Program-made: the position numbers and the translations under genes
The notes under the pieces: model-generated
Databases searched by the model: none
The model's input: only the letters and a program-made list of their open reading frames with translations
Told to the model about the DNA's origin: nothing
Assembly: GCA_030602565.1 (NCBI GenBank)
Contig: JAUVZL010000015.1
Span: forward strand, 1 to 48,652
From: Candidatus Stahliibacteriota bacterium
GTDB taxonomy: Bacteria; Hydrothermota; Tepidihabitantia; SM23-42
Length of the DNA stretch: 48,652 nucleotides
Reading direction: 5' to 3'
Shown here: piece after piece, positions 1-48,652 of the stretch
How the letters are laid out: every line of letters starts with the position of its first letter
Position numbering within the stretch: position 1 is the first letter of the stretch

Positions 1-17
1 ATGGGTATACTGCAGTA

Positions 18-380
18 ATGGCGAGGGCTTTAAGAATTCAGTTTCCCGGTGCCTTCTATCATATTACCTGTCGAGGAATTGAGCGCCGGCATATTTTTCT
101 AGATGACAAAGATCGTAACCGATTTCTTTCATTACTTTCAATATCCTTAGAGACCTATCAGGTTGTACTATATGCCTACATTCTTATGAACAATCATTTT
201 CATTTGCTTATTCAGACCAGGAAAGCGAATTGTTCTGAATTTATGCGTCATTTTAATATTTGTTATACGGGTTGGTTTAATTGGCGTTACAGTCGTCGCG
301 GTAATCTCAATCAGGGCAGGTATAAAGCGTTTTTGGTCGATGCAGACAGCTATCTACTTGAAAAGGGGGACGGTGCATGA
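18..380 (+). pseudogene. REP-associated tyrosine transposase, 3'-truncated
   Basis: This is the N-terminal half of a Y1/HUH transposase of the TnpA_REP (IS200-like) group. The start MARALRIQFPGAFYHITCRG and the HUH motif in the run NNHFHLLIQ (about residues 58-66) are typical of the family. The protein stops after 120 residues, whereas relatives are usually about 170-320 aa and carry the catalytic tyrosine further on in a YIHLNPV-type segment. Homology ends at about residue 115. The last codons (KGDGA) are read from the palindromic repeat that starts at 366, so the repeat sits exactly at the breakpoint. The product is presumably inactive. Confidence 0.8.
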
Positions 381-481
381 CTTTATGACAATTTCCTCGC
401 GGATTCATGATTTTGTGCTTTAAATCAAAATCGTCCATAATAGCACCATAACATAATGTCATATTGTCAGGCACCGTCCCC
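366..481. repeat. Palindromic REP-like element, GGGGACGGTGC arms
   Basis: GGGGACGGTGC at 366-376 is repeated in inverted orientation at 471-481. The arms extend imperfectly for about 27 bp each (both continue with a TGAC..TATGACA-like stretch), with an AT-rich centre of about 60 bp that holds a second small palindrome around 410-432. The element truncates the REP transposase on its left and supplies the last codons and stop of the gene on its right. This fits a REP/BIME unit mobilised by a TnpA_REP enzyme. Confidence 0.7.
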
Positions 482-1789
482 ACTTTCCCTAGTATTCAAT
501 TTTGAAATGAGGTATTTTATATGGTCTATCAAATCTCGAGAAAAAGAGTGCTTAGAATCTTGAGAATCAATGGATCTACGAAATATAGGTAAGTCATGAA
601 AATTTAAAAAATCAAATAATCTTTCGTCTGTAAATTCAGACGAAATCCTTTCATATAGTCTCAACTCATAACTTAAATGCTGTCTTAAATAGAATAATTT
701 TTGAATGCTTATTTTTTTAGAAGAGTCGAATACCTTACGTTGAAAAATTGCAAAAAGTTTATCGAAATTGAAAATAATTGTTTCTACAACCCATATGACT
801 CCAAGCACATTAATCCATCCTCCAATATGGGTGCTTATCTGTCTTACAAATTCTTTTTTAGCCTTTAACGCCGTTTTCTTCCTTTTATAAACACCAATTT
901 TAAGTGGATGGGCTACTATTTCATGTTTTCCAAAACTGTCAGGGAAAACAATAACATATTTGTTTTTTTTATCGACGTAATTCCTAAACGATTCTTTTTG
1001 GAAATTAAAACTTTGCCAAAATAAATTGATTGTTCTTTTTTTAGTCTCTTTTTTTTGGTTTTTCAACTCCTCTATTAAAAAAACCTCAATTGATGGACAA
1101 ATAGTATTATGTTTCATAAAATATCCTTGGAAATACTTTTTTAACAGTTGTATTGCTTGATATTTTATTTCTAAAAAAAGATCAAAAAAATCTTCTTTCT
1201 TTGCTACCTGTTTTGGTTGACGTGTATAGCGACGTAGAAATGGAGTTTTTAATAGGTTAATGTCTTTAAAATCGACAATAAGTTTATCGGTATACGCTTT
1301 CAAACACAGTTCTTTGAATTTGTTTGCAAACTCAGGTGAAGGTGTTATTCTGATAGATATTATAATATTTGATTCCAAATAATGATGGAGATCCAAGAAA
1401 AGATGTTTAATGTATTTATATCTTATTAAATTATTTGAATATTTCATATCAATAAGACCTAATGTTGAATGACTTCTACGAAATATACTCACTCCAACAT
1501 TCTGAAGTACAGATTTAATTTTCTTGACATTGGTTATAAATGGATATCTTGCTATCTTAAAATCTTCAAAAAGCTGAATAATACCCTTACTACAGTTTTG
1601 CATATCTTCAATAGGTATAATTTCAAATAGCAATATATCAACAACATCAATATTCAAATTATTAGGTATAACAACAGAAAGTCCATCAGAGTGTAGACCT
1701 TCCTGAATAACTTGTAGCTCATTAATGATACCTAACTTACATTTTGGCAATTTGTCAATAAAATTGAGTAATTTATCATTAATAACCAT
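467..1789 (-). CDS. Hypothetical protein, 440 aa, last gene of the SIR2-TIR module
   Basis: I do not recognise the family. The protein is lysine- and isoleucine-rich and AT-rich in coding sequence. It has one hydrophobic stretch near residues 320-345 (GGWINVLGVIWVVETIIF), which may be a membrane or buried helix, and no motif I can name. The ATG at 1787-1789 lies 2 bp past the stop of a degraded tail fragment (1792-1907), with a weak GAGAA upstream, so it is probably read from the same transcript as the SIR2 and TIR genes. The last five residues (SGDGA) come from the palindromic repeat, so the original C-terminus was probably replaced. Its place suggests an accessory role in the defence module, by position only. 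Confidence 0.6.
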   Translation of the reverse strand: MVINDKLLNFIDKLPKCKLGIINELQVIQEGLHSDGLSVVIPNNLNIDVVDILLFEIIPIEDMQNCSKGIIQLFEDFKIARYPFITNVKKIKSVLQNVGVSIFRRSHSTLGLIDMKYSNNLIRYKYIKHLFLDLHHYLESNIIISIRITPSPEFANKFKELCLKAYTDKLIVDFKDINLLKTPFLRRYTRQPKQVAKKEDFFDLFLEIKYQAIQLLKKYFQGYFMKHNTICPSIEVFLIEELKNQKKETKKRTINLFWQSFNFQKESFRNYVDKKNKYVIVFPDSFGKHEIVAHPLKIGVYKRKKTALKAKKEFVRQISTHIGGWINVLGVIWVVETIIFNFDKLFAIFQRKVFDSSKKISIQKLFYLRQHLSYELRLYERISSEFTDERLFDFLNFHDLPIFRRSIDSQDSKHSFSRDLIDHIKYLISKLNTRESGDGA

Positions 1790-1791
1790 TA

Positions 1792-1907
1792 TTATTTCTC
1801 TTCAAGATCTTCATAAATTCCCTTAAACTGCTCCAAAGCGGATTCGAGGTTTTCGGCGATGTCGTAGAACGCGTCATCAAACCACTGTGCTTTTTCATAA
1901 GTGACCC
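1792..1907 (-). pseudogene. Degraded copy of the 53-aa tail ORF (copy B)
   Basis: In one minus-strand frame this reads GVTYEKAQWFDD followed by ENLESALEQFKGIYEDLEEK and a stop. The second half is nearly identical to the C-terminus of the intact ORF at 10480-10641. The upstream bases TGGGGTYACTTATGAAAAA also match, but the middle is shortened so that the ATG and the conserved C-terminus are now in different frames. It sits directly after the TIR gene, just as the intact copy sits directly after the KAP gene. It therefore marks a duplicated 3' border of the two defence modules. Confidence 0.65.
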
Positions 1908-1929
1908 CAATTCTTCATGATTGCCTATT

Positions 1930-4900
1930 TCACTGTACATTTTTAGATCCTTTATATTTCTTCCAAATATCTTTTGTTATAAAATCATAACCTTCTTTAC
2001 CGTAGATATTACAAATATCATTTGCCATTTTGGATGTATCTTCAAGGCTAAACAAATATCCAATTATAGATCGGATATGTTTAGGGTTGTAATCAGGCGT
2101 ATATGTTTTAAGCATTTTTAGGAAAATTTTGCCGACATATTTAGCCGATTCAACTTTGTTATCCTTGTCCTTTAGTTTATCCAAATATTCAATAAAAATA
2201 GGGGAGTTAAATTCAAGATGGACATATGGAACCGATAACATGAGCCAATCGATGTACAGATTGTTTATTTTATCTAAAAATATTGTTAGCTTTATAACAG
2301 CAGAAAGTATTTTTTTATCATCATCATTAAGTGATTTACCCATATATTTCTCATACAATACTCCCCAAAATTTAATAATCTTATTTCTTTGCCCGCCATG
2401 TCTTTCGGCGATATCAGCTTCAGCTTTCTTAATTAAAACATTTCTTTGCATCCAGAAGAAGTTGATTGTTGCCATTATCTGTGATGGATACCACTTCGCA
2501 AGCATAGAATCAAAAAGACTTACTCCAGATTTATCATCAATGCCTTGTAGATAGCCTACTGCAATATGTTGCACAAGCATTTTTTCTATACTTTTCTCTT
2601 TAAAAGCATCTGATATAGCTTTTTTATAATGTTCTCTCATAAGTACGTACATATTTTTATGAAACCTGCCGGCAACAAGATATCCGTACATATATGAGTA
2701 CCAAAGTTTGTAGTTTATGCCTAGAAATTTCTGGATTTTCTTTTCTACCCAGGATTTATCTAGATAGTATAAATTTCCTATAAATTGACCAAATAATGCA
2801 TACGCTTCAACGATATTTTGTTTCAACATTGTTTCATATTTTTCTCTTAGATCATCACTCCATTTGACTACCTCTTCGTCATCTTTACGCTGCAATCTGG
2901 CAATTCTTAGTGCAAGATATATCATAGCAGTTATTGTGGTACCAAACGCTGAATTCATTGCATGTGTAATGGGATCCAGGGTTTCTTTTTCACGCTCTGG
3001 CTGCAATTTATCTAAAATAACAAATAAAATCTCTTGTGCAACTGGAAGGTGTTCCTTAGAAAATACCCATTTGTCATTTTTTGTGCCTTCTTGAATTAAA
3101 TCCCCAATAACCCAGATAGACCATTTGTAATCTGCATTCCATTGGTCATCGTCCATTTTAAACATATTTTGCCAGAAACCATGTGTATCAACGTACTGCT
3201 TTATAAAATTAAGTAACTTACCCCAGTCTATATCTATTTTTTTATTCCATGCCTCTCTAATGCCTTGAAGTATTTGATAGATATAATAATAACCCATATT
3301 CAAAAATGGTTTTAAATCATCAATGAACTTTTCAGGTTTCTCTTGCGCTAATGCTTTTAGCGTTTCCGCTAAACCATTAATTGTTGGACCATCCCAAAGA
3401 TCCTTCGTTCTAAAAGTTTTCAAAAACTCAGCGAGGTTAGTATTCGACATATTTAGAATTTCTTCTTTAGAGAGTGGCGAAGATCCTGGTCCAGATTTCG
3501 TTTTTGATTCTTTAAAGCTTATCTTTTCTTCAATCTTTGTTGATTTTTTGTGCTTTTCGTAAAGAGGCGAAAAATACGTGTCTGTTTTCATAGCTGAATA
3601 CCATTTTTGCTTCCAATAATGTTTGTATCTCATCTTATTTTTCTGTGGTACATAACTCTTTGGTCCTTTTTCGATAATCTTCTTTAACATATCTTTTTCT
3701 GTTGGCGTAAAATGATTTATGTTTTTTTCAAGTAAAGTGTATATTTCAACCTCAAAATTCGGGTTATCAAATAATAATACTCCACCAGGTTTTTTCAACA
3801 TTGACCAGAATTTATCTTTGAAATCGTCCCAACATTCACTGATTATGTACAAAACCAACCTTTTGAAATAGGGATATTGATAATTTTCACTCAAGAATGT
3901 TTCTAGTGTATCCCTGGCATTTTTAGAATCTTTTTTAGCTTTAGCTAGTAGAATATCACGTAAAATAATAGTGAGTACTTGCTCTGCTGCGAGCGCAGTC
4001 CATCCAGATTCCCCAGCTATGGATTCAAACCATATATATGAATTGTCACTGAAAATCCCAATGTAGAAATTCTGCAAACGTTCTTTAGAATCAGATAGTG
4101 CCTTTGCATTGATTCCTACTTTTGATAACTCAACTATAATTCTTGTAACAAAATTTTCTTTATCCCGGCAATTGTCTAATTCAAATTTATGTAAAGGTTT
4201 TGGCTTTTGTAGCGGTATTCCATAAAGTATTTCTTCCATAGAGCGATTTTCCAACTGTTCTTTATCGAGTATACCAACTATACAATCGAATTCAAAATCT
4301 TTCGAATGATCGACAAAAATACGATATTTTTTAGCGCTAACTTCAAAATCGAGTGCATGTGGATTGTTTCGGCGTCGAAATATTCCTTTCAATTTGTTCG
4401 CAAAACTAATAACAAGCTCTATTCCGCATCTCTCAGCAATTCTAATTGAATATTTTTGATTCACAAAAGACTCTATGAGCCAATGTGAATCAATTAACAT
4501 CCGAGCTTCTTCTTTGGCCAATAAGTCTTCTCTTATGGGTATCCATTTAATGTTAGTTATGTAATCAACAATTTTCTCGGCTTTCTTGATATCATCAGTT
4601 AATGGATTCTCTGGTAGAAATTTCGGCAACAATTCTGTTGCGATTTCTTGATCCACTATGTTTATGCCAAATTTGCTTTCAAGCCAGATGGGAATTAAAT
4701 CTATGATTTTATAGGATATTTTCTTGTTGGGAATATTTTTTAGAATTTTCACAAAATACCACCAAATTTGGTAGTTATCTCTGAGCTTTATATTTGAATC
4801 AGTATAATCAGATACATTCGTGATTATAGATAATAACTCATCTATGTATTTTTCATTGCCCCGAACATTAATTTGTTGTGACACACGTTCGAGATAGGGG

Positions 4901-5586
4901 AGAACATTCCATTGAGGGACTGAAAAATAGCCTTCTTGTTCGGTTGGTGTGGGAATTGGAGCTTTCGCAGGTGCAAAGAAATCACCATTTTTCAGTTGGT
5001 TAAACCATTCTACCGAATCTACTTTCTTCAGAAAGTAGTTTTCATATGCCTTATCTTTGATTAAATTCAAAATAAAATCTACTTCATGCTTAGTCGGTTC
5101 TTTTTTCTCTAAAATTATATCAACATGTTCAATATTGTCAAAAAACTTATCCTGAAATTCTTTTAGTAATTCAGCTTCGTTCTTTATTTTTATGGGCCTG
5201 ACCAACTTGGAGTAATTATTATCATCGATAATGTCTCCTGAAAATTTTATGGATGATATATCGCGCATTAGGGGAGGTAAATCCGAAAAGTTTATATCTA
5301 AGAGTATTGGTAATATCTTTACATCTCTGTTTGTAATTTGTCTCATAAGTGTTGCGTTCAATTCTTTCTTGGCCCATCCGCTTTTGATTAAATTTGAAGA
5401 GAAAACTATTACAAAGAAACTGCTACTTTTTAATCCTTTGTTGATTTTGTCAGTAATCGAATCACCAGCAATGATTTCCCATTCATCAAACCATACATCG
5501 ATCGAATCCTGTTTTAGTTTCTCAGTTAATTGAATTACAAAATCATGATCTTTCGATGAGTGACATATGAATACCTTATTAGGCAT
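1930..5586 (-). CDS. TIR-domain protein with about 1080-aa C-terminal region, putative defence NADase or sensor
   Basis: The first ~130 residues are a TIR domain: KVFICHSSKDHDFVIQL, then VWFDEWEIIAGDSI, and SGWAKKEL, where the Glu (residue 75 from the chosen start) occupies the position of the catalytic glutamate of NAD-cleaving TIRs. The remaining ~1080 residues look alpha-helical and solenoid-like. I see no Walker A motif there, so it does not look like a STAND/Avs ATPase. A segment near residues 200-235 (GYFSVPQWNVLPYLERV) is the kind of motif found in large uncharacterised defence proteins. The ATG at 5584-5586 is chosen because GGAGGT lies 5 bp before it; a TTG 12 bp upstream overlaps that site. 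The start overlaps the SIR2 stop by 8 bp, implying coupled translation. Function in NAD depletion or signalling is inferred. Confidence 0.85.
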   Translation of the reverse strand: MPNKVFICHSSKDHDFVIQLTEKLKQDSIDVWFDEWEIIAGDSITDKINKGLKSSSFFVIVFSSNLIKSGWAKKELNATLMRQITNRDVKILPILLDINFSDLPPLMRDISSIKFSGDIIDDNNYSKLVRPIKIKNEAELLKEFQDKFFDNIEHVDIILEKKEPTKHEVDFILNLIKDKAYENYFLKKVDSVEWFNQLKNGDFFAPAKAPIPTPTEQEGYFSVPQWNVLPYLERVSQQINVRGNEKYIDELLSIITNVSDYTDSNIKLRDNYQIWWYFVKILKNIPNKKISYKIIDLIPIWLESKFGINIVDQEIATELLPKFLPENPLTDDIKKAEKIVDYITNIKWIPIREDLLAKEEARMLIDSHWLIESFVNQKYSIRIAERCGIELVISFANKLKGIFRRRNNPHALDFEVSAKKYRIFVDHSKDFEFDCIVGILDKEQLENRSMEEILYGIPLQKPKPLHKFELDNCRDKENFVTRIIVELSKVGINAKALSDSKERLQNFYIGIFSDNSYIWFESIAGESGWTALAAEQVLTIILRDILLAKAKKDSKNARDTLETFLSENYQYPYFKRLVLYIISECWDDFKDKFWSMLKKPGGVLLFDNPNFEVEIYTLLEKNINHFTPTEKDMLKKIIEKGPKSYVPQKNKMRYKHYWKQKWYSAMKTDTYFSPLYEKHKKSTKIEEKISFKESKTKSGPGSSPLSKEEILNMSNTNLAEFLKTFRTKDLWDGPTINGLAETLKALAQEKPEKFIDDLKPFLNMGYYYIYQILQGIREAWNKKIDIDWGKLLNFIKQYVDTHGFWQNMFKMDDDQWNADYKWSIWVIGDLIQEGTKNDKWVFSKEHLPVAQEILFVILDKLQPEREKETLDPITHAMNSAFGTTITAMIYLALRIARLQRKDDEEVVKWSDDLREKYETMLKQNIVEAYALFGQFIGNLYYLDKSWVEKKIQKFLGINYKLWYSYMYGYLVAGRFHKNMYVLMREHYKKAISDAFKEKSIEKMLVQHIAVGYLQGIDDKSGVSLFDSMLAKWYPSQIMATINFFWMQRNVLIKKAEADIAERHGGQRNKIIKFWGVLYEKYMGKSLNDDDKKILSAVIKLTIFLDKINNLYIDWLMLSVPYVHLEFNSPIFIEYLDKLKDKDNKVESAKYVGKIFLKMLKTYTPDYNPKHIRSIIGYLFSLEDTSKMANDICNIYGKEGYDFITKDIWKKYKGSKNVQ

Positions 5587-6463
5587 GTTTACCTCCAATT
5601 CGTTTGGTGAAAACTGTGTATAATTTAGTTATTACCTTATATAGTAATGTCTCACCATAGTTATCAATATAGTAGGGAATTACTGTGATGTTATAATTAT
5701 CCTTCAGGGTAGTGGCTCGTATTTCGAGATAATCATTTCTATTTCTGTCACTGAGTTCTAACCAATAATGGCATCTTTGTTTGCCGCTCTTGATAATTCC
5801 ATCAAGTATTTCTTTTTCACATAGTCCATAGCCAATAAACAAAACGCAGTATTTTTCGAAAATGTCTCTAATAAATGACATACAGGGAGCACCATTGACA
5901 GAATAGCTTTTTATGTAGCTTCTACGAGTAAACACCCAACTATTCGTTTTATCTATACGACCATGCAGATAATTGATTTTTCTCGGTGACTCAAGGAAAT
6001 GGGGTGCAATAGAGATCTGATTATCTTCTAAACCTATGTACTTTTGAAATTCCATATCTAAGTTTGTTGTAACAAAAAAGTTGTTTTCATTATTTAATTT
6101 ATTCAGTGTGTAAAACACTTCCTTGTTAATGCTATCTTGCCATATCTTAAAAATTTGGTTCATTTCATTTTTAAATATAACATCGTCCAATCTAAATAAA
6201 TAGTCAAACTTTTCTACTTCATCAGGGTGTTTTTTTAAGGTATCTTTAAAACTATAATCAAATCTTCCAACCTTACTAATATCCATTTCATCTCTTCTAT
6301 CCCAGAATCTATCAATCAAATCATTTGCCAATTCATTCCACAACTTAAATCCTGCAAGTTTTGAAACACCTGCACCAAAAAATATGCAAGCGCCGTTACA
6401 TAAGTTCTCTATCAACCCTTTATATTTTGCATCTTCAAAATCAGGAATGTCAGCTGGGCTCAT
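5579..6463 (-). CDS. SIR2-domain protein, putative defence NADase
   Basis: A stand-alone SIR2-like domain fills almost the whole 294 aa. Visible motifs are FFGAGVSKLAGF (GAG at 30-32), FVTTNLD (132-136, with the conserved Asn and Asp), YLHGR with the catalytic-type His at 167, and VLFIGYGL (207-214). This resembles the SIR2_2 domains of phage-defence NADases rather than protein deacetylases, since no zinc cysteines are seen. There is no SLOG domain as in Thoeris ThsA, nor a fused helicase or Argonaute. The ATG overlaps the stop of a 40-codon ORF (ATGA), and the 3' end overlaps the TIR gene, so the two NAD-directed domains are encoded as one translational unit. Confidence 0.87.
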   Translation of the reverse strand: MSPADIPDFEDAKYKGLIENLCNGACIFFGAGVSKLAGFKLWNELANDLIDRFWDRRDEMDISKVGRFDYSFKDTLKKHPDEVEKFDYLFRLDDVIFKNEMNQIFKIWQDSINKEVFYTLNKLNNENNFFVTTNLDMEFQKYIGLEDNQISIAPHFLESPRKINYLHGRIDKTNSWVFTRRSYIKSYSVNGAPCMSFIRDIFEKYCVLFIGYGLCEKEILDGIIKSGKQRCHYWLELSDRNRNDYLEIRATTLKDNYNITVIPYYIDNYGETLLYKVITKLYTVFTKRIGGKHA

Positions 6464-6582
6464 AATAGGGAATCTAAGTGATTCTGACTCATTCTTAAAG
6501 CCATGTTTTTGTATTCTACAAAATTAGAAATTACATCAGGTGCATGCCGTTCTTTCATAAAATCAACGGAATTATTTAGCAT
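6460..6582 (-). CDS. Small ORF of 40 aa translationally coupled to the SIR2 gene
   Basis: The predicted peptide begins MLNNSVDFMKERHAPDVI and ends HLDSLL. Its stop overlaps the SIR2 start as ATGA, and its own start overlaps the stop of the 23-codon leader ORF by 11 bp. The first codons (MLNN...APDVI) match the equivalent small ORF in front of the KAP gene (MPNN...APAVI, 13918-14028) apart from an insertion here. I know no function; it may only serve to couple translation. It was found by reading the strand upstream of SIR2. Confidence 0.5.
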   Translation of the reverse strand: MLNNSVDFMKERHAPDVISNFVEYKNMALRMSQNHLDSLL

Positions 6583-6643
6583 GGTTATTCCTATTGTAGT
6601 TCACCATAATAATAAAAAACATTATTGCAATCTCTGCTTCCAT
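6572..6643 (-). CDS. 23-aa leader peptide, copy 1 (SIR2-TIR module)
   Basis: The peptide starts MEAEIAIMFF and ends MVNYNRNNHAK. A strong GAGAGG Shine-Dalgarno lies 7 bp before the ATG, and a promoter lies at 6694-6721. A second copy at 14018-14089 keeps the same length, start, end and overlap with the next ORF, and many differences are substitutions that keep the frame, which suggests it is translated. A longer reading starting at 6775 is possible in the same frame but would begin upstream of the predicted transcription start, so I prefer 6643. Confidence 0.5.
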   Translation of the reverse strand: MEAEIAIMFFIIMVNYNRNNHAK

Positions 6644-6693
6644 ATTCCGCCTCTCTTCTATAATTCCCACTCTCCGCCTAATCTGCTCATCCA

Positions 6694-6721
6694 ATTCTAC
6701 CAGAACCACTAGAAAAGTCAA
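6694..6721 (-). promoter_or_regulatory. Promoter of the SIR2-TIR module
   Basis: On the minus strand, TTGACT (6716-6721), a 16-bp spacer and TAGAAT (6694-6699) lie about 50 bp before the 23-aa leader start. Spacing and boxes agree with the other promoters in this window. Confidence 0.6.
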
Positions 6722-6778
6722 GCCGTAAGCCTCGAACAAAGTAAGGGACTGGAGAGGCCTTAACCGTTCAGCCAAACC

Positions 6779-7087
6779 TTACCTTTCACCACACCGCGGC
6801 TTGCTCAGTGATCGTATCCTCCGTTCAATTTCCATTCTACCGGCCTGCTGAAGATTCGGTGTATAGGTTACTGAATATTGAATAACTCCTCGACAATTAC
6901 TTTTCCATTCGTTCTTCCGATCGTGTGTCAATACTCTGCTCTTAACATCGCTTGATTCCCCAACATCAAGTACAAACCAATCATCTCCTATTTTGCACCA
7001 GATGACGTACACTCCTGATTTTGACTCCAGGTTATGAGGTGTTGCCCACGCACCTTCAAATTGGTAACCCCATCGTTCAAATGCCAT
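6779..7087 (-). CDS. GIY-YIG-like nuclease-fold protein, 102 aa
   Basis: The order of conserved features matches a small GIY-YIG domain. SGVYVIW (24-30) stands for the GIY strand, FVLDVGES (38-46) for the YIG strand, followed by R51 in the VKSRVLTH helix and E87 in RMEIERRI, the usual catalytic arginine and metal-binding glutamate; PRCG follows near the end. The domain fills the protein, so no DNA-binding partner domain is present. A strong GGAGGAG precedes the ATG, and the gene has its own promoter and a stable hairpin in its 5' leader. It is the last single-gene unit before the SIR2-TIR module. Whether it cuts DNA is not known. Confidence 0.7.
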   Translation of the reverse strand: MAFERWGYQFEGAWATPHNLESKSGVYVIWCKIGDDWFVLDVGESSDVKSRVLTHDRKNEWKSNCRGVIQYSVTYTPNLQQAGRMEIERRIRSLSKPRCGER

Positions 7088-7107
7088 CTCTCCTCCTTTC
7101 TTCTCCT

Positions 7108-7135
7108 CCCCGTTAGAGATTTATCTCTTACGGGG
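7108..7135. promoter_or_regulatory. Strong hairpin in the 5' leader of the GIY-YIG gene
   Basis: CCCCGT at 7108-7113 pairs with ACGGGG at 7130-7135, and the inner bases AGAGAT and ATCTCT also pair, so the stem is about 12 bp with one internal mismatch. It lies between the predicted transcription start and the ribosome binding site of the gene at 6779-7087. No run of U follows in the sense direction, so an RNA-level control or protein-binding site is more likely than a terminator. Confidence 0.55.
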
Positions 7136-7168
7136 TACATCCTGACCTACTCCCTATCTACTCACACA

Positions 7169-7196
7169 ATTCTATCAAAATCATATCTTCTGTCAA
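7169..7196 (-). promoter_or_regulatory. Promoter of the GIY-YIG gene
   Basis: Minus-strand TTGACA (7191-7196), a 16-bp spacer and TAGAAT (7169-7174) point toward the gene starting at 7087. Confidence 0.65.
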
Positions 7197-7252
7197 GCCT
7201 TAAACCTCGTATCACCAAACAAAAAAGGCATAGCCCCTTAACCACGGAGGGG

Positions 7253-7272
7253 AATGGGGTCAAATCTCAACA
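7253..7272 (+). repeat. GGGGTCAAATCTC repeat, copy R1 (inverted relative to the others)
   Basis: AATGGGGTCAAATCTCAACA on the plus strand. The other four copies (7634-7654, 8022-8043, 8841-8862, 9191-9210) carry the complement. R1 and R2 bracket a REP-transposase remnant in opposite orientations. Confidence 0.75.
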
Positions 7273-7395
7273 GGCTGACCGAGAATAAGGAGTAGGGCGT
7301 TTACGCCTGTGAAAATATGTCGAAATTTAATCACATTTAACGAGCCTAAAGGCTCTACTCCAAGAAATTTCGACATTCTCGGTCACCCTGTCAAC
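7268..7395. repeat. 128-bp inverted-repeat element, probably a BIME-like unit
   Basis: The left arm at 7268-7286 (CAGG.TGACCGAGAAT core) returns inverted at 7375-7395. Inside are a second inverted pair, TGTCGAAATT and AATTTCGACA (about 7318-7376), and small self-complementary hairpins GGCGTTTACGCC and GAGCCTAAAGGCTC. The whole stretch could fold as one long branched hairpin. No coding sequence is evident in it. Confidence 0.6.
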
Positions 7396-7473
7396 ATTCA
7401 ACATTTTCCTTTATTGTCTGCTCAATATTACCATACTGAAGTTGCAATACATTATCCTGAGTAAGCCGCTCCT

Positions 7474-7593
7474 TCATTCGGTTAGGAATCGTCGCCGATC
7501 ATCGTCATCTAAGAATATCTTACTACGTTCATTACCACGGCAGGTGACGTGATAATATGCTCCTGGATATTGAATCCTCAATTGCCTCACCAT
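7474..7593 (-). pseudogene. REP transposase remnant (N-terminal 39 codons)
   Basis: The reading starts MVRQLRIQYPGAYYHVTCRG and continues ERSKIFLDDDDRRRF, which aligns clearly with the N-terminus of the transposase at 18-380. It then hits a stop. A second frame just downstream (about 7476 down to 7385) gives roughly 30 residues rich in K, E and Q that could be the original C-terminus, so this looks like an internal deletion derivative. It lies between inverted copies R1 and R2 of the local repeat, linking that repeat family to a TnpA_REP enzyme. Confidence 0.7.
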
Positions 7594-7599
7594 GGTCCA

Positions 7600-7953
7600 T
7601 TATATCACAAATAAAGACGCTGTCAATGTTGAATGTTGAGATTTGACCCCAATTCTGCCCCAAAATTTACGGCGATGGTTGTCTATTTTCTGCAATTTGA
7701 AGTACTTCTCGCCGGAAAACATTTTTTTAAGTGCTTCTCTTTCCTGCCTTGTAAAATACGCATAGTAATTACCATTCCTATGCGTTGTGTGATACCTCCA
7801 TTGATCCCAGTTTTTCTTCCACGCTGTTTTTGGATATTGTTCCAAAACGAGTTTTGTTAAACTCCTAAAATCCAATTTATCTTTTGGATGCGAATGCACA
7901 AAATCTTTTATTAGTTCGGCGATACCTGCATATTTTTTATTCTTTGACTGCAC
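7600..7953 (-). CDS. Hypothetical protein, 117 aa, cassette-like unit
   Basis: I do not recognise the family. The N-terminal half (AGIAELIKDFVHSHPKDKLDFRSLTKLVLEQYP) looks like a small winged-helix or HTH-type bundle, followed by a basic, aromatic section. The start is GTG at 7951-7953, with GGAGGAATA immediately upstream. The natural C-terminus is probably near residue 100, because the last ~16 residues (GVKSQHSTLTA...) are read from repeat R2. The gene lies between repeats R3 (upstream) and R2 (at its 3' end). A DNA-binding role is only a guess. Confidence 0.6.
   Translation of the reverse strand: MQSKNKKYAGIAELIKDFVHSHPKDKLDFRSLTKLVLEQYPKTAWKKNWDQWRYHTTHRNGNYYAYFTRQEREALKKMFSGEKYFKLQKIDNHRRKFWGRIGVKSQHSTLTASLFVI
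7634..7654 (-). repeat. GGGGTCAAATCTC repeat, copy R2
   Basis: Plus strand TGTTGAGATTTGACCCCAATT, the complement of the R1 core. It overlaps the 3' end of the 117-aa gene and supplies its final codons. Confidence 0.75.
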
Positions 7954-8021
7954 TATTCCTCCTATTTATTGAGCATACTAAATGCTTTAGTATAGAATAC
8001 TCAAAACAGAATTTTGTCCGA

Positions 8022-8043
8022 TGTCGAGATTTGACCCCATTTT
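8022..8043 (-). repeat. GGGGTCAAATCTC repeat, copy R3
   Basis: Plus strand TGTCGAGATTTGACCCCATT. It lies about 55 bp after the stop of the 209-aa gene and about 70 bp before the start of the 117-aa gene. Confidence 0.75.
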
Positions 8044-8096
8044 CCGTATATTTCAATTTATCCATTGCGCAGTGTAAAGTCTTATGCCCATTCCGG

Positions 8097-8726
8097 TTAT
8101 GTCTTAATGAATTCTAATTCAATTCCTGCTGGCGTACTAAAACCTGTAATATCAATATAAAATTCACTTGCTAAAAGTATTTTGATAATTAATTTTTTGT
8201 CTTTTCCCATATATGAAGAGAATTTATCATAAACAATCTTTAAATACTGAACCGTGTCATAGACAATATTTTTGGCTAACTCTGGCTTTAGTATATATTT
8301 AATTTCAAAAAAGTACAGAGTGTCATCTGTTTGTAAACTACCATCGGGCGTGTAGCTGAATTCTGGTTTATCTGGTTTCCCATATACAAAATGGATAAGA
8401 GTTTTCACTTCCTTACCATATTTTTTTTGCTGCTTATCAAGAATTTGCGCTTCAATCTTTTGAAAACGTAAGATATTTCGCCTTGTAACAGATTGTTTGT
8501 TTTCGATTATGTTTTGTTCTATTTTCTCTTTTGGAGTGTTGAATTTTGCTCTAATTCCACCTTTAAAACTGAAAGCGAAGTCAGTAAGATCATCTATTTT
8601 TAGAAGTATCAAGAGAGCAAATAATAATAATATACCAAAGATGTATTCCCTCTTGCTGAACAAATAGAATGCTGAAAGTGCGAAAATCGCTCCAACAATA
8701 ATTCTTATTACATTATTTGCTTTCAT
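8097..8726 (-). CDS. Membrane-anchored PD-(D/E)XK-like protein, 209 aa
   Basis: Two hydrophobic helices at about residues 7-23 and 28-43 are followed by a soluble domain. That domain contains YTPDGS (P127-D128), then a beta-strand ending FFEIKY (E141, K143), the spacing of a PD-(D/E)XK nuclease core. A helix with E92 precedes it, and further strand-helix pairs follow. The family is not one I can name, and a nuclease fold tied to a membrane is unusual; a restriction-like function is inferred from the motif only. The gene has its own promoter (8794-8821) and lies between repeats R4 and R3, so it looks like an independently expressed cassette. Confidence 0.55.
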   Translation of the reverse strand: MKANNVIRIIVGAIFALSAFYLFSKREYIFGILLLFALLILLKIDDLTDFAFSFKGGIRAKFNTPKEKIEQNIIENKQSVTRRNILRFQKIEAQILDKQQKKYGKEVKTLIHFVYGKPDKPEFSYTPDGSLQTDDTLYFFEIKYILKPELAKNIVYDTVQYLKIVYDKFSSYMGKDKKLIIKILLASEFYIDITGFSTPAGIELEFIKT

Positions 8727-8793
8727 ATAACCACTATTTTATTAATCCAATGGCACGAATTACATACATTTTTGACAAAAAGGGGCTTGATTT

Positions 8794-8821
8794 ATGTTAC
8801 ACATTTTAGATTTATTGTCAA
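8794..8821 (-). promoter_or_regulatory. Promoter of the 209-aa membrane protein gene
   Basis: Minus-strand TTGACA (8816-8821), 16 bp, then TAACAT (8794-8799). It begins just beyond repeat R4, so the promoter belongs to the unit between R4 and R3. Confidence 0.5.
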
Positions 8822-8822
8822 G

Positions 8823-8858
8823 GACCATTTTCTATTCACTGTTCGAGATTTGACCCCA
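8823..8858 (-). repeat. Extended GGGGTCAAATCTC repeat, copy R4
   Basis: A 36-bp sequence, GACCATTTTCTATTCACT followed by a TTCGAGATTTGACCCCA core, that recurs at 9174-9209 with one mismatch. It overlaps the 3' end of the 102-aa reading frame and supplies its last residues. Confidence 0.8.
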
Positions 8859-9099
8859 TTTCCCTTACTGTTTTTTCTTGCCTGAATAGCTTAATAATCT
8901 CTAATGCCAACTGAAGACCGAAACCAAAAATCAATAAAGCCACACCAATTTTTAACCAAACGGGATGTAAACTCAATATAACGTGTTTCCCCATTATAAG
9001 TGCACTTCCAAATTCGGTATATATACCGGTTGAATAGGTAATCAAGATAGCGCCAGAAAAGTTCAAAACGAGACTAATGACGGATAAATATTTTTTCAT
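8836..9099 (-). CDS. Small membrane protein, two transmembrane helices
   Basis: From the ATG at 9097-9099 the protein is 87 aa, with one hydrophobic helix at about residues 4-22 and a second at about 48-68. The loop between them is probably periplasmic, and the tail is basic. GGAGGAAGT immediately before this ATG decides the start over an upstream ATG at 9144. The final residues (MGSNLEQ) are encoded by repeat R4, so the repeat has fixed the 3' end of the gene. The unit lies between R5 and R4. I know no function. Confidence 0.5.
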   Translation of the reverse strand: MKKYLSVISLVLNFSGAILITYSTGIYTEFGSALIMGKHVILSLHPVWLKIGVALLIFGFGLQLALEIIKLFRQEKTVREMGSNLEQ

Positions 9100-9173
9100 A
9101 CTTCCTCCTCTCAATCTACAACCATAGATTCTCTCTACAAACAAAGGTTATTCCAGAAACTTCAATCCCCGGT

Positions 9174-9209
9174 GACCATTTTCTATTCACTATTCGAGAT
9201 TTGACCCCA
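9174..9209 (-). repeat. Extended GGGGTCAAATCTC repeat, copy R5
   Basis: Matches R4 (8823-8858) at 35 of 36 positions. It lies about 80 bp after the stop of the NucS-like gene and about 75 bp before the start of the small membrane protein gene. Confidence 0.8.
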
Positions 9210-9287
9210 CATGCCCTCGAATGATTTGGGCTTTATATTTCAATCCGATAGTCATTTAATCCCTAACCACAAAAGTTTACGCCTATT

Positions 9288-10118
9288 TCATCTTTGTTTT
9301 TCTCTTTCCTCATTCAGTTTACCACCCATATTTTTAAATGATCTCTTGATTTTTTCGAAAACATCTGTATAATCTTCATTGCCAGTTTCAATACGTAAAC
9401 CTTCATATTCGCTTCCACGACCGTTTTCATCTATTGCTATTGCACCTATATCGAATGATTTTCTGTGGGGGAGCAACAAAGCAATTTGTCTATTCTTAAA
9501 TTTAAATCCAACATATCCTTGAGTAGTATATTCTCCAATTCCGCTCCCAAGACCTTTAATTTCCACAATAAGTTTATCAAAAAATGGTTTTAGCGAATCC
9601 TTTGTTATATAATTCCTAAGCTCAGCAATTGTTGCAGGTTTCGATGGTATTTCTCCTATTTTCGGCACAGATACTGAATGATAACATATACCCTGTTTTC
9701 CGTCATCTGTTAATAAAACAGTATACTCATAAAATTCAACATCTGGCATAACTAATGTACCAAGCCTTCGAATATCATCAGAGAATCTTTCGGCTATCAA
9801 TACAATGCGCGGATGTTCATCAGGATTTATTTTTTTATCTGAAAACATCTCTTTGATAGCATATCTATTTTTATCTATTGCGTTATAGTATTTAAGTGCT
9901 TGAAACAGTATGTTCTCATCTTCTTGAAGTTTCACCTCAATGATAACAAGTCTTCCGCCACTATCAACACATAGGAAATCAGGTGTACCTTTTCCAACAC
10001 CTAGGTCAAATTCATGTTTTAGAAGCATCAAACCCTCTTCAATAGCATCCAATTCTTTTTCAATTATTCCATGCAGTTCTTTTTCATTTAATGGTTTAGA
10101 TTTTTTAAATAATGCCAT
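9288..10118 (-). CDS. DUF91/NucS-like PD-(D/E)XK nuclease-domain protein, 276 aa
   Basis: The N-terminal ~100 residues show the NucS/DUF91-type core: E27-E28-GL, then GKGTPDFLCVD with Asp47, then LVIIEVKL with Glu61 and Lys63. This is the Asp...Glu-x-Lys arrangement of PD-(D/E)XK nucleases. The C-terminal ~150 residues resemble domains that follow such nucleases in stand-alone defence-island proteins; I cannot name them. There is a GGAGG in front of the ATG. It lies in the same direction and close behind the KAP, tail and 96-aa genes, so it may be the nuclease of that module, although its 3' end also falls into the gene-repeat array (R5). DNA cleavage is inferred from family motifs. Confidence 0.75.
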   Translation of the reverse strand: MALFKKSKPLNEKELHGIIEKELDAIEEGLMLLKHEFDLGVGKGTPDFLCVDSGGRLVIIEVKLQEDENILFQALKYYNAIDKNRYAIKEMFSDKKINPDEHPRIVLIAERFSDDIRRLGTLVMPDVEFYEYTVLLTDDGKQGICYHSVSVPKIGEIPSKPATIAELRNYITKDSLKPFFDKLIVEIKGLGSGIGEYTTQGYVGFKFKNRQIALLLPHRKSFDIGAIAIDENGRGSEYEGLRIETGNEDYTDVFEKIKRSFKNMGGKLNEEREKQR

Positions 10119-10177
10119 TGTTTTTCCTCCTATTAATAATATCCTCCTCTAACTGCCCAAACAGCCATTTCTTCCGC

Positions 10178-10468
10178 TTAAATGGACTTGCTTATTCTTT
10201 TATAAGATTTAAGAATGCTCTCAAGAAATGGTTTACCATCATTATTGAACCAATCTTCAAACTCCTTTTTTAATTTTTCAACTGATACTCGTTCTATCAA
10301 GAAGTCATCAAATGCATCATGGTCGATATAAAATTTCAAGAATCCCTTTTTATGCCTTTCTACTTTTTCTTTAAATTCATTTAATAAACCTTCCGTCTTA
10401 GGCTCTATCTCCTTATCCCACCATTCGTTGAATTTCTTTTGTCTGAATGTTACTAACTCTATACTCAT
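10178..10468 (-). CDS. Hypothetical protein, 96 aa
   Basis: A charged, probably all-helical protein (MSIELVTFRQKKFNEWWDKE...) with no motif I recognise and no signal or membrane segment. GGAGGAAAA lies just before the ATG, and the gene starts 11 bp after the stop of the tail ORF, so it is almost certainly cotranscribed with the KAP gene and probably with the NucS-like gene 59 bp downstream. Small partner proteins of this kind are common beside KAP NTPases, but I infer no specific job. Confidence 0.6.
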   Translation of the reverse strand: MSIELVTFRQKKFNEWWDKEIEPKTEGLLNEFKEKVERHKKGFLKFYIDHDAFDDFLIERVSVEKLKKEFEDWFNNDGKPFLESILKSYKRISKSI

Positions 10469-10479
10469 TTTTCCTCCTT

Positions 10480-10641
10480 TTATTTCTCCTCCATATCTTC
10501 ATAAATCCCTTTAAATTGCTCCAAGGCGGATTCGAGGTTTACGGCGATGTCGCGGGCGAGGACGTCGGGATCGGGTAGATTTTCAGTATCTTCCAGGCTT
10601 TCGTCTCTGAGCCAGAAATTATCGAACAGCAATTTTTTCAT
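10480..10641 (-). CDS. 53-aa tail ORF resembling a type I restriction subunit C-terminus (copy A)
   Basis: The peptide runs MKKLLFDNFWLRDESLED, then LPDPDVLARDIAVNLESALEQ and FKGIYEDMEEK. The LPDPDVLAxxI..NLESALEQF pattern is what I associate with the C-terminal tail of type I restriction-modification subunits, most likely HsdM and possibly HsdR, here without the rest of the gene. A second, decayed copy follows the TIR gene (1792-1907). An upstream ATG at 10677 overlaps the KAP stop, but the homology between the copies is best from 10641 inward. It may be a remnant, a small structural protein, or a recombination border. Confidence 0.55.
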   Translation of the reverse strand: MKKLLFDNFWLRDESLEDTENLPDPDVLARDIAVNLESALEQFKGIYEDMEEK

Positions 10642-10663
10642 AAGTAACCCCATTCCTTCATAC

Positions 10664-13600
10664 TCATAGAGAATCAACCCATTCCCAATATTGTCTGTTT
10701 TGTTTATTAACCCGTTGGGGTTTTAAATCTTTTAATCCAACCACAATCGCAGTTTTAATGGGACCGTCTTGTTCAGTCTCAATTCTGTGTTTTACATCAT
10801 TAAAATTTTGCATTCGGTCTTCATACTTTGGCTTTATTTCTTTTAGAATACCAAATCCCAGTTTTATGCTTTCCTGATTTGATCCTTTGCGAATCAATTC
10901 ATCAAATAGAAACTGGTGAAACTCTTTCTGTTCTTCATCATTGAATAAACTGTAACCAGAATAGATCGTTCTTATAGCATACGGTTGATACTTATTTGTT
11001 ATATTTGGCTTACGAATCCAATCAAAAACATCTTTTGATAATTGTCTCTTTCGCTCTTCTCCAATATGCTTACTTGCATCTGAAAGTGCATTGAAACCTA
11101 CCTCTTGGGATACAACATCAGTTGAGCAGAGATAGGTTTTAAGTTTTTTAACAAGAGTATCTCTCTGGTCGGCAACATTACCACACTTTAGAGTATTAAC
11201 TAATTTTAATAATTTGCCCTTTTCGGTTGCTGGCAAGCTGTCAATTTTATTGAAAGTCTTCTCAACTATAGCTACCGAGTTTGGAATTTTGTAGTTGAGT
11301 TCTTCTATTTTGGTTAATGCTCTATTGTAATCAATATCAAATAGTTTTGTTAGCAATTCAGCTTTTCGATCTTTTGATGACTTGCCGTATACGTAATCAA
11401 AAACCTTTTGATCGGTTAGTGACTTTTTTTCAAAAATGGAAGTATAATCAGATCGTTCAATGAATTCTATTGGCTCTGGTATATCTTGCATTACAAATTC
11501 TAAACTAGCTATATCAGCCGAGTTTAGGAAATTCGTAATAACAGTATTAATTTGCGCCAACCTTGCTTGAGTTGTCAAGCTTTTGATTTTTAGTAGGACA
11601 GGAATGAAAATTCTTCTTTGATTTATGTTGGGAATGGCATTTGCCCCCACTACTAAACTTGCTGCAAAGGCATCAAATTGTGTGGATACTGTAGTGGATA
11701 AGATACGCCAATGTGTATTCAATATTTTGCTATAAGCCTTTAGCAGCAGTTCCTTGTGTTTATACCGTTCAGGTGCTATATTTTTGTTTTCGGTTGTTTG
11801 AATATCATTTAATTTTTTGATTATTTGATCAGATAGATTTGAATCGATCAAATCCGATTGGAATGCCGCTAATATATCGATTTTATCCAAAATATCGTCA
11901 ATATCAGTATCTATTGTGATCCCCTCGATAAACGTTGAGATATACGCTGGAGTAATAAGTCTTTTCTGCAGGTCACTATTTTTTATTATAGTTTCATTAA
12001 TAAGAGTATTTTGGCTATATCTTGCTTTCGCCAGAATTTCTTTGAGTTTTTGCAGCGTTTTGGCGTTTAAGTAGGTAGGCTGTTCACCAAAAATGACTAA
12101 CAAATCAGTAACGAATTTATCATCGATTTTATAAGAGGGTTTATCCTGTGTTTGGTTGTCCAAAACATCAATCCATTGTTCTATTATGACATTCCTATAC
12201 TGCGCATATGGCTTAAGCAACTGTCTACTTAAAACGTATGTCTTAATTGTATGGATGTAGGATTTTGCTGGGCCTGCTAATTTATTATAGATTTCTCCAT
12301 AAGCGGTGGCTGTAAGTTTAACTTTATGAAAATCTAAAACAGAAAGAAGTGTGGCAATGAGACTTGCAATACTTACAGGATTAGTTTTATTTTCCAATTC
12401 CATCTTAATAACATGACTAAATGCTTCGATTTTTTCCTCTTTATTCATATCCTTAAGTTGGGCATAGTATTTCTGTGCTTCTTCTTCTTTTCTATCTTCT
12501 AGAAAGGCTATAAACGATTCAATCCCCGGAAACCTTTTCTCATGCTCAGAGCGACGCAAAGTGAAAAATATTCGAAGATTTGCAATAGGAATATCGAGCT
12601 CAGTTTCTTTCACAAAATTAAGGAACTCGTCTTTTTTGCAGGTTTCTAATTCACGAGTAGTAGCTTCTTGTAGATTTAGTACCTTATCTTTCCGCAATTT
12701 CTCCATTTCATCAGGAAAGAGTTCATATAGAATAAGATACTTTGCGAGCTGAGCTATATTATCAGGCAAAAATCCGGGAAGGAAATCTTTTTCTGTTCCT
12801 TCACGCTCTTTTATTAGAAGATAATTAGCGAGAAGAATATTAATAAATTGTATAATCTGTCTTGGGTTCTCTCTAAAAGCTTTGGTTATGACCCAAGCCA
12901 CTTTATCGTTATCTAAATCAACGACTTTAGTTTCCCGGAGACTACTTCTTGCATATGCCTCTAACTCCTCCGGGATAAATTCTGGAATCCATAGTATTGC
13001 ATTAAAAAACTTTCTTAAAAATTCATCAGGGTCAAAGGGTGAAGACTTAGCATTTATTGCGTATACACCAGCAATATGTTTTCTGATGGCACCAGCGTCG
13101 CAGGGGATAAGAAAAATTACATCTTTTTCTTTATTTTCAATATCCTTAGGTTCTAGGAATGTTTTGATAGTAGCAAGTACTTTCAATGCTCCTTCCTGCG
13201 TTACTCGGTCTAGATTATCAAACACTATTACTATTTTTCTGTGCACTAGGTGGCGAAGAATTCTTGAGAATTCCTGCTCAAATTGGTGAGGATCTTTAAA
13301 CCTATCTTGACCAAATGTTGTTGTTTCTGTTGTCAAAAACTGACCGGCATTTTTAATCAACCATATTAAAAAAGAGCCACCAAATATCGCAGATAAAAGT
13401 ATTCCAAGGGCATACATAAACTGTTGCAGAAAGCCTGTAGCATATGCAATTACTCCAACAATAACCAGAGCTACAATAATAAGTAATAACATTCTCCCCA
13501 GATGCCGTATCTTTTTCTTGTTGATCTTGAATTCACCTTCTGACTTTCTACTAATACTGCTTTCAACTCTTTCGTCCAAACTGAAATTCTTGTCAAAATA

Positions 13601-13921
13601 GGCATTACCGTACGATTGCAATTGCTTTGTAATTTCTTTTAAGAAGGTTCTACGCAGGGCATCACCTTTATGTTTCCACACATCAAAGACGATCACCGGT
13701 ATTTTTGAAGAAGCTAAAATAGTTTTCACAAAATTTGCTATGGTGCTTTTACCCGATCCCCATCTTCCAAATAGACCTATCGTGAACGGGGTTGGGCAGT
13801 TAGTAACAATAGTTGTGAGAGTCTGGGCAATTTCTTTGTGGCCAAATTTGGATCTTTTTATTTCTTCAATTGTTTCTAATGGTTTGTCTTTTAGAAATTC
13901 AAATTCTATTTTTTTTTTCAC
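10664..13921 (-). CDS. KAP family P-loop NTPase, 1085 aa, putative defence ATPase
   Basis: Walker A is GLFGRWGSGKST (K58), and Walker B is IVIVFDNLDRV (about 230-240). Between them sit two transmembrane helices at about 144-162 and 166-190. This insertion of membrane helices into the NTPase domain is the hallmark of KAP (Kidins220/ARMS-PifA) proteins; PifA blocks T7 and other KAP proteins occur in phage defence. The C-terminal ~600 residues look like an alpha-helical solenoid. The start is GTG at 13919-13921, four bases after GAGGAGAATT-type ribosome-binding sequence, overlapping the stop of a small ORF that ends in an HsdS-like tail. Role as a membrane-bound sensor/effector is inferred from family. 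Confidence 0.9.
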   Translation of the reverse strand: MKKKIEFEFLKDKPLETIEEIKRSKFGHKEIAQTLTTIVTNCPTPFTIGLFGRWGSGKSTIANFVKTILASSKIPVIVFDVWKHKGDALRRTFLKEITKQLQSYGNAYFDKNFSLDERVESSISRKSEGEFKINKKKIRHLGRMLLLIIVALVIVGVIAYATGFLQQFMYALGILLSAIFGGSFLIWLIKNAGQFLTTETTTFGQDRFKDPHQFEQEFSRILRHLVHRKIVIVFDNLDRVTQEGALKVLATIKTFLEPKDIENKEKDVIFLIPCDAGAIRKHIAGVYAINAKSSPFDPDEFLRKFFNAILWIPEFIPEELEAYARSSLRETKVVDLDNDKVAWVITKAFRENPRQIIQFINILLANYLLIKEREGTEKDFLPGFLPDNIAQLAKYLILYELFPDEMEKLRKDKVLNLQEATTRELETCKKDEFLNFVKETELDIPIANLRIFFTLRRSEHEKRFPGIESFIAFLEDRKEEEAQKYYAQLKDMNKEEKIEAFSHVIKMELENKTNPVSIASLIATLLSVLDFHKVKLTATAYGEIYNKLAGPAKSYIHTIKTYVLSRQLLKPYAQYRNVIIEQWIDVLDNQTQDKPSYKIDDKFVTDLLVIFGEQPTYLNAKTLQKLKEILAKARYSQNTLINETIIKNSDLQKRLITPAYISTFIEGITIDTDIDDILDKIDILAAFQSDLIDSNLSDQIIKKLNDIQTTENKNIAPERYKHKELLLKAYSKILNTHWRILSTTVSTQFDAFAASLVVGANAIPNINQRRIFIPVLLKIKSLTTQARLAQINTVITNFLNSADIASLEFVMQDIPEPIEFIERSDYTSIFEKKSLTDQKVFDYVYGKSSKDRKAELLTKLFDIDYNRALTKIEELNYKIPNSVAIVEKTFNKIDSLPATEKGKLLKLVNTLKCGNVADQRDTLVKKLKTYLCSTDVVSQEVGFNALSDASKHIGEERKRQLSKDVFDWIRKPNITNKYQPYAIRTIYSGYSLFNDEEQKEFHQFLFDELIRKGSNQESIKLGFGILKEIKPKYEDRMQNFNDVKHRIETEQDGPIKTAIVVGLKDLKPQRVNKQNRQYWEWVDSL

Positions 13922-14028
13922 AATTCTCCTCTAAATGCTCTTTGCATCAAGGAATTGAAGAGGTTTGTGAGTTCTTTTTCGGATTCATGATCAATGAAAA
14001 AAATTACAGCAGGTGCATTATTTGGCAT
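13918..14028 (-). pseudogene. 36-aa ORF ending in a duplicated HsdS C-terminus
   Basis: After MPNNAPAVIFFIDHE the reading becomes SEKELTNLFNSLMQRAFRGEL and stops. The last 18 residues equal the C-terminus of the real HsdS (ELTNLFNSLMQRAFRGEL, encoded near 15460-15515). The stop overlaps the GTG start of the KAP gene. The DNA right after the tail, with its GAGGAG ribosome binding site, is the same in both places. This is a scar of recombination through the 3' end of an hsdS gene and still provides translation coupling. Confidence 0.75.
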
Positions 14029-14089
14029 GGTTATTCCTTTTATAGTTCACCATAATGGTAAGAAACGGCACCGCATTCTCTGCTTCCAT
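14018..14089 (-). CDS. 23-aa leader peptide, copy 2 (KAP module)
   Basis: The peptide starts MEAENAVPFL and ends MVNYKRNNHAK; it differs from copy 1 (6572-6643) mainly in the middle. GAGGAG lies 5-8 bp before the ATG. Its stop overlaps the next ORF start by 11 bp, exactly as in copy 1. A promoter at 14174-14201 would drive it. Conservation of frame and ends in two places argues that it is translated, perhaps as a leader or a tiny module component. Confidence 0.5.
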   Translation of the reverse strand: MEAENAVPFLTIMVNYKRNNHAK

Positions 14090-14173
14090 ATTTCTCCTCT
14101 CGTTCTTAAGCAAAAAGGTATGCCACCCTAAGCTGCTTTCGCCCCCAAGGCACTCATACCTTCCCCAAGATTA

Positions 14174-14201
14174 AGTCTATACACAATTCGCTCCGTGTCA
14201 A
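14174..14201 (-). promoter_or_regulatory. Promoter of the KAP module
   Basis: Minus-strand TTGACA (14196-14201), 16 bp, then TAGACT (14174-14179), about 85 bp before the 23-aa leader. The remaining part of the 14090-14303 gap shows only an AAGGTATG/CATACCTT inverted pair (14115-14163), possibly a terminator for the HEPN gene. Confidence 0.45.
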
Positions 14202-14303
14202 GAAGTCTGTACTGAGTTCATCTCTTTTCTCCTTCCCAAGCCCGCAAGTATAACAAATATTCATGTCCAAGTCAAATGGGGAGCATTCCACGTTATTCCC
14301 TTT

Positions 14304-15452
14304 TTATTTGATGATTTTATAGCAACCACACACAAGACAACGCCACTTCTGAGATACTTTTTTCAACTGCATCTTTATTGGTAGTTTCTCTTTTCTCCAA
14401 CATTGGGGGCAATATGGTCCAACTCTTAATTTATTGGTTATTGGAATCCAATATACATCATTTTCATAAATCAAATTATGTGTAATGTTCAAACCAAGAT
14501 TTTTTAAAAAGGTATGATATATTTTTTTATCACTATTAGTAAATACATTGATTAAATTATCTTCCGCTAATATTTTTCTTAAACTACATCGTACGCATTC
14601 CCGAAAGATTATCTCTGCAAAGCTATATTTGCATCGTATTATTGAATCTTTTAATCCATGAACTATCATTGATCGTATGTTATATGCAAGAATAACTTGG
14701 TGATAAATTCTTTTTCTTTCAATGGCATCATCTGATAAAAATCTTGCACTACGAGACGCAAGATTATGCATTAAATCTGTGCGCTCGGTTGAGAAAAGAC
14801 ATTCCAATGCTATTGCAAATAAAAGTATCCGAATTTCATTTGCATATTCGAGATAAGCAGCTTCCTGTAATTTGAGAGCAAGTAAGACGCGATTTTTCTT
14901 TGACGTGATACGCGGAATATTATTCCAAATTTTTTCGACTGCACCTGTTAATCCAACATCAAATTTTCTAAGCCAAATATCCTTTTTATCCATATTCATT
15001 TCGATTGAAAAACAATTAGATAAGTGACTGCGAGAGCGGTAAAAATACTTATTTTCATCAGGATAAAAAACAAATTTATATTTAGGGTATGCAAGATTTG
15101 GCTTGATTATTCTTAATGTTGATAAGAAGATATTGATATCATTGAAAGCTTTCTCTATTTTTGTGGACTCTTCCTTTTTTGTGGTTTTAATCAGTATTTT
15201 TACAGCATACATGCCATTAGAAACTTCCCTTCTCATTTTTTCAGAGAAGTCTTTTTTGTTTTGTTCCATATCTAGTTTTACTAATATATCGTCTGGCTGT
15301 GGACAAATCGAAGCGTTACGTGAAAATTTGATTTCCCTTGATAGGTACTTTCCAATTCCTGTTTCACCTTTACTATAATCTATAAAACCAATTCCCTTTA
15401 TTAAACCATATGCAATTACTTGCCTCTCATGTAAAAAATCGTCATTCGGCAT
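14304..15452 (-). CDS. HEPN-type protein with C-terminal zinc ribbon, 382 aa
   Basis: A C-terminal helical domain contains NIRSMIVHG, i.e. R260-x4-H265, the R-x4-6-H motif of HEPN ribonucleases. After it come CPQC (348-351) and CLVC (372-375), a four-cysteine zinc ribbon. The N-terminal ~180 residues (ILVKLD..., IIKPNLAYPKYKFVFYPDE) are beta-rich and resemble the N-terminal region of ApeA/HEPN defence proteins only loosely. The ATG overlaps the last 37 bp of hsdS and uses a GAGGAG site inside that gene, so translation is coupled to HsdS. It may be an RNA-cleaving abortive-infection effector linked to the type I complex; this is inference. Confidence 0.7.
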   Translation of the reverse strand: MPNDDFLHERQVIAYGLIKGIGFIDYSKGETGIGKYLSREIKFSRNASICPQPDDILVKLDMEQNKKDFSEKMRREVSNGMYAVKILIKTTKKEESTKIEKAFNDINIFLSTLRIIKPNLAYPKYKFVFYPDENKYFYRSRSHLSNCFSIEMNMDKKDIWLRKFDVGLTGAVEKIWNNIPRITSKKNRVLLALKLQEAAYLEYANEIRILLFAIALECLFSTERTDLMHNLASRSARFLSDDAIERKRIYHQVILAYNIRSMIVHGLKDSIIRCKYSFAEIIFRECVRCSLRKILAEDNLINVFTNSDKKIYHTFLKNLGLNITHNLIYENDVYWIPITNKLRVGPYCPQCWRKEKLPIKMQLKKVSQKWRCLVCGCYKIIK

Positions 15453-16639
15453 AATTCTCCTCTAAATGCTCTTTGCATAAGTGAATTAAAGAGGTTGGTG
15501 AGTTCAATTTCTGATTCACGTTGTTTTTGTTTTAGTTTTTCGACTTTTTGGACGATGTTGGCGAATTTTTTCTGTTCTGTCGGCGGTGGATCTGAAAATT
15601 TCAGTGATCCTATTTGTTCAGCATTCAAGTGCGGTTGTCCTGCACGTCTCTTCATTGGCGCAATCATTGTTTTACCATAGACAGAATTTATCAAATGGTT
15701 ATAGAATACTGCACTATGATAAGGGAGTTCCACTATTAGGTCATATGCAGCATATGCTCCATCATATTGTTGGGGAATCAATGCGCAATCCCCAGCATTG
15801 ATACCACTACGGACGATTATCAAATTCCCATATGATACTTTGCATTTTTCGATATTTGCACTATCAGCGGGTGAAATAAATTTCATATCCGAGGATTTCA
15901 CGGTTCCGTTTTTTACGTTTGTTGCTCTAATAAAAGGCGTGCCTTTTTCTTGATATTCTGGTGGCGAGCCTGTTCCGTATCGAATTGAAGAATAAATATC
16001 ACCAAATCTTCTAACAGGCCATTTCTTTGGGTTTTTTACTGGATCGCCGAACATTTCGAGGAAGATTGATTTGAGGAATTCGTCAGTAAGACGGTTGGCT
16101 TCTTGGCGTTTTTGGATGGCGGATTCGCAGGCTTCGAGGATGGAAGCAATTTTCTTCTGTGATGCTATTTTCAAATCTGGCACTTTAATTTGCCTTATAT
16201 TACTAAGATTAATTGTACTCCTTGTCGAGCCAACGCTTGTACCGATTATCTGTTTATAACAAAAATTCGTGTTCAAGAAATGCGAAACTAACGAAGGCAC
16301 AGCCTTGTTGTCATCAATCGATATTTTTGCACAACTAGACGCAATTAGACCTTTCTTTATTGTCTTAGGAACCAGACATACTTTTCCGATAGTCGCACCT
16401 GTTTTAGCTAAAAGAATGTCATTCGGATATACAGCGCTTCTTTTCAGAATTTGGAATTTCTCCTCTGTTATATATCTCAAATCATCTGCGATGAAATGAT
16501 TAACACCGATGTTCTTTATTCGTATTACAGGAACTCCGCTATCTACGTATTCATCCGCATGCAATTGAGTTCCAAAGGGACCGTCTACGACTGCAAATTT
16601 CTCTTTTATAAGTAATTGCTCCAATTTGATCAAATCCAT
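15416..16639 (-). CDS. hsdS: Type I restriction-modification specificity subunit HsdS
   Basis: Two target-recognition halves are visible: FAVVDGPFGTQLHADEYVDSG... with NDILLAKTGATIGKV, and RFGDIYSSIRYGTGSPPEYQ... with YGNLIIVRSGINAGD. Each is followed by a coiled-coil spacer, IASILEACESAIQKRQEANRL and FANIVQKVEKLKQKQRES. Length (407 aa) is normal. It starts 1 bp after hsdM and would form the M2S methylase. The family-typical end LMQRAFRGEL is extended here by eleven residues (CRMTIFYMRGK) that overlap the HEPN gene, which shows how the downstream gene was joined. DNA specificity cannot be read from the sequence. Confidence 0.93.
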   Translation of the reverse strand: MDLIKLEQLLIKEKFAVVDGPFGTQLHADEYVDSGVPVIRIKNIGVNHFIADDLRYITEEKFQILKRSAVYPNDILLAKTGATIGKVCLVPKTIKKGLIASSCAKISIDDNKAVPSLVSHFLNTNFCYKQIIGTSVGSTRSTINLSNIRQIKVPDLKIASQKKIASILEACESAIQKRQEANRLTDEFLKSIFLEMFGDPVKNPKKWPVRRFGDIYSSIRYGTGSPPEYQEKGTPFIRATNVKNGTVKSSDMKFISPADSANIEKCKVSYGNLIIVRSGINAGDCALIPQQYDGAYAAYDLIVELPYHSAVFYNHLINSVYGKTMIAPMKRRAGQPHLNAEQIGSLKFSDPPPTEQKKFANIVQKVEKLKQKQRESEIELTNLFNSLMQRAFRGELCRMTIFYMRGK

Positions 16640-16640
16640 A

Positions 16641-18152
16641 TTATAATTTATGCTTAATTTGTTTTACATCAGAGGATATCTGTTCTTCCAGTTCTTCAAT
16701 TTTGCGAATTATTAAATCAGGCTTTTCGTATTCTATCTCCTCATATTCAATCGGTTTGTAGCGTGAGATGGAGAGGTCGTAGTTGTTCTTTTTGATTTCT
16801 TTAATATCCACCCAGAGCCATTTTTCGCCTTTTTTAGATTGTTTATTTTTATTTCTACTTTTCCATTTCTCGATTATGTCAGGAATGTCATTCTGCTCAA
16901 TCTTAGTGCGTTTATCATCAAGTGAATAGCCATCTGCCTGCATGTCGTAGAACCAGACTTTGTCAGTTTTTTCTCCTTTGGTGAATACAAGTGCAGCAGT
17001 TGAAACTCCGGCATATGGTTTAAACACACCAGATGGCATTGATATAATGGCGTCGAGCCCACATTTCTCAAGCAGCATTTTTCTTGCGTCTTTATGAGCA
17101 TTGCTCGAACCAAAGAGCACGCCATCAGGCACAATCACGCCGCATTTGCCGCCGGGAATGAGCATATTCACAAAAAGATTGAGAAACAGTAATTCTGTCT
17201 TGGGTTTTTTGCTTGAACCGGATACGGTCAGGTCTTCAGCGATGTCGCTTTTGTCAACGTTTCCTTTGAACGGCGGATTTGCCAGGATTATGTCATACAT
17301 ATTTCTTTCCTTAAAACCTTTGGACAATGTATCTGAATAGCGGATATTGGGATTACCTATACCGTGCAAGATCACGTTCATAAGGGCAATACGCACCATG
17401 GTTGTGTCAAAATCATAACCAAAGAATGCTTTGGTTCTCAAAAAATTCCAAATCTTTTTCTCGGCTATTTTGTCACCGATCAAATTATGGGGTATTCCTT
17501 CCTCGTCATAGGTAATACTTTCAGGATCAGTATTTTCCTTTAAAATATGATTGTAAGCGCCAATCAAGAATCCGGAAGTGCCGCAGGCAGGATCGCATAC
17601 ACGGTTGCCGATTTTGGGATCGACAAGGTCTACAATCATTCTGATGATATGCCTGGGGGTACGAAATTGACCATTCTTGCCTGATGTGGAAATCTCACTC
17701 AGGAGGTATTCATAAATATCACCTTGCAGGTCTATACCCATTGCTGAAATGTTTATTTCGTCAATAATCTTGACTGCTTCCTGAACAAGAGAAGGTTTAG
17801 GTATCAAAAATACCGCATCTTTCATTGATTCGGCGTAAAAATTGCCATCACCCTGCAATTCTTTGATAAATGGAAACACCTTATCCCGCACATGTTTGAG
17901 CATAGTCTCGGCATCAAAATGCATCCAGTGTGACCAACGGCAATCTTCTTTGTTTTTGAAAATGGAAACATAGTCCTGATTTCTGCGATCTGCTTTCCTA
18001 TGCTCCTCATTATCCATATCTTCGAGCCGCTTCATGAATATGAGGTAGGAAATCTGTTCAATAGATGAGAGCGGATTTGCCAAGCCGCCAGAGTAAAAAA
18101 TATCCCAGAGTTTATTGATTTTGCTTTTTATTTCAGGATTGGAATTCAGCAT
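16641..18152 (-). CDS. hsdM: Type I restriction-modification DNA methyltransferase HsdM
   Basis: A full-length N6-adenine methylase (503 aa). The helical N-terminal HsdM_N domain is at about 5-135. The SAM motif CDPACGTSGFLIGAY is at 186-200, and the catalytic NPPF is at 292-295 within DIILANPPFKG. The C-terminus (EKPDLIIRKIEELEEQI) is the usual helical tail. It is the first gene of an operon with hsdS and the HEPN gene. No hsdR lies in this window. Upstream is a repeat-filled gap and then a truncated nuclease gene, so the restriction subunit is either elsewhere or lost, leaving a methylase whose effector could be the HEPN protein. Confidence 0.95.
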   Translation of the reverse strand: MLNSNPEIKSKINKLWDIFYSGGLANPLSSIEQISYLIFMKRLEDMDNEEHRKADRRNQDYVSIFKNKEDCRWSHWMHFDAETMLKHVRDKVFPFIKELQGDGNFYAESMKDAVFLIPKPSLVQEAVKIIDEINISAMGIDLQGDIYEYLLSEISTSGKNGQFRTPRHIIRMIVDLVDPKIGNRVCDPACGTSGFLIGAYNHILKENTDPESITYDEEGIPHNLIGDKIAEKKIWNFLRTKAFFGYDFDTTMVRIALMNVILHGIGNPNIRYSDTLSKGFKERNMYDIILANPPFKGNVDKSDIAEDLTVSGSSKKPKTELLFLNLFVNMLIPGGKCGVIVPDGVLFGSSNAHKDARKMLLEKCGLDAIISMPSGVFKPYAGVSTAALVFTKGEKTDKVWFYDMQADGYSLDDKRTKIEQNDIPDIIEKWKSRNKNKQSKKGEKWLWVDIKEIKKNNYDLSISRYKPIEYEEIEYEKPDLIIRKIEELEEQISSDVKQIKHKL

Positions 18153-18173
18153 AATTCACACCCTCACCTTAAT

Positions 18174-18194
18174 CCTCTCCCTTCAAGGGAGAGG
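18174..18194. repeat. CCTCTCCCTTCAAGGGAGAGG palindrome, dispersed repeat
   Basis: A 21-bp palindrome with ACCCTCACC beside it, just upstream of hsdM. The same motif, as CCCTCTCCCATCAAGGGAGAGGG, begins the tandem repeat at 22637. The rest of the 18153-18299 gap holds only a TTAGACA/TGTCTAA pair; no clear promoter is visible. Confidence 0.6.
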
Positions 18195-18299
18195 AAATTT
18201 TCGTAGAGATTGCTTCGCCTGCGGTTCAGAATGACCCCGATTAGACATAAGGTGTCTAACGGAGCAGGACAAAATGGGCAATAGTTCAGGTGAGAGTAT

Positions 18300-19160
18300 T
18301 TAGACATTATCATACGATATCTTTTTTGGTAGTTTTATTCGCTCCAGGCGTTGTTGAATAAGTCTTTTGTCTGGCAACTTTGTCTGATATACAGAAATTT
18401 TTATGGGTTTATGTGTTTTGCTTAGTGTCAGACGAACAATGCTTTCTTTTTTAGAACGGCAAAGAATCAATCCGATTGATGGATTTTCGTGACGCAATTT
18501 AACTTGTTCATCAAGAACCGCCAAATAAAACTGCATTTTGCCGACATATTCAGGTTTAAATTCACCAATCTTAAGTTCAATCGGCACAAGGCATTTTAGT
18601 TCTCTATGAAAAAATAGCAAGTCGATTCTAAATTCATTATTATCTGCTACTACTGGATATTCCTTACCGATAAAAGATAGATTCTTGCCAAATTCCAAGA
18701 AGAAATCTTTGAGATTATCAAGAATTGCTTTGCGCAGTTCTTTCTCGGAGAATGTTTTTGATAGATCTAAAAATTCCAATATGTATTCGTCTTTAAGGTG
18801 GCGATGTATATCATTTATAGAAATAGCAAGTTTTTCGGTCTCTATTTTTGTTAGCTGATTTGGCTTTTTAGATAATGCAAATCTTTCAAAATAAGCAGAA
18901 TCAATTTGACGCTGTAATTCACGAAAAGACCAGCGTTCTTTTAATGACATTTTTAAATAGAATTTTTTCTCTTCTATTGTTTTTGTTTTATTCAATAGTA
19001 AAAGATTGTGAGACCAACTAATTTCTGCGAACAGTGTTCGCAGTTTTGGGTATTCCTTGTAGGTAATGTAAAATCTCTTGCAATCCCAGAGGTTTCGAGA
19101 CGAAAATCCGTTCGTCTCAGGATATTTCATCCGCAAATCCTTAGATAATTTTTCAACCAC
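18300..19160 (-). pseudogene. YhcG/DUF1016-type PDDEXK nuclease, 5'-truncated
   Basis: The C-terminal nuclease domain is complete in appearance: FSRELQRQI-like helix (ERWSFRELQRQIDSAYFER), LGLS-type region, then EFRIDLLFFHRELKCLVPIELKIG with D and E-x-K, and KMQFYLAVLDEQ. What is missing is most of the DUF1016 N-terminal domain, about 70 residues relative to the family. Reading upstream of the GTG at 19160, the frame keeps homology for a few residues (WGDG) and then meets a stop next to the GGGTGGCAGGTC repeat at 19182. The gene was therefore cut by that repeat or by a deletion ending there. YhcG-type proteins are linked to DNA recombination and mobile-element defence; this copy is probably dead. 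Confidence 0.75.
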
Positions 19161-19181
19161 ACCATCACCCCATTAGATATA

Positions 19182-19262
19182 GGGTGGCAGGTCTTGACAT
19201 TCTACATTCATCTTCTACAGAGTTTCTTCTCGAGCAACGGTGAATGGAATGGGTGGCAGGTC
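19182..19262. repeat. GGGTGGCAGGTC direct-repeat pair
   Basis: GGGTGGCAGGTC occurs at 19182-19193 and at 19251-19262, 69 bp apart. The first copy continues CTTGACATTCTACATTC, which resembles REP sequences next to TnpA_REP enzymes elsewhere. It marks the edge between the defence island and the metabolic genes, and the breakpoint of the truncated YhcG-type gene. Confidence 0.6.
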
Positions 19263-19278
19263 ATCTCATAATAAAAAT

Positions 19279-20730
19279 TCACGTTTTGTCAAAGGGCCAA
19301 TTGTGTAAATCTTCGATTTTTTCTGCATCAAGGTTTTCGTCGAGATATTTATGAATAGAATTATCATTAATATAGGAACATACTTTGCGCCTAGCAATTC
19401 GGCGAATATTCAGCAAATGCTGAACAGAAATGTTATCCGTAGTGATATTCTTCCCACTTGTGCCACAAGCAAGCATTAAAGAAGGCTGGAGCTTATTGTA
19501 TGTACCTCCCATTGCGCCCTGTGAAGCAGGTGTATTCACGAGGATTCGCCCGGCGTTCATAACCGATGCGAAATACGCGATTTTCTCCTCGCGCTTCGAG
19601 AAAATGCTTGCTGTATGACCCAAACCACCGTGTTGGTTGATCTGACGACAGAGCTCAATAGCCGGTTCAAAATCATCTGCCACATAAAAAGCCAAAATAG
19701 GAGCCAGAATCTCCATTGAAAGCGGCGATTGGAGTCCGACTTCCTCCAGGGGTGCGATCAGAACAGTCGTGTCAGGTGGAACCTTGATACCGGCCATTTC
19801 TGCAATCAAGGCTGCTGGCTGACCGATGACTTCGACCCTCATTACCTTGTCAGTCTTATTGAACGCTATCGGCTCAAGACGTTTGATTTCATCTTTGGAT
19901 AAGAAATAAGCCTTCTGCTTTTTGAACTCACGGATTACCGCATCGACATTATAACGATTAGCAACGATTGCTTGTTCGCTAGCACAGACAGTTCCATGAT
20001 CAAAAGTTTTAGAGGCAAGAATTTGTCCAATAGCAAAGGGAATATCCGCTGATCTTCCGATATAAACCGGCACATTACCCGGGCCAACACCTATCGCAGG
20101 ATTACCTGATCTATAAGCGGCGCGCACAAGCTCTACCGAACCAGTAGCTAGAATCAGGGATATCTTGTTGTGTGACATCAGCATCCTAACTTCATCTCTT
20201 GATGACTTTTTTATCCATTGAATGCAGTCTTCTGGAGCACCGGCCTTAAGCGCTGCCTCGTAGGCAATACGAGCTGCCTCGACTGAACATCTTTTAGCTG
20301 AACCATGCGGGCGGATGATGATGGGGTTTCTCGATTTCATGGAAATCAGAACCTTAAATAGAACCGTTGAACTCGGGTTGGTAATCGGGGTGACGGCAAA
20401 AATAGGACCGACCGGTTCTGCAAGCTCCACGATCTCCTGTTCCTTATCCTCAGCGATCACACCTACAGTCTTGACATTTTTGATATCCATATAAACATAC
20501 AGCGTAGCGACGACATTCTTAAAAACCTTATCTTCCCACTTGCCCAATTTGGTTTCTTTATAGGTAAGCTTAGCCAGGTTAATACGGTTATTAAACCCGG
20601 CTCTAAAAACGGCCTCAGCTATTTTATCGGTTTGTTCCTGGCTGTAGTTGCGAAAGGTTCTCGCTGCCTTAGTAGCATTATCAACAATCTTCTCAATATC
20701 AAGTCCTGGCGTGTGATAGTCTTGTTTCAT
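19279..20730 (-). CDS. CoA-acylating aldehyde dehydrogenase (AdhE N-terminal-like), 483 aa
   Basis: The protein aligns with the aldehyde dehydrogenase half of AdhE and with EutE/PduP: EPVGPIFAVTPITNPSSTVLFK, the NAD-binding LILATGSVELVRAAYRSG, GVGPGNVPVYI, and the catalytic cysteine C249 in SKTFDHGTVCASEQ. It ends without the iron alcohol-dehydrogenase domain of AdhE. It should interconvert acetyl-CoA (or another acyl-CoA) and the aldehyde with NADH. No shell-targeting N-terminal helix or microcompartment gene is visible. Its promoter leaves only about 5 nt before the ATG and no ribosome binding site is seen, so the message is nearly leaderless. It is divergent from the threonine cluster, whose acetyl-CoA it could use. 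Confidence 0.88.
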   Translation of the reverse strand: MKQDYHTPGLDIEKIVDNATKAARTFRNYSQEQTDKIAEAVFRAGFNNRINLAKLTYKETKLGKWEDKVFKNVVATLYVYMDIKNVKTVGVIAEDKEQEIVELAEPVGPIFAVTPITNPSSTVLFKVLISMKSRNPIIIRPHGSAKRCSVEAARIAYEAALKAGAPEDCIQWIKKSSRDEVRMLMSHNKISLILATGSVELVRAAYRSGNPAIGVGPGNVPVYIGRSADIPFAIGQILASKTFDHGTVCASEQAIVANRYNVDAVIREFKKQKAYFLSKDEIKRLEPIAFNKTDKVMRVEVIGQPAALIAEMAGIKVPPDTTVLIAPLEEVGLQSPLSMEILAPILAFYVADDFEPAIELCRQINQHGGLGHTASIFSKREEKIAYFASVMNAGRILVNTPASQGAMGGTYNKLQPSLMLACGTSGKNITTDNISVQHLLNIRRIARRKVCSYINDNSIHKYLDENLDAEKIEDLHNWPFDKT

Positions 20731-20742
20731 GGCACTTCAATA

Positions 20743-20770
20743 AATATAAAAGAATCTGGGGCATTGTCAA
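20743..20770 (-). promoter_or_regulatory. Promoter of the acylating aldehyde dehydrogenase gene
   Basis: Minus-strand TTGACA (20765-20770), 16 bp, TATATT (20743-20748). The predicted start of transcription is about 5 nt before the ATG at 20730. Confidence 0.65.
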
Positions 20771-20970
20771 TACAACTATTGAGTGCATATCAATACATCG
20801 ATACCAATGCCAGACTTCTTGACATTAGACAAAATCTAAAGTCTCGGCTGGTTTTTTTTAATTAGAAACCGCTGCCGAAGGTCTCGAGTATATCGAGAGG
20901 CAATTTTTCCAATGGTCGCTGATGTTCAACAAGAACGCGGATACTGAAACAGATGGACACGTCTGTATAA

Positions 20971-21189
20971 TCAAGAAGACCGTTTCTTCTTGGGTCGAGC
21001 TGCAAAGGCAACACCAACTATAATAATAATACCTCCGCATATGCCCATTAAGATAGAAGGGATATCATTTTTCATGATTCCTTCAGTTGCGTGTGCCATA
21101 TTATAGGTGTGGATAGCAGTCGTTTGGGTAATCCCCACAATCATAAGGATTACTCCGATAATTCCAATTATTATCCCCAAACCTCTCAT
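20971..21189 (-). CDS. Small membrane protein, 72 aa, two transmembrane helices
   Basis: A glycine/isoleucine-rich helix at about residues 3-22 (GLGIIIGIIGVILMIVGIT) and a second at about 46-64 (ILMGICGGIIIIVGVAFA) are separated by a short polar loop and followed by a basic tail (ARPKKKRSS). That charge pattern places both ends in the cytoplasm. AGGAGG lies just before the ATG, and a good promoter lies at 21218-21245. The family is unknown to me; it resembles other small two-helix inner-membrane proteins of no assigned function. The gap 20771-20970 shows nothing more that I can support. Confidence 0.65.
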   Translation of the reverse strand: MRGLGIIIGIIGVILMIVGITQTTAIHTYNMAHATEGIMKNDIPSILMGICGGIIIIVGVAFAARPKKKRSS

Positions 21190-21217
21190 TATTCCTCCTT
21201 TCAGTCTTGGTGGAGAT

Positions 21218-21245
21218 ATTATATTGCGCGAGAAAGAAAAATCAA
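21218..21245 (-). promoter_or_regulatory. Promoter of the 72-aa membrane protein gene
   Basis: Minus-strand TTGATT (21240-21245), 16 bp, TATAAT (21218-21223). Confidence 0.65.
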
Positions 21246-21264
21246 GTAATTTTAAAGGTTCTGT

Positions 21265-21295
21265 ACTTCTCGATGCGCTTCGCTTACTCGAAGAA
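21265..21295. repeat. REP-like hairpin, uninterrupted copy
   Basis: ACTTCTCGATGCGCTTCGC continuing into TTACTCGAAGAA, with TTCTCGA pairing to TCGAAGAA. The same sequence at 22448-22584 is split by a 99-bp element, so this copy shows the empty site. Confidence 0.75.
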
Positions 21296-21347
21296 CAAAG
21301 AAATAAAGATGCCGATTCCCCGTTGATCTGGCATGTGGTGTGAATTC

Positions 21348-21375
21348 TTGACTTTGCCTATTTTATGGCTACAAT
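21348..21375 (+). promoter_or_regulatory. Promoter of tdh
   Basis: TTGACT (21348-21353), 16 bp, TACAAT (21370-21375). Transcription should begin near 21382, just before the GGAGAG ribosome binding site (21383-21388). This rules out an in-frame ATG at 21365. Confidence 0.7.
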
Positions 21376-21391
21376 TAGGTTTGGAGAGACC

Positions 21392-22444
21392 ATGGCAAAA
21401 ATGAAAGCAGTTGTGAAAGCAAAACCAGAACCAGGCGCAGAACTCGTCGAAATCGACATCCCGACACCAAAACCTAACGAGGTTCTGGTCAAAGTTCTGG
21501 CAACATCAATTTGTGGAACAGATTTACATATTTACCAATGGAATGAATGGGCACAGAACCGTATACGAAATATCCCCCAGGTCATGGGTCATGAGCTGTG
21601 TGGCGAGGTCATTAAACTGGGCACTAATGTAAAAAGCATACAAGAAGGTGATGTGATTTCAGCTGAAACGCACATCGCGTGCGGGCATTGCTATCTCTGC
21701 CTCACGGGTAATTCACATATCTGCATTAATGGTCGCATCTTTGGAGTTGATGTAAACGGTGTGTTCGCTGAATACGCAGTCGTGCCATCATTCAACGCGT
21801 GGATATTAGATAAGAAAATCCCCAGAGATTTTGCCTCAGTAATGGAACCATTGGGCAATGCAGTCCATACTGTCTTGGCTGGTGAAATCCCGGGCAATAC
21901 TGTCTTGGTAACAGGTTGCGGTCCGATTGGAGTAATGAGCATTGCCGTTGCACGGATCTGCGGGGCGACCAGGATAATCGCCACCGACATAAACGAATAC
22001 CGACTCAAAATGGCAAAGAAAGCGGGCGCTGATTTGGTGCTCAATCCAAAGAAAGATGATATTGTGCAAAGAGTATTGCAGGAAACCAGTGGTCTGGGTG
22101 TTGATATTGTTCTCGAAATGTCAGGAGCTCCCGCAGCAATTCAACAAGGTTTTAATTGTCTACGTCCAGGTGGCAGGTTTTCGATCCTCGGTATACCTGA
22201 CAAACCTATGGAAATAGACATCGGCAAAACAATTGTCTTCAAATACGCTACTGTGCAGGGGATTAATGGTCGCCTTATGTTCTCAACCTGGTATAAGACA
22301 TCACGTTTCTTGAGTTCGGGTCGGCTTGACTTGAGCTCCATTATTACCCATCGTTTTCGTCTTGAAGAATTTGAAAAAGGTATGGAATTAATGCAGTCGG
22401 GCAATTGCGGCAAGATTTTGCTCTATCCGCACACGAAAAATTAA
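21392..22444 (+). CDS. tdh: L-threonine 3-dehydrogenase
   Basis: A zinc-dependent medium-chain dehydrogenase of 350 aa, the usual Tdh length. It has SICGTDLHIYQWNEWAQ with the catalytic zinc ligand and threonine-type signature, GHELCG, a structural zinc loop (CGHCYLCLTGNSHIC), and a Rossmann motif VTGCGPIGVMSIAV followed by ATDINEYRL for NAD. It oxidises L-threonine to 2-amino-3-ketobutyrate, the substrate of the Kbl enzyme encoded 2.7 kb downstream. The start at 21392 follows GGAGAG. It is flanked by two copies of the same REP-like hairpin, the second carrying an insertion, so tdh may be transcribed apart from the genes that follow. Confidence 0.93.
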   Translation: MAKMKAVVKAKPEPGAELVEIDIPTPKPNEVLVKVLATSICGTDLHIYQWNEWAQNRIRNIPQVMGHELCGEVIKLGTNVKSIQEGDVISAETHIACGHCYLCLTGNSHICINGRIFGVDVNGVFAEYAVVPSFNAWILDKKIPRDFASVMEPLGNAVHTVLAGEIPGNTVLVTGCGPIGVMSIAVARICGATRIIATDINEYRLKMAKKAGADLVLNPKKDDIVQRVLQETSGLGVDIVLEMSGAPAAIQQGFNCLRPGGRFSILGIPDKPMEIDIGKTIVFKYATVQGINGRLMFSTWYKTSRFLSSGRLDLSSIITHRFRLEEFEKGMELMQSGNCGKILLYPHTKN

Positions 22445-22466
22445 TGAACTTCTCGATGCGCTTCGC

Positions 22467-22565
22467 CCCGTGGAATATAAAGAAACTATGATGATTGAAC
22501 ACATTAGAAAGCGTCTATTATTCAAACGACAATGTAAAAATCTGTGGAAACAAATATTCCACAGG
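22467..22565. mobile_element. 99-bp MITE-like insertion in a REP hairpin
   Basis: The element begins CCCGTGGAATAT and ends ATATTCCACAGG, i.e. 12-bp terminal inverted repeats with one mismatch. GCTTCGC occurs on both sides (22460-22466 and 22566-22572), a likely 7-bp target-site duplication. Removing the element and one GCTTCGC gives exactly the hairpin found intact at 21265-21295. A small hairpin, CTGTGGAA/TTCCACAG, sits inside the right end. No coding capacity. With its neighbours it fills most of the 320-bp gap between tdh and the phosphopantetheinyl transferase gene. Confidence 0.7.
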
Positions 22566-22636
22566 GCTTCGCTTACTCGAAGAAAAATTGTTATTCACCC
22601 TCACCCCCGTATCAAGTACGGGGCAGGCTCTTACCC

Positions 22637-22735
22637 TCTCCCATCAAGGGAGAGGGAATATATTGGAGGTCTTCTCCCATCAAAAGAGAGGGAATATATT
22701 GGAAGTTTTCTTCCATCAAGGGAAAAAATATTATG
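22637..22735. repeat. 36-bp tandem repeat, about 2.7 copies
   Basis: Units starting TCTCCCATCAAGGG begin at 22637, 22673 and 22709, with an exact 36-bp period and the shared stretch GAGGGAATATATTGGA. Each unit holds a CTCCC/GGGAG hairpin that weakens from the first to the third. It lies just before the phosphopantetheinyl transferase gene. Confidence 0.75.
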
Positions 22736-22765
22736 ATGTATGGCGCCCCGCAACAACAGGATGAA

Positions 22766-23119
22766 ATGATCAAGGGAATTGGGATTGATATAATTACGAT
22801 AAAAAGGTTTGATACTGTAAAAGACAAAGAAAGATTCCTGAAACAGTTCTTAAATGATGAAGAAATATTAGAAGTAAATAAGACAGATCATAAAAACCAT
22901 TATTGGGCGACGCTTTTTACAATGAAAGAAGCTATTTTTAAGGCTTTCAAAATAGGGTTGCATTTTGGTTCTCATTGGCGTGATATAAGAATCAATAAAG
23001 ATCTCAAGGTCAAGCTATCCGGCTATTTTGGAAAAATTTCAAAGAATAAACCAAAAGTCTTGGTTTCTAAAACTTGTTCAAAGCGATACGCATTGAGCTT
23101 AGCTCTTGCACAAGATTAG
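22766..23119 (+). CDS. Holo-ACP synthase-like phosphopantetheinyl transferase, 117 aa
   Basis: The AcpS signature is present: IKGIGIDIITIKRFD (the metal-binding Asp in GIDI) and, 50 residues later, WATLFTMKEAIFKAF (the KEA..KA helix). The length is near that of AcpS (about 120 aa). It would transfer 4'-phosphopantetheine from CoA to the carrier protein encoded at 24933. The start at 22766 is chosen because homology begins there; longer readings run through the tandem repeat. The AMP-forming ligase starts 8 bp after its stop. It could be the general AcpS of the organism or one dedicated to this cluster. Confidence 0.82.
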   Translation: MIKGIGIDIITIKRFDTVKDKERFLKQFLNDEEILEVNKTDHKNHYWATLFTMKEAIFKAFKIGLHFGSHWRDIRINKDLKVKLSGYFGKISKNKPKVLVSKTCSKRYALSLALAQD

Positions 23120-23127
23120 AAGGTGCT

Positions 23128-24828
23128 ATGGGCAATATAGGTTCATATGAAGAAAAGTACAAGAATTTTAACTGGAAAATATCTGAACAAGAACTCGAAT
23201 ATGGAAAAGATGGTATGTATAACCTCGCCTATTACTGTTGCGACCGCATTTGTGAGAAAGGTAATGGTGAAAAATTAGCGTTTCTCTGGGAAGGATTCAA
23301 GGGTGAAGAAAAGAAATTTACCTACCAAGACCTAAGTGTATATAGCAATGTATTCGCGAAGTATTTGCAGGATCTTGGATTGAAACCTGAAGACCGTATC
23401 TGTCTATTCATGGAACGCATACCAGAACTTTTTATCTCTTTTTTAGGAGTTCTAAAAATGGGCGGCATTGTACAACCGCTCTTTTCCGCTTTTGGAGAAG
23501 ATGCCTTATTTACCAGATTAGAGGATGCCGGGACTAAAGCGATATTCACAACGAGAAAACATGTCAGGAAAATCAGAAGAATCCGGGACAAGCTCCCTGA
23601 CCTAGCAAAAGTCATAGTTGTCAACGCTGGCGACAAACCATTAGAAAAAGATGAGGTCGCCTTTTCCATGGAAGATGCTCCAAAACCAGAAAACTTTGAA
23701 CTTTACAAAGCTAACCCAGAAGCACCTTCAGTACTCCACTATACATCCGGCACAACCGGCAAACCAAAAGGTGCCCAGCATGTTCATGCTTCAATTATTG
23801 CTCAGTACATTACCGCAAAATGGGCGCTCGATATTAGCCCCGATGATATCTACTGGTGCACGGCTGACCCCGGTTGGGTAACCGGAACATCGTATGGTAT
23901 TATCGGTCCCTGGTCAAACGGCACAACACAGGTAATCCTCGATTCTGGTTTCAGTTCTGCGAAATGGTATCAATTCATTGAGAAGCATAAGATCACGGTC
24001 TGGTATACAGCACCAACTGCCATTCGCCTGCTCATGAAAGACGGTACTGATGCGGTAAAAAAACATGACCTTTCGTGTTTGCGGCACCTCATCAGTGTTG
24101 GCGAACCGCTCAATGCCGAGGCAGTAATCTGGTCAAAAGAAGCTTTTGGTAAACCATTTTACGATTCATATTGGCAAACAGAGACTGGCGCCATTGTCAT
24201 CACAAATTACCCGGGAATGGAGATCAAACCCGGCTCCATGGGCAAACCATTCCCCGGTATTAAGGCAATAGTGGTCGATCAGAAAACATTTGAGCCAATA
24301 ACAACCCCGGGGACAGTCGGTCTCATTGCGCTCCAGCCAGGCTGGCCAGCCATGTTCCGGACCTACTGGAACAACAAGGAAATGTATGATAGCAAATTCA
24401 AAAAAGGCTGGTATATCTGTGGGGATCGTTCAAGCATTGATGATGAAGGTTATTTCTGGTTTGTCGGACGTGACGATGACGTGATCAATACAGGTGGCCA
24501 TCTTGTTGGTCCTTTTGAAATTGAATCAGCGCTTTTGGAACATGAAGCGATCGTCGAATCGGCAGCGGTCGGCAAACCTGACCCGGTTAATATGGAAGTA
24601 GTAAAGGCATTTGTTGCTCTAAAACCAGGGTTCAAGCCGGATGCTGATTTGGAATTGAGTATCATAAATTTTATAAGAAAAAAATTATCGCCTCTCGCCA
24701 TGCCGCAGGAAATAGAATTCGTAAAATCTCTACCTAAAACAAGAAGCGGTAAAATAATGAGAAGACTTCTCCGCGCCAAGGAATGGGGTGAAGAAATCGG
24801 TGATACCTCTACCTTAGAAGATGATTAA
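23128..24828 (+). CDS. Acetyl-CoA synthetase-like AMP-forming ligase, 566 aa
   Basis: An ANL-superfamily enzyme with LHYTSGTTGKPKGAQHVH (P-loop), the acetyl-CoA synthetase-type WCTADPGWVTGTSYGI, YWQTETGA (adenylate site), GDRSSIDDEGYFWFVGRDDDVI (hinge), and KTRSGKIMRRLL with the C-terminal catalytic lysine. It resembles the AcsA group (about 570 aa) more than long-chain ligases. It would adenylate acetate or a short acid and transfer it to CoA or, given its neighbours (a pantetheinyl transferase 8 bp upstream and an ACP 104 bp downstream), to the carrier protein. The ATG at 23128 with AGAAGG upstream is preferred to an upstream ATG inside the previous gene. Confidence 0.88.
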   Translation: MGNIGSYEEKYKNFNWKISEQELEYGKDGMYNLAYYCCDRICEKGNGEKLAFLWEGFKGEEKKFTYQDLSVYSNVFAKYLQDLGLKPEDRICLFMERIPELFISFLGVLKMGGIVQPLFSAFGEDALFTRLEDAGTKAIFTTRKHVRKIRRIRDKLPDLAKVIVVNAGDKPLEKDEVAFSMEDAPKPENFELYKANPEAPSVLHYTSGTTGKPKGAQHVHASIIAQYITAKWALDISPDDIYWCTADPGWVTGTSYGIIGPWSNGTTQVILDSGFSSAKWYQFIEKHKITVWYTAPTAIRLLMKDGTDAVKKHDLSCLRHLISVGEPLNAEAVIWSKEAFGKPFYDSYWQTETGAIVITNYPGMEIKPGSMGKPFPGIKAIVVDQKTFEPITTPGTVGLIALQPGWPAMFRTYWNNKEMYDSKFKKGWYICGDRSSIDDEGYFWFVGRDDDVINTGGHLVGPFEIESALLEHEAIVESAAVGKPDPVNMEVVKAFVALKPGFKPDADLELSIINFIRKKLSPLAMPQEIEFVKSLPKTRSGKIMRRLLRAKEWGEEIGDTSTLEDD

Positions 24829-24932
24829 AACAAAAGTTACTATAATGCAAAAATGCTTGAAGATGTATGAATTTACCATTATAATTTTAGGTGTTTAGGC
24901 ATTTAGGTATTTGATTTATTCGAGGAGGAATT

Positions 24933-25187
24933 GTGAGTGAAGAAATTAAGAAGTTAATCATTGAATATGTAGAGAAAGAGTATCTGGAAGAAGAAGATGA
25001 GCAAGACGTCGATGAGAATACACCGCTCATATCCAGCGGTATTGTCGATTCTTTTTCAATGGTTTCTCTAAAGATGTTTCTGGAGAAGAAATTTGACATA
25101 AAGATCCCCGATGAAAAAGCAACAACTGAAGCCTTTGATTCGGTAAACAATATTATGGAACTTCTCAAAGAGTTTAATGTCAGCTGA
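24933..25187 (+). CDS. Acyl carrier protein, 84 aa
   Basis: An acidic helical protein with the attachment motif GIVDSFSMVSL; S40 would carry phosphopantetheine. It has the normal ACP length but DSF in place of the DSL of fatty-acid ACPs, as is common in specialised carrier proteins. GTG start with GAGGAGGAATT upstream. The Kbl-type enzyme begins 9 bp after the stop with a GAGG site, so the two are tightly coupled. This points to an acyl-ACP as donor or acceptor for the oxoamine synthase. The gap before it contains AT-rich TTTAGG motifs repeated (24890-24912) and mirrored after kbl (26482-26500). Confidence 0.88.
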   Translation: MSEEIKKLIIEYVEKEYLEEEDEQDVDENTPLISSGIVDSFSMVSLKMFLEKKFDIKIPDEKATTEAFDSVNNIMELLKEFNVS

Positions 25188-25196
25188 GGAGGTATA

Positions 25197-26444
25197 ATGG
25201 CTTACAGTAATAAGGCAAAAGATTTTTACAAAGGTGAACTGAACGGAATGCATAAAGCCGGCACTTTTAAAGAAGAAAGGTTTATTGAATCACCCCAAGC
25301 GGCAAATATCTCGGTTGAATACCCGGTTGGTTCTGCGGCAAAAGAGGTTTTGAACTTCTGTGCAAACAACTACCTCGGTCTTTCCAGCCATCCAGAAGTT
25401 GTAAAAGCTGCCCATGAAGGACTCGACAGCAGAGGGTATGGTATGTCTTCAGTCCGCTTTATTTGCGGTACCCAGGATATCCATGATGAACTTGAGAAAA
25501 AATTGAGTGAGTTTCTTGGCACTGAAGCTACCGTACTTTTTGCCTCGTGCATGGATGCTAATGCCGGTGTATTTGATGTCGTGCTCGGGAAAGAAGATGC
25601 GATGATCTCTGATCGTCTGGTTCATGCTTCTATCGTTGACGGCATGCGTCTGTGCAAAGCTCAGCTATATAATTACAAACACTCTAATATGGATCATCTT
25701 GAGGAAAAGCTGAAGGAAACTCAAGATTGTCGATTCCGCATGATTATCACAGACGGTGTCTTTTCCATGGATGGTGATATTGCTAAGCTCGACAAAATTG
25801 TGGAACTCGGAAAGAAATATGATGCCCTGGTCATGGTCGATGACTCGCATGCAACGGGTTTTATGGGTAAAAATGGTCGCGGCACTCACGAACACTGTGG
25901 CGTGCTTGGAGAAATAGATATCATCACCACAACCCTTGGCAAAGCATTGGGTGGAGCATCAGGTGGCTGCGTAAGCGGACCAAGGGAAATCGTCGACCTC
26001 TGTCGACAGCGTGCCCGTCCTTATCTCTTCTCCAATACTGTACCGCCGGTTATTATCACGGCAGCGAACAAAGTAATAGACTTGATTTCCAAAACAACTG
26101 ACCGCCGGGATAAACTGGAAGAGAACACAAAGTACTTTAGGGAAAAGATAACCGCGGCAGGTTTTGACATCAAAGAAGGTGTCCACCCCATTGTACCGAT
26201 AATGTTGTACAATGCAAAGCTCGCTCAGGATATGGCGCTTGATATGTATAGCGAAGGCATCTACGTTATCGGCTTTTCTTTCCCGGTAGTGGCAAAAGGC
26301 CAGGCAAGAATCCGAGTCCAGATATCCGCTGGTCACGAAAAAGAACATCTTGATAAAGCAATCGCTGCATTCACCAAAGTCGGTGAAAAATATAAGATAC
26401 TTGGTAAAAGCAAAAAAGAAATAATCGAGATGTACGGGTATTGA
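25197..26444 (+). CDS. kbl: Glycine C-acetyltransferase / alpha-oxoamine synthase
   Basis: A PLP fold-type I enzyme of 415 aa. It has FCANNYLGLSSHPEVV, the GYGMSSVRFICGTQDIHDELE signature of Kbl, VDDSHATGF (the PLP ring Asp and His), and the Schiff-base lysine K249 in TTTLGKALGGASGG. It matches 2-amino-3-ketobutyrate CoA ligase best, which cleaves the Tdh product with CoA to glycine and acetyl-CoA. The same family includes acyl-ACP-using synthases, and the adjacent ACP raises that option. It is the fourth gene of the 22766-26444 unit. Confidence 0.9.
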   Translation: MAYSNKAKDFYKGELNGMHKAGTFKEERFIESPQAANISVEYPVGSAAKEVLNFCANNYLGLSSHPEVVKAAHEGLDSRGYGMSSVRFICGTQDIHDELEKKLSEFLGTEATVLFASCMDANAGVFDVVLGKEDAMISDRLVHASIVDGMRLCKAQLYNYKHSNMDHLEEKLKETQDCRFRMIITDGVFSMDGDIAKLDKIVELGKKYDALVMVDDSHATGFMGKNGRGTHEHCGVLGEIDIITTTLGKALGGASGGCVSGPREIVDLCRQRARPYLFSNTVPPVIITAANKVIDLISKTTDRRDKLEENTKYFREKITAAGFDIKEGVHPIVPIMLYNAKLAQDMALDMYSEGIYVIGFSFPVVAKGQARIRVQISAGHEKEHLDKAIAAFTKVGEKYKILGKSKKEIIEMYGY

Positions 26445-26536
26445 TAAATGCCTAAAAGTCCCTGCCTGAGGCAGACAGGCAAAATGCCTAAATACCTAAA
26501 CAGTAAAGAAGCGGTAGAATTTTGGATTTGTTCACT

Positions 26537-27663
26537 ATGAATAACACTTCTGATGTAATAGTAATCGGTGGTGGCATAATAGGGTGTGCCACGGGTTTTT
26601 GCCTGTCAAAAAAAGGATTAAAGGTTTACCTTCTTGAAAAGGACTACCTGACCGCTGGTTCCACAGGTCGCTGCATCGGCGGCATTCGGCAACAGTTTTC
26701 CACGCGACTCAGTATAAAGGTAGCAATGGAGTCGATGAAAAAATTCAAGGACATGGCCGAGGAATTAGGCCAGGATGTTGAATTTCATCAAGGTGGTTAT
26801 CTATTTCTAGCACATAGCGAGGATAAAAAAGCAACCTATCTAAAATTGATCGAGTTACAGCAAAGTATGGGGCTTGATGTCGAGTACATCAGTATCGACG
26901 ATATCAAGAAGATCGTACCTGGCATAAGCACGGATGATTTATTAGGCGGCGCTTATTGCCCAAGTGACGCTCAGGCAAATCCATTTTTATGTGTTGATGG
27001 CTATGCAAAAGGTATAAGAAAGAACGGCGCGGTCTTACCCTGTAAAGAAGTCACGAGAATAAATATTAAAGGCGGCAAAGTGACATCAATAACGACCAAG
27101 GACAATGAAACGTATTACGCACCAGTAATTGTCAATGCTGCCGGTCCGTTCGTAAAAAAGGTTGCACAACTTGTCGATATTGATGTACCTATTGAAGCCG
27201 AACGCCATGAATCCTTAATAACTGAACCTATAGAGAGATTTTTTGATATGATGATCGTTGATTACCGCGATGATGGATGCTATTTTAATCAGAAGTGGGA
27301 CAAAGGAAGTATTATTGGCTGCTACACGCCCAAACCTAATGTCCCTGGTCACAGCTTAGGTACTTCATTCGAATTTGTCAGGGAAATGGGACGCCGAACT
27401 GGTCGCTTAATCCCCAGGTTGACAAACATAAAGATTATCCGTCAATGGTCAGGGAGTTACGAAATGACACCAGATGGTAATCCAATCCTTGACAAAACTG
27501 ATATCCAAGGGTTCTACATTGTTGGCGGCATGTGCGGTCATGGTTTTATGTTAGGACCAGAGATCGGCTCGCTCGCCGCTGATTTCATCGCCGAAGGAAA
27601 AACTTCTTATGACATCAGCACCTTTGCCCTGAAACGAGATTATGCAAGCAAAGAAGTGATGAA

Positions 27664-27667
<4 letters not shown>
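26537..27667 (+). CDS. FAD-dependent amine/amino-acid oxidoreductase (DAO family), 376 aa
   Basis: The N-terminal dinucleotide motif VIVIGGGIIGCATGFCLSKKG and VYLLEKDYLTAGSTGRCIGG are typical of the glycine oxidase/sarcosine oxidase beta-subunit group. The C-terminus, GFYIVGGMCGHGFMLGPEIG, is the second FAD contact. Substrate is a secondary amine or small amino acid by family; glycine from the Kbl reaction would be a sensible substrate, but this is inference. A TTG 15 bp upstream is an alternative start; neither has a strong ribosome binding site. It overlaps the tgt start by 4 bp (ATGA). Confidence 0.82.
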
Positions 27668-28772
<1,105 letters not shown>

Positions 28773-28917
28773 TATCAACTGTTCCCCCTTGCTATATTTT
28801 GTCAATTTCACCCTACGATATTATACATCATGAATATTTCAGTTGAAATTTCTGGAAAAGGAACACCATGCTAAACCTTATTTTTAACCAACTTGCAGTT
28901 TGTTATTAAATTGTCTC

Positions 28918-28945
28918 TTGACATATAAATAATTATATATATAAT
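28918..28945 (+). promoter_or_regulatory. Promoter of the pilMNOPQ operon
   Basis: TTGACA (28918-28923), 16 bp, TATAAT (28940-28945), followed by AAAGGAG and the pilM ATG. The boxes are both perfect consensus. Confidence 0.8.
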
Positions 28946-28977
28946 AATGCAGAATGTGAAAATAAAAAGGAGTGACC

Positions 28978-30018
28978 ATGTTCGGAAAGAAAAAAAAGGT
29001 TATTGGTCTTGACATTGGTTCAAGCCAAACTAAGATGGTGGAATTGAGTACGGGTAAGAATAGAAAATTGCTTAATTATGGAATTTCAAAAGTCTTACCT
29101 GATGCTATAGTCGAGGGAGAGATTATTGATAGAGAAGCTGTATTAGATTCAATTAGAAGTTTAATTGAAAGCAAAGGATTCACTACCAAGGATGTAGTGA
29201 TTGGTTTAGCAGGCCGTGACGTCATCATCAAACGGATAACAATGGATCGCATGAGCGAAGCTGATACAAGAGAGCAAATCAAATGGGAGGCTGAGCAGTA
29301 CGTACCTTTTGATATCAACGAAGTTTCGCTCGATTTTGATGTTATTAACCCGGATTTTGGTGAAAATCAGCAGGAAGTAATATTGGTTGCGGCCAAAAAT
29401 GAATTGATTGGTAATCTCTCCGCACTATTGAAGGAGCTTAATCTTAATCCAATAATTGTTGATACCACCGCATTCGCGATACAAAATGTGTTCGAATATA
29501 ACTACACACCCACCGCCGATGAAATTGTCTGCTTGATCCACATCGGCGCCGGGATGACGGTCATCAATGTTATAAAAGGTGGTTCGTCGCTATCAGCGCG
29601 CGACGTGTACTATGGGGTAAATGCCTTTATTAGTAAATTGCAGAAAGAAGTCGGATTTAATTACGAAGATGCCGCTAATGCTGTAAAGGGCACAATCCCA
29701 GTTGGTGCATCGCAAGATTCTGTACAGGGTGTGTTCGAATCATTTATCAGCGATCTCGGAACCCAGATAGAACGCAGCTTACAGTTTCTCTCCAGCGTAA
29801 CCGGTGAGGAAAAAGTAAGCCGTATGTATCTTTCTGGCGGTGGTTCTCTAATCCCTGATCTCTTAGAATATTTAAAAAGAAGGCTTGGGATACCGATTGA
29901 ACTCCTCAATCCGTTCAGGAATATTGTTTATGACCCTACAATATTTGGTCCTGAAGGCATCGATGTAATAGGTCCGATATTGACCCAAGCTACTGGTTTA
30001 GCATTAAGGGGGGAGTAA
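28978..30018 (+). CDS. pilM: Type IV pilus inner-membrane platform protein PilM
   Basis: An actin-like ATPase fold: VIGLDIGSSQTKMVEL (phosphate 1), then EIVCLIHIGAGMTVINVI (phosphate 2) and SRMYLSGGGSLIPDLLEYL (adenosine motif). It is 346 aa, normal for PilM. It binds the PilN N-terminus in the cytoplasm and helps organise the pilus assembly platform. The ATG at 28978 follows AAGGAG; a GTG six bases earlier overlaps that site and is rejected. It is the first gene of a complete pilMNOPQ set with gaps of a few bases. Confidence 0.93.
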   Translation: MFGKKKKVIGLDIGSSQTKMVELSTGKNRKLLNYGISKVLPDAIVEGEIIDREAVLDSIRSLIESKGFTTKDVVIGLAGRDVIIKRITMDRMSEADTREQIKWEAEQYVPFDINEVSLDFDVINPDFGENQQEVILVAAKNELIGNLSALLKELNLNPIIVDTTAFAIQNVFEYNYTPTADEIVCLIHIGAGMTVINVIKGGSSLSARDVYYGVNAFISKLQKEVGFNYEDAANAVKGTIPVGASQDSVQGVFESFISDLGTQIERSLQFLSSVTGEEKVSRMYLSGGGSLIPDLLEYLKRRLGIPIELLNPFRNIVYDPTIFGPEGIDVIGPILTQATGLALRGE

Positions 30019-30019
30019 A

Positions 30020-30625
30020 ATGATCAAGATAAACTTAGCGCCAACTGCCAAGAAAAAGCGAGCGCCTAAGCGTAAGGCAGCAAAAGCAGCGCGCCCCGGC
30101 ATTAAACTGCCCTCTGTGCAGAGCACTGTTCTTTATATAATCGGCGTCGTTATTGTGGTTGTTATTATTGGTATTACACTACTTATACAACTCAATCAAA
30201 AAGGTGGTTTAAATAAAGATATCACGCATCTCAATGGTCGGCTTGAAGAACTGAAAGTCTACAGGGCAACAGTTGATAGTCTGGAAAAGAGAGAACGTGA
30301 ATTAGCTGCTTTAATCAATCCCATAAAGGAATTGAATGAAAATCGATTCTTCATCGCTCACGTTCTCGATGAAGTAGCCGGGCGTATCCCTAACTTCACT
30401 TGGTTAAAGTCTCTAAACGTCACCAGTACTGATATGACGGTGAAAGGTGTCACTGCCTCTAATTTGCTGGTTGCCGATTTCATGAATCGTCTTGAAGAAT
30501 CTGACTACATACACAATGTCGACTTGACCGTCCTCGAGAAAAAAGCCGTGGAGAAGCAAGAGATGATGGAATTTACCTTGACCGCTAATGTTGGTTATCA
30601 GGGATTAACTGCGAGGCAAAAATGA
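30020..30625 (+). CDS. pilN: Type IV pilus assembly protein PilN
   Basis: A short cytoplasmic N-terminus begins MIKINLAP, the PilM-binding INLLP-like motif. A basic stretch and one transmembrane helix (about residues 33-57, VLYIIGVVIVVVIIGITLLI) follow, then a periplasmic coiled coil and a small alpha/beta domain. It is 201 aa, starts 1 bp after pilM and overlaps pilO by 4 bp. It joins PilO in the periplasmic alignment complex. The basic linker (TAKKKRAPKRKAAKAARPG) is longer than in most PilN proteins. Confidence 0.9.
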   Translation: MIKINLAPTAKKKRAPKRKAAKAARPGIKLPSVQSTVLYIIGVVIVVVIIGITLLIQLNQKGGLNKDITHLNGRLEELKVYRATVDSLEKRERELAALINPIKELNENRFFIAHVLDEVAGRIPNFTWLKSLNVTSTDMTVKGVTASNLLVADFMNRLEESDYIHNVDLTVLEKKAVEKQEMMEFTLTANVGYQGLTARQK

Positions 30626-31194
30626 ATCTTAAAGATCAAAAAAATCAAAAATTGCTCATGTTTTTCGTCATCTTAGTTATTATACTAATTGTATTCTTCT
30701 TTGTTTGGCCTTACAAAACCAACCAAAAGGAAATAAAACAAATAACGGCACATCGTGATTCTCTGCAAATTGAAGTTCAGAAAGCTGAAGCAGCACGAGC
30801 AAGACTGCCTGAGCTTCAAGCAAAGATTGCACGCCTTGAAATCGAATGGGAAAAAGCTAAAGAGATGTTACCTAAAGAGAAAGAAATATCTTCACTCATT
30901 CAGCAAGTCTCAAATTCCGGCACCAAAGCAGGAGTAAGTTTCTTGTTATTCAAGCCCAGCGGTCCCATTGCCCGGACAAATTACTCTGAAATTCCGGTTC
31001 AGATTAAAGTATCATGTGGTTATCATCAGCTTGGTAAATTCCTATCCAATATTGGCAATCTGGCACGAATCGTCAATGTACCAAGTATTAAGATCCAAAC
31101 TGGCAAGAAACGAAGTATAGAAGCAACCTTAAGCGCCATTACTTACACAGTTGCCAAAACAAAGGAGGTAAAAAATGTTCCACCTCGTAAATAG
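30622..31194 (+). CDS. pilO: Type IV pilus assembly protein PilO
   Basis: One N-terminal transmembrane helix (about 11-29, LLMFFVILVIILIVFFFVW), a coiled coil (about 35-80), then a ferredoxin-like domain (SSLIQQVSNSGTKAGVSFLLF... and IPVQIKVSCGYHQLGKFLSNIGNLARIVNV), as in PilO. It is 190 aa. It pairs with PilN and contacts PilP. The gene overlaps both neighbours, as expected for a translationally coupled pilus operon. Confidence 0.9.
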   Translation: MNLKDQKNQKLLMFFVILVIILIVFFFVWPYKTNQKEIKQITAHRDSLQIEVQKAEAARARLPELQAKIARLEIEWEKAKEMLPKEKEISSLIQQVSNSGTKAGVSFLLFKPSGPIARTNYSEIPVQIKVSCGYHQLGKFLSNIGNLARIVNVPSIKIQTGKKRSIEATLSAITYTVAKTKEVKNVPPRK

Positions 31195-31582
31195 CGTAGT
31201 ATGCGCGGTAATGATGTTCAACCAAGCACCAACAACTCCTGCGGCAGCGGACTCACTCTTCCCCGTGGAAAAATGGGCATATAAACAAGGTGGTAGAAGA
31301 GATCCTTTTGTGCCGCTGGTAGGTTTAGACTTGGGAGAAGGCGGCAAAGCAAGCCATCTCAGTGTTGAGAATTTAACCTTAATTGGTGTTCTATGGGGTG
31401 ACAAAGGATACTACGGTTTGGTGAAAGACGGCCTAAACAATGGCTACATTCTCAAGAAAGGAGATAGAGTTGCGGGTGGCAGAGTTGGTCAAATAAATCG
31501 TCAAGGAATAATTTTCGAGATAACGCACGCAGGCGTGAAAACGAAATATGAACTAAGGCTTCAGCAAAAGGAAAGGAGGTAA
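31175..31582 (+). CDS. pilP: PilP-like pilus lipoprotein-type subunit
   Basis: It begins 20 bp before the end of pilO with GGAGG upstream and is 135 aa. The motif YKQGGRRDPFVPLVG is the conserved PilP 'RDPF' segment. The following LSVENLTLIGVLWGDKGYYGLVKDG and YILKKGDRVAGGRVGQINRQGI form the PilP beta domain. Unlike classic PilP it has no clear lipobox; a hydrophobic N-terminus with one Cys (HLVNSVVCAVMMF) could act as signal or anchor. It would connect PilN/PilO to the secretin. Confidence 0.85.
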   Translation: MFHLVNSVVCAVMMFNQAPTTPAAADSLFPVEKWAYKQGGRRDPFVPLVGLDLGEGGKASHLSVENLTLIGVLWGDKGYYGLVKDGLNNGYILKKGDRVAGGRVGQINRQGIIFEITHAGVKTKYELRLQQKERR

Positions 31583-31585
31583 AAT

Positions 31586-33187
31586 ATGAGGAATATTTTA
31601 ATCCTCACATTATTGATTTCTTTGGCAAGTGGTGCTGTTATCAGTAATTTACATGTAGTTTCTGAGGGGGTAAACACAAAACTTATTGTGAAAGCAGACG
31701 CGCCATTTGTTGCAAATTCGTTCACTTTGAAAAATCCACCGAGAATCGTTATTGACTGCTCAGGCGTCACGAGTTCACTCGTTGGTAAAAAGTTTTCCGT
31801 CAACCGAGGCGGTTTAATAGAATTATCAATGACTGGTTTCACCGAACAACCCGACTTAATTAGAATTGTCGGCACAATGGATAACGATTACTCTTACCTC
31901 ACATTGACTGAAGGAAATGATTTCGCCGCAACAATCCTTACTGGATTAGTCTCTGCATTCCCAGACTGGCAGACAACCGGTGCAGATATCGTAGTTGCTC
32001 CTGCGACAACACCTGCGGTAACACCACCGGTTGCCAAGACAAAACCGGTGGGCACGATTACTGGCCGGCCAATCTCTATTGACCTCGAAAATGCGGACAT
32101 TCTAACTGTCCTGAGAGCTTTGTCTGAATATGCCGGCACAAATATCGTTGCTGGCAAAGACGTCAAAGGAACGGTTACGGTTAGACTGCACAATGTTCCC
32201 TGGCGTCGGGCATTAGACATCATTCTCAAGGCTGCTGGTTTTGCATACCGGGAAGATCCTGGGGTTATCAGAGTTGATACGGCTGCGAACCTTGACAAGC
32301 AAGACTATGATCTGCCTCTGAGCTCAAAGATATACAAATTAGAATTCGCTTCACCCAAGAAGATGCTCGACAAAATATCGGCAATGCTTTCTCCAAAAGG
32401 TAAAGTAAACGTTGATGAACGAACCAACGCTCTCGTCGTTACCGAGGTTGACCCCATTCATCACAAAGTTCAACAACTCGTAAAGCTGCTGGATACACCA
32501 ACCCCGCAGGTCGAAATTCAATGTAAGGTTATTGACGTAGACGCCTCTTTTTCAAGAGGTTTGGGCATCAACTGGACACTCAAAGGGTTAGAGAGCCGAA
32601 TCGTAAGAGCCGATGTTAGAAGTGGCCCTGAAGAATCCTCGATTGTCGGTTATGGAGTATTCAATCTCGGGACCATACCGTCATTAGCCCAGGTCGATGC
32701 TGTCATCAGTATGCTTGAAGAAACCGGTAAAGCTAAGACTATTTCTGCACCGAGGATAACCGCGGTTGACAATGAAAACGCCAAGATTCTGGGAGGTCAA
32801 AGATTCGGTATCCCCACCAAAGATATGTCGGGTAATACAGTTATACAATTCTACACGGTTGGTACGAAATTAGAAGTCACACCACACATAAATTCTTTAG
32901 AAGAAATTACCATGGAACTCCACGCGGAGATCAGTGAACTCGATCGTGCATCAGCTCTTGCTAGCAGACCAATTATCACAACATCAGAAGCCGACACAAA
33001 GGTTCTCGTGAAAGACGGCAACACGGTGGTAATCGGTGGTTTTATCAGACGCAAAGAGACTAAGTCGGTGACCGGCATACCCCTTCTCAAAAGCATTCCG
33101 ATACTTGGCGCACTATTCCGTGAGACCACGACAAGTGTTGAGGACCGTGAACTTCTGATTTTCATAACACCAACGATAATAAGATAG
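31586..33187 (+). CDS. pilQ: Type IV pilus secretin PilQ
   Basis: 533 aa with a signal peptide (MRNILILTLLISLASGAV), one AMIN domain (about 20-110, PRIVIDCSGV and LIELSMTGF), a proline/threonine linker, an STN/N0 domain (about 160-232, ISIDLENADILTVLRALSEYAGTNIV), a secretin N-domain (about 240-300) and the secretin barrel (about 330-530). The barrel has the signature VIGGFIRRKETKSVTGIPLLKSIPILGALFR. It forms the outer-membrane pore for the pilus. It is rather short, with a single AMIN domain and few N domains. Confidence 0.93.
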   Translation: MRNILILTLLISLASGAVISNLHVVSEGVNTKLIVKADAPFVANSFTLKNPPRIVIDCSGVTSSLVGKKFSVNRGGLIELSMTGFTEQPDLIRIVGTMDNDYSYLTLTEGNDFAATILTGLVSAFPDWQTTGADIVVAPATTPAVTPPVAKTKPVGTITGRPISIDLENADILTVLRALSEYAGTNIVAGKDVKGTVTVRLHNVPWRRALDIILKAAGFAYREDPGVIRVDTAANLDKQDYDLPLSSKIYKLEFASPKKMLDKISAMLSPKGKVNVDERTNALVVTEVDPIHHKVQQLVKLLDTPTPQVEIQCKVIDVDASFSRGLGINWTLKGLESRIVRADVRSGPEESSIVGYGVFNLGTIPSLAQVDAVISMLEETGKAKTISAPRITAVDNENAKILGGQRFGIPTKDMSGNTVIQFYTVGTKLEVTPHINSLEEITMELHAEISELDRASALASRPIITTSEADTKVLVKDGNTVVIGGFIRRKETKSVTGIPLLKSIPILGALFRETTTSVEDRELLIFITPTIIR

Positions 33188-33267
33188 GGAGTTGGCTTCC
33201 GTATAGAAACTAGCGTAGGTTAATCTACTTCCCGCTATTAAGAAGGTGCTTACTACTGGATTTTCAG

Positions 33268-33819
33268 ATGAGAATCATCGGCGGTGATAATAAAGGGCAA
33301 CGACTTAAGGTTTCGAAAACCGGAATTAGGCCAACAAAAAGTATCGTCAGACAGGCAATTTTCAATATCATTGGACCACGGGTAAACGCAGCCAGGATCT
33401 TAGATGTCTTTGCCGGCAGTGGAGCTTTGGGTATCGAAGCAATTTCACACGGTGCGACAAATTGTGTCTTTGTCGAGAAACGACCAAAGACACTTGTCGA
33501 GAACATTGACAAGCTGTTACTCTCTGACCGAACAGAAATCATAGGAAGCGATTTTAGAGCAGGACTGAGAAAACTAAAAGAACGACCTTTTGATATCATT
33601 TTTCTTGACCCCCCGTATCATAGAGATTATCTCGAGAAAACTCTAAGGCTCATTGTATCCCATAAGCTATTGGACACTGGCGGAATCATAATTGCCGAGC
33701 ACAGCCCGGGAGACAATTTTGTCCTACCGGATCATTTCGCAGTTCTCAAAAAGAAGCAGTATGGAGATACTGCCGTGACGTTTATCATCCAGAGCAATAT
33801 CAACAAAGGACTAAAGTGA
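33268..33819 (+). CDS. rsmD: 16S rRNA (guanine966-N2)-methyltransferase RsmD
   Basis: The N-terminal MRIIGGDNKGQRLKV and RPTKSIVRQAIFNII are RsmD signatures. The SAM site is LDVFAGSGALGIEAISHGA, and the catalytic motif is FLDPPYH (N/DPPY type). Length 183 aa is normal. It methylates G966 of 16S rRNA during small-subunit assembly. It stands 80 bp after pilQ and 1 bp before coaD, a common pairing in bacteria. Confidence 0.92.
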   Translation: MRIIGGDNKGQRLKVSKTGIRPTKSIVRQAIFNIIGPRVNAARILDVFAGSGALGIEAISHGATNCVFVEKRPKTLVENIDKLLLSDRTEIIGSDFRAGLRKLKERPFDIIFLDPPYHRDYLEKTLRLIVSHKLLDTGGIIIAEHSPGDNFVLPDHFAVLKKKQYGDTAVTFIIQSNINKGLK

Positions 33820-33820
33820 A

Positions 33821-34300
33821 ATGAAGAAAGCAATATATGCTGGGACTTTTGACCCTATAACCCACGGTCATATCGATGTCGTTTCTCGAGCGACCAAGCT
33901 ATTCGATAAGATAATCATCGGCGTAAGCAGCCGCCCGAAAAGCACCCTTTTCACCCAGCGAGAAAGAATGGAACTTGTCAAAACAGTTTTCCGTAACGAG
34001 AAAAAGATAAAGGTTATGGGGTTTTCAAGCCTTTTAGTAGATTTCGCACGAAAATTAGGGGCTGCGACAATAATCAGAGGTATGAGAGCGGTCTCGGATT
34101 TTGACTACGAACTTCAATTAACCCTTATGAACCGAAAGCTGGCACCAAAGATAGAAACGATATTCTTAATGCCTTCGGAAAAATACATTTTCATCAGTTC
34201 GAGTTTGGCTAAAGAGATTGCGTCATTAAATGGTGATATATCACATCTCGTTCCTTTGGTAGTTGCTAAAGCCTTGAGAAAAAAACTCAAGAAGAAATGA
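33821..34300 (+). CDS. coaD: Phosphopantetheine adenylyltransferase
   Basis: A 159-aa nucleotidyltransferase with YAGTFDPITHGHIDVVSRA (the HxGH-type motif as THGH), RGMRAVSDFDYELQL and the C-terminal ISSSLAKEIASL for ATP and pantetheine binding. It makes dephospho-CoA from 4'-phosphopantetheine. It is read with rsmD as one unit; the start ATG lies one base after the rsmD stop. The Thr before the second motif His instead of the usual Asn is a mild variation. Confidence 0.95.
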   Translation: MKKAIYAGTFDPITHGHIDVVSRATKLFDKIIIGVSSRPKSTLFTQRERMELVKTVFRNEKKIKVMGFSSLLVDFARKLGAATIIRGMRAVSDFDYELQLTLMNRKLAPKIETIFLMPSEKYIFISSSLAKEIASLNGDISHLVPLVVAKALRKKLKKK

Positions 34301-34326
34301 CATAATTGTGTATTAGTTTATTGTTG

Positions 34327-34354
34327 TTGACTCCTCTTTTGTATTCAATATAAT
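34327..34354 (+). promoter_or_regulatory. Promoter of obgE, leaderless
   Basis: TTGACT (34327-34332), 16 bp, TATAAT (34349-34354). Only 7 nt separate the -10 box from the ATG at 34362, so transcription should begin at or next to the start codon; there is no room for a ribosome binding site. Confidence 0.7.
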
Positions 34355-34361
34355 TCATTGT

Positions 34362-35318
34362 ATGAAGTTCATCGATGAGACGAAAATATTTATCAGTGCA
34401 GGTAACGGCGGTAATGGCTGTATGTCATTTCGGCGTGAGAAGTTTGTTCCGCGCGGTGGCCCAGATGGTGGAGATGGCGGCAACGGTGGTTCGGTTTACC
34501 TCATCGGAAAGAAAAATCTTGAAACCCTATACGATTTAAGAATCAAACCCCATTACAAAGCTGGTTGCGGTAAACACGGTAAAGGTAAAAAGATGGTCGG
34601 CAAAAAAGGGAAGGATGTATTTATTAACATTCCTTTAGGTGTTGTCGTGTCAAACGGCAAAAAGGTTCTGGGCGAAATACTAACCCACAACCAGAAGTTG
34701 CTCGTGGCAAGAGGCGGCAGAGGTGGCCGCGGTAATGTCCATTTCATAACGAAATTAGACTTGGCACCGCGCCGTGCTGACCCGGGTTGTCAAGGTGAAA
34801 CAAAAACTCTCGAAATAGTCTTGAAATTGATTTCTGATATAGGGCTGGTGGGGTTACCAAACTCAGGCAAGTCAACCCTACTGAATAGTCTAACAAATGC
34901 GAAGTCACGAATCGGGGCTTATCCTTTTACCACACTCACACCTAATCTCGGTGTTCTCAGGAGCACCCTCAAGAATATAGTAATCGCAGATATGCCAGGT
35001 ATTGTTGAAGGTGCCCACTCGGGAAAGGGTTTAGGGTTGCTTTTCCTCCGGCATATCGAGAGAACCAGATTGGTCATCCTGGTAATCGATGCATCAGTTT
35101 CCAAACCACTGCAACATTATGAATGTCTTCTAAAAGAATTCAAGAATCATAGCACTAAACTATTGAAAAAACCCCGTATCATTGTTTTCAATAAAATAGA
35201 TCTCTTAGACAATATCCCGAAATACGACTTACCAGAGAAAACTTTCTATGTTTCAGCATTAACCGGTGCCGGTATTGAATCGTTGATAGAAACCATAACC
35301 AATGAAGATCAAGTTTAA
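34362..35318 (+). CDS. obgE: Obg GTPase
   Basis: The glycine-rich Obg domain fills residues 1-155 (AGNGGNGCMSFRREKFVPRGGPDGGDGGNGG...). The GTPase domain follows with G1 GLPNSGKSTLLN, G2 TT in YPFTTLTPN, G3 ADMPGIVEGA, G4 FNKIDLL and G5 SALTG. At 318 aa it lacks the long C-terminal OCT domain, as in many bacteria. It acts in late 50S ribosomal subunit assembly and growth control. The start codon coincides with the predicted transcription start. The next gene starts inside its last 17 bp. Confidence 0.95.
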   Translation: MKFIDETKIFISAGNGGNGCMSFRREKFVPRGGPDGGDGGNGGSVYLIGKKNLETLYDLRIKPHYKAGCGKHGKGKKMVGKKGKDVFINIPLGVVVSNGKKVLGEILTHNQKLLVARGGRGGRGNVHFITKLDLAPRRADPGCQGETKTLEIVLKLISDIGLVGLPNSGKSTLLNSLTNAKSRIGAYPFTTLTPNLGVLRSTLKNIVIADMPGIVEGAHSGKGLGLLFLRHIERTRLVILVIDASVSKPLQHYECLLKEFKNHSTKLLKKPRIIVFNKIDLLDNIPKYDLPEKTFYVSALTGAGIESLIETITNEDQV

Positions 35319-35826
35319 ACAAGACAAAGAAACGATCCTCAAATTACTCGAGAGTTCTAATCTAAAAAGGAAAGTAAGGATACTTGAGAAGTTGAATGGC
35401 GTCAATGAGAAAGATAGCATTAAAATCCTTCTAAAAGTCCTGGAGGATGCATCGTGGACACTACGTGAAAAAGCCGCATATAAATTAGCCAAGTACGGTA
35501 ATCGTGTCGTGCCCAGGTTAGAGAGATTACTTACGCGTGGCTACTGGTTCACAAGAGCAGCGGCGTGTCTTTCACTCGGTGAAATCGGCAATATTGAAAC
35601 AGCAGATTCTCTTATTGAGCTTTTGCTGAACGACGAGAACCCAACGGTTAGAAAAGAGGCATCAACGGCATTGACAAAGCTTGCCACCCAAGAACCTCTT
35701 GAATTTTCTGACATGATTAGAGAATTGGCACTCGATGAGAAAGTGCTTGCAAGCATTCTGAAGATAATAGCGGATGCCGACCTTGACGTTCACAAAGCCA
35801 TCAAAGAAGAATTAGAAAATGTATGA
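35302..35826 (+). CDS. HEAT-repeat protein, 174 aa
   Basis: At least three HEAT/PBS-type repeats are visible between about residues 35 and 125: DASWTLREKAAYKLAKYG, GYWFTRAAACLSLGEIGN and NPTVRKEASTALTKLA. The fold would be a small superhelix for protein binding. No catalytic motif is present. It overlaps obgE at its start and dprA at its end by a few bases, so all three are coexpressed. Its partner is unknown; a ribosome or DNA-uptake link would be a guess from neighbours. Confidence 0.8.
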   Translation: MKIKFKQDKETILKLLESSNLKRKVRILEKLNGVNEKDSIKILLKVLEDASWTLREKAAYKLAKYGNRVVPRLERLLTRGYWFTRAAACLSLGEIGNIETADSLIELLLNDENPTVRKEASTALTKLATQEPLEFSDMIRELALDEKVLASILKIIADADLDVHKAIKEELENV

Positions 35827-36898
35827 TGATCTCAATTTCATTGATCTCTTATCAATAGACAAGCTAACTGACCACAAACTTTACCTTCTGCTGGAACGTT
35901 TCAGGACACCGACGGAAATTGGTGCTGCACCAGCTCATTCATTAATTGAAGTTGTTGGGCAAGATATCGCACGCAGAATCCTTACCTATAAGCGAGAAGA
36001 AAAGATAAAACGAAAATATGACTTGTTCCGTAAGCTCAAGATCAGGACTATCCCCTACAATTCCTCTGAATATCCAGCCTGGCTAAGAAATATTGCGCAT
36101 TTTCCGCCGATTTTATTTGTTCGGGGGGTGATTAAACCGGAGGATGAGATTTCCGTAGGAGTTATCGGCACAAGAGGAGCAACGGTTTACGGAAAAAGTA
36201 TTGCCGAGCGTTTCGCAGGAGACTTCGCGCGTGCAGGTATCACAGTTGTCAGTGGCATGGCTAGAGGTATCGATACAATGGCTCACACAGGAGCTCTCAA
36301 ATACAAAGGTAGGACTATTGCCGTACTGGGTTGTGGTGTTGATAGATGTTATCCGCCAGAGAACAGAAAATTGATGGAAGAAATTATTGATAACGGCGCG
36401 GTAATATCAGAATTCAATATTGGTACACCACCGCTTGCCCATAATTTCCCAAAACGCAACCGTATTATCTCTGGTTTTTCTAAAGCCATTGTGGCAATCG
36501 AGGCAAAAGAGAAAAGTGGGGTTATGAATACGGTAAACTGGGCATTAGATCAAAACAAATATGTCTTTGCGATCCCGGGGAATATCTACTCAAAGACATC
36601 GACCGGAACGAATCGCTTGATAAAGGACGGTGCCATCCCAGTAACTTCAGTTGATGAAATCTTAGAATCATTAGGGATCAAATACGCCAAGCAAGGAATG
36701 CCGACCAAAAGGATAACGCTTACTGATACGGAAACAAAGGTCTTCAACAGCCTGTCGTTTGAACCCACTTATCTCGATGTTTTATCAGAAGCGTTAGAAC
36801 AACCTACTAGCTCAATATTGAATACTCTCTTAGGCCTCGAAATCAAAGGCATGGTCAAACAATTACCCGGTATGATGTTTGTTAAAATTCTCGAATAG
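35819..36898 (+). CDS. dprA: DNA-processing protein DprA
   Basis: A Rossmann-like DprA core: ISVGVIGTRGATVYGKSIAERFA, ITVVSGMARGIDTMAHTGAL, IAVLGCGVDRCYPPENRKL, SEFNIGTPPLAHNFPKRNRIISG and ANQNKYVFAIPGNI-type segment. An N-terminal helical region and a C-terminal winged helix (about 300-355) flank it. 359 aa is normal. DprA protects incoming single-stranded DNA and loads RecA, which together with the type IV pilus operon upstream suggests natural competence. Confidence 0.94.
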   Translation: MYDDLNFIDLLSIDKLTDHKLYLLLERFRTPTEIGAAPAHSLIEVVGQDIARRILTYKREEKIKRKYDLFRKLKIRTIPYNSSEYPAWLRNIAHFPPILFVRGVIKPEDEISVGVIGTRGATVYGKSIAERFAGDFARAGITVVSGMARGIDTMAHTGALKYKGRTIAVLGCGVDRCYPPENRKLMEEIIDNGAVISEFNIGTPPLAHNFPKRNRIISGFSKAIVAIEAKEKSGVMNTVNWALDQNKYVFAIPGNIYSKTSTGTNRLIKDGAIPVTSVDEILESLGIKYAKQGMPTKRITLTDTETKVFNSLSFEPTYLDVLSEALEQPTSSILNTLLGLEIKGMVKQLPGMMFVKILE

Positions 36899-36902
36899 CT
36901 GT

Positions 36903-36942
36903 CTAAATCGTAGTTACTGAAAACAATCGTCGATCGATTTAG
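36903..36942. terminator. Probable bidirectional terminator between dprA and ahcY
   Basis: CTAAATCG (36903-36910) pairs with CGATTTAG (36935-36942) over a 24-nt loop, with T-rich sequence after it (TTTTGGGTTTTTTG). It lies between two genes that converge. Confidence 0.45.
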
Positions 36943-36985
36943 GGAATAACTATTTTGGGTTTTTTGTATTAATAGTTTTCTTTTT

Positions 36986-37016
36986 ACTGCCTACTGCTTA
37001 CTCCCTACTGCCTACT
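36986..37016. repeat. Heptanucleotide tandem repeat AGTAGGC-type
   Basis: On the minus strand, 7-bp units AGTAGGC, AGTAGGG, AGTAAGC, AGTAGGC follow one another. It sits just beyond the ahcY stop. Confidence 0.65.
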
Positions 37017-37021
37017 ATTTT

Positions 37022-38263
37022 TTACGTCCCCATTTTCCAGGAAGCCAAATATCGTTTTTGCTCAGGTGTCAGCTTATCAATTCTAATGGACATTGATTTG
37101 AGTTTAAATTTGGCAATCCTTTCATCTATTTTCAAGGGAAGCTGATAAACTCGGTTCTTTAGTCTGGGATTGTTCAATATGTACTCTACAGCCAATGCCT
37201 GGTTGGCAAATGACATATCCATAACCATTGCCGGATGTCCTTCAGCTGCAGCGAGGTTAACCAACCTTCCCTGTGCTAGTATATAAATATGTCGACCATT
37301 TCTGATCGTATGTTCTTCACAAAAATCTCTGATCACTCTTTTTTTCTTGGTGATCTTTGCCAAACCCTGTTTATCAATCTCAACGTCGAAGTGACCGGAA
37401 TTACCAATAATCGCGCCATCTTTCATTTTTTGCATATGTTCTTTTCTGATTACATTAATATCACCAGTAACCGTAATGAACACATCGCCGATTTTTGCGG
37501 CGTCAGCCATGGGCATAACCATGTAACCATCCATGCGTGCCTCAAGCGCTTTGACCGGATCCACTTCGGTCACGATAACCTGAGCACCATGTCCCTTTGC
37601 CCTCATCGCCAAACCTTTACCGCACCAACCATATCCGGCAACGACAAAATTACTACCACTGATTAGAATATTTGTCGCCCTCAAAATACCATCAATGGTT
37701 GATTGTCCAGTGCCGTAACGATTATCAAAAAGATGTTTGGTCAATGAATCATTTACCGCGACTATAGGAAAATTAAGTACCTTATCACGCTCCATCTGTT
37801 TCAATCTTATTACACCGGTGGTTGTTTCTTCAGTACCGCCAAGAACCCCTTTTATTCTCTTTTTGTGTACTGTTGAGATAAGGTCAGCACCGTCATCTAT
37901 TAGAACTTCTGGCTTATTTTCAAGCACCCGGTCCATATTCTCGTAGTAAGCCTTGCGTGACTCACCACGGCGCGCGAAGACACCGAAACCATCCTTGGCA
38001 AGAGCAGCAGCCACGTAGTCTTGGGTCGATAAAGGGTTAGAAGCACTCAGAAAAACTTCAGCGCCACCAGCCTTTAACGTACGCATCAGGTTCGCGGTTT
38101 CTGTAGTTACGTGCAAACAACAACCTATACGGTAGTTTCTCAAGGGCTTTTCTTTCTTAAATCTCTGCCTGATCAGTCTGAGTACAGGCATCTTGGATTC
38201 TGCCCAATAAATCTTTTTGTTTCCTTCTAAAGCGAGTTTAATATCTTTGATGTTAAACTTCAT
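37022..38263 (-). CDS. ahcY: Adenosylhomocysteinase
   Basis: 413 aa, the shorter form seen in thermophiles and many anaerobes. It shows [45 protein letters not shown] with the active-site Lys and Asp-Asn-rich segment, the NAD motif [18 protein letters not shown], and the C-terminal [16 protein letters not shown]. It hydrolyses S-adenosylhomocysteine to adenosine and homocysteine. It starts 14 bp after metK with GTAGGAGG upstream, so the operon makes SAM and removes its by-product. Confidence 0.94.
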
Positions 38264-38277
38264 TTTCCTCCTACTAA

Positions 38278-39426
38278 TTATTTAATGCCGGCTTCACGTT
38301 TTATCGCATCCGCCATGTCACAGACTTCCCAGGTAAAACCTTGTTCTTCACGACCAAAATGTCCGTAACAAGCAGTGCGTCTGTATATTGGTCTACGTAG
38401 TTTCAGTTTGTCGATGATACCCTGTGGTGTAAAATCAAAGAATTTTTTGAGGATTGCCACGATCTTCGAATCCTCTATTTTTGCTGTACCAAATGTCTCA
38501 ACCGCAATCGACGTTGGCTCAGCCACTCCTATAGCGTAAGAGAGTGCTACCTCAATCTTTTTACAGACACCTGAGGCAACGAGGTTCTTCGCTACATACC
38601 TAGCCATATAGGATGCTGAACGATCAACTTTTGTTGGGTCTTTGCCGGAAAAACAACCACCACCATGATGAGCAATGCCACCGTAAGTGTCAACAATGAT
38701 CTTCCTGCCGGTTAAACCAGTATCACCCTGAGGTCCGCCGATAACAAATCGACCAGTGGGGTTTATTAGGATTTTGGTTCGGTCATCAATCAACTCACTG
38801 GGCACAACCTCTTGAATTACCAACTTCTTAATGTCCTCGTGAATTTTTTCGTTGCTGACATCAACATGGTGCTGTGCAGAGATAAGTATCGTATCCACTC
38901 GTAATGGTTTTCCTTCATTATTGTACTCAATCGTAACCTGGGTTTTTCCGTCAGGATGTAGGTAATTGACAACATTAACTTTTCTTATTTCTGCAAGCCG
39001 CCGGACCAAACCATGGGCGAGCATTATAGGCATTGGCATGAGCTCAGGCGTTTCATCCGTTGCAAAACCGTACATCATCCCTTGATCACCTGCCCCGCCA
39101 ATATTAACGCCCATCGCAATATCGCTCGATTGTCCTTGAATTGCCGATATGACAGCACAAGTTTCTGCATCAATACCCATATCTGCATCAGTATAACCAA
39201 TTTCATATAACAACGAACGTACAATCTCGGCAAACTCAACATAACATTCGGTTGATATCTCACCCGACACAACAATCAATCCTCTGGTTGCCAAGACTTC
39301 TACGGCAACCCGGCCAAATGGATCTTTTTCCAAAACTGCATCCAGGATGGCATCTGACACCTGGTCACATATTTTGTCAGGATGTCCTTCAGTAACTGAT
39401 TCAGAAGTTATGAAATAATTAGCCAT
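38278..39426 (-). CDS. metK: S-adenosylmethionine synthetase
   Basis: 382 aa with [23 protein letters not shown] (ATP/Met site), [15 protein letters not shown], and the [20 protein letters not shown]-loop-like motif. All are canonical MetK segments. It forms SAM from methionine and ATP. The start ATG follows AAAAGGAGG. A divergent promoter region of about 115 bp separates it from the TonB-dependent receptor gene. Confidence 0.97.
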
Positions 39427-39442
39427 TTGCCTCCTTTTAGCA

Positions 39443-39470
39443 ATTATAACAAATTTCCTGCAGAAATCAA
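39443..39470 (-). promoter_or_regulatory. Promoter of metK-ahcY
   Basis: Minus-strand TTGATT (39465-39470), 16 bp, TATAAT (39443-39448). No SAM riboswitch is possible in the short leader of about 10 nt. Confidence 0.7.
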
Positions 39471-39500
39471 GCTTATAATGGGGTTAAAAACCGAGCACCT

Positions 39501-39528
39501 TGACATCAACGAGATTCATATTATAATG
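39501..39528 (+). promoter_or_regulatory. Promoter of the TonB-dependent receptor gene
   Basis: TTGACA (39501-39506), 16 bp, TATAAT (39523-39528); the ATG follows at 39543 with GGAAGAG. Confidence 0.75.
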
Positions 39529-39542
39529 GACAAAGGAAGAGC

Positions 39543-42119
39543 ATGGCCAATTTGCTATTTGCATTACTTATGATAAGCGGCATCAGCGGTAAGATCCAGG
39601 GGATTGTCAAAGACGAGGTGACAAGAGAACCCATACCTTACGCTGATGTAATTATCCTTAATACTGATATAGGTACTGCGACCGACGATAATGGACGTTT
39701 TTATATTCTCAATGTGCCGCCTGGTACTTACACAATTGAGGTATCTTATATAGGTTTTCAGTCAAAGCGTATCGAGAACGTACTCGTGGAAGTCGATCAA
39801 ACCGCACGTCTGGATATCACACTAAAGCAGACAACCATTGAAATACCGCCCATAACTGTAACCAGTGAAATACCGGTGGTCAAGAAAGACATGGTCGGCA
39901 CAACCTATATAATAAGGAAGACTGAATTACCCCACCTGCCCATTGATTATGCAACCGACCTCGTTGCTTTCCAACCGGGGGTAGCTCGTTCTGACACAGC
40001 AATATACGTCCGCGGTGGTCGGGCAACTGAGGTTCAGTATATGATTGATAATGTCCCGATTGTCGATCCCCAAACCGGAGATCTGGCAATTAGTGTTTCA
40101 AAAGGGATCGTTGACGAAATCATCTTTTTGCCTGGTGGTTTTGATGCAGAATACGGTCGCGCCATGTCAGGCGTAATCAATCTTATCACCGCATTCCCTA
40201 AAAATAAGCTGCACGCAAAAACATATGCAAAAACTGAAAAGATTATGCCTTTTTATTATGATTTTGGCTATGAAAATTATCTTGCTTCAATCCATCTTCC
40301 AATATCAAGACGATTTAAAGGAGTGATTTCACTCGACATGATGCATACTGATGACTGGGATCCAAAACTCTATATTCTACCGCATAAGCAACGGGACGAT
40401 TATTCATTATATGGCAAATGGCTCTTCGCACCGTCTGGCAAACTGAAATTTGGTATAAGCGGTGCGTTATCACGGACCCAATTCGACCGGTATAATTCAG
40501 AATGGAAATTCAATCTGGATAATTACCGTTCCGACATAAGAAAGGGCAACCTGCAGTCTTTTAGTATCAGCTATTTACCAAACACACGTCATCTTTTCAA
40601 CCTGACCCTAAGCAGGTTGTATACACAAAGGACATATGGGGTGCGCGAACCAGGGATATATGGCCGTTTTGACAACATTCTATTTCGCGACTACGAAACA
40701 CTCCAGTGGCCTCACGGTGGGATTAATAACCCCTTTGGTGCAAGTTACTGGGCAATACTATGCGAAGGCGATTATTCTGAGTATCAGAACAAGACTTCTG
40801 AGATAATGAGAGCTAATTTCAGTGCTCATCTGCAGGTCCACGAGTATCATGAGATTAAAACTGGCTTTGAATACACTGATCAGGTCTTTGATAATTTCTC
40901 GTATTTTATCAGTGATGCAGTGTATCAGCTTATCGATGAATACCAGTATCAACCCAATGAATATGTATTGTATCTACAAGATAATATTGATTTTAAAGGA
41001 TTGTACGCTAAGGTTGGTTGTCGGATCGATTACTTTGAAAAAGACCCGAATGCTATGATCGAAACCGACATATCCGGTGATACCATAACATATACGGTCA
41101 ACTATCAAGGCCCAATAATTGTCGTATCACCCCGTCTGGGTTTTTCTTTGCTAGTAACCGACAAATTTCTCTTAAGAGCCAATATTGGAAGGTATGTCCA
41201 ACCGCCGCTGCGCGATTATCAGTACGGCTACTATAGTCTGTTGCCTTTACCATCGTACCTTAACCCACCTATTGGCAACCCCACGCTTGGTCCAGAAAAA
41301 ACGATTAGCTATGAGATAGGTCTTCAGGGTGAAATACGTCCGGATTTAAACACCACAATCAATACTTTTTATAAAGATGTCTCCGACCTCACTGGAACAC
41401 GTTATATACCAGCATTACCAGCTGGTTATCACATGTACTTCAATATTGAATATGCAAACATCAAAGGGGTAGAGGCGATTGTGGAATTCGCAAAACCGCT
41501 ATTTACCGGCAAAATTTCTTATACACTATCCTGGGCACGCGGTACAAGTTCCTACGCATTTGAATATGCTGATACAACCATCACCCAACCAGCTGAAGAG
41601 TACGACCTTGATTTTGACCAGCGTCACAGAATATTCATACAGGGTATGGTAAGCCTTCCTCTAAAAACGCGATTGTACGTTTTCGGTTATTTGGGTAATG
41701 GTTTTCCCTATACACCACCTGGGCCTGAAGGAAAATATGAGGAAAGAAATATTGAACAACTCACATTTCAAAGACAGATTGATTGTGTACTATCAAAATC
41801 GTTGTCCATGGAACCGCTTAGCCTTACAATGGATTTTGAAATAATGAACCTCCTTGATTATCGGTATGAAAGCGCTGCACATTTCCCAGTAATCCCCTTA
41901 TCAATAATACATAAGGAAGACTTTGAACATGATCCACCCTATATAGACATTCATAATGCCTACTATCACCCGGCTGCAGACATGAACCATGATGGAATTA
42001 TCACACCTGAAGAAGAATATTTGTCTTTCCGGGGGCTAATTGAGGCAACCGATGATTGGGTTAATGCCTATACATCGCCGAGGAGGGCAAGATTAGGCAT
42101 AAGCTTATCTTTCAATTAA
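39543..42119 (+). CDS. TonB-dependent outer-membrane receptor with carboxypeptidase-regulatory-like domain
   Basis: A signal sequence of about 16 residues leads into a carboxypeptidase D regulatory-like domain (about 18-100, GIVKDEVTREPIPYADVIIL... GRFYILNVPPGTYTIEVSYIGF). The plug domain follows (about 110-215, YVRGGRATEVQYMIDNVPI and GGFDAEYGRAMSGVINLITAF), then the barrel to residue 858, ending in the aromatic-terminated strand RARLGISLSFN. Near residues 817-830 DMNHDGIITPEEEY matches an EF-hand calcium loop, here in a late extracellular loop. It imports an unknown ligand. A lipoprotein gene follows 10 bp downstream and is probably its partner. Confidence 0.9.
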   Translation: MANLLFALLMISGISGKIQGIVKDEVTREPIPYADVIILNTDIGTATDDNGRFYILNVPPGTYTIEVSYIGFQSKRIENVLVEVDQTARLDITLKQTTIEIPPITVTSEIPVVKKDMVGTTYIIRKTELPHLPIDYATDLVAFQPGVARSDTAIYVRGGRATEVQYMIDNVPIVDPQTGDLAISVSKGIVDEIIFLPGGFDAEYGRAMSGVINLITAFPKNKLHAKTYAKTEKIMPFYYDFGYENYLASIHLPISRRFKGVISLDMMHTDDWDPKLYILPHKQRDDYSLYGKWLFAPSGKLKFGISGALSRTQFDRYNSEWKFNLDNYRSDIRKGNLQSFSISYLPNTRHLFNLTLSRLYTQRTYGVREPGIYGRFDNILFRDYETLQWPHGGINNPFGASYWAILCEGDYSEYQNKTSEIMRANFSAHLQVHEYHEIKTGFEYTDQVFDNFSYFISDAVYQLIDEYQYQPNEYVLYLQDNIDFKGLYAKVGCRIDYFEKDPNAMIETDISGDTITYTVNYQGPIIVVSPRLGFSLLVTDKFLLRANIGRYVQPPLRDYQYGYYSLLPLPSYLNPPIGNPTLGPEKTISYEIGLQGEIRPDLNTTINTFYKDVSDLTGTRYIPALPAGYHMYFNIEYANIKGVEAIVEFAKPLFTGKISYTLSWARGTSSYAFEYADTTITQPAEEYDLDFDQRHRIFIQGMVSLPLKTRLYVFGYLGNGFPYTPPGPEGKYEERNIEQLTFQRQIDCVLSKSLSMEPLSLTMDFEIMNLLDYRYESAAHFPVIPLSIIHKEDFEHDPPYIDIHNAYYHPAADMNHDGIITPEEEYLSFRGLIEATDDWVNAYTSPRRARLGISLSFN

Positions 42120-42129
42120 GGAGAATATT

Positions 42130-42564
42130 ATGAAAGTATTTAAGACGATATTAAAGACACTTCTGCTAATCGTCGGTCTCGCAATGTTTTCAAGTCTGCA
42201 AACGGGTTGTAAAGACCCGGACGAATATGCGCCCTACCAGGATTCATTGATATCGCCACCTGCCGCACCCCAACTCTTAAACCCTCCGGATGATACCGGT
42301 TGGGTTTATATAGAGGCTCTAGGACCAGTCATTGTTGATTTTGAATGGACACCTGCTCAAGGTGCAGAGTACTATGAGCTCCACCTTTATGCTGACACAA
42401 CATACATTGATCCAGTAACGTATAAAGTTTCAGATAATGCTGTTACCATCGCCTTTTTACCAAGGCGTGTATACTGGCGCGTGAGAGCATCAAGTTCAAG
42501 ATGGACTTGGTTTACTGATTGGTCAGAAATTCGGTATTTCAGAGTCTGGTGGCCTGTTGAATAA
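42130..42564 (+). CDS. Lipoprotein with fibronectin-III-like fold
   Basis: A signal peptide of about 26 residues ends in the lipobox-like LQTGC, so Cys27 would be lipidated. The rest contains PPAAPQLLNPPDDTGW and VDFEWTPAQGAEYYELHLYAD, then VYWRVRAS and WSEIRYFRV, the usual pattern of a single Fn3-like repeat in periplasmic or surface proteins. 144 aa. It is read right after the TonB-dependent receptor and may help it bind its ligand. I cannot say which ligand. Confidence 0.8.
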   Translation: MKVFKTILKTLLLIVGLAMFSSLQTGCKDPDEYAPYQDSLISPPAAPQLLNPPDDTGWVYIEALGPVIVDFEWTPAQGAEYYELHLYADTTYIDPVTYKVSDNAVTIAFLPRRVYWRVRASSSRWTWFTDWSEIRYFRVWWPVE

Positions 42565-43426
42565 CATATTTGCTAATCTAAAAGCAGCCGAACCAGTATT
42601 CTTGAGAAATCTGAAAATCTACCCTATCAAAGGAGACAATGGCAACGGTTTTACACTAACGACGATTGAAGAAGTGATCAATGCTGGAGACGCAGAATTC
42701 CGTGAACTCGATACACCAGACGTTAATGAAATACTCTTCGTAAACCGCGGGAACAGCCCGGTTTTAATGCTCGACGGTGATGAGATCACAGGTGCTTTGC
42801 AAAATCGCATAATCTCGAGATCAAATATTGCTGAACCCAATTCAACTCATCGGATTTCTGTAATATGTGCTGAAGAAAACAGATGGGATGAAATCGGTGG
42901 GTTTAAAACAGGACATTGTTCTTATCCAGGTTTGCGCGCCATGCTCACGAAAAGCCGACAAACAAGAGCTGATATACAAAAAGCAATCTGGGAAGAAATA
43001 CAACGTAAAATGACCGTTACTAAAACTCGTTCGGCAACCTCGTCAATGCACGATATCTTCGAAAATCTTGCAGAAGAAATCAACCGGTATATTGAAGATT
43101 TCCAGAGTCTGAATCATAATACTATCGGTCTTATCGGCACGACTGGTAACCGTATCCTTGGTTGTGATATATTCCAGAACCCAAAGATCTATCAAAAATG
43201 CGAGAAGAAACTTGTTAGAAGCTATGCTCTGGATGCCATTGAATATCTGCATAAAGGAAATGGTCAACCCAATGTGGAGAAATTCTTGACCGCGACTCTC
43301 GCCGCACTCAACAAAAGGAAATCGAGGAGAAAAACCCAGCATATCACAATCAAAGGTGACGGCTTATTAGGACAAGCATTTGTATATCAAGATAATTTTG
43401 TCCATGTCTCTGCTTTCCCGGTATAA
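42557..43426 (+). CDS. ARPP-1-like domain protein, 289 aa
   Basis: The order MNNIFANLKAAEPVFLRNLKIYPI, then EILFVNRGNSPVLMLDGDEITGALQNRI, HRISVICAEENRW and the C-terminal LGQAFVYQDNFVHVSAF matches the ARPP-1 domain family known from ADP-ribosylation-linked gene contexts in Bacteria. TTG is the apparent start (42557), overlapping the lipoprotein gene by 8 bp; no ATG lies near it, and the next Met is at residue 70. No transmembrane segment. Its biochemical role is not known to me; it is possibly regulatory or stress-related. Confidence 0.65.
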   Translation: MNNIFANLKAAEPVFLRNLKIYPIKGDNGNGFTLTTIEEVINAGDAEFRELDTPDVNEILFVNRGNSPVLMLDGDEITGALQNRIISRSNIAEPNSTHRISVICAEENRWDEIGGFKTGHCSYPGLRAMLTKSRQTRADIQKAIWEEIQRKMTVTKTRSATSSMHDIFENLAEEINRYIEDFQSLNHNTIGLIGTTGNRILGCDIFQNPKIYQKCEKKLVRSYALDAIEYLHKGNGQPNVEKFLTATLAALNKRKSRRKTQHITIKGDGLLGQAFVYQDNFVHVSAFPV

Positions 43427-43482
43427 AATTGTTCGAATCGTTGATCTCAATTATCGGTTTTGACGCTGGACAACGCCTATTT

Positions 43483-43558
43483 CTTTCCGGAGTGCGTCAG
43501 CCTATCCTATTCCTTTCCGGAGTGCGTCAGCTTGCTGACGCTAGACAATGCAATAGCA
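43483..43558. repeat. REP cluster, left copy flanking the transposase
   Basis: 76 bp identical to 44165-44240. Within it TTTCCGGAGTGCGTCAGC occurs twice, 30 bp apart, and the second forms a GCGTCAGC/GCTGACGC hairpin followed by ATGCAATAGCA. Confidence 0.85.
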
Positions 43559-43573
43559 TTACATAACAAGGCT

Positions 43574-44104
43574 ATGCTAAAACAATACAAACATAACCCA
43601 CCCCATCTATTCATGGATAACACATATTACTTTATAACTTCCAGCACGTTATATAAGAAAAAGTTATTCGCTACTGAGAAGTCGAGATTAGATTTATCAA
43701 ATATCATCAAAGATATCCTGACTTCTTATGATTATAAATTGATTGGTTGGGTAGTTCTTTCTAATCACTACCATCTTTTGTGCAAATCAAAAATCGGAGA
43801 ATTCATCTCCGGAATTCTACGCAAAATTCACAGTAAAAGTGCAATACGGATAAATAAATCAACGAATACATCGAGGAAGGTTTGGTTTAATTATTGGGAC
43901 AAATGTATAAGAAACGAGGAATCCCTCTATAGCCATCTGAATTACATCCATCTTAATCCAGTAAAACACGGTTTTGTTACACAACCGCAAGAATACGGAT
44001 TCTCGAGTTATAATGAGTACCTAATAGCAAAAGGTGAAGATTGGTTATTAAATATGTTCACAAAATATCCAGTTATCGATTTTATGAAAAATGATGATTT
44101 CTGA
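43574..44104 (+). CDS. REP-associated tyrosine transposase (RAYT), complete
   Basis: A 176-aa Y1-type transposase: LFMDNTYYFITSSTLYKKKLF at the start, the HUH motif in VLSNHYHLLCKS, and the nucleophile region ESLYSHLNYIHLNPVKHG. Nothing is visibly missing, so it may be active. The ATG at 43574 with AAGG upstream is chosen; longer frames read through the REP hairpins. Identical REP clusters on both sides are its likely substrate, i.e. a REPtron. It is unlike the transposases at 18-380 and 7474-7593, so at least two RAYT types have acted in this genome. Confidence 0.88.
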   Translation: MLKQYKHNPPHLFMDNTYYFITSSTLYKKKLFATEKSRLDLSNIIKDILTSYDYKLIGWVVLSNHYHLLCKSKIGEFISGILRKIHSKSAIRINKSTNTSRKVWFNYWDKCIRNEESLYSHLNYIHLNPVKHGFVTQPQEYGFSSYNEYLIAKGEDWLLNMFTKYPVIDFMKNDDF

Positions 44105-44164
44105 CAACGCAATAGCAAGCTATTGCACTCCATATCCCCGCTTAACATACGATCTCGCCCTTCC

Positions 44165-44254
44165 CTTTCCGGAGTGCGTCAGCCTATCCTATTCCTTTCC
44201 GGAGTGCGTCAGCTTGCTGACGCTAGACAATGCAATAGCAAGCTATTGCACTCC
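44165..44254. repeat. REP cluster, right copy flanking the transposase
   Basis: Its first 76 bp equal 43483-43558. It goes on with GCAATAGCAAGCTATTGC, a full hairpin that also occurs alone at 44109-44126. It abuts the start of the kinase-helicase gene. Confidence 0.85.
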
Positions 44255-44281
44255 TATAAGCTCCTGTACTCTATTATAATT

Positions 44282-46819
44282 ATGCTTTTAAAAAAACTCG
44301 GCAAGTACGAAATCCTCGATTGGCTTGGTGGCGGTAGGTTTGGTGACGTATTTTTAGCACACGATACTATACTCGATAAAGATTTCGCCTTAAAAATATC
44401 CCGAATGAGAAAAGAAGAGATTGCTATGCTCAAAGATGAAGCAAAGCTACTTGCATCACTCGACCATCCTAATGTCGTTAGATTTTATAATATCGATTTT
44501 GTCGACAGCAAGTTTGTTCTGGTTATGGAGTATATAAAGGGGAGCACTTTAAGAGACATAATTACGGACGAGGGGGTCGGTATTGAAAAAACCGTAAGCA
44601 TTACTGCTCAAATCCTCGATGCCATCCGCTATGCTCATAAGAATGGTGTATTGCACCGTGATCTAAAACCCGAAAATATCTTGCTCACTCAAAAAGATCA
44701 GAAAAAGTTTGTTAAGGTTGCTGATTTTGGTCTGGCACGCTTTATCCGCGCTGGATCGCTTTCCGCATCAACCGCGGGTACGCCTATTTATATGGCACCT
44801 GAGGTCTGGAAAGGTAGCTATACTGAAAAGAGTGATATCTGGTCCATCGGTACTATTCTCTACGAATTGCTCACTGGCACACCACCTTTTTTAGCTGATA
44901 GCCTTGATGCATTACGCAAAAAAATCGAAAAGACCAATTATCTTATGCCCACTGTATTGCGAACTCAAACACCACAGCACATTGAAGATGCTATATTGAA
45001 ATGTCTCAGTCTAACCCCTGAATCAAGACCCGATGCCAATGAACTCCTGAAAATAATCACAAGAAAAGGTGAGGCGATCAAGGTCGTGAGCAGTATTAAC
45101 CTTCCGGCAAAACAAGCAAAACCCATAAAATTAACCCCGGCACAAGAAGATATCATTGCCCGGGTCGACGGAAATATCCTTTTGCTCGGTCAGGCAGGTT
45201 GTGGAAAAACCACGACATTGACCTATGCCATTGACCGATTGATTGCCAAAGGCATCCCAATATCAAAAATCCTTGTTTGCACATTTACTAATAAAGCAGC
45301 AAATGATATAAAAAGTCGGTTAGCACATCTAACCAGTTTATCTTTGCACGACCTATGGCTCGGCACTTTCCACAAAATTGGCTACCGAATGCTGCGCCGT
45401 GATGCAGAAAGGCTTGACCTCAATGAAAATTTCACAATTGAAGAACCGAAAAGAATCTTTACCAGAATGAAGCTCAAGACCGGCAAGTACCGTACCAATG
45501 CAATCATAAAATTCATTGAGAACCTCAAAGCAAAGGGAGTCACGAGCGATAAATTCAAACCAGAAAATAGTTGGGAAAAATACTGCCACAAGATATATAC
45601 ACAGTACCAGGAACACTTGCGAAAAAACAATATCCTCGACTACAATGATCTCATTCTCTCTGCAATAGAGCTTCTTGAAGAAAATACCGATATAAGAGAA
45701 TATTATAGAACCCTGTTTGATTACATTTTTATCGACGAACTCCAGGATATTAACCATGCCCAGTATCGATTTTTGTCTTTGATCTACAAGGGTAATATAT
45801 TTTTCACCGGTGATGAGGACCAGGCAATATACAGCTGGCGCGGGGCTGACCGAAAACTGATATACCGAGTGCCCCAGGATTTCAAAAATACAAAAACTTA
45901 TAACCTCACCAGAAGTTTTCGCCTACCCCAGGCGATTCTCGAGATCGCGAATAATCTAATGCTGCGACCGAGTACTGTAATCCCCAATACCCAAACCGGC
46001 GACATCATGGTATATGCTGCCAAATCGGAAAAAGATGAGGTTGATTATATTATTAAAGAACTGAAATCGCTGAAAAAAGATGGCTACTGTTTTCAGGACA
46101 TCGCAATACTGTATAGGATGAATTACATATCAATGATTTACGAAGAAGCTCTTATCAAATCACGTATTCCTCATACCCTGATCGGCGGTGCTTCATTTTA
46201 CGAACGCTCTGATATAAAACCAGTGATTGAGTATCTTGAACTCCTTGATCTTTATTCTTCAAAAAAATATCCTGACCCCCCGACGATCAAGGAATTCACT
46301 GCAAGAGCCCAGGCAATTTTCATGGTGAAGAAAATGAGTCTTGAGCGTACCGAGGCTATATTTAGTCACCATATAATGGAACCGGGGATCCTGACACCCA
46401 GCCGCATAATAAAAGAAATTACAGATGTGGCAAAACTTAAGGGCGAAAATATCAACGAACTAATTGCCTTTGCAAGAGGCTATAAGAATTTTGAATTAGC
46501 GAAATTCTTGAGTGAAATCAGGTTGATTCATGCATTAGACCTGGCAGAATGGGGAAAAGATACGGTAAAATTAATGACTGTGCATAGTGCTAAAGGTCTT
46601 GAATTTCCTATTGTTTTCGTGGTTGACCTGATTGAAGATGTCTTTCCCCTCACCAAGAAAATGGCTTCATCCCAGGAGATTGAAGAAGAAAGAAGGCTTT
46701 GTTATGTTGCCCTTACCCGTGCTCAGCGCAAATTATACTTGCTCTATCCCAAGTGGCGCCATGGGCACATTCAACAATCATCACGATTCCTCGTGGATAT
46801 GTTAAAAGCAAAAAGTTAA
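44282..46819 (+). CDS. Serine/threonine kinase fused to a UvrD/PcrA-type helicase, 845 aa
   Basis: Residues 1-265 are a Hanks-type kinase with every key residue: GGGRFGDV loop (16-23), K38 in FALKIS, E53, HRDLKPEN (125-132), DFG (148-150), APE (172-174) and DIWSIG. From about 284 a superfamily 1A helicase begins: the Q motif LTPAQEDII, Walker A GQAGCGKTT (303-311), VCTFTNKAA, Walker B FIDELQD, GDEDQAIYSWRGAD, VKLMTVHSAKGLEFPIVFV and RRLCYVALTRAQ. A ~20-residue linker joins them. The helicase half (~560 aa) is compact but keeps motifs I-VI. The ATG at 44282 starts the kinase; an upstream start at 44123 would translate REP DNA. Kinase control of the helicase, or damage-triggered signalling, is inference. 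Confidence 0.93.
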   Translation: MLLKKLGKYEILDWLGGGRFGDVFLAHDTILDKDFALKISRMRKEEIAMLKDEAKLLASLDHPNVVRFYNIDFVDSKFVLVMEYIKGSTLRDIITDEGVGIEKTVSITAQILDAIRYAHKNGVLHRDLKPENILLTQKDQKKFVKVADFGLARFIRAGSLSASTAGTPIYMAPEVWKGSYTEKSDIWSIGTILYELLTGTPPFLADSLDALRKKIEKTNYLMPTVLRTQTPQHIEDAILKCLSLTPESRPDANELLKIITRKGEAIKVVSSINLPAKQAKPIKLTPAQEDIIARVDGNILLLGQAGCGKTTTLTYAIDRLIAKGIPISKILVCTFTNKAANDIKSRLAHLTSLSLHDLWLGTFHKIGYRMLRRDAERLDLNENFTIEEPKRIFTRMKLKTGKYRTNAIIKFIENLKAKGVTSDKFKPENSWEKYCHKIYTQYQEHLRKNNILDYNDLILSAIELLEENTDIREYYRTLFDYIFIDELQDINHAQYRFLSLIYKGNIFFTGDEDQAIYSWRGADRKLIYRVPQDFKNTKTYNLTRSFRLPQAILEIANNLMLRPSTVIPNTQTGDIMVYAAKSEKDEVDYIIKELKSLKKDGYCFQDIAILYRMNYISMIYEEALIKSRIPHTLIGGASFYERSDIKPVIEYLELLDLYSSKKYPDPPTIKEFTARAQAIFMVKKMSLERTEAIFSHHIMEPGILTPSRIIKEITDVAKLKGENINELIAFARGYKNFELAKFLSEIRLIHALDLAEWGKDTVKLMTVHSAKGLEFPIVFVVDLIEDVFPLTKKMASSQEIEEERRLCYVALTRAQRKLYLLYPKWRHGHIQQSSRFLVDMLKAKS

Positions 46820-46828
46820 AATGTAGTT

Positions 46829-46865
46829 GCCCAATTCATTGGGCTTGGGGAAAGCGTAGCTTCCC
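46829..46865. terminator. Two hairpins after the kinase-helicase gene
   Basis: GCCCAATTCATTGGGC (46829-46844) and GGGGAAAGCGTAGCTTCCC (46847-46865) lie 10 bp past the stop codon, between convergent genes. Neither is followed by a U run, so a REP-type hairpin pair with termination function is likely. Confidence 0.45.
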
Positions 46866-46876
46866 ACAAAGCCCGT

Positions 46877-46900
46877 GTTAGGCGATTGTTCTGCGTGGCA
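46877..46900 (+). repeat. Inverted repeat, left arm around the lipoprotein gene
   Basis: GTTAGGCG...TTCTGCGTGGCA. The right arm is at 47538-47560, with TTCTGCGTGGCA conserved exactly and GTTAG at the far end. Confidence 0.6.
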
Positions 46901-46918
46901 ATCCACTAACATTTTACT

Positions 46919-47512
46919 CTATTCTTCCTTTAATTCCTCGGGTAATTCCATCTTAGGCTCATCGCAAACGCGTATATTTCTTATATGTAAGGGTCCTGAA
47001 TATCCTTCAGGGAGTTTGGCTTGTACTATTCCTTTGGATAACTTATCTGTCTTTTGGATATAAGCCCTTCTCCAGCGGTTGTATGGGAGTTCCTCATCAA
47101 GTGCCGGTGTAGGCGAGGAACCAACACCAGTATATAGAACGACCATTCCGGGTTTTAGCTCGTCCTTTTTAGCTGGATGTGATTTCAGTATCACATTTTT
47201 TGTCCAGTGCTTTTGTCCTTCTGCCACATCATGAGTTCCAGTTACACCCATAACTTGATATTCACCCTTTGTTTTCTCGCTTGGTTCTGTTATTATCTTG
47301 GCAGGATAGAAACATGTTCCAAAGAAATCATCTTCAAACTCATATGCAGCAAACACAACACCTTCTCCAAGATAATCTGCCACTGCTGGTTCCGTCTCTG
47401 GCACGCTCTCAGGGGCTTTAGCTTCTTCCTTATCCGCCCCGCAATTAGTGATTGTCAGTATCAGTAATGCTGCCATGAACATGGGCAAAGAGCTTCTGAA
47501 TACTCTGTTCAT
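46919..47512 (-). CDS. Lipoprotein, 197 aa
   Basis: A signal peptide ends in the lipobox-type sequence LTITNC, so Cys24 should be lipidated. A short charged linker (EEAKAPESVPETEPAVADY) follows. The soluble part has VVFAAYEFEDDFFGTCFYPAKI, GMVVLYTGVGSSP and YNRWRRAYIQKTDKLSKG, perhaps a small beta-barrel or Tudor-like fold; I do not recognise the family. GGAGATAAAA lies before the ATG. The gene is enclosed by an inverted repeat of about 24 bp and preceded by a 24-bp palindrome. Confidence 0.7.
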   Translation of the reverse strand: MNRVFRSSLPMFMAALLILTITNCGADKEEAKAPESVPETEPAVADYLGEGVVFAAYEFEDDFFGTCFYPAKIITEPSEKTKGEYQVMGVTGTHDVAEGQKHWTKNVILKSHPAKKDELKPGMVVLYTGVGSSPTPALDEELPYNRWRRAYIQKTDKLSKGIVQAKLPEGYSGPLHIRNIRVCDEPKMELPEELKEE

Positions 47513-47537
47513 TTTTATCTCCTTTCACCTGTTTTGC

Positions 47538-47560
47538 TGCCACGCAGAATTTCGTCTAAC
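47538..47560 (-). repeat. Inverted repeat, right arm around the lipoprotein gene
   Basis: TGCCACGCAGAATTTCGTCTAAC, the partner of 46877-46900 with about 20 of 24 positions matching. Confidence 0.6.
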
Positions 47561-47565
47561 TTGTT

Positions 47566-47589
47566 TATATCCGAACCAGTTCGGATATA
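47566..47589. promoter_or_regulatory. 24-bp perfect palindrome, candidate operator
   Basis: TATATCCGAAC and GTTCGGATATA flank a 2-bp centre. It lies 55-80 bp upstream of the lipoprotein ATG (47512). The symmetry and length suit a dimeric regulator; no standard promoter is visible next to it. Part of the half-site (CCGAAC) occurs again at 47600-47605. Confidence 0.5.
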
Positions 47590-47643
47590 CATACCTCTAG
47601 CCGAACTATTACTCATTCCTTCTTCGTATGACTAAAGCTCAAG

Positions 47644-47793
47644 CTATTCAGTGGACTTTTTATTTGACCTATAGCCCTTGATTGTTTTTATTCTCGTAAT
47701 ATATGCTGGATTGTAAGGGAATTTAACTAAGACCCTTCCATCTCCTTTTTCAATCCTTCCCATCTCCTGCCTTTCAAGGAAATCCTTAGCCAT
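47644..47793 (-). pseudogene. Remnant resembling the N-terminus of a tyrosine recombinase
   Basis: The 49-codon reading includes GDGRVLVKFPYNPAYITRIKT followed by IKGYR. The 'hVKFPYNPxYIxxIKxIxGR' pattern is one I associate with the start of integrase/recombinase proteins in thermophilic bacteria. The expected continuation with tryptophans is absent and stops follow. The rest of the 47513-47844 gap holds only the palindrome and inverted-repeat arm. Confidence 0.4.
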
Positions 47794-47844
47794 ATTGAAA
47801 TTCTATCCAACGATGCTTCCTTGTCAATACTCAGGGGAAGCATT

Positions 47845-48522
47845 CTAAGTCTCTTTTTTATCTCTAATTTGAGAGAAGAATTCTCTAACTTCTTTTAGGT
47901 TCGTAGTTTGTTTACACGCAGGTAAAGATTTAAAGAACCATTTGCCGTAGAATCTGGTCCTAATTCGCGGATCAAGGATCGCTACCAAACCAGAATCTTT
48001 CTTTGTTCTGATGAGCCTGCCAAATCCCTGCTTAAGCATAATGATCGCCCGAGGAACTTGATAATGCCTGAAGGGATCAATATCCTGGGATGCTAGTAGT
48101 TCCATCCTTGCCTCTTGAATTGGGTCGTCCGGGACAGCAAATGGGAGTTTGGTTATGATCACACACTGAAGGCTCTTACCTGGCACATCTATCCCTTGCC
48201 AGAAGGTATTGGTCCCAAACAGGATGGAAGATTTCCTCTTCTTAAACTCCTCAACCAATCTATATCGAGGCATATCACCCTGTTTAAGTAGATGGTTATT
48301 TAGAAGTTTCTCTTTCAGTTTCTCATATGCCTTATTGAGTAACTTGAAGCTGGTAAATAGGACAAATGTTCCCCCCTGGCTAATAGATAAGATCTCTTCT
48401 ATCTGCCCTATCAAGCAAGATTCATACCGGTCAAGTTCATTGCTTGGATCTGGCAGACTGCAAGATGTATAAAGAAGAACATTATCACGGTAGTTGAATG
48501 GAGAGGAGAGAAGTGTTCTGCT
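47845..48522 (-). pseudogene. DinG-family helicase C-terminal part, interrupted by an IS
   Basis: The frame, read from about 48522, begins SRTLLSSPFNYRDN and continues LYTSCSLPDPSNELDRY, GGTFVLFTSFKLLNKAYEKL, ILFGTNTFWQGIDVPGKSLQCVIITKLPF and RAIIMLKQGFGRLIRTKKDSG. These are motifs IV-VI of the DinG/XPD superfamily 2 helicases. The N-terminal ~400 residues, with Walker A and the FeS cysteines, are not joined: a stop lies at 48523-48525 and IS sequence begins there. A TTG at 48414 could start a fragment, but homology clearly extends upstream of it, so it is not a real start. Confidence 0.82.
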
Positions 48523-48579
48523 TCAGATGGAACTTGACAAACGGGCATAGTTGAATAAGGTGGGAAGGAAGGAGCAGAA

Positions 48580-48652
48580 ATGGACAGAAAAAGGCGGCGG
48601 TTTAGTTCTGAGAAGAAGGTTGAAATCTTGCGAGAGCATTTAAAGAACAAAG
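48580..48652 (+). CDS. IS3-type transposase OrfA, partial (runs off the window)
   Basis: The visible 24 residues, MDRKRRRFSSEKKVEILREH..., are the standard beginning of an IS3/IS911-like helix-turn-helix OrfA. GGAAGGAG lies 5 bp before the ATG. The left IS end must lie between about 48520 and 48550, since dinG homology stops at 48522. It is divergent to the interrupted dinG-like gene. Confidence 0.65.
   Translation, partial: MDRKRRRFSSEKKVEILREHLKNK

Follow-up and report, generated by a model that had tools for sequence, protein, structure and literature searches.

The closest described systems are the TIRtrons, the REP/REPIN/RAYT elements, and the chromosomal integrons with their integrase-less relatives (CALINs). 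TIRtrons are known elements carrying TIRYT transposases, and their terminal inverted repeats (TIRs) share the core GGGGWSAS (PMC3733652, PMC6006769). The TIRYT are Y1 transposases associated with TIRs (Di Nocera 2013, PMC3733652) and belong to subclass 2.1 of Quentin 2018 (PMC6006769). The system analysed here shares with them a Y1/HUH gene flanked by terminal inverted repeats, the core GGGG[AT][CG]A, and genomic families of TIR repeats. A DnaA_C-like C-terminal helix-turn-helix, which is a trait of subclass 2.1, may also be shared; PF08299 gave E=2e-4 in two of the four proteins, which is below Pfam's cut-off. The published TIR repeats are single, dimeric or grouped; whereas the solo polar repeat ends (feet) behind genes and the shuffling reported below are not described in the passages found on them.

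The REP/REPIN/RAYT systems are similar in that the repeats lie 3' of genes and sometimes give the stop codon, that the transposase acts on single strands, and that short inverted-repeat elements are non-autonomous. However, the foot here is TGGGGTCA, the 14-mer is non-palindromic, and there is neither a GTAG-type (or GGAG) tetranucleotide at a palindrome foot nor a REP hairpin; therefore the repeat does not belong to the classical REP/RAYT type. The array feet are also co-oriented with the genes, and genes move between feet.

Chromosomal integrons and CALINs likewise have long one-orientation arrays of mostly single, lineage-specific genes with a repeated site behind the genes, and their gene order also changes without inversion. 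The arrays described below differ in having no IntI and no attC, so that an integron/CALIN identity was rejected. Their units often carry an own promoter, homology can stop at the gene-proximal edge of the spacer, and the candidate enzyme is an HUH protein rather than a tyrosine recombinase. In ISCR/IS91-type elements a single end could suffice for the HUH enzyme to mobilise neighbouring genes; the enzyme family and the ends are different.

The repeat and the elements that carry it

The window is the whole analysed stretch of 48,652 nucleotides from a genome (G000) of 2,737,775 bases (2.74 Mb) in 104 contigs. All genomes compared are metagenome-assembled genomes with ORFs called by a simple rule, and the relatives carrying the repeat are assigned to Candidatus Stahlbacteria or candidate division WOR-3. 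A sequence-only reading of the window had reported five repeats (R1 to R5), and exact copies of GGGGTCAAATCTC were found at all five places (Table 1). Shuffled versions of the window gave a mean of 1.0 matches with at most two mismatches, and none of 100 shuffles reached five. The whole genome contains 75 exact copies and no copy of the reversed control; with the preceding T and up to two mismatches, there were 157 matches compared with 12 for the control. A T precedes GGGG in 74 of the 75 exact copies. The Rfam scan of the locus from R1 to R5 gave no match.

Many of these copies form inverted pairs with a spacing of 39-340 bp, and several pairs are perfect small inverted-repeat elements (MITEs) of 90-102 bp with the ends GGGGTCAAATCTCGACATTGGACA. 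On contigs C6 (331 aa) and C82 (338 aa) of the same genome, a Y1_Tnp (IS200-like) gene lies between paired feet with a spacing of about 1.05 kb, and foot pairs surround such a gene in the relatives G013 and G004 (330 aa each); G005 also has a foot pair at the same spacing of ~1.05 kb. The three element proteins scanned matched PF01797 with E=4e-11 to 6e-14. The feet are GGGGTCAA, with the variants GGGGTCAG and GGGGTCAC; they carry the GGGGWSAS core, from which the A form departs at the eighth base only. Since the foot pairs enclose Y1_Tnp genes and the feet have the core of the published TIRs, GGGGTCAAATCTC is the terminal foot (TGGGGTCA...) of TIRYT/TIRtron-type Y1/HUH transposase elements and of their MITEs. 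The repeat itself is thus a further TIRtron end, a kind already known. A single-strand REP transposase had been proposed from the sequence; a Y1 single-strand transposase does own the repeat (two intact copies in G000, others in G004 and G013), and it is a TIR-associated relative instead of a classical REP/RAYT enzyme. A second Y1 element family (GGTGGCAGGTCTTG..., C94:7696) has the inverted foot GACCTGCCACC.

A deleted element and a short array in the window

Table 1. Features of the repeat locus in the window
Feature	Position	Strand	Remarks
R1, T+GGGGTCAAATCTC	7255..7268	+	terminal inverted repeat of deleted Y1 element; exact match (7256-7268), partner R2
Internally deleted TIRYT-type element	7255..7651	-	R1/R2 ends 397 bp apart; nested repeat inside
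Y1 transposase, first 39 codons (MVRQLRIQYPGAYYHVTCRGNER...), then stop	7474..7593	-	N-terminus of the same type as L071, L075 and L089 (Y1_Tnp)
117-aa ORF	7600..7953	-	last residues supplied by the element; no family match
R2	7638..7651	-	5' terminal repeat of deleted element, in or behind the 117-aa gene; exact copy 7638-7650
R3, solo foot	8026..8039	-	~60 bp past the 209-aa gene; exact match (8026-8038)
209-aa protein	8097..8726	-	N-terminal hydrophobic segments; no Pfam/PADLOC/PHROG match
R4 foot and type-A2 spacer	8768..8858	-	exact copy 8845-8857; ~91-96% identity with the spacers of array contigs C21 and C94
102-aa ORF	8836..9144	-	hydrophobic segments; likely start ATG 9099; MGSNLEQ and stop from R4
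R5 foot and type-A1 spacer	9138..9209	-	exact copy 9196-9208; ~94% identity to C21 and C94 copies; also in G001 contigs
276-aa protein	9288..10118	-	first unit of the short array; NucS_C-type nuclease domain, PF01939 E=6e-6

R1 and R2 are the two inverted ends of one deleted element, and therefore only R3, R4 and R5 count as solo feet; a role as cassette end, which had been suggested for R2 and would extend to all five repeats, was rejected for this pair. The 5' end of the deleted element (foot, promoter and first codons) resembles the intact elements of C6 and C82. The TnpA_REP remnant noticed earlier between R1 and R2 is indeed a transposase remnant, consisting of the promoter and the N-terminal codons of a Y1 gene, although it is not of the classical REP kind.

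R3, R4 and R5 each stand alone as unpaired feet. The sole possible partner of R3 would be R1, which is 784 bp away with another gene between. All of R2 to R5 point in one direction on the minus strand, as the sequence-only reading stated, and single-gene units with co-oriented repeats at the gene 3' ends are supported for R3 to R5. R5 lies 80 bp past the stop of the 276-aa ORF. The next gene starts had been given as 70-115 bp past each repeat; possible starts were found ~73-119 bp after R3 and R4; after R5 the distance is ~97 bp with the ATG at 9099 and falls to 52 bp with a TTG start. A promoter (TTGACA-17-TAACAT, ~8793-8821) in the A2 spacer of R4 lies inside the following unit and faces the 209-aa gene; the sequence-only reading had stated that at least one unit has its own promoter. 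The A1 spacer copies have left ends coinciding exactly at TGGGGTCA, and each of the type-A spacers (the kinds at R4 and R5) in C21, C94 and G001 begins exactly at TGGGGTCA after unrelated sequence. New C-termini had also been ascribed to the repeats: R4 is read in frame and the end of the 117-aa ORF comes from the R2 element. In-frame feet end proteins elsewhere as ...EDVGSNLE (C21), ...EDVGSKLS (C77) and ...EDVGSNP (G016).

The NucS-like label of the 276-aa ORF agrees with its PF01939 match, and a weak PDC-S11/S18 match was obtained from PADLOC; the PD-(D/E)XK label of the 209-aa protein found no Pfam support. A search for the same genes followed by the same repeat elsewhere had been proposed; no homologues of the 276-, 209- and 117-aa genes occur in the 26 other genomes of the order, and one weak match was seen in the own genome. 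Such absence from relatives is as expected of accessory units. The neighbourhood of the locus is defence-like, with SIR2 and TIR proteins similar to Dsr1 and a KAP ATPase near QatA; type I restriction-like ORFs are located further along the region.

Polar arrays and the shuffling of units

No inverted partner within 1.4 kb was found for 35 of the 75 exact copies. An ORF of at least 100 aa lies upstream of 24 of the unpaired sites; 20 of these feet are co-oriented with it and 4 are opposite. The unpaired copies thus strongly favour gene 3' ends across the genome and are not random insertions; the paired copies are ordinary MITEs and elements. A lack of such preference would have spoken against the cassette analogy, and the genome-wide count gave the opposite result.

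Three array regions (contigs C77, C94 and, numbered in foot orientation, C21[1-30200]; 82 ORFs) were compared with 186 ORFs from ~200 kb of control stretches of the same genome, and the array contigs of the relatives were oriented by their foot majority. A foot directly behind the gene, at -25 to +100 of the stop, was co-oriented for 26 of the 82 array ORFs and opposite for none; whereas the control ORFs had one co-oriented and one opposite foot in 186. The genes show a strand bias of 27:2 in C77, 20:3 in C94 and 42:7 in the whole of C21. The TGGGGTCA feet have a polarity of 15:1, 10:1 and 14:3, respectively, in the same direction as the genes. A typical layout is a foot, a mosaic of repeated modules, and in many cases a promoter with the next gene. 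Among the scanned array proteins are secreted ones carrying sorting tails, TonB and secretin domains, a nucleotidyltransferase, and unknowns. A perfect foot within 100 bp is lacking for about two thirds of the array genes, so that one has to assume drift, degenerate feet or multi-gene units in their case. The array borders examined showed no intact TIRYT. Promoter-like sites were only somewhat commoner upstream of array genes (19/79) than of control genes (28/173). A mobile promoter as the cause of the common orientation was rejected: the A2 spacers carry one, many other spacers have none, and the gene has a promoter of its own further down.

Similar arrays are present in G001 and G003 of the same genus and in one contig of G016 of the same family. 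The C21 array adjoins a conserved block that is collinear with G003:C56 over >7 kb at ~96% identity, which indicates that the array holds the corresponding place in both species. Units are rearranged between these genomes with their polarity kept. The contig G001:C322 contains the C77 units at 35.6k, 31.4k, 19.7k and 11.3k in the exact reverse of the G000 order, all on the same strand; the C77 units at 15.3k and 10.6k are directly adjacent in G001:C262; and two C21 units are swapped in G003:C56. Genes running against the feet also keep their orientation relative to the feet in the relatives. The MFCPK gene occurs in several contexts across G000, G001, G003 and G016. The analogy with cassette arrays therefore holds at a larger scale than could be seen in the window, with long one-direction arrays and shuffled units. 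Retrocopied transcripts were rejected as the units because the shared segments often include the -35/-10 promoter.

The 3' homology ended exactly at the foot in four of the ~13 breakpoints examined, so that clean cases are few. In a C77/C21 gene pair (86.5%) homology reaches ...GAATTGGGGTCACC and the sequences differ beyond; in a C77/G003 pair (96%) it reaches TGG, followed by GG or CG... The other two are comparisons between C77 and G001 at 97-98% identity, a 301-aa gene (TGGGGTCAAA) and the MFCPK gene (TGGGGTC). Most other 3' breakpoints lie 2-26 bp short of the foot or a foot variant, and no foot was seen at the 3' breakpoint in G001:C369. The 5' breakpoints varied and include the ribosome-binding site, the promoter, and the right end of the spacer. 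A spacer pair of 97% identity behind unrelated genes starts exactly at TGGGGTCA and ends exactly at GACCTGCCACCT; a pair of 98% identity in C94 shows the same two boundaries.

A possible cassette exchange and its alternatives

These results suggest that single TIRYT feet might be the 3' boundaries of mobile, usually single-gene units, which stay in arrays of one orientation and are reshuffled whole; we consider this reading finely balanced, just short of probable. The locus from R3 to R5 could then be a three-gene outpost of the array system in a defence-gene region, adjoining a dead TIRYT element, and for this too the case stands close to even. In relatives of the TIRYT enzymes a nucleophilic tyrosine cleaves single-stranded DNA. 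A TIRYT may cut such DNA at the T/GGGG foot and join what lies left of one foot (the gene 3' end) to what lies right of a second. Genes and spacers would thereby change places while their polarity stays fixed, in the manner of IntI at attC, and the TGGGGTCAAATCTC foot would serve as the polar boundary that lets single genes swap as units. A REP-like single-strand transposase had already been proposed as the agent, and the TIRYT is plausible in this role by its association with the repeat that it owns. The identity of the foot, its polarity and place behind genes, the shuffling that leaves units uninverted and several breakpoints at the foot are observed, whereas both the transposase as mover and the chemistry of strand exchange are our suggestions from this association. 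A broader proposal, which we regard as tentative and somewhat doubtful, is an integrase-free cassette system of Stahlbacteria/WOR-3 in which domesticated Y1/HUH TIR ends serve as polar recombination sites. Single genes would be captured and shuffled there, and at times given a new terminus, in arrays tens of kb long; the system would parallel integrons in function but use another enzyme chemistry.

The main rival is passive. TIR/MITE elements would insert just 3' of genes in one strand orientation (for example, by lagging-strand specificity), most would lose the second end, and ordinary illegitimate or homologous recombination would reorder the genes, of which the elements move none. The siting would have precedents, as REPs between co-directional ORFs lie near the upstream ORF's 3' end, where they can provide the stop codon (PMC3733652), and IS200/IS605 elements transpose in a strand-specific manner (PMC8266576). 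The same genome contains many paired MITEs, and behind orthologous genes the foot position is often off by several bp. However, passive insertion leaves unexplained the 26:0 polarity in the arrays against the near absence of feet elsewhere, the related unit copies that have identical foot positions but different spacers, and the reversed order without inversion; we consider it rather unlikely. Recombination by RecA between the spacers, which are direct repeats of 65-400 bp, might also give integron-like shuffling without a dedicated recombinase, if circles were excised and reinserted. The spacers are in direct orientation throughout, and copies behind unrelated genes are up to 97-98% identical; but the homology of related units stops at or before the foot and not within a common spacer, and the spacers that follow are mostly of different module types, which makes this explanation improbable.

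The foot may instead be a 3' regulatory or terminator signal under selection on the array transcripts, as the feet are co-oriented and lie 9-60 bp past the stop codons. Genes elsewhere in the genome lack it (1/186), the Rfam scan of R1 to R5 was negative, and the foot is the end of transposase elements; a terminator is therefore very improbable. Equally remote is a decayed integron or CALIN whose attC sites took TIR insertions. The units are single genes, and one attC-like sequence (TCTAAC...GTTAGAC) lies behind a gene in C82; however, none of the 27 genomes of the order has an IntI (TIGR02249) over the curated cut-off, and the sub-threshold matches are other tyrosine recombinases such as XerC/D. 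A search for RYYYAAC...GTTRRRY pairs with folding arms in C77, C21 and C94 gave one weak candidate in C77 and no significant R''/R' pair in the others, in agreement with the earlier statement that the repeats are not attC sites.

Exchange at TIRYT feet, as proposed above, predicts that metagenome reads contain foot-to-foot junctions. The metagenome assemblies showed neither excised circles nor empty sites nor junctions between feet. No description of polar arrays with shuffled units was found in the open-licence literature searched, and a sequence-based literature search gave nothing relevant. Integrons are the best-known means for the storage and shuffling of single genes in polar arrays. If TIRYT feet do likewise, uncultured bacteria would have a second way of making gene cassettes that is chemically unrelated to integrons, and a function-like outcome would be given to a family of single-strand transposases that is widespread but poorly understood.

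Y1 transposase elements and array spacers

The window opens with a truncated Y1 transposase gene, which is interrupted by a stop or frameshift close to the contig start. Sequence comparison with the intact element on C82, another contig of the same genome, gave about 96% DNA identity. Just ahead of the Y1 transposase on C82 (stretch L082) lies an integron attC-like sequence (TCTAAC...GTTAGAC) behind a gene; no IntI was found over the cut-off in the genome carrying it.

The element on C94 belongs to a second Y1 transposase family, with the ends GGTGGCAGGTCTTGACATTCTAC; the inverted foot (terminal repeat) of this family is the closing end of many array spacers (GACCTGCCACC). The spacers between foot and next gene on C77, C21 and C94 hold fast-changing word-like repeats (GAAACGGAGACACGGAG..., ATGAAAAAATTGCAGCGG...), which occur in a single direction only, and one such module is also found inside the window.

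Location of the features
Feature	Position	Size
Truncated Y1 transposase gene	window 18-380	
SIR2-domain protein	within window 1930-6463	294 aa
TIR + Dsr1-C-terminal-like protein	within window 1930-6463	1222 aa
KAP-family ATPase (QatA/PifA-like), two small ORFs behind	window 10178-13921	1085 aa (ATPase)
Word-like repeat module	window 20818-20916 (~20.8 kb)	
tRNA-guanine transglycosylase-like gene	window 27664-28772	183 and 155 aa (two ORFs)
Second-family Y1 element	C94:7696-8700 (L079 1418-2424)	

Apparently split and defence-like genes

The tRNA-guanine transglycosylase-like gene is apparently divided into two ORFs, and this split may be a frameshift. One of the small ORFs behind the KAP-family ATPase weakly matched the HamA end (E=0.004). 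The SIR2 and TIR proteins are encoded by adjoining genes, and the pair looks as if a Dsr1-type defence gene had been split in two and a TIR domain added.

Follow-up and report, generated by a model that had tools for sequence, protein, structure and literature searches.

Why would a bacterium place a Hanks-type serine/threonine kinase and a UvrD/PcrA-type DNA helicase on one polypeptide, and what would such a protein do? The question is raised by a gene in a 48,652-nucleotide stretch of DNA from a Candidatus Stahliibacteriota bacterium (the window; contig C53 of a 2.74-Mb genome), and this gene is the sole copy of the fusion in that genome. The gene and its parts are as follows.

44282-46819, + strand: kinase-UvrD fusion gene, 845 aa (open reading frame, Pfam, homologues)
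44297-45061, + strand: Hanks Ser/Thr kinase domain, residues 6-260 (K38, E53, D127, D148 and E174 invariant; PknB-like model)
45062-45130, + strand: flexible linker, residues 261-283 (about 23 residues; low model confidence at 262-280; length conserved, sequence not)
45131-46816, + strand: UvrD/PcrA-type SF1A helicase, residues 284-845 (Pfam, motifs, shortened motif IV-VI region)

The original prediction held that a kinase and a helicase, both intact, are joined in frame, and translation bears this out. The 845-aa frame is free of stops, its start at 44282 (MLLKKLGKYEIL) is backed by homologues of equal length, and Pfam places Pkinase at residues 9-257 (E 5.9e-58), UvrD-helicase at 284-535 (E 3.9e-65) and UvrD_C at 718-822, all far over their cut-offs. 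The motifs that had been picked out by eye lie at the expected places, both in the kinase (K38, H125-R126-D127, D148-F149-G150 and A172-P173-E174) and in the helicase (Q-motif 284-289, Walker A 303-311, DELQD 485-489, III 510-522, V 767-775 and VI 808-818), and the helicase half has motifs Ia, Ib, IV and IVa as well. Pfam finds no sensor domain besides the helicase, and no membrane anchor was recognised. The nearest named records are from Candidatus Stahlbacteria/WOR-3 MAGs (92-95% identity over the full length), and further WOR-3 homologues at 65% and 32-34% identity are also full length. The domain families are already known; the architecture had been called unusual, and the open-access literature searched, which is part of all literature and thereby does not prove absence, holds no description of a kinase-UvrD polypeptide or of its coupling to ARPP-1 (see below), so that both appear new in the sense of not having been found described.

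Both halves keep their catalytic residues. In the kinase, the residues that define Hanks-type Ser/Thr kinases, i.e. the VAIK Lys (K38), the alpha-C Glu (E53), the HRD Asp (D127), the DFG Asp (D148) and the APE Glu (E174), are identical in 62 of 62 aligned fusions, as are H125, K129, F149, G150, G166, T167, P168 and D185; the kinase motifs are thus conserved among homologues. The HRD Arg (R126) is present in 58 of the 62, the exceptions being the non-RD kinases of one genus (G051-G054), which have HGD. Activation-loop position 161 is Ser/Thr in 75% of the sequences and position 163 in 87%. Judged from the alignment, these features fit an RD kinase that is switched on via loop phosphorylation, a mode that cannot be universal because G051-G054 have HGD and G052 and G054 have lost the activation-loop Ser/Thr. 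In the HGD genus (loci L104, L101, L103 and L100), ARPP-1 is unlinked and the activation mechanism may have changed. The kinase model superposes on the PknB kinase domain with a TM-score of 0.89 (normalised to PknB); the PASTA kinase family NF033483 matches with 218 bits against a cut-off of 450, and there is no PASTA domain.

In the helicase half, K309, D485, E486, R547 and R813 are invariant in a 21-sequence alignment, motifs Q, I, Ia, Ib, II, III, IV, V and VI of UvrD/PcrA-type SF1A enzymes are all present, and the best solved match is the UvrD-DNA complex 2is6. This half therefore shares all motifs, their order and the fold with the PcrA/UvrD/Rep helicases (TIGR01073, SF1A). Unlike them, it carries an N-terminal kinase, forms its own clade, has only 267 residues in the motif IV to VI region compared to 314-322 in nearly all complete PcrAs compared, and reaches 402 bits with the PcrA equivalog TIGR01073, for which the cut-off is 911. 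By these comparisons, the fused helicase is a relative of PcrA, not PcrA itself, and its family membership suggests that it would translocate and unwind in the 3'-to-5' direction.

Pairwise identity falls to about 31% in the kinase and to about 23-24% in the helicase, yet the motifs remain invariant or nearly so, and the catalytic residues of both halves are kept across 62-69 sequences. Between close species, Nei-Gojobori dN/dS ranges over 0.08-0.16 in the kinase and 0.12-0.19 in the helicase, values that indicate purifying selection on both halves. The linker has a dN/dS of ~1 in two comparisons involving few codons; it is 22-33 residues long in all sequences, and across 69 sequences the share of Ser/Thr never exceeds 28% at any of its positions. 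The idea that the helicase is switched by autophosphorylation of its linker is unsupported, given this lack of conserved linker Ser/Thr. In the AF2 model of the whole protein (pTM 0.55; 21 sequences), the linker is disordered with pLDDT <40, and no reliable packing of kinase on helicase is predicted.

How widespread and how old is the fusion? Of the 147 genomes examined from the WOR-3/Stahlbacteria phylum, 63 show the join, namely G101 and the 62 aligned fusions, five of which are cut by contig ends. It is found on independent contigs, several of which are single-contig genomes (e.g. G077, G076, G086 and G088), and these independent assemblies refute an assembly artefact; nor are the halves always separate genes among homologues, as the join is kept throughout these genomes and in two other phyla. 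In the window's own family, the fusion is intact in 21 of 23 genomes, plus one fragment; a C-terminal fragment lies at a contig edge in G092. A wider sample of 390 genomes includes ~243 from other phyla, and just two of these have the fusion: G160, the sole genome examined of its phylum, and G314, in whose phylum five of nine genomes carry it. In total, six genomes outside WOR-3, from two phyla, carry the fusion.

When 24 other UvrD-type helicases are included in a tree, all 62 fused helicases group in a single clade with a support of 1.0, beside the separate PcrA of the same genomes. In the kinase tree with 15 outgroups, no outsider falls inside the fusion kinases, at a support of only 0.235. 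Pairwise identities of kinase and helicase correlate with r=0.93 over 62 genomes, and fused-helicase identities follow those of the genomes' own PcrA with r=0.956 over seven genomes. Because the helicase halves are a single clade and both halves diverge in step, the simplest and likely reading of these trees is one ancient fusion followed by mainly vertical descent; given the support of 0.235 for the kinase half, it is the helicase half, together with the distance correlation, that carries the case for a single origin. A viral origin was rejected, since none of the best 80 viral contigs listed carries both halves as one match.

The most informative clue at this locus, absent from the original prediction, is the gene upstream of the fusion.

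42557-43426, + strand: ARPP-1 (PF20208) gene, 289 aa, cytoplasmic clade B, TTG start as listed (Pfam E 5.8e-63; adjoins the fusion in 43 genomes)

When the neighbouring genes are clustered, a single family, ARPP-1, accompanies the fusion in 36 genomes; it is encoded on the same strand, mostly with an overlap or a few-base gap, and the linkage extends to 43 genomes once G101 and the six outside genomes are counted. The few-base overlaps and gaps suggest that the two genes may be co-transcribed. In G121 and G122, ARPP-1 lies downstream of the fusion instead of upstream, and the adjacency has therefore outlasted a rearrangement. A tree of 83 ARPP-1 sequences separates into clades A and B. Clade A proteins have signal-peptide-like N-terminal segments; none of them is linked to the fusion, and they also occur where it is absent. 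Clade B proteins are without such segments and comprise all linked copies together with the unlinked copies from fusion-bearing genomes. Counting some unlinked copies as clade B via their sister species and not by their own tree position, 61 of the 147 phylum genomes have both clade B and the fusion, three the fusion only, two clade B only and 81 neither (Fisher p 5e-35, a descriptive value that ignores shared ancestry). The corresponding numbers for clade A are 28 with both, 36 with the fusion only, 16 with clade A only and 67 with neither. The two clade-B-only genomes (G021 and G047) are fragmented assemblies whose sister species carry the fusion; of the three fusion genomes without detectable clade-B ARPP-1, two are at least 94% complete. 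In the phylum of G314, all five fusion genomes have an adjacent ARPP-1 and all four fusion-free genomes have no ARPP-1. Thus, the fusion is genetically coupled to ARPP-1. Near 13 readable ARPP-1 loci of other phyla, profiles recognised no kinase or UvrD gene that might represent an unfused ancestor.

The ARPP-1 protein matches PF20208 with 213 bits against a cut-off of 27. C104 and Q82 are invariant in 83 sequences, and these residues together with R84, E106, R109, R127, Q141, W145 and G191 are invariant or nearly so. The protein is confidently modelled (pLDDT 92.4, pTM 0.92), and a fold search with this model returned no PDB match at E<=0.001; because there is no solved relative, its chemistry is a suggestion taken from the literature. 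In PMC9503650 (Aravind group), ARPP domains are described as having residues that are absolutely conserved, a Cys and a Gln among them; they occur with ADP-ribosylglycohydrolases (ARG), rhodanese-phosphatases, the 3'-end-binding HIRAN domain, WYL and PF01522, and an action on ribose moieties is suggested, possibly with covalent sugar cross-links as in SRAP. Like those systems, the protein studied here carries a complete ARPP-1 domain that retains the invariant C104 (Cys) and Q82 (Gln). Neither a kinase nor UvrD is among the partners named in the passages found (PMC9503650). For the fusion-linked ARPP-1 copies, no conserved Ser/Thr confined to them was identified as a phospho-site.

Two further elements separate ARPP-1 from the fusion in the window.

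43460-44104, + strand: IS200/RAYT-like Y1 transposase gene, a recent insertion outside the module (Pfam Y1_Tnp 2.6e-10)
44105-44281, no strand assigned: REP-like palindromic repeats that flank the transposase gene, of the AATAGCAAGCTATTGC and GTCAGCTTGCTGAC types (read from the sequence)

The original prediction spoke of an adjacent REPtron and a recently remodelled start region. A mobile gene and REP-like palindromes do adjoin the fusion; more precisely, the gene is a Y1_Tnp/IS200-like, RAYT-type gene that entered the spacer between ARPP-1 and the fusion, while the fusion itself is untouched and the context of its ATG is unchanged. The transposase occupies this position in two of four species of the genus, i.e. 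this species (G000) and G080, where the spacer is 696-762 bp; in G079 and G081, which are without it, the spacer is 112-139 bp. The wider surroundings of the fusion are housekeeping genes, e.g. ahcY/metK or tsaB/rimI. Further upstream in the window, the opposite strand carries adjacent genes for S-adenosylhomocysteine hydrolase and S-adenosylmethionine synthetase (37022-39426). Many relatives show this arrangement too, and the ahcY/metK pair is conserved housekeeping synteny. A TonB-dependent-receptor-like protein and a small lipoprotein-like protein are encoded upstream of ARPP-1 (39543-42564), and both recur near the fusion in ~20 related genomes.

Based on these data, we tentatively suggest a model, which we consider plausible if a little short of an even chance, in which ARPP-1 and the Hanks kinase tethered to a 3'-to-5' SF1A helicase make up a chromosomal module of two genes that is inherited vertically and serves DNA transactions. 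In this model, where DNA is damaged or stalled, the UvrD part would load on ssDNA or a 3' tail, as expected from its family. Loading on DNA would gather at least two fusion molecules, and their kinases would phosphorylate each other in trans on the Ser/Thr-rich activation loop and switch on. The active kinase may then phosphorylate ARPP-1, other DNA-bound clients or both. At the same time, the motor may expose a substrate for ARPP-1, which is a putative Cys/Gln enzyme with a suggested action on ribose or sugar groups; ARPP-1 would thus be a client or an effector of the kinase. A linker that is disordered in the model yet conserved in length is consistent with the tether. The proposed DNA-stimulated trans-autophosphorylation is modelled on YabT of Bacillus subtilis, a Hanks kinase in which DNA binding triggers trans-autophosphorylation and which targets RecA, SsbA and YabA (PMC6333020). 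The fusion resembles YabT in its PknB-like Hanks kinase, its genome-maintenance setting and, by analogy, probable control by DNA contact (PMC6333020, PMC3708118). However, YabT has a short basic juxtamembrane DNA-binding segment and a transmembrane helix (PMC6333020, PMC3708118), whereas the fusion has a complete SF1A motor as its DNA module, no recognised membrane anchor and the ARPP-1 partner.

Alternatively, the flow of information could be the reverse, with the kinase receiving a cellular, non-DNA signal and phosphorylating the fused helicase or ARPP-1 to switch it on or off. Bacterial Hanks kinases usually sense and regulate, the tether holds the kinase beside the motor, and the helicase has the invariant or near-invariant Ser/Thr residues T310, T766, T812 and S834. 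However, these four lie in or near core motifs, where conservation is expected for catalysis, the only candidate sensor domain is the helicase itself, and the linker is without conserved Ser/Thr; we therefore regard this alternative as unlikely.

A slightly less likely alternative still is anti-phage defence, in which the UvrD-like part would sense phage DNA intermediates, the kinase would trigger abortive shutdown and ARPP-1 would be the effector or an ADP-ribose/sugar processor. The PADLOC models GajB, PD-T4-6 and mad6 match the halves strongly, and ARPP is described in ARG-centred conflict systems (PMC9503650). However, the PADLOC matches reflect generic UvrD and kinase similarity: Gabija GajB and the PD-T4-6/MADS kinases each resemble one half, while the fusion is a single polypeptide in a non-defence neighbourhood, without GajA or MADS partner genes. 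Among the ten neighbours searched, there is no GajA-like OLD/TOPRIM nuclease or other defence gene, and Gabija and other known defence systems were rejected on neighbours and inheritance. Near-universality in the family, divergence in step with PcrA, housekeeping surroundings and slow turnover are unlike a defence island, and no viral match over both halves was found among the best 80 viral contigs listed; the phage sensor of the original prediction is thus weakly supported. Finally, although these genomes are rich in both kinases and UvrD helicases, a chance fusion or artefact without joint function is vanishingly improbable given the join in 63 phylum genomes and six outside, the monophyly of the helicases (support 1.0), the correlation of the halves (r 0.93) and purifying selection on both.

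Returning to the two-gene module, the fusion and its near-constant ARPP-1 partner point to an undescribed DNA-surveillance or repair module. Bacterial DNA-damage signalling is known largely from LexA/RecA, with a few DNA-linked Hanks kinases such as YabT and RqkA. We speculate that the module could be a checkpoint-kinase-like DNA-surveillance system, with a kinase hard-wired to a DNA motor and signalling via ARPP-1 as a new enzyme that acts on sugars of damaged DNA, phylum-deep in WOR-3 and present in two small phyla; in this specific form, we consider the idea rather unlikely. If true, the kinase-helicase and ARPP-1 would be a second, directly testable route from DNA state to protein phosphorylation and would open, for the first time, a DNA-based way into the function of ARPP-1, a domain that is widespread but of obscure biochemistry. 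The two-gene unit is small enough for expression and assay.

ARPP domains also occur in other settings. G000 has two more ARPP-1 paralogues on contigs C41 (L115) and C97 (L116), both of clade A with signal-peptide-like starts, which suggests exported ARPP proteins with a different job. In G250, from another phylum (L282:5673-8310), a cytoplasmic ARPP gene overlaps a NERD/SF1-helicase frame followed by a UvrD_C_2-like frame, whose Pfam match is just under the cut-off; the two frames are possibly one gene broken by a frameshift, and the locus hints at a link between ARPP and SF1 helicases seen independently.
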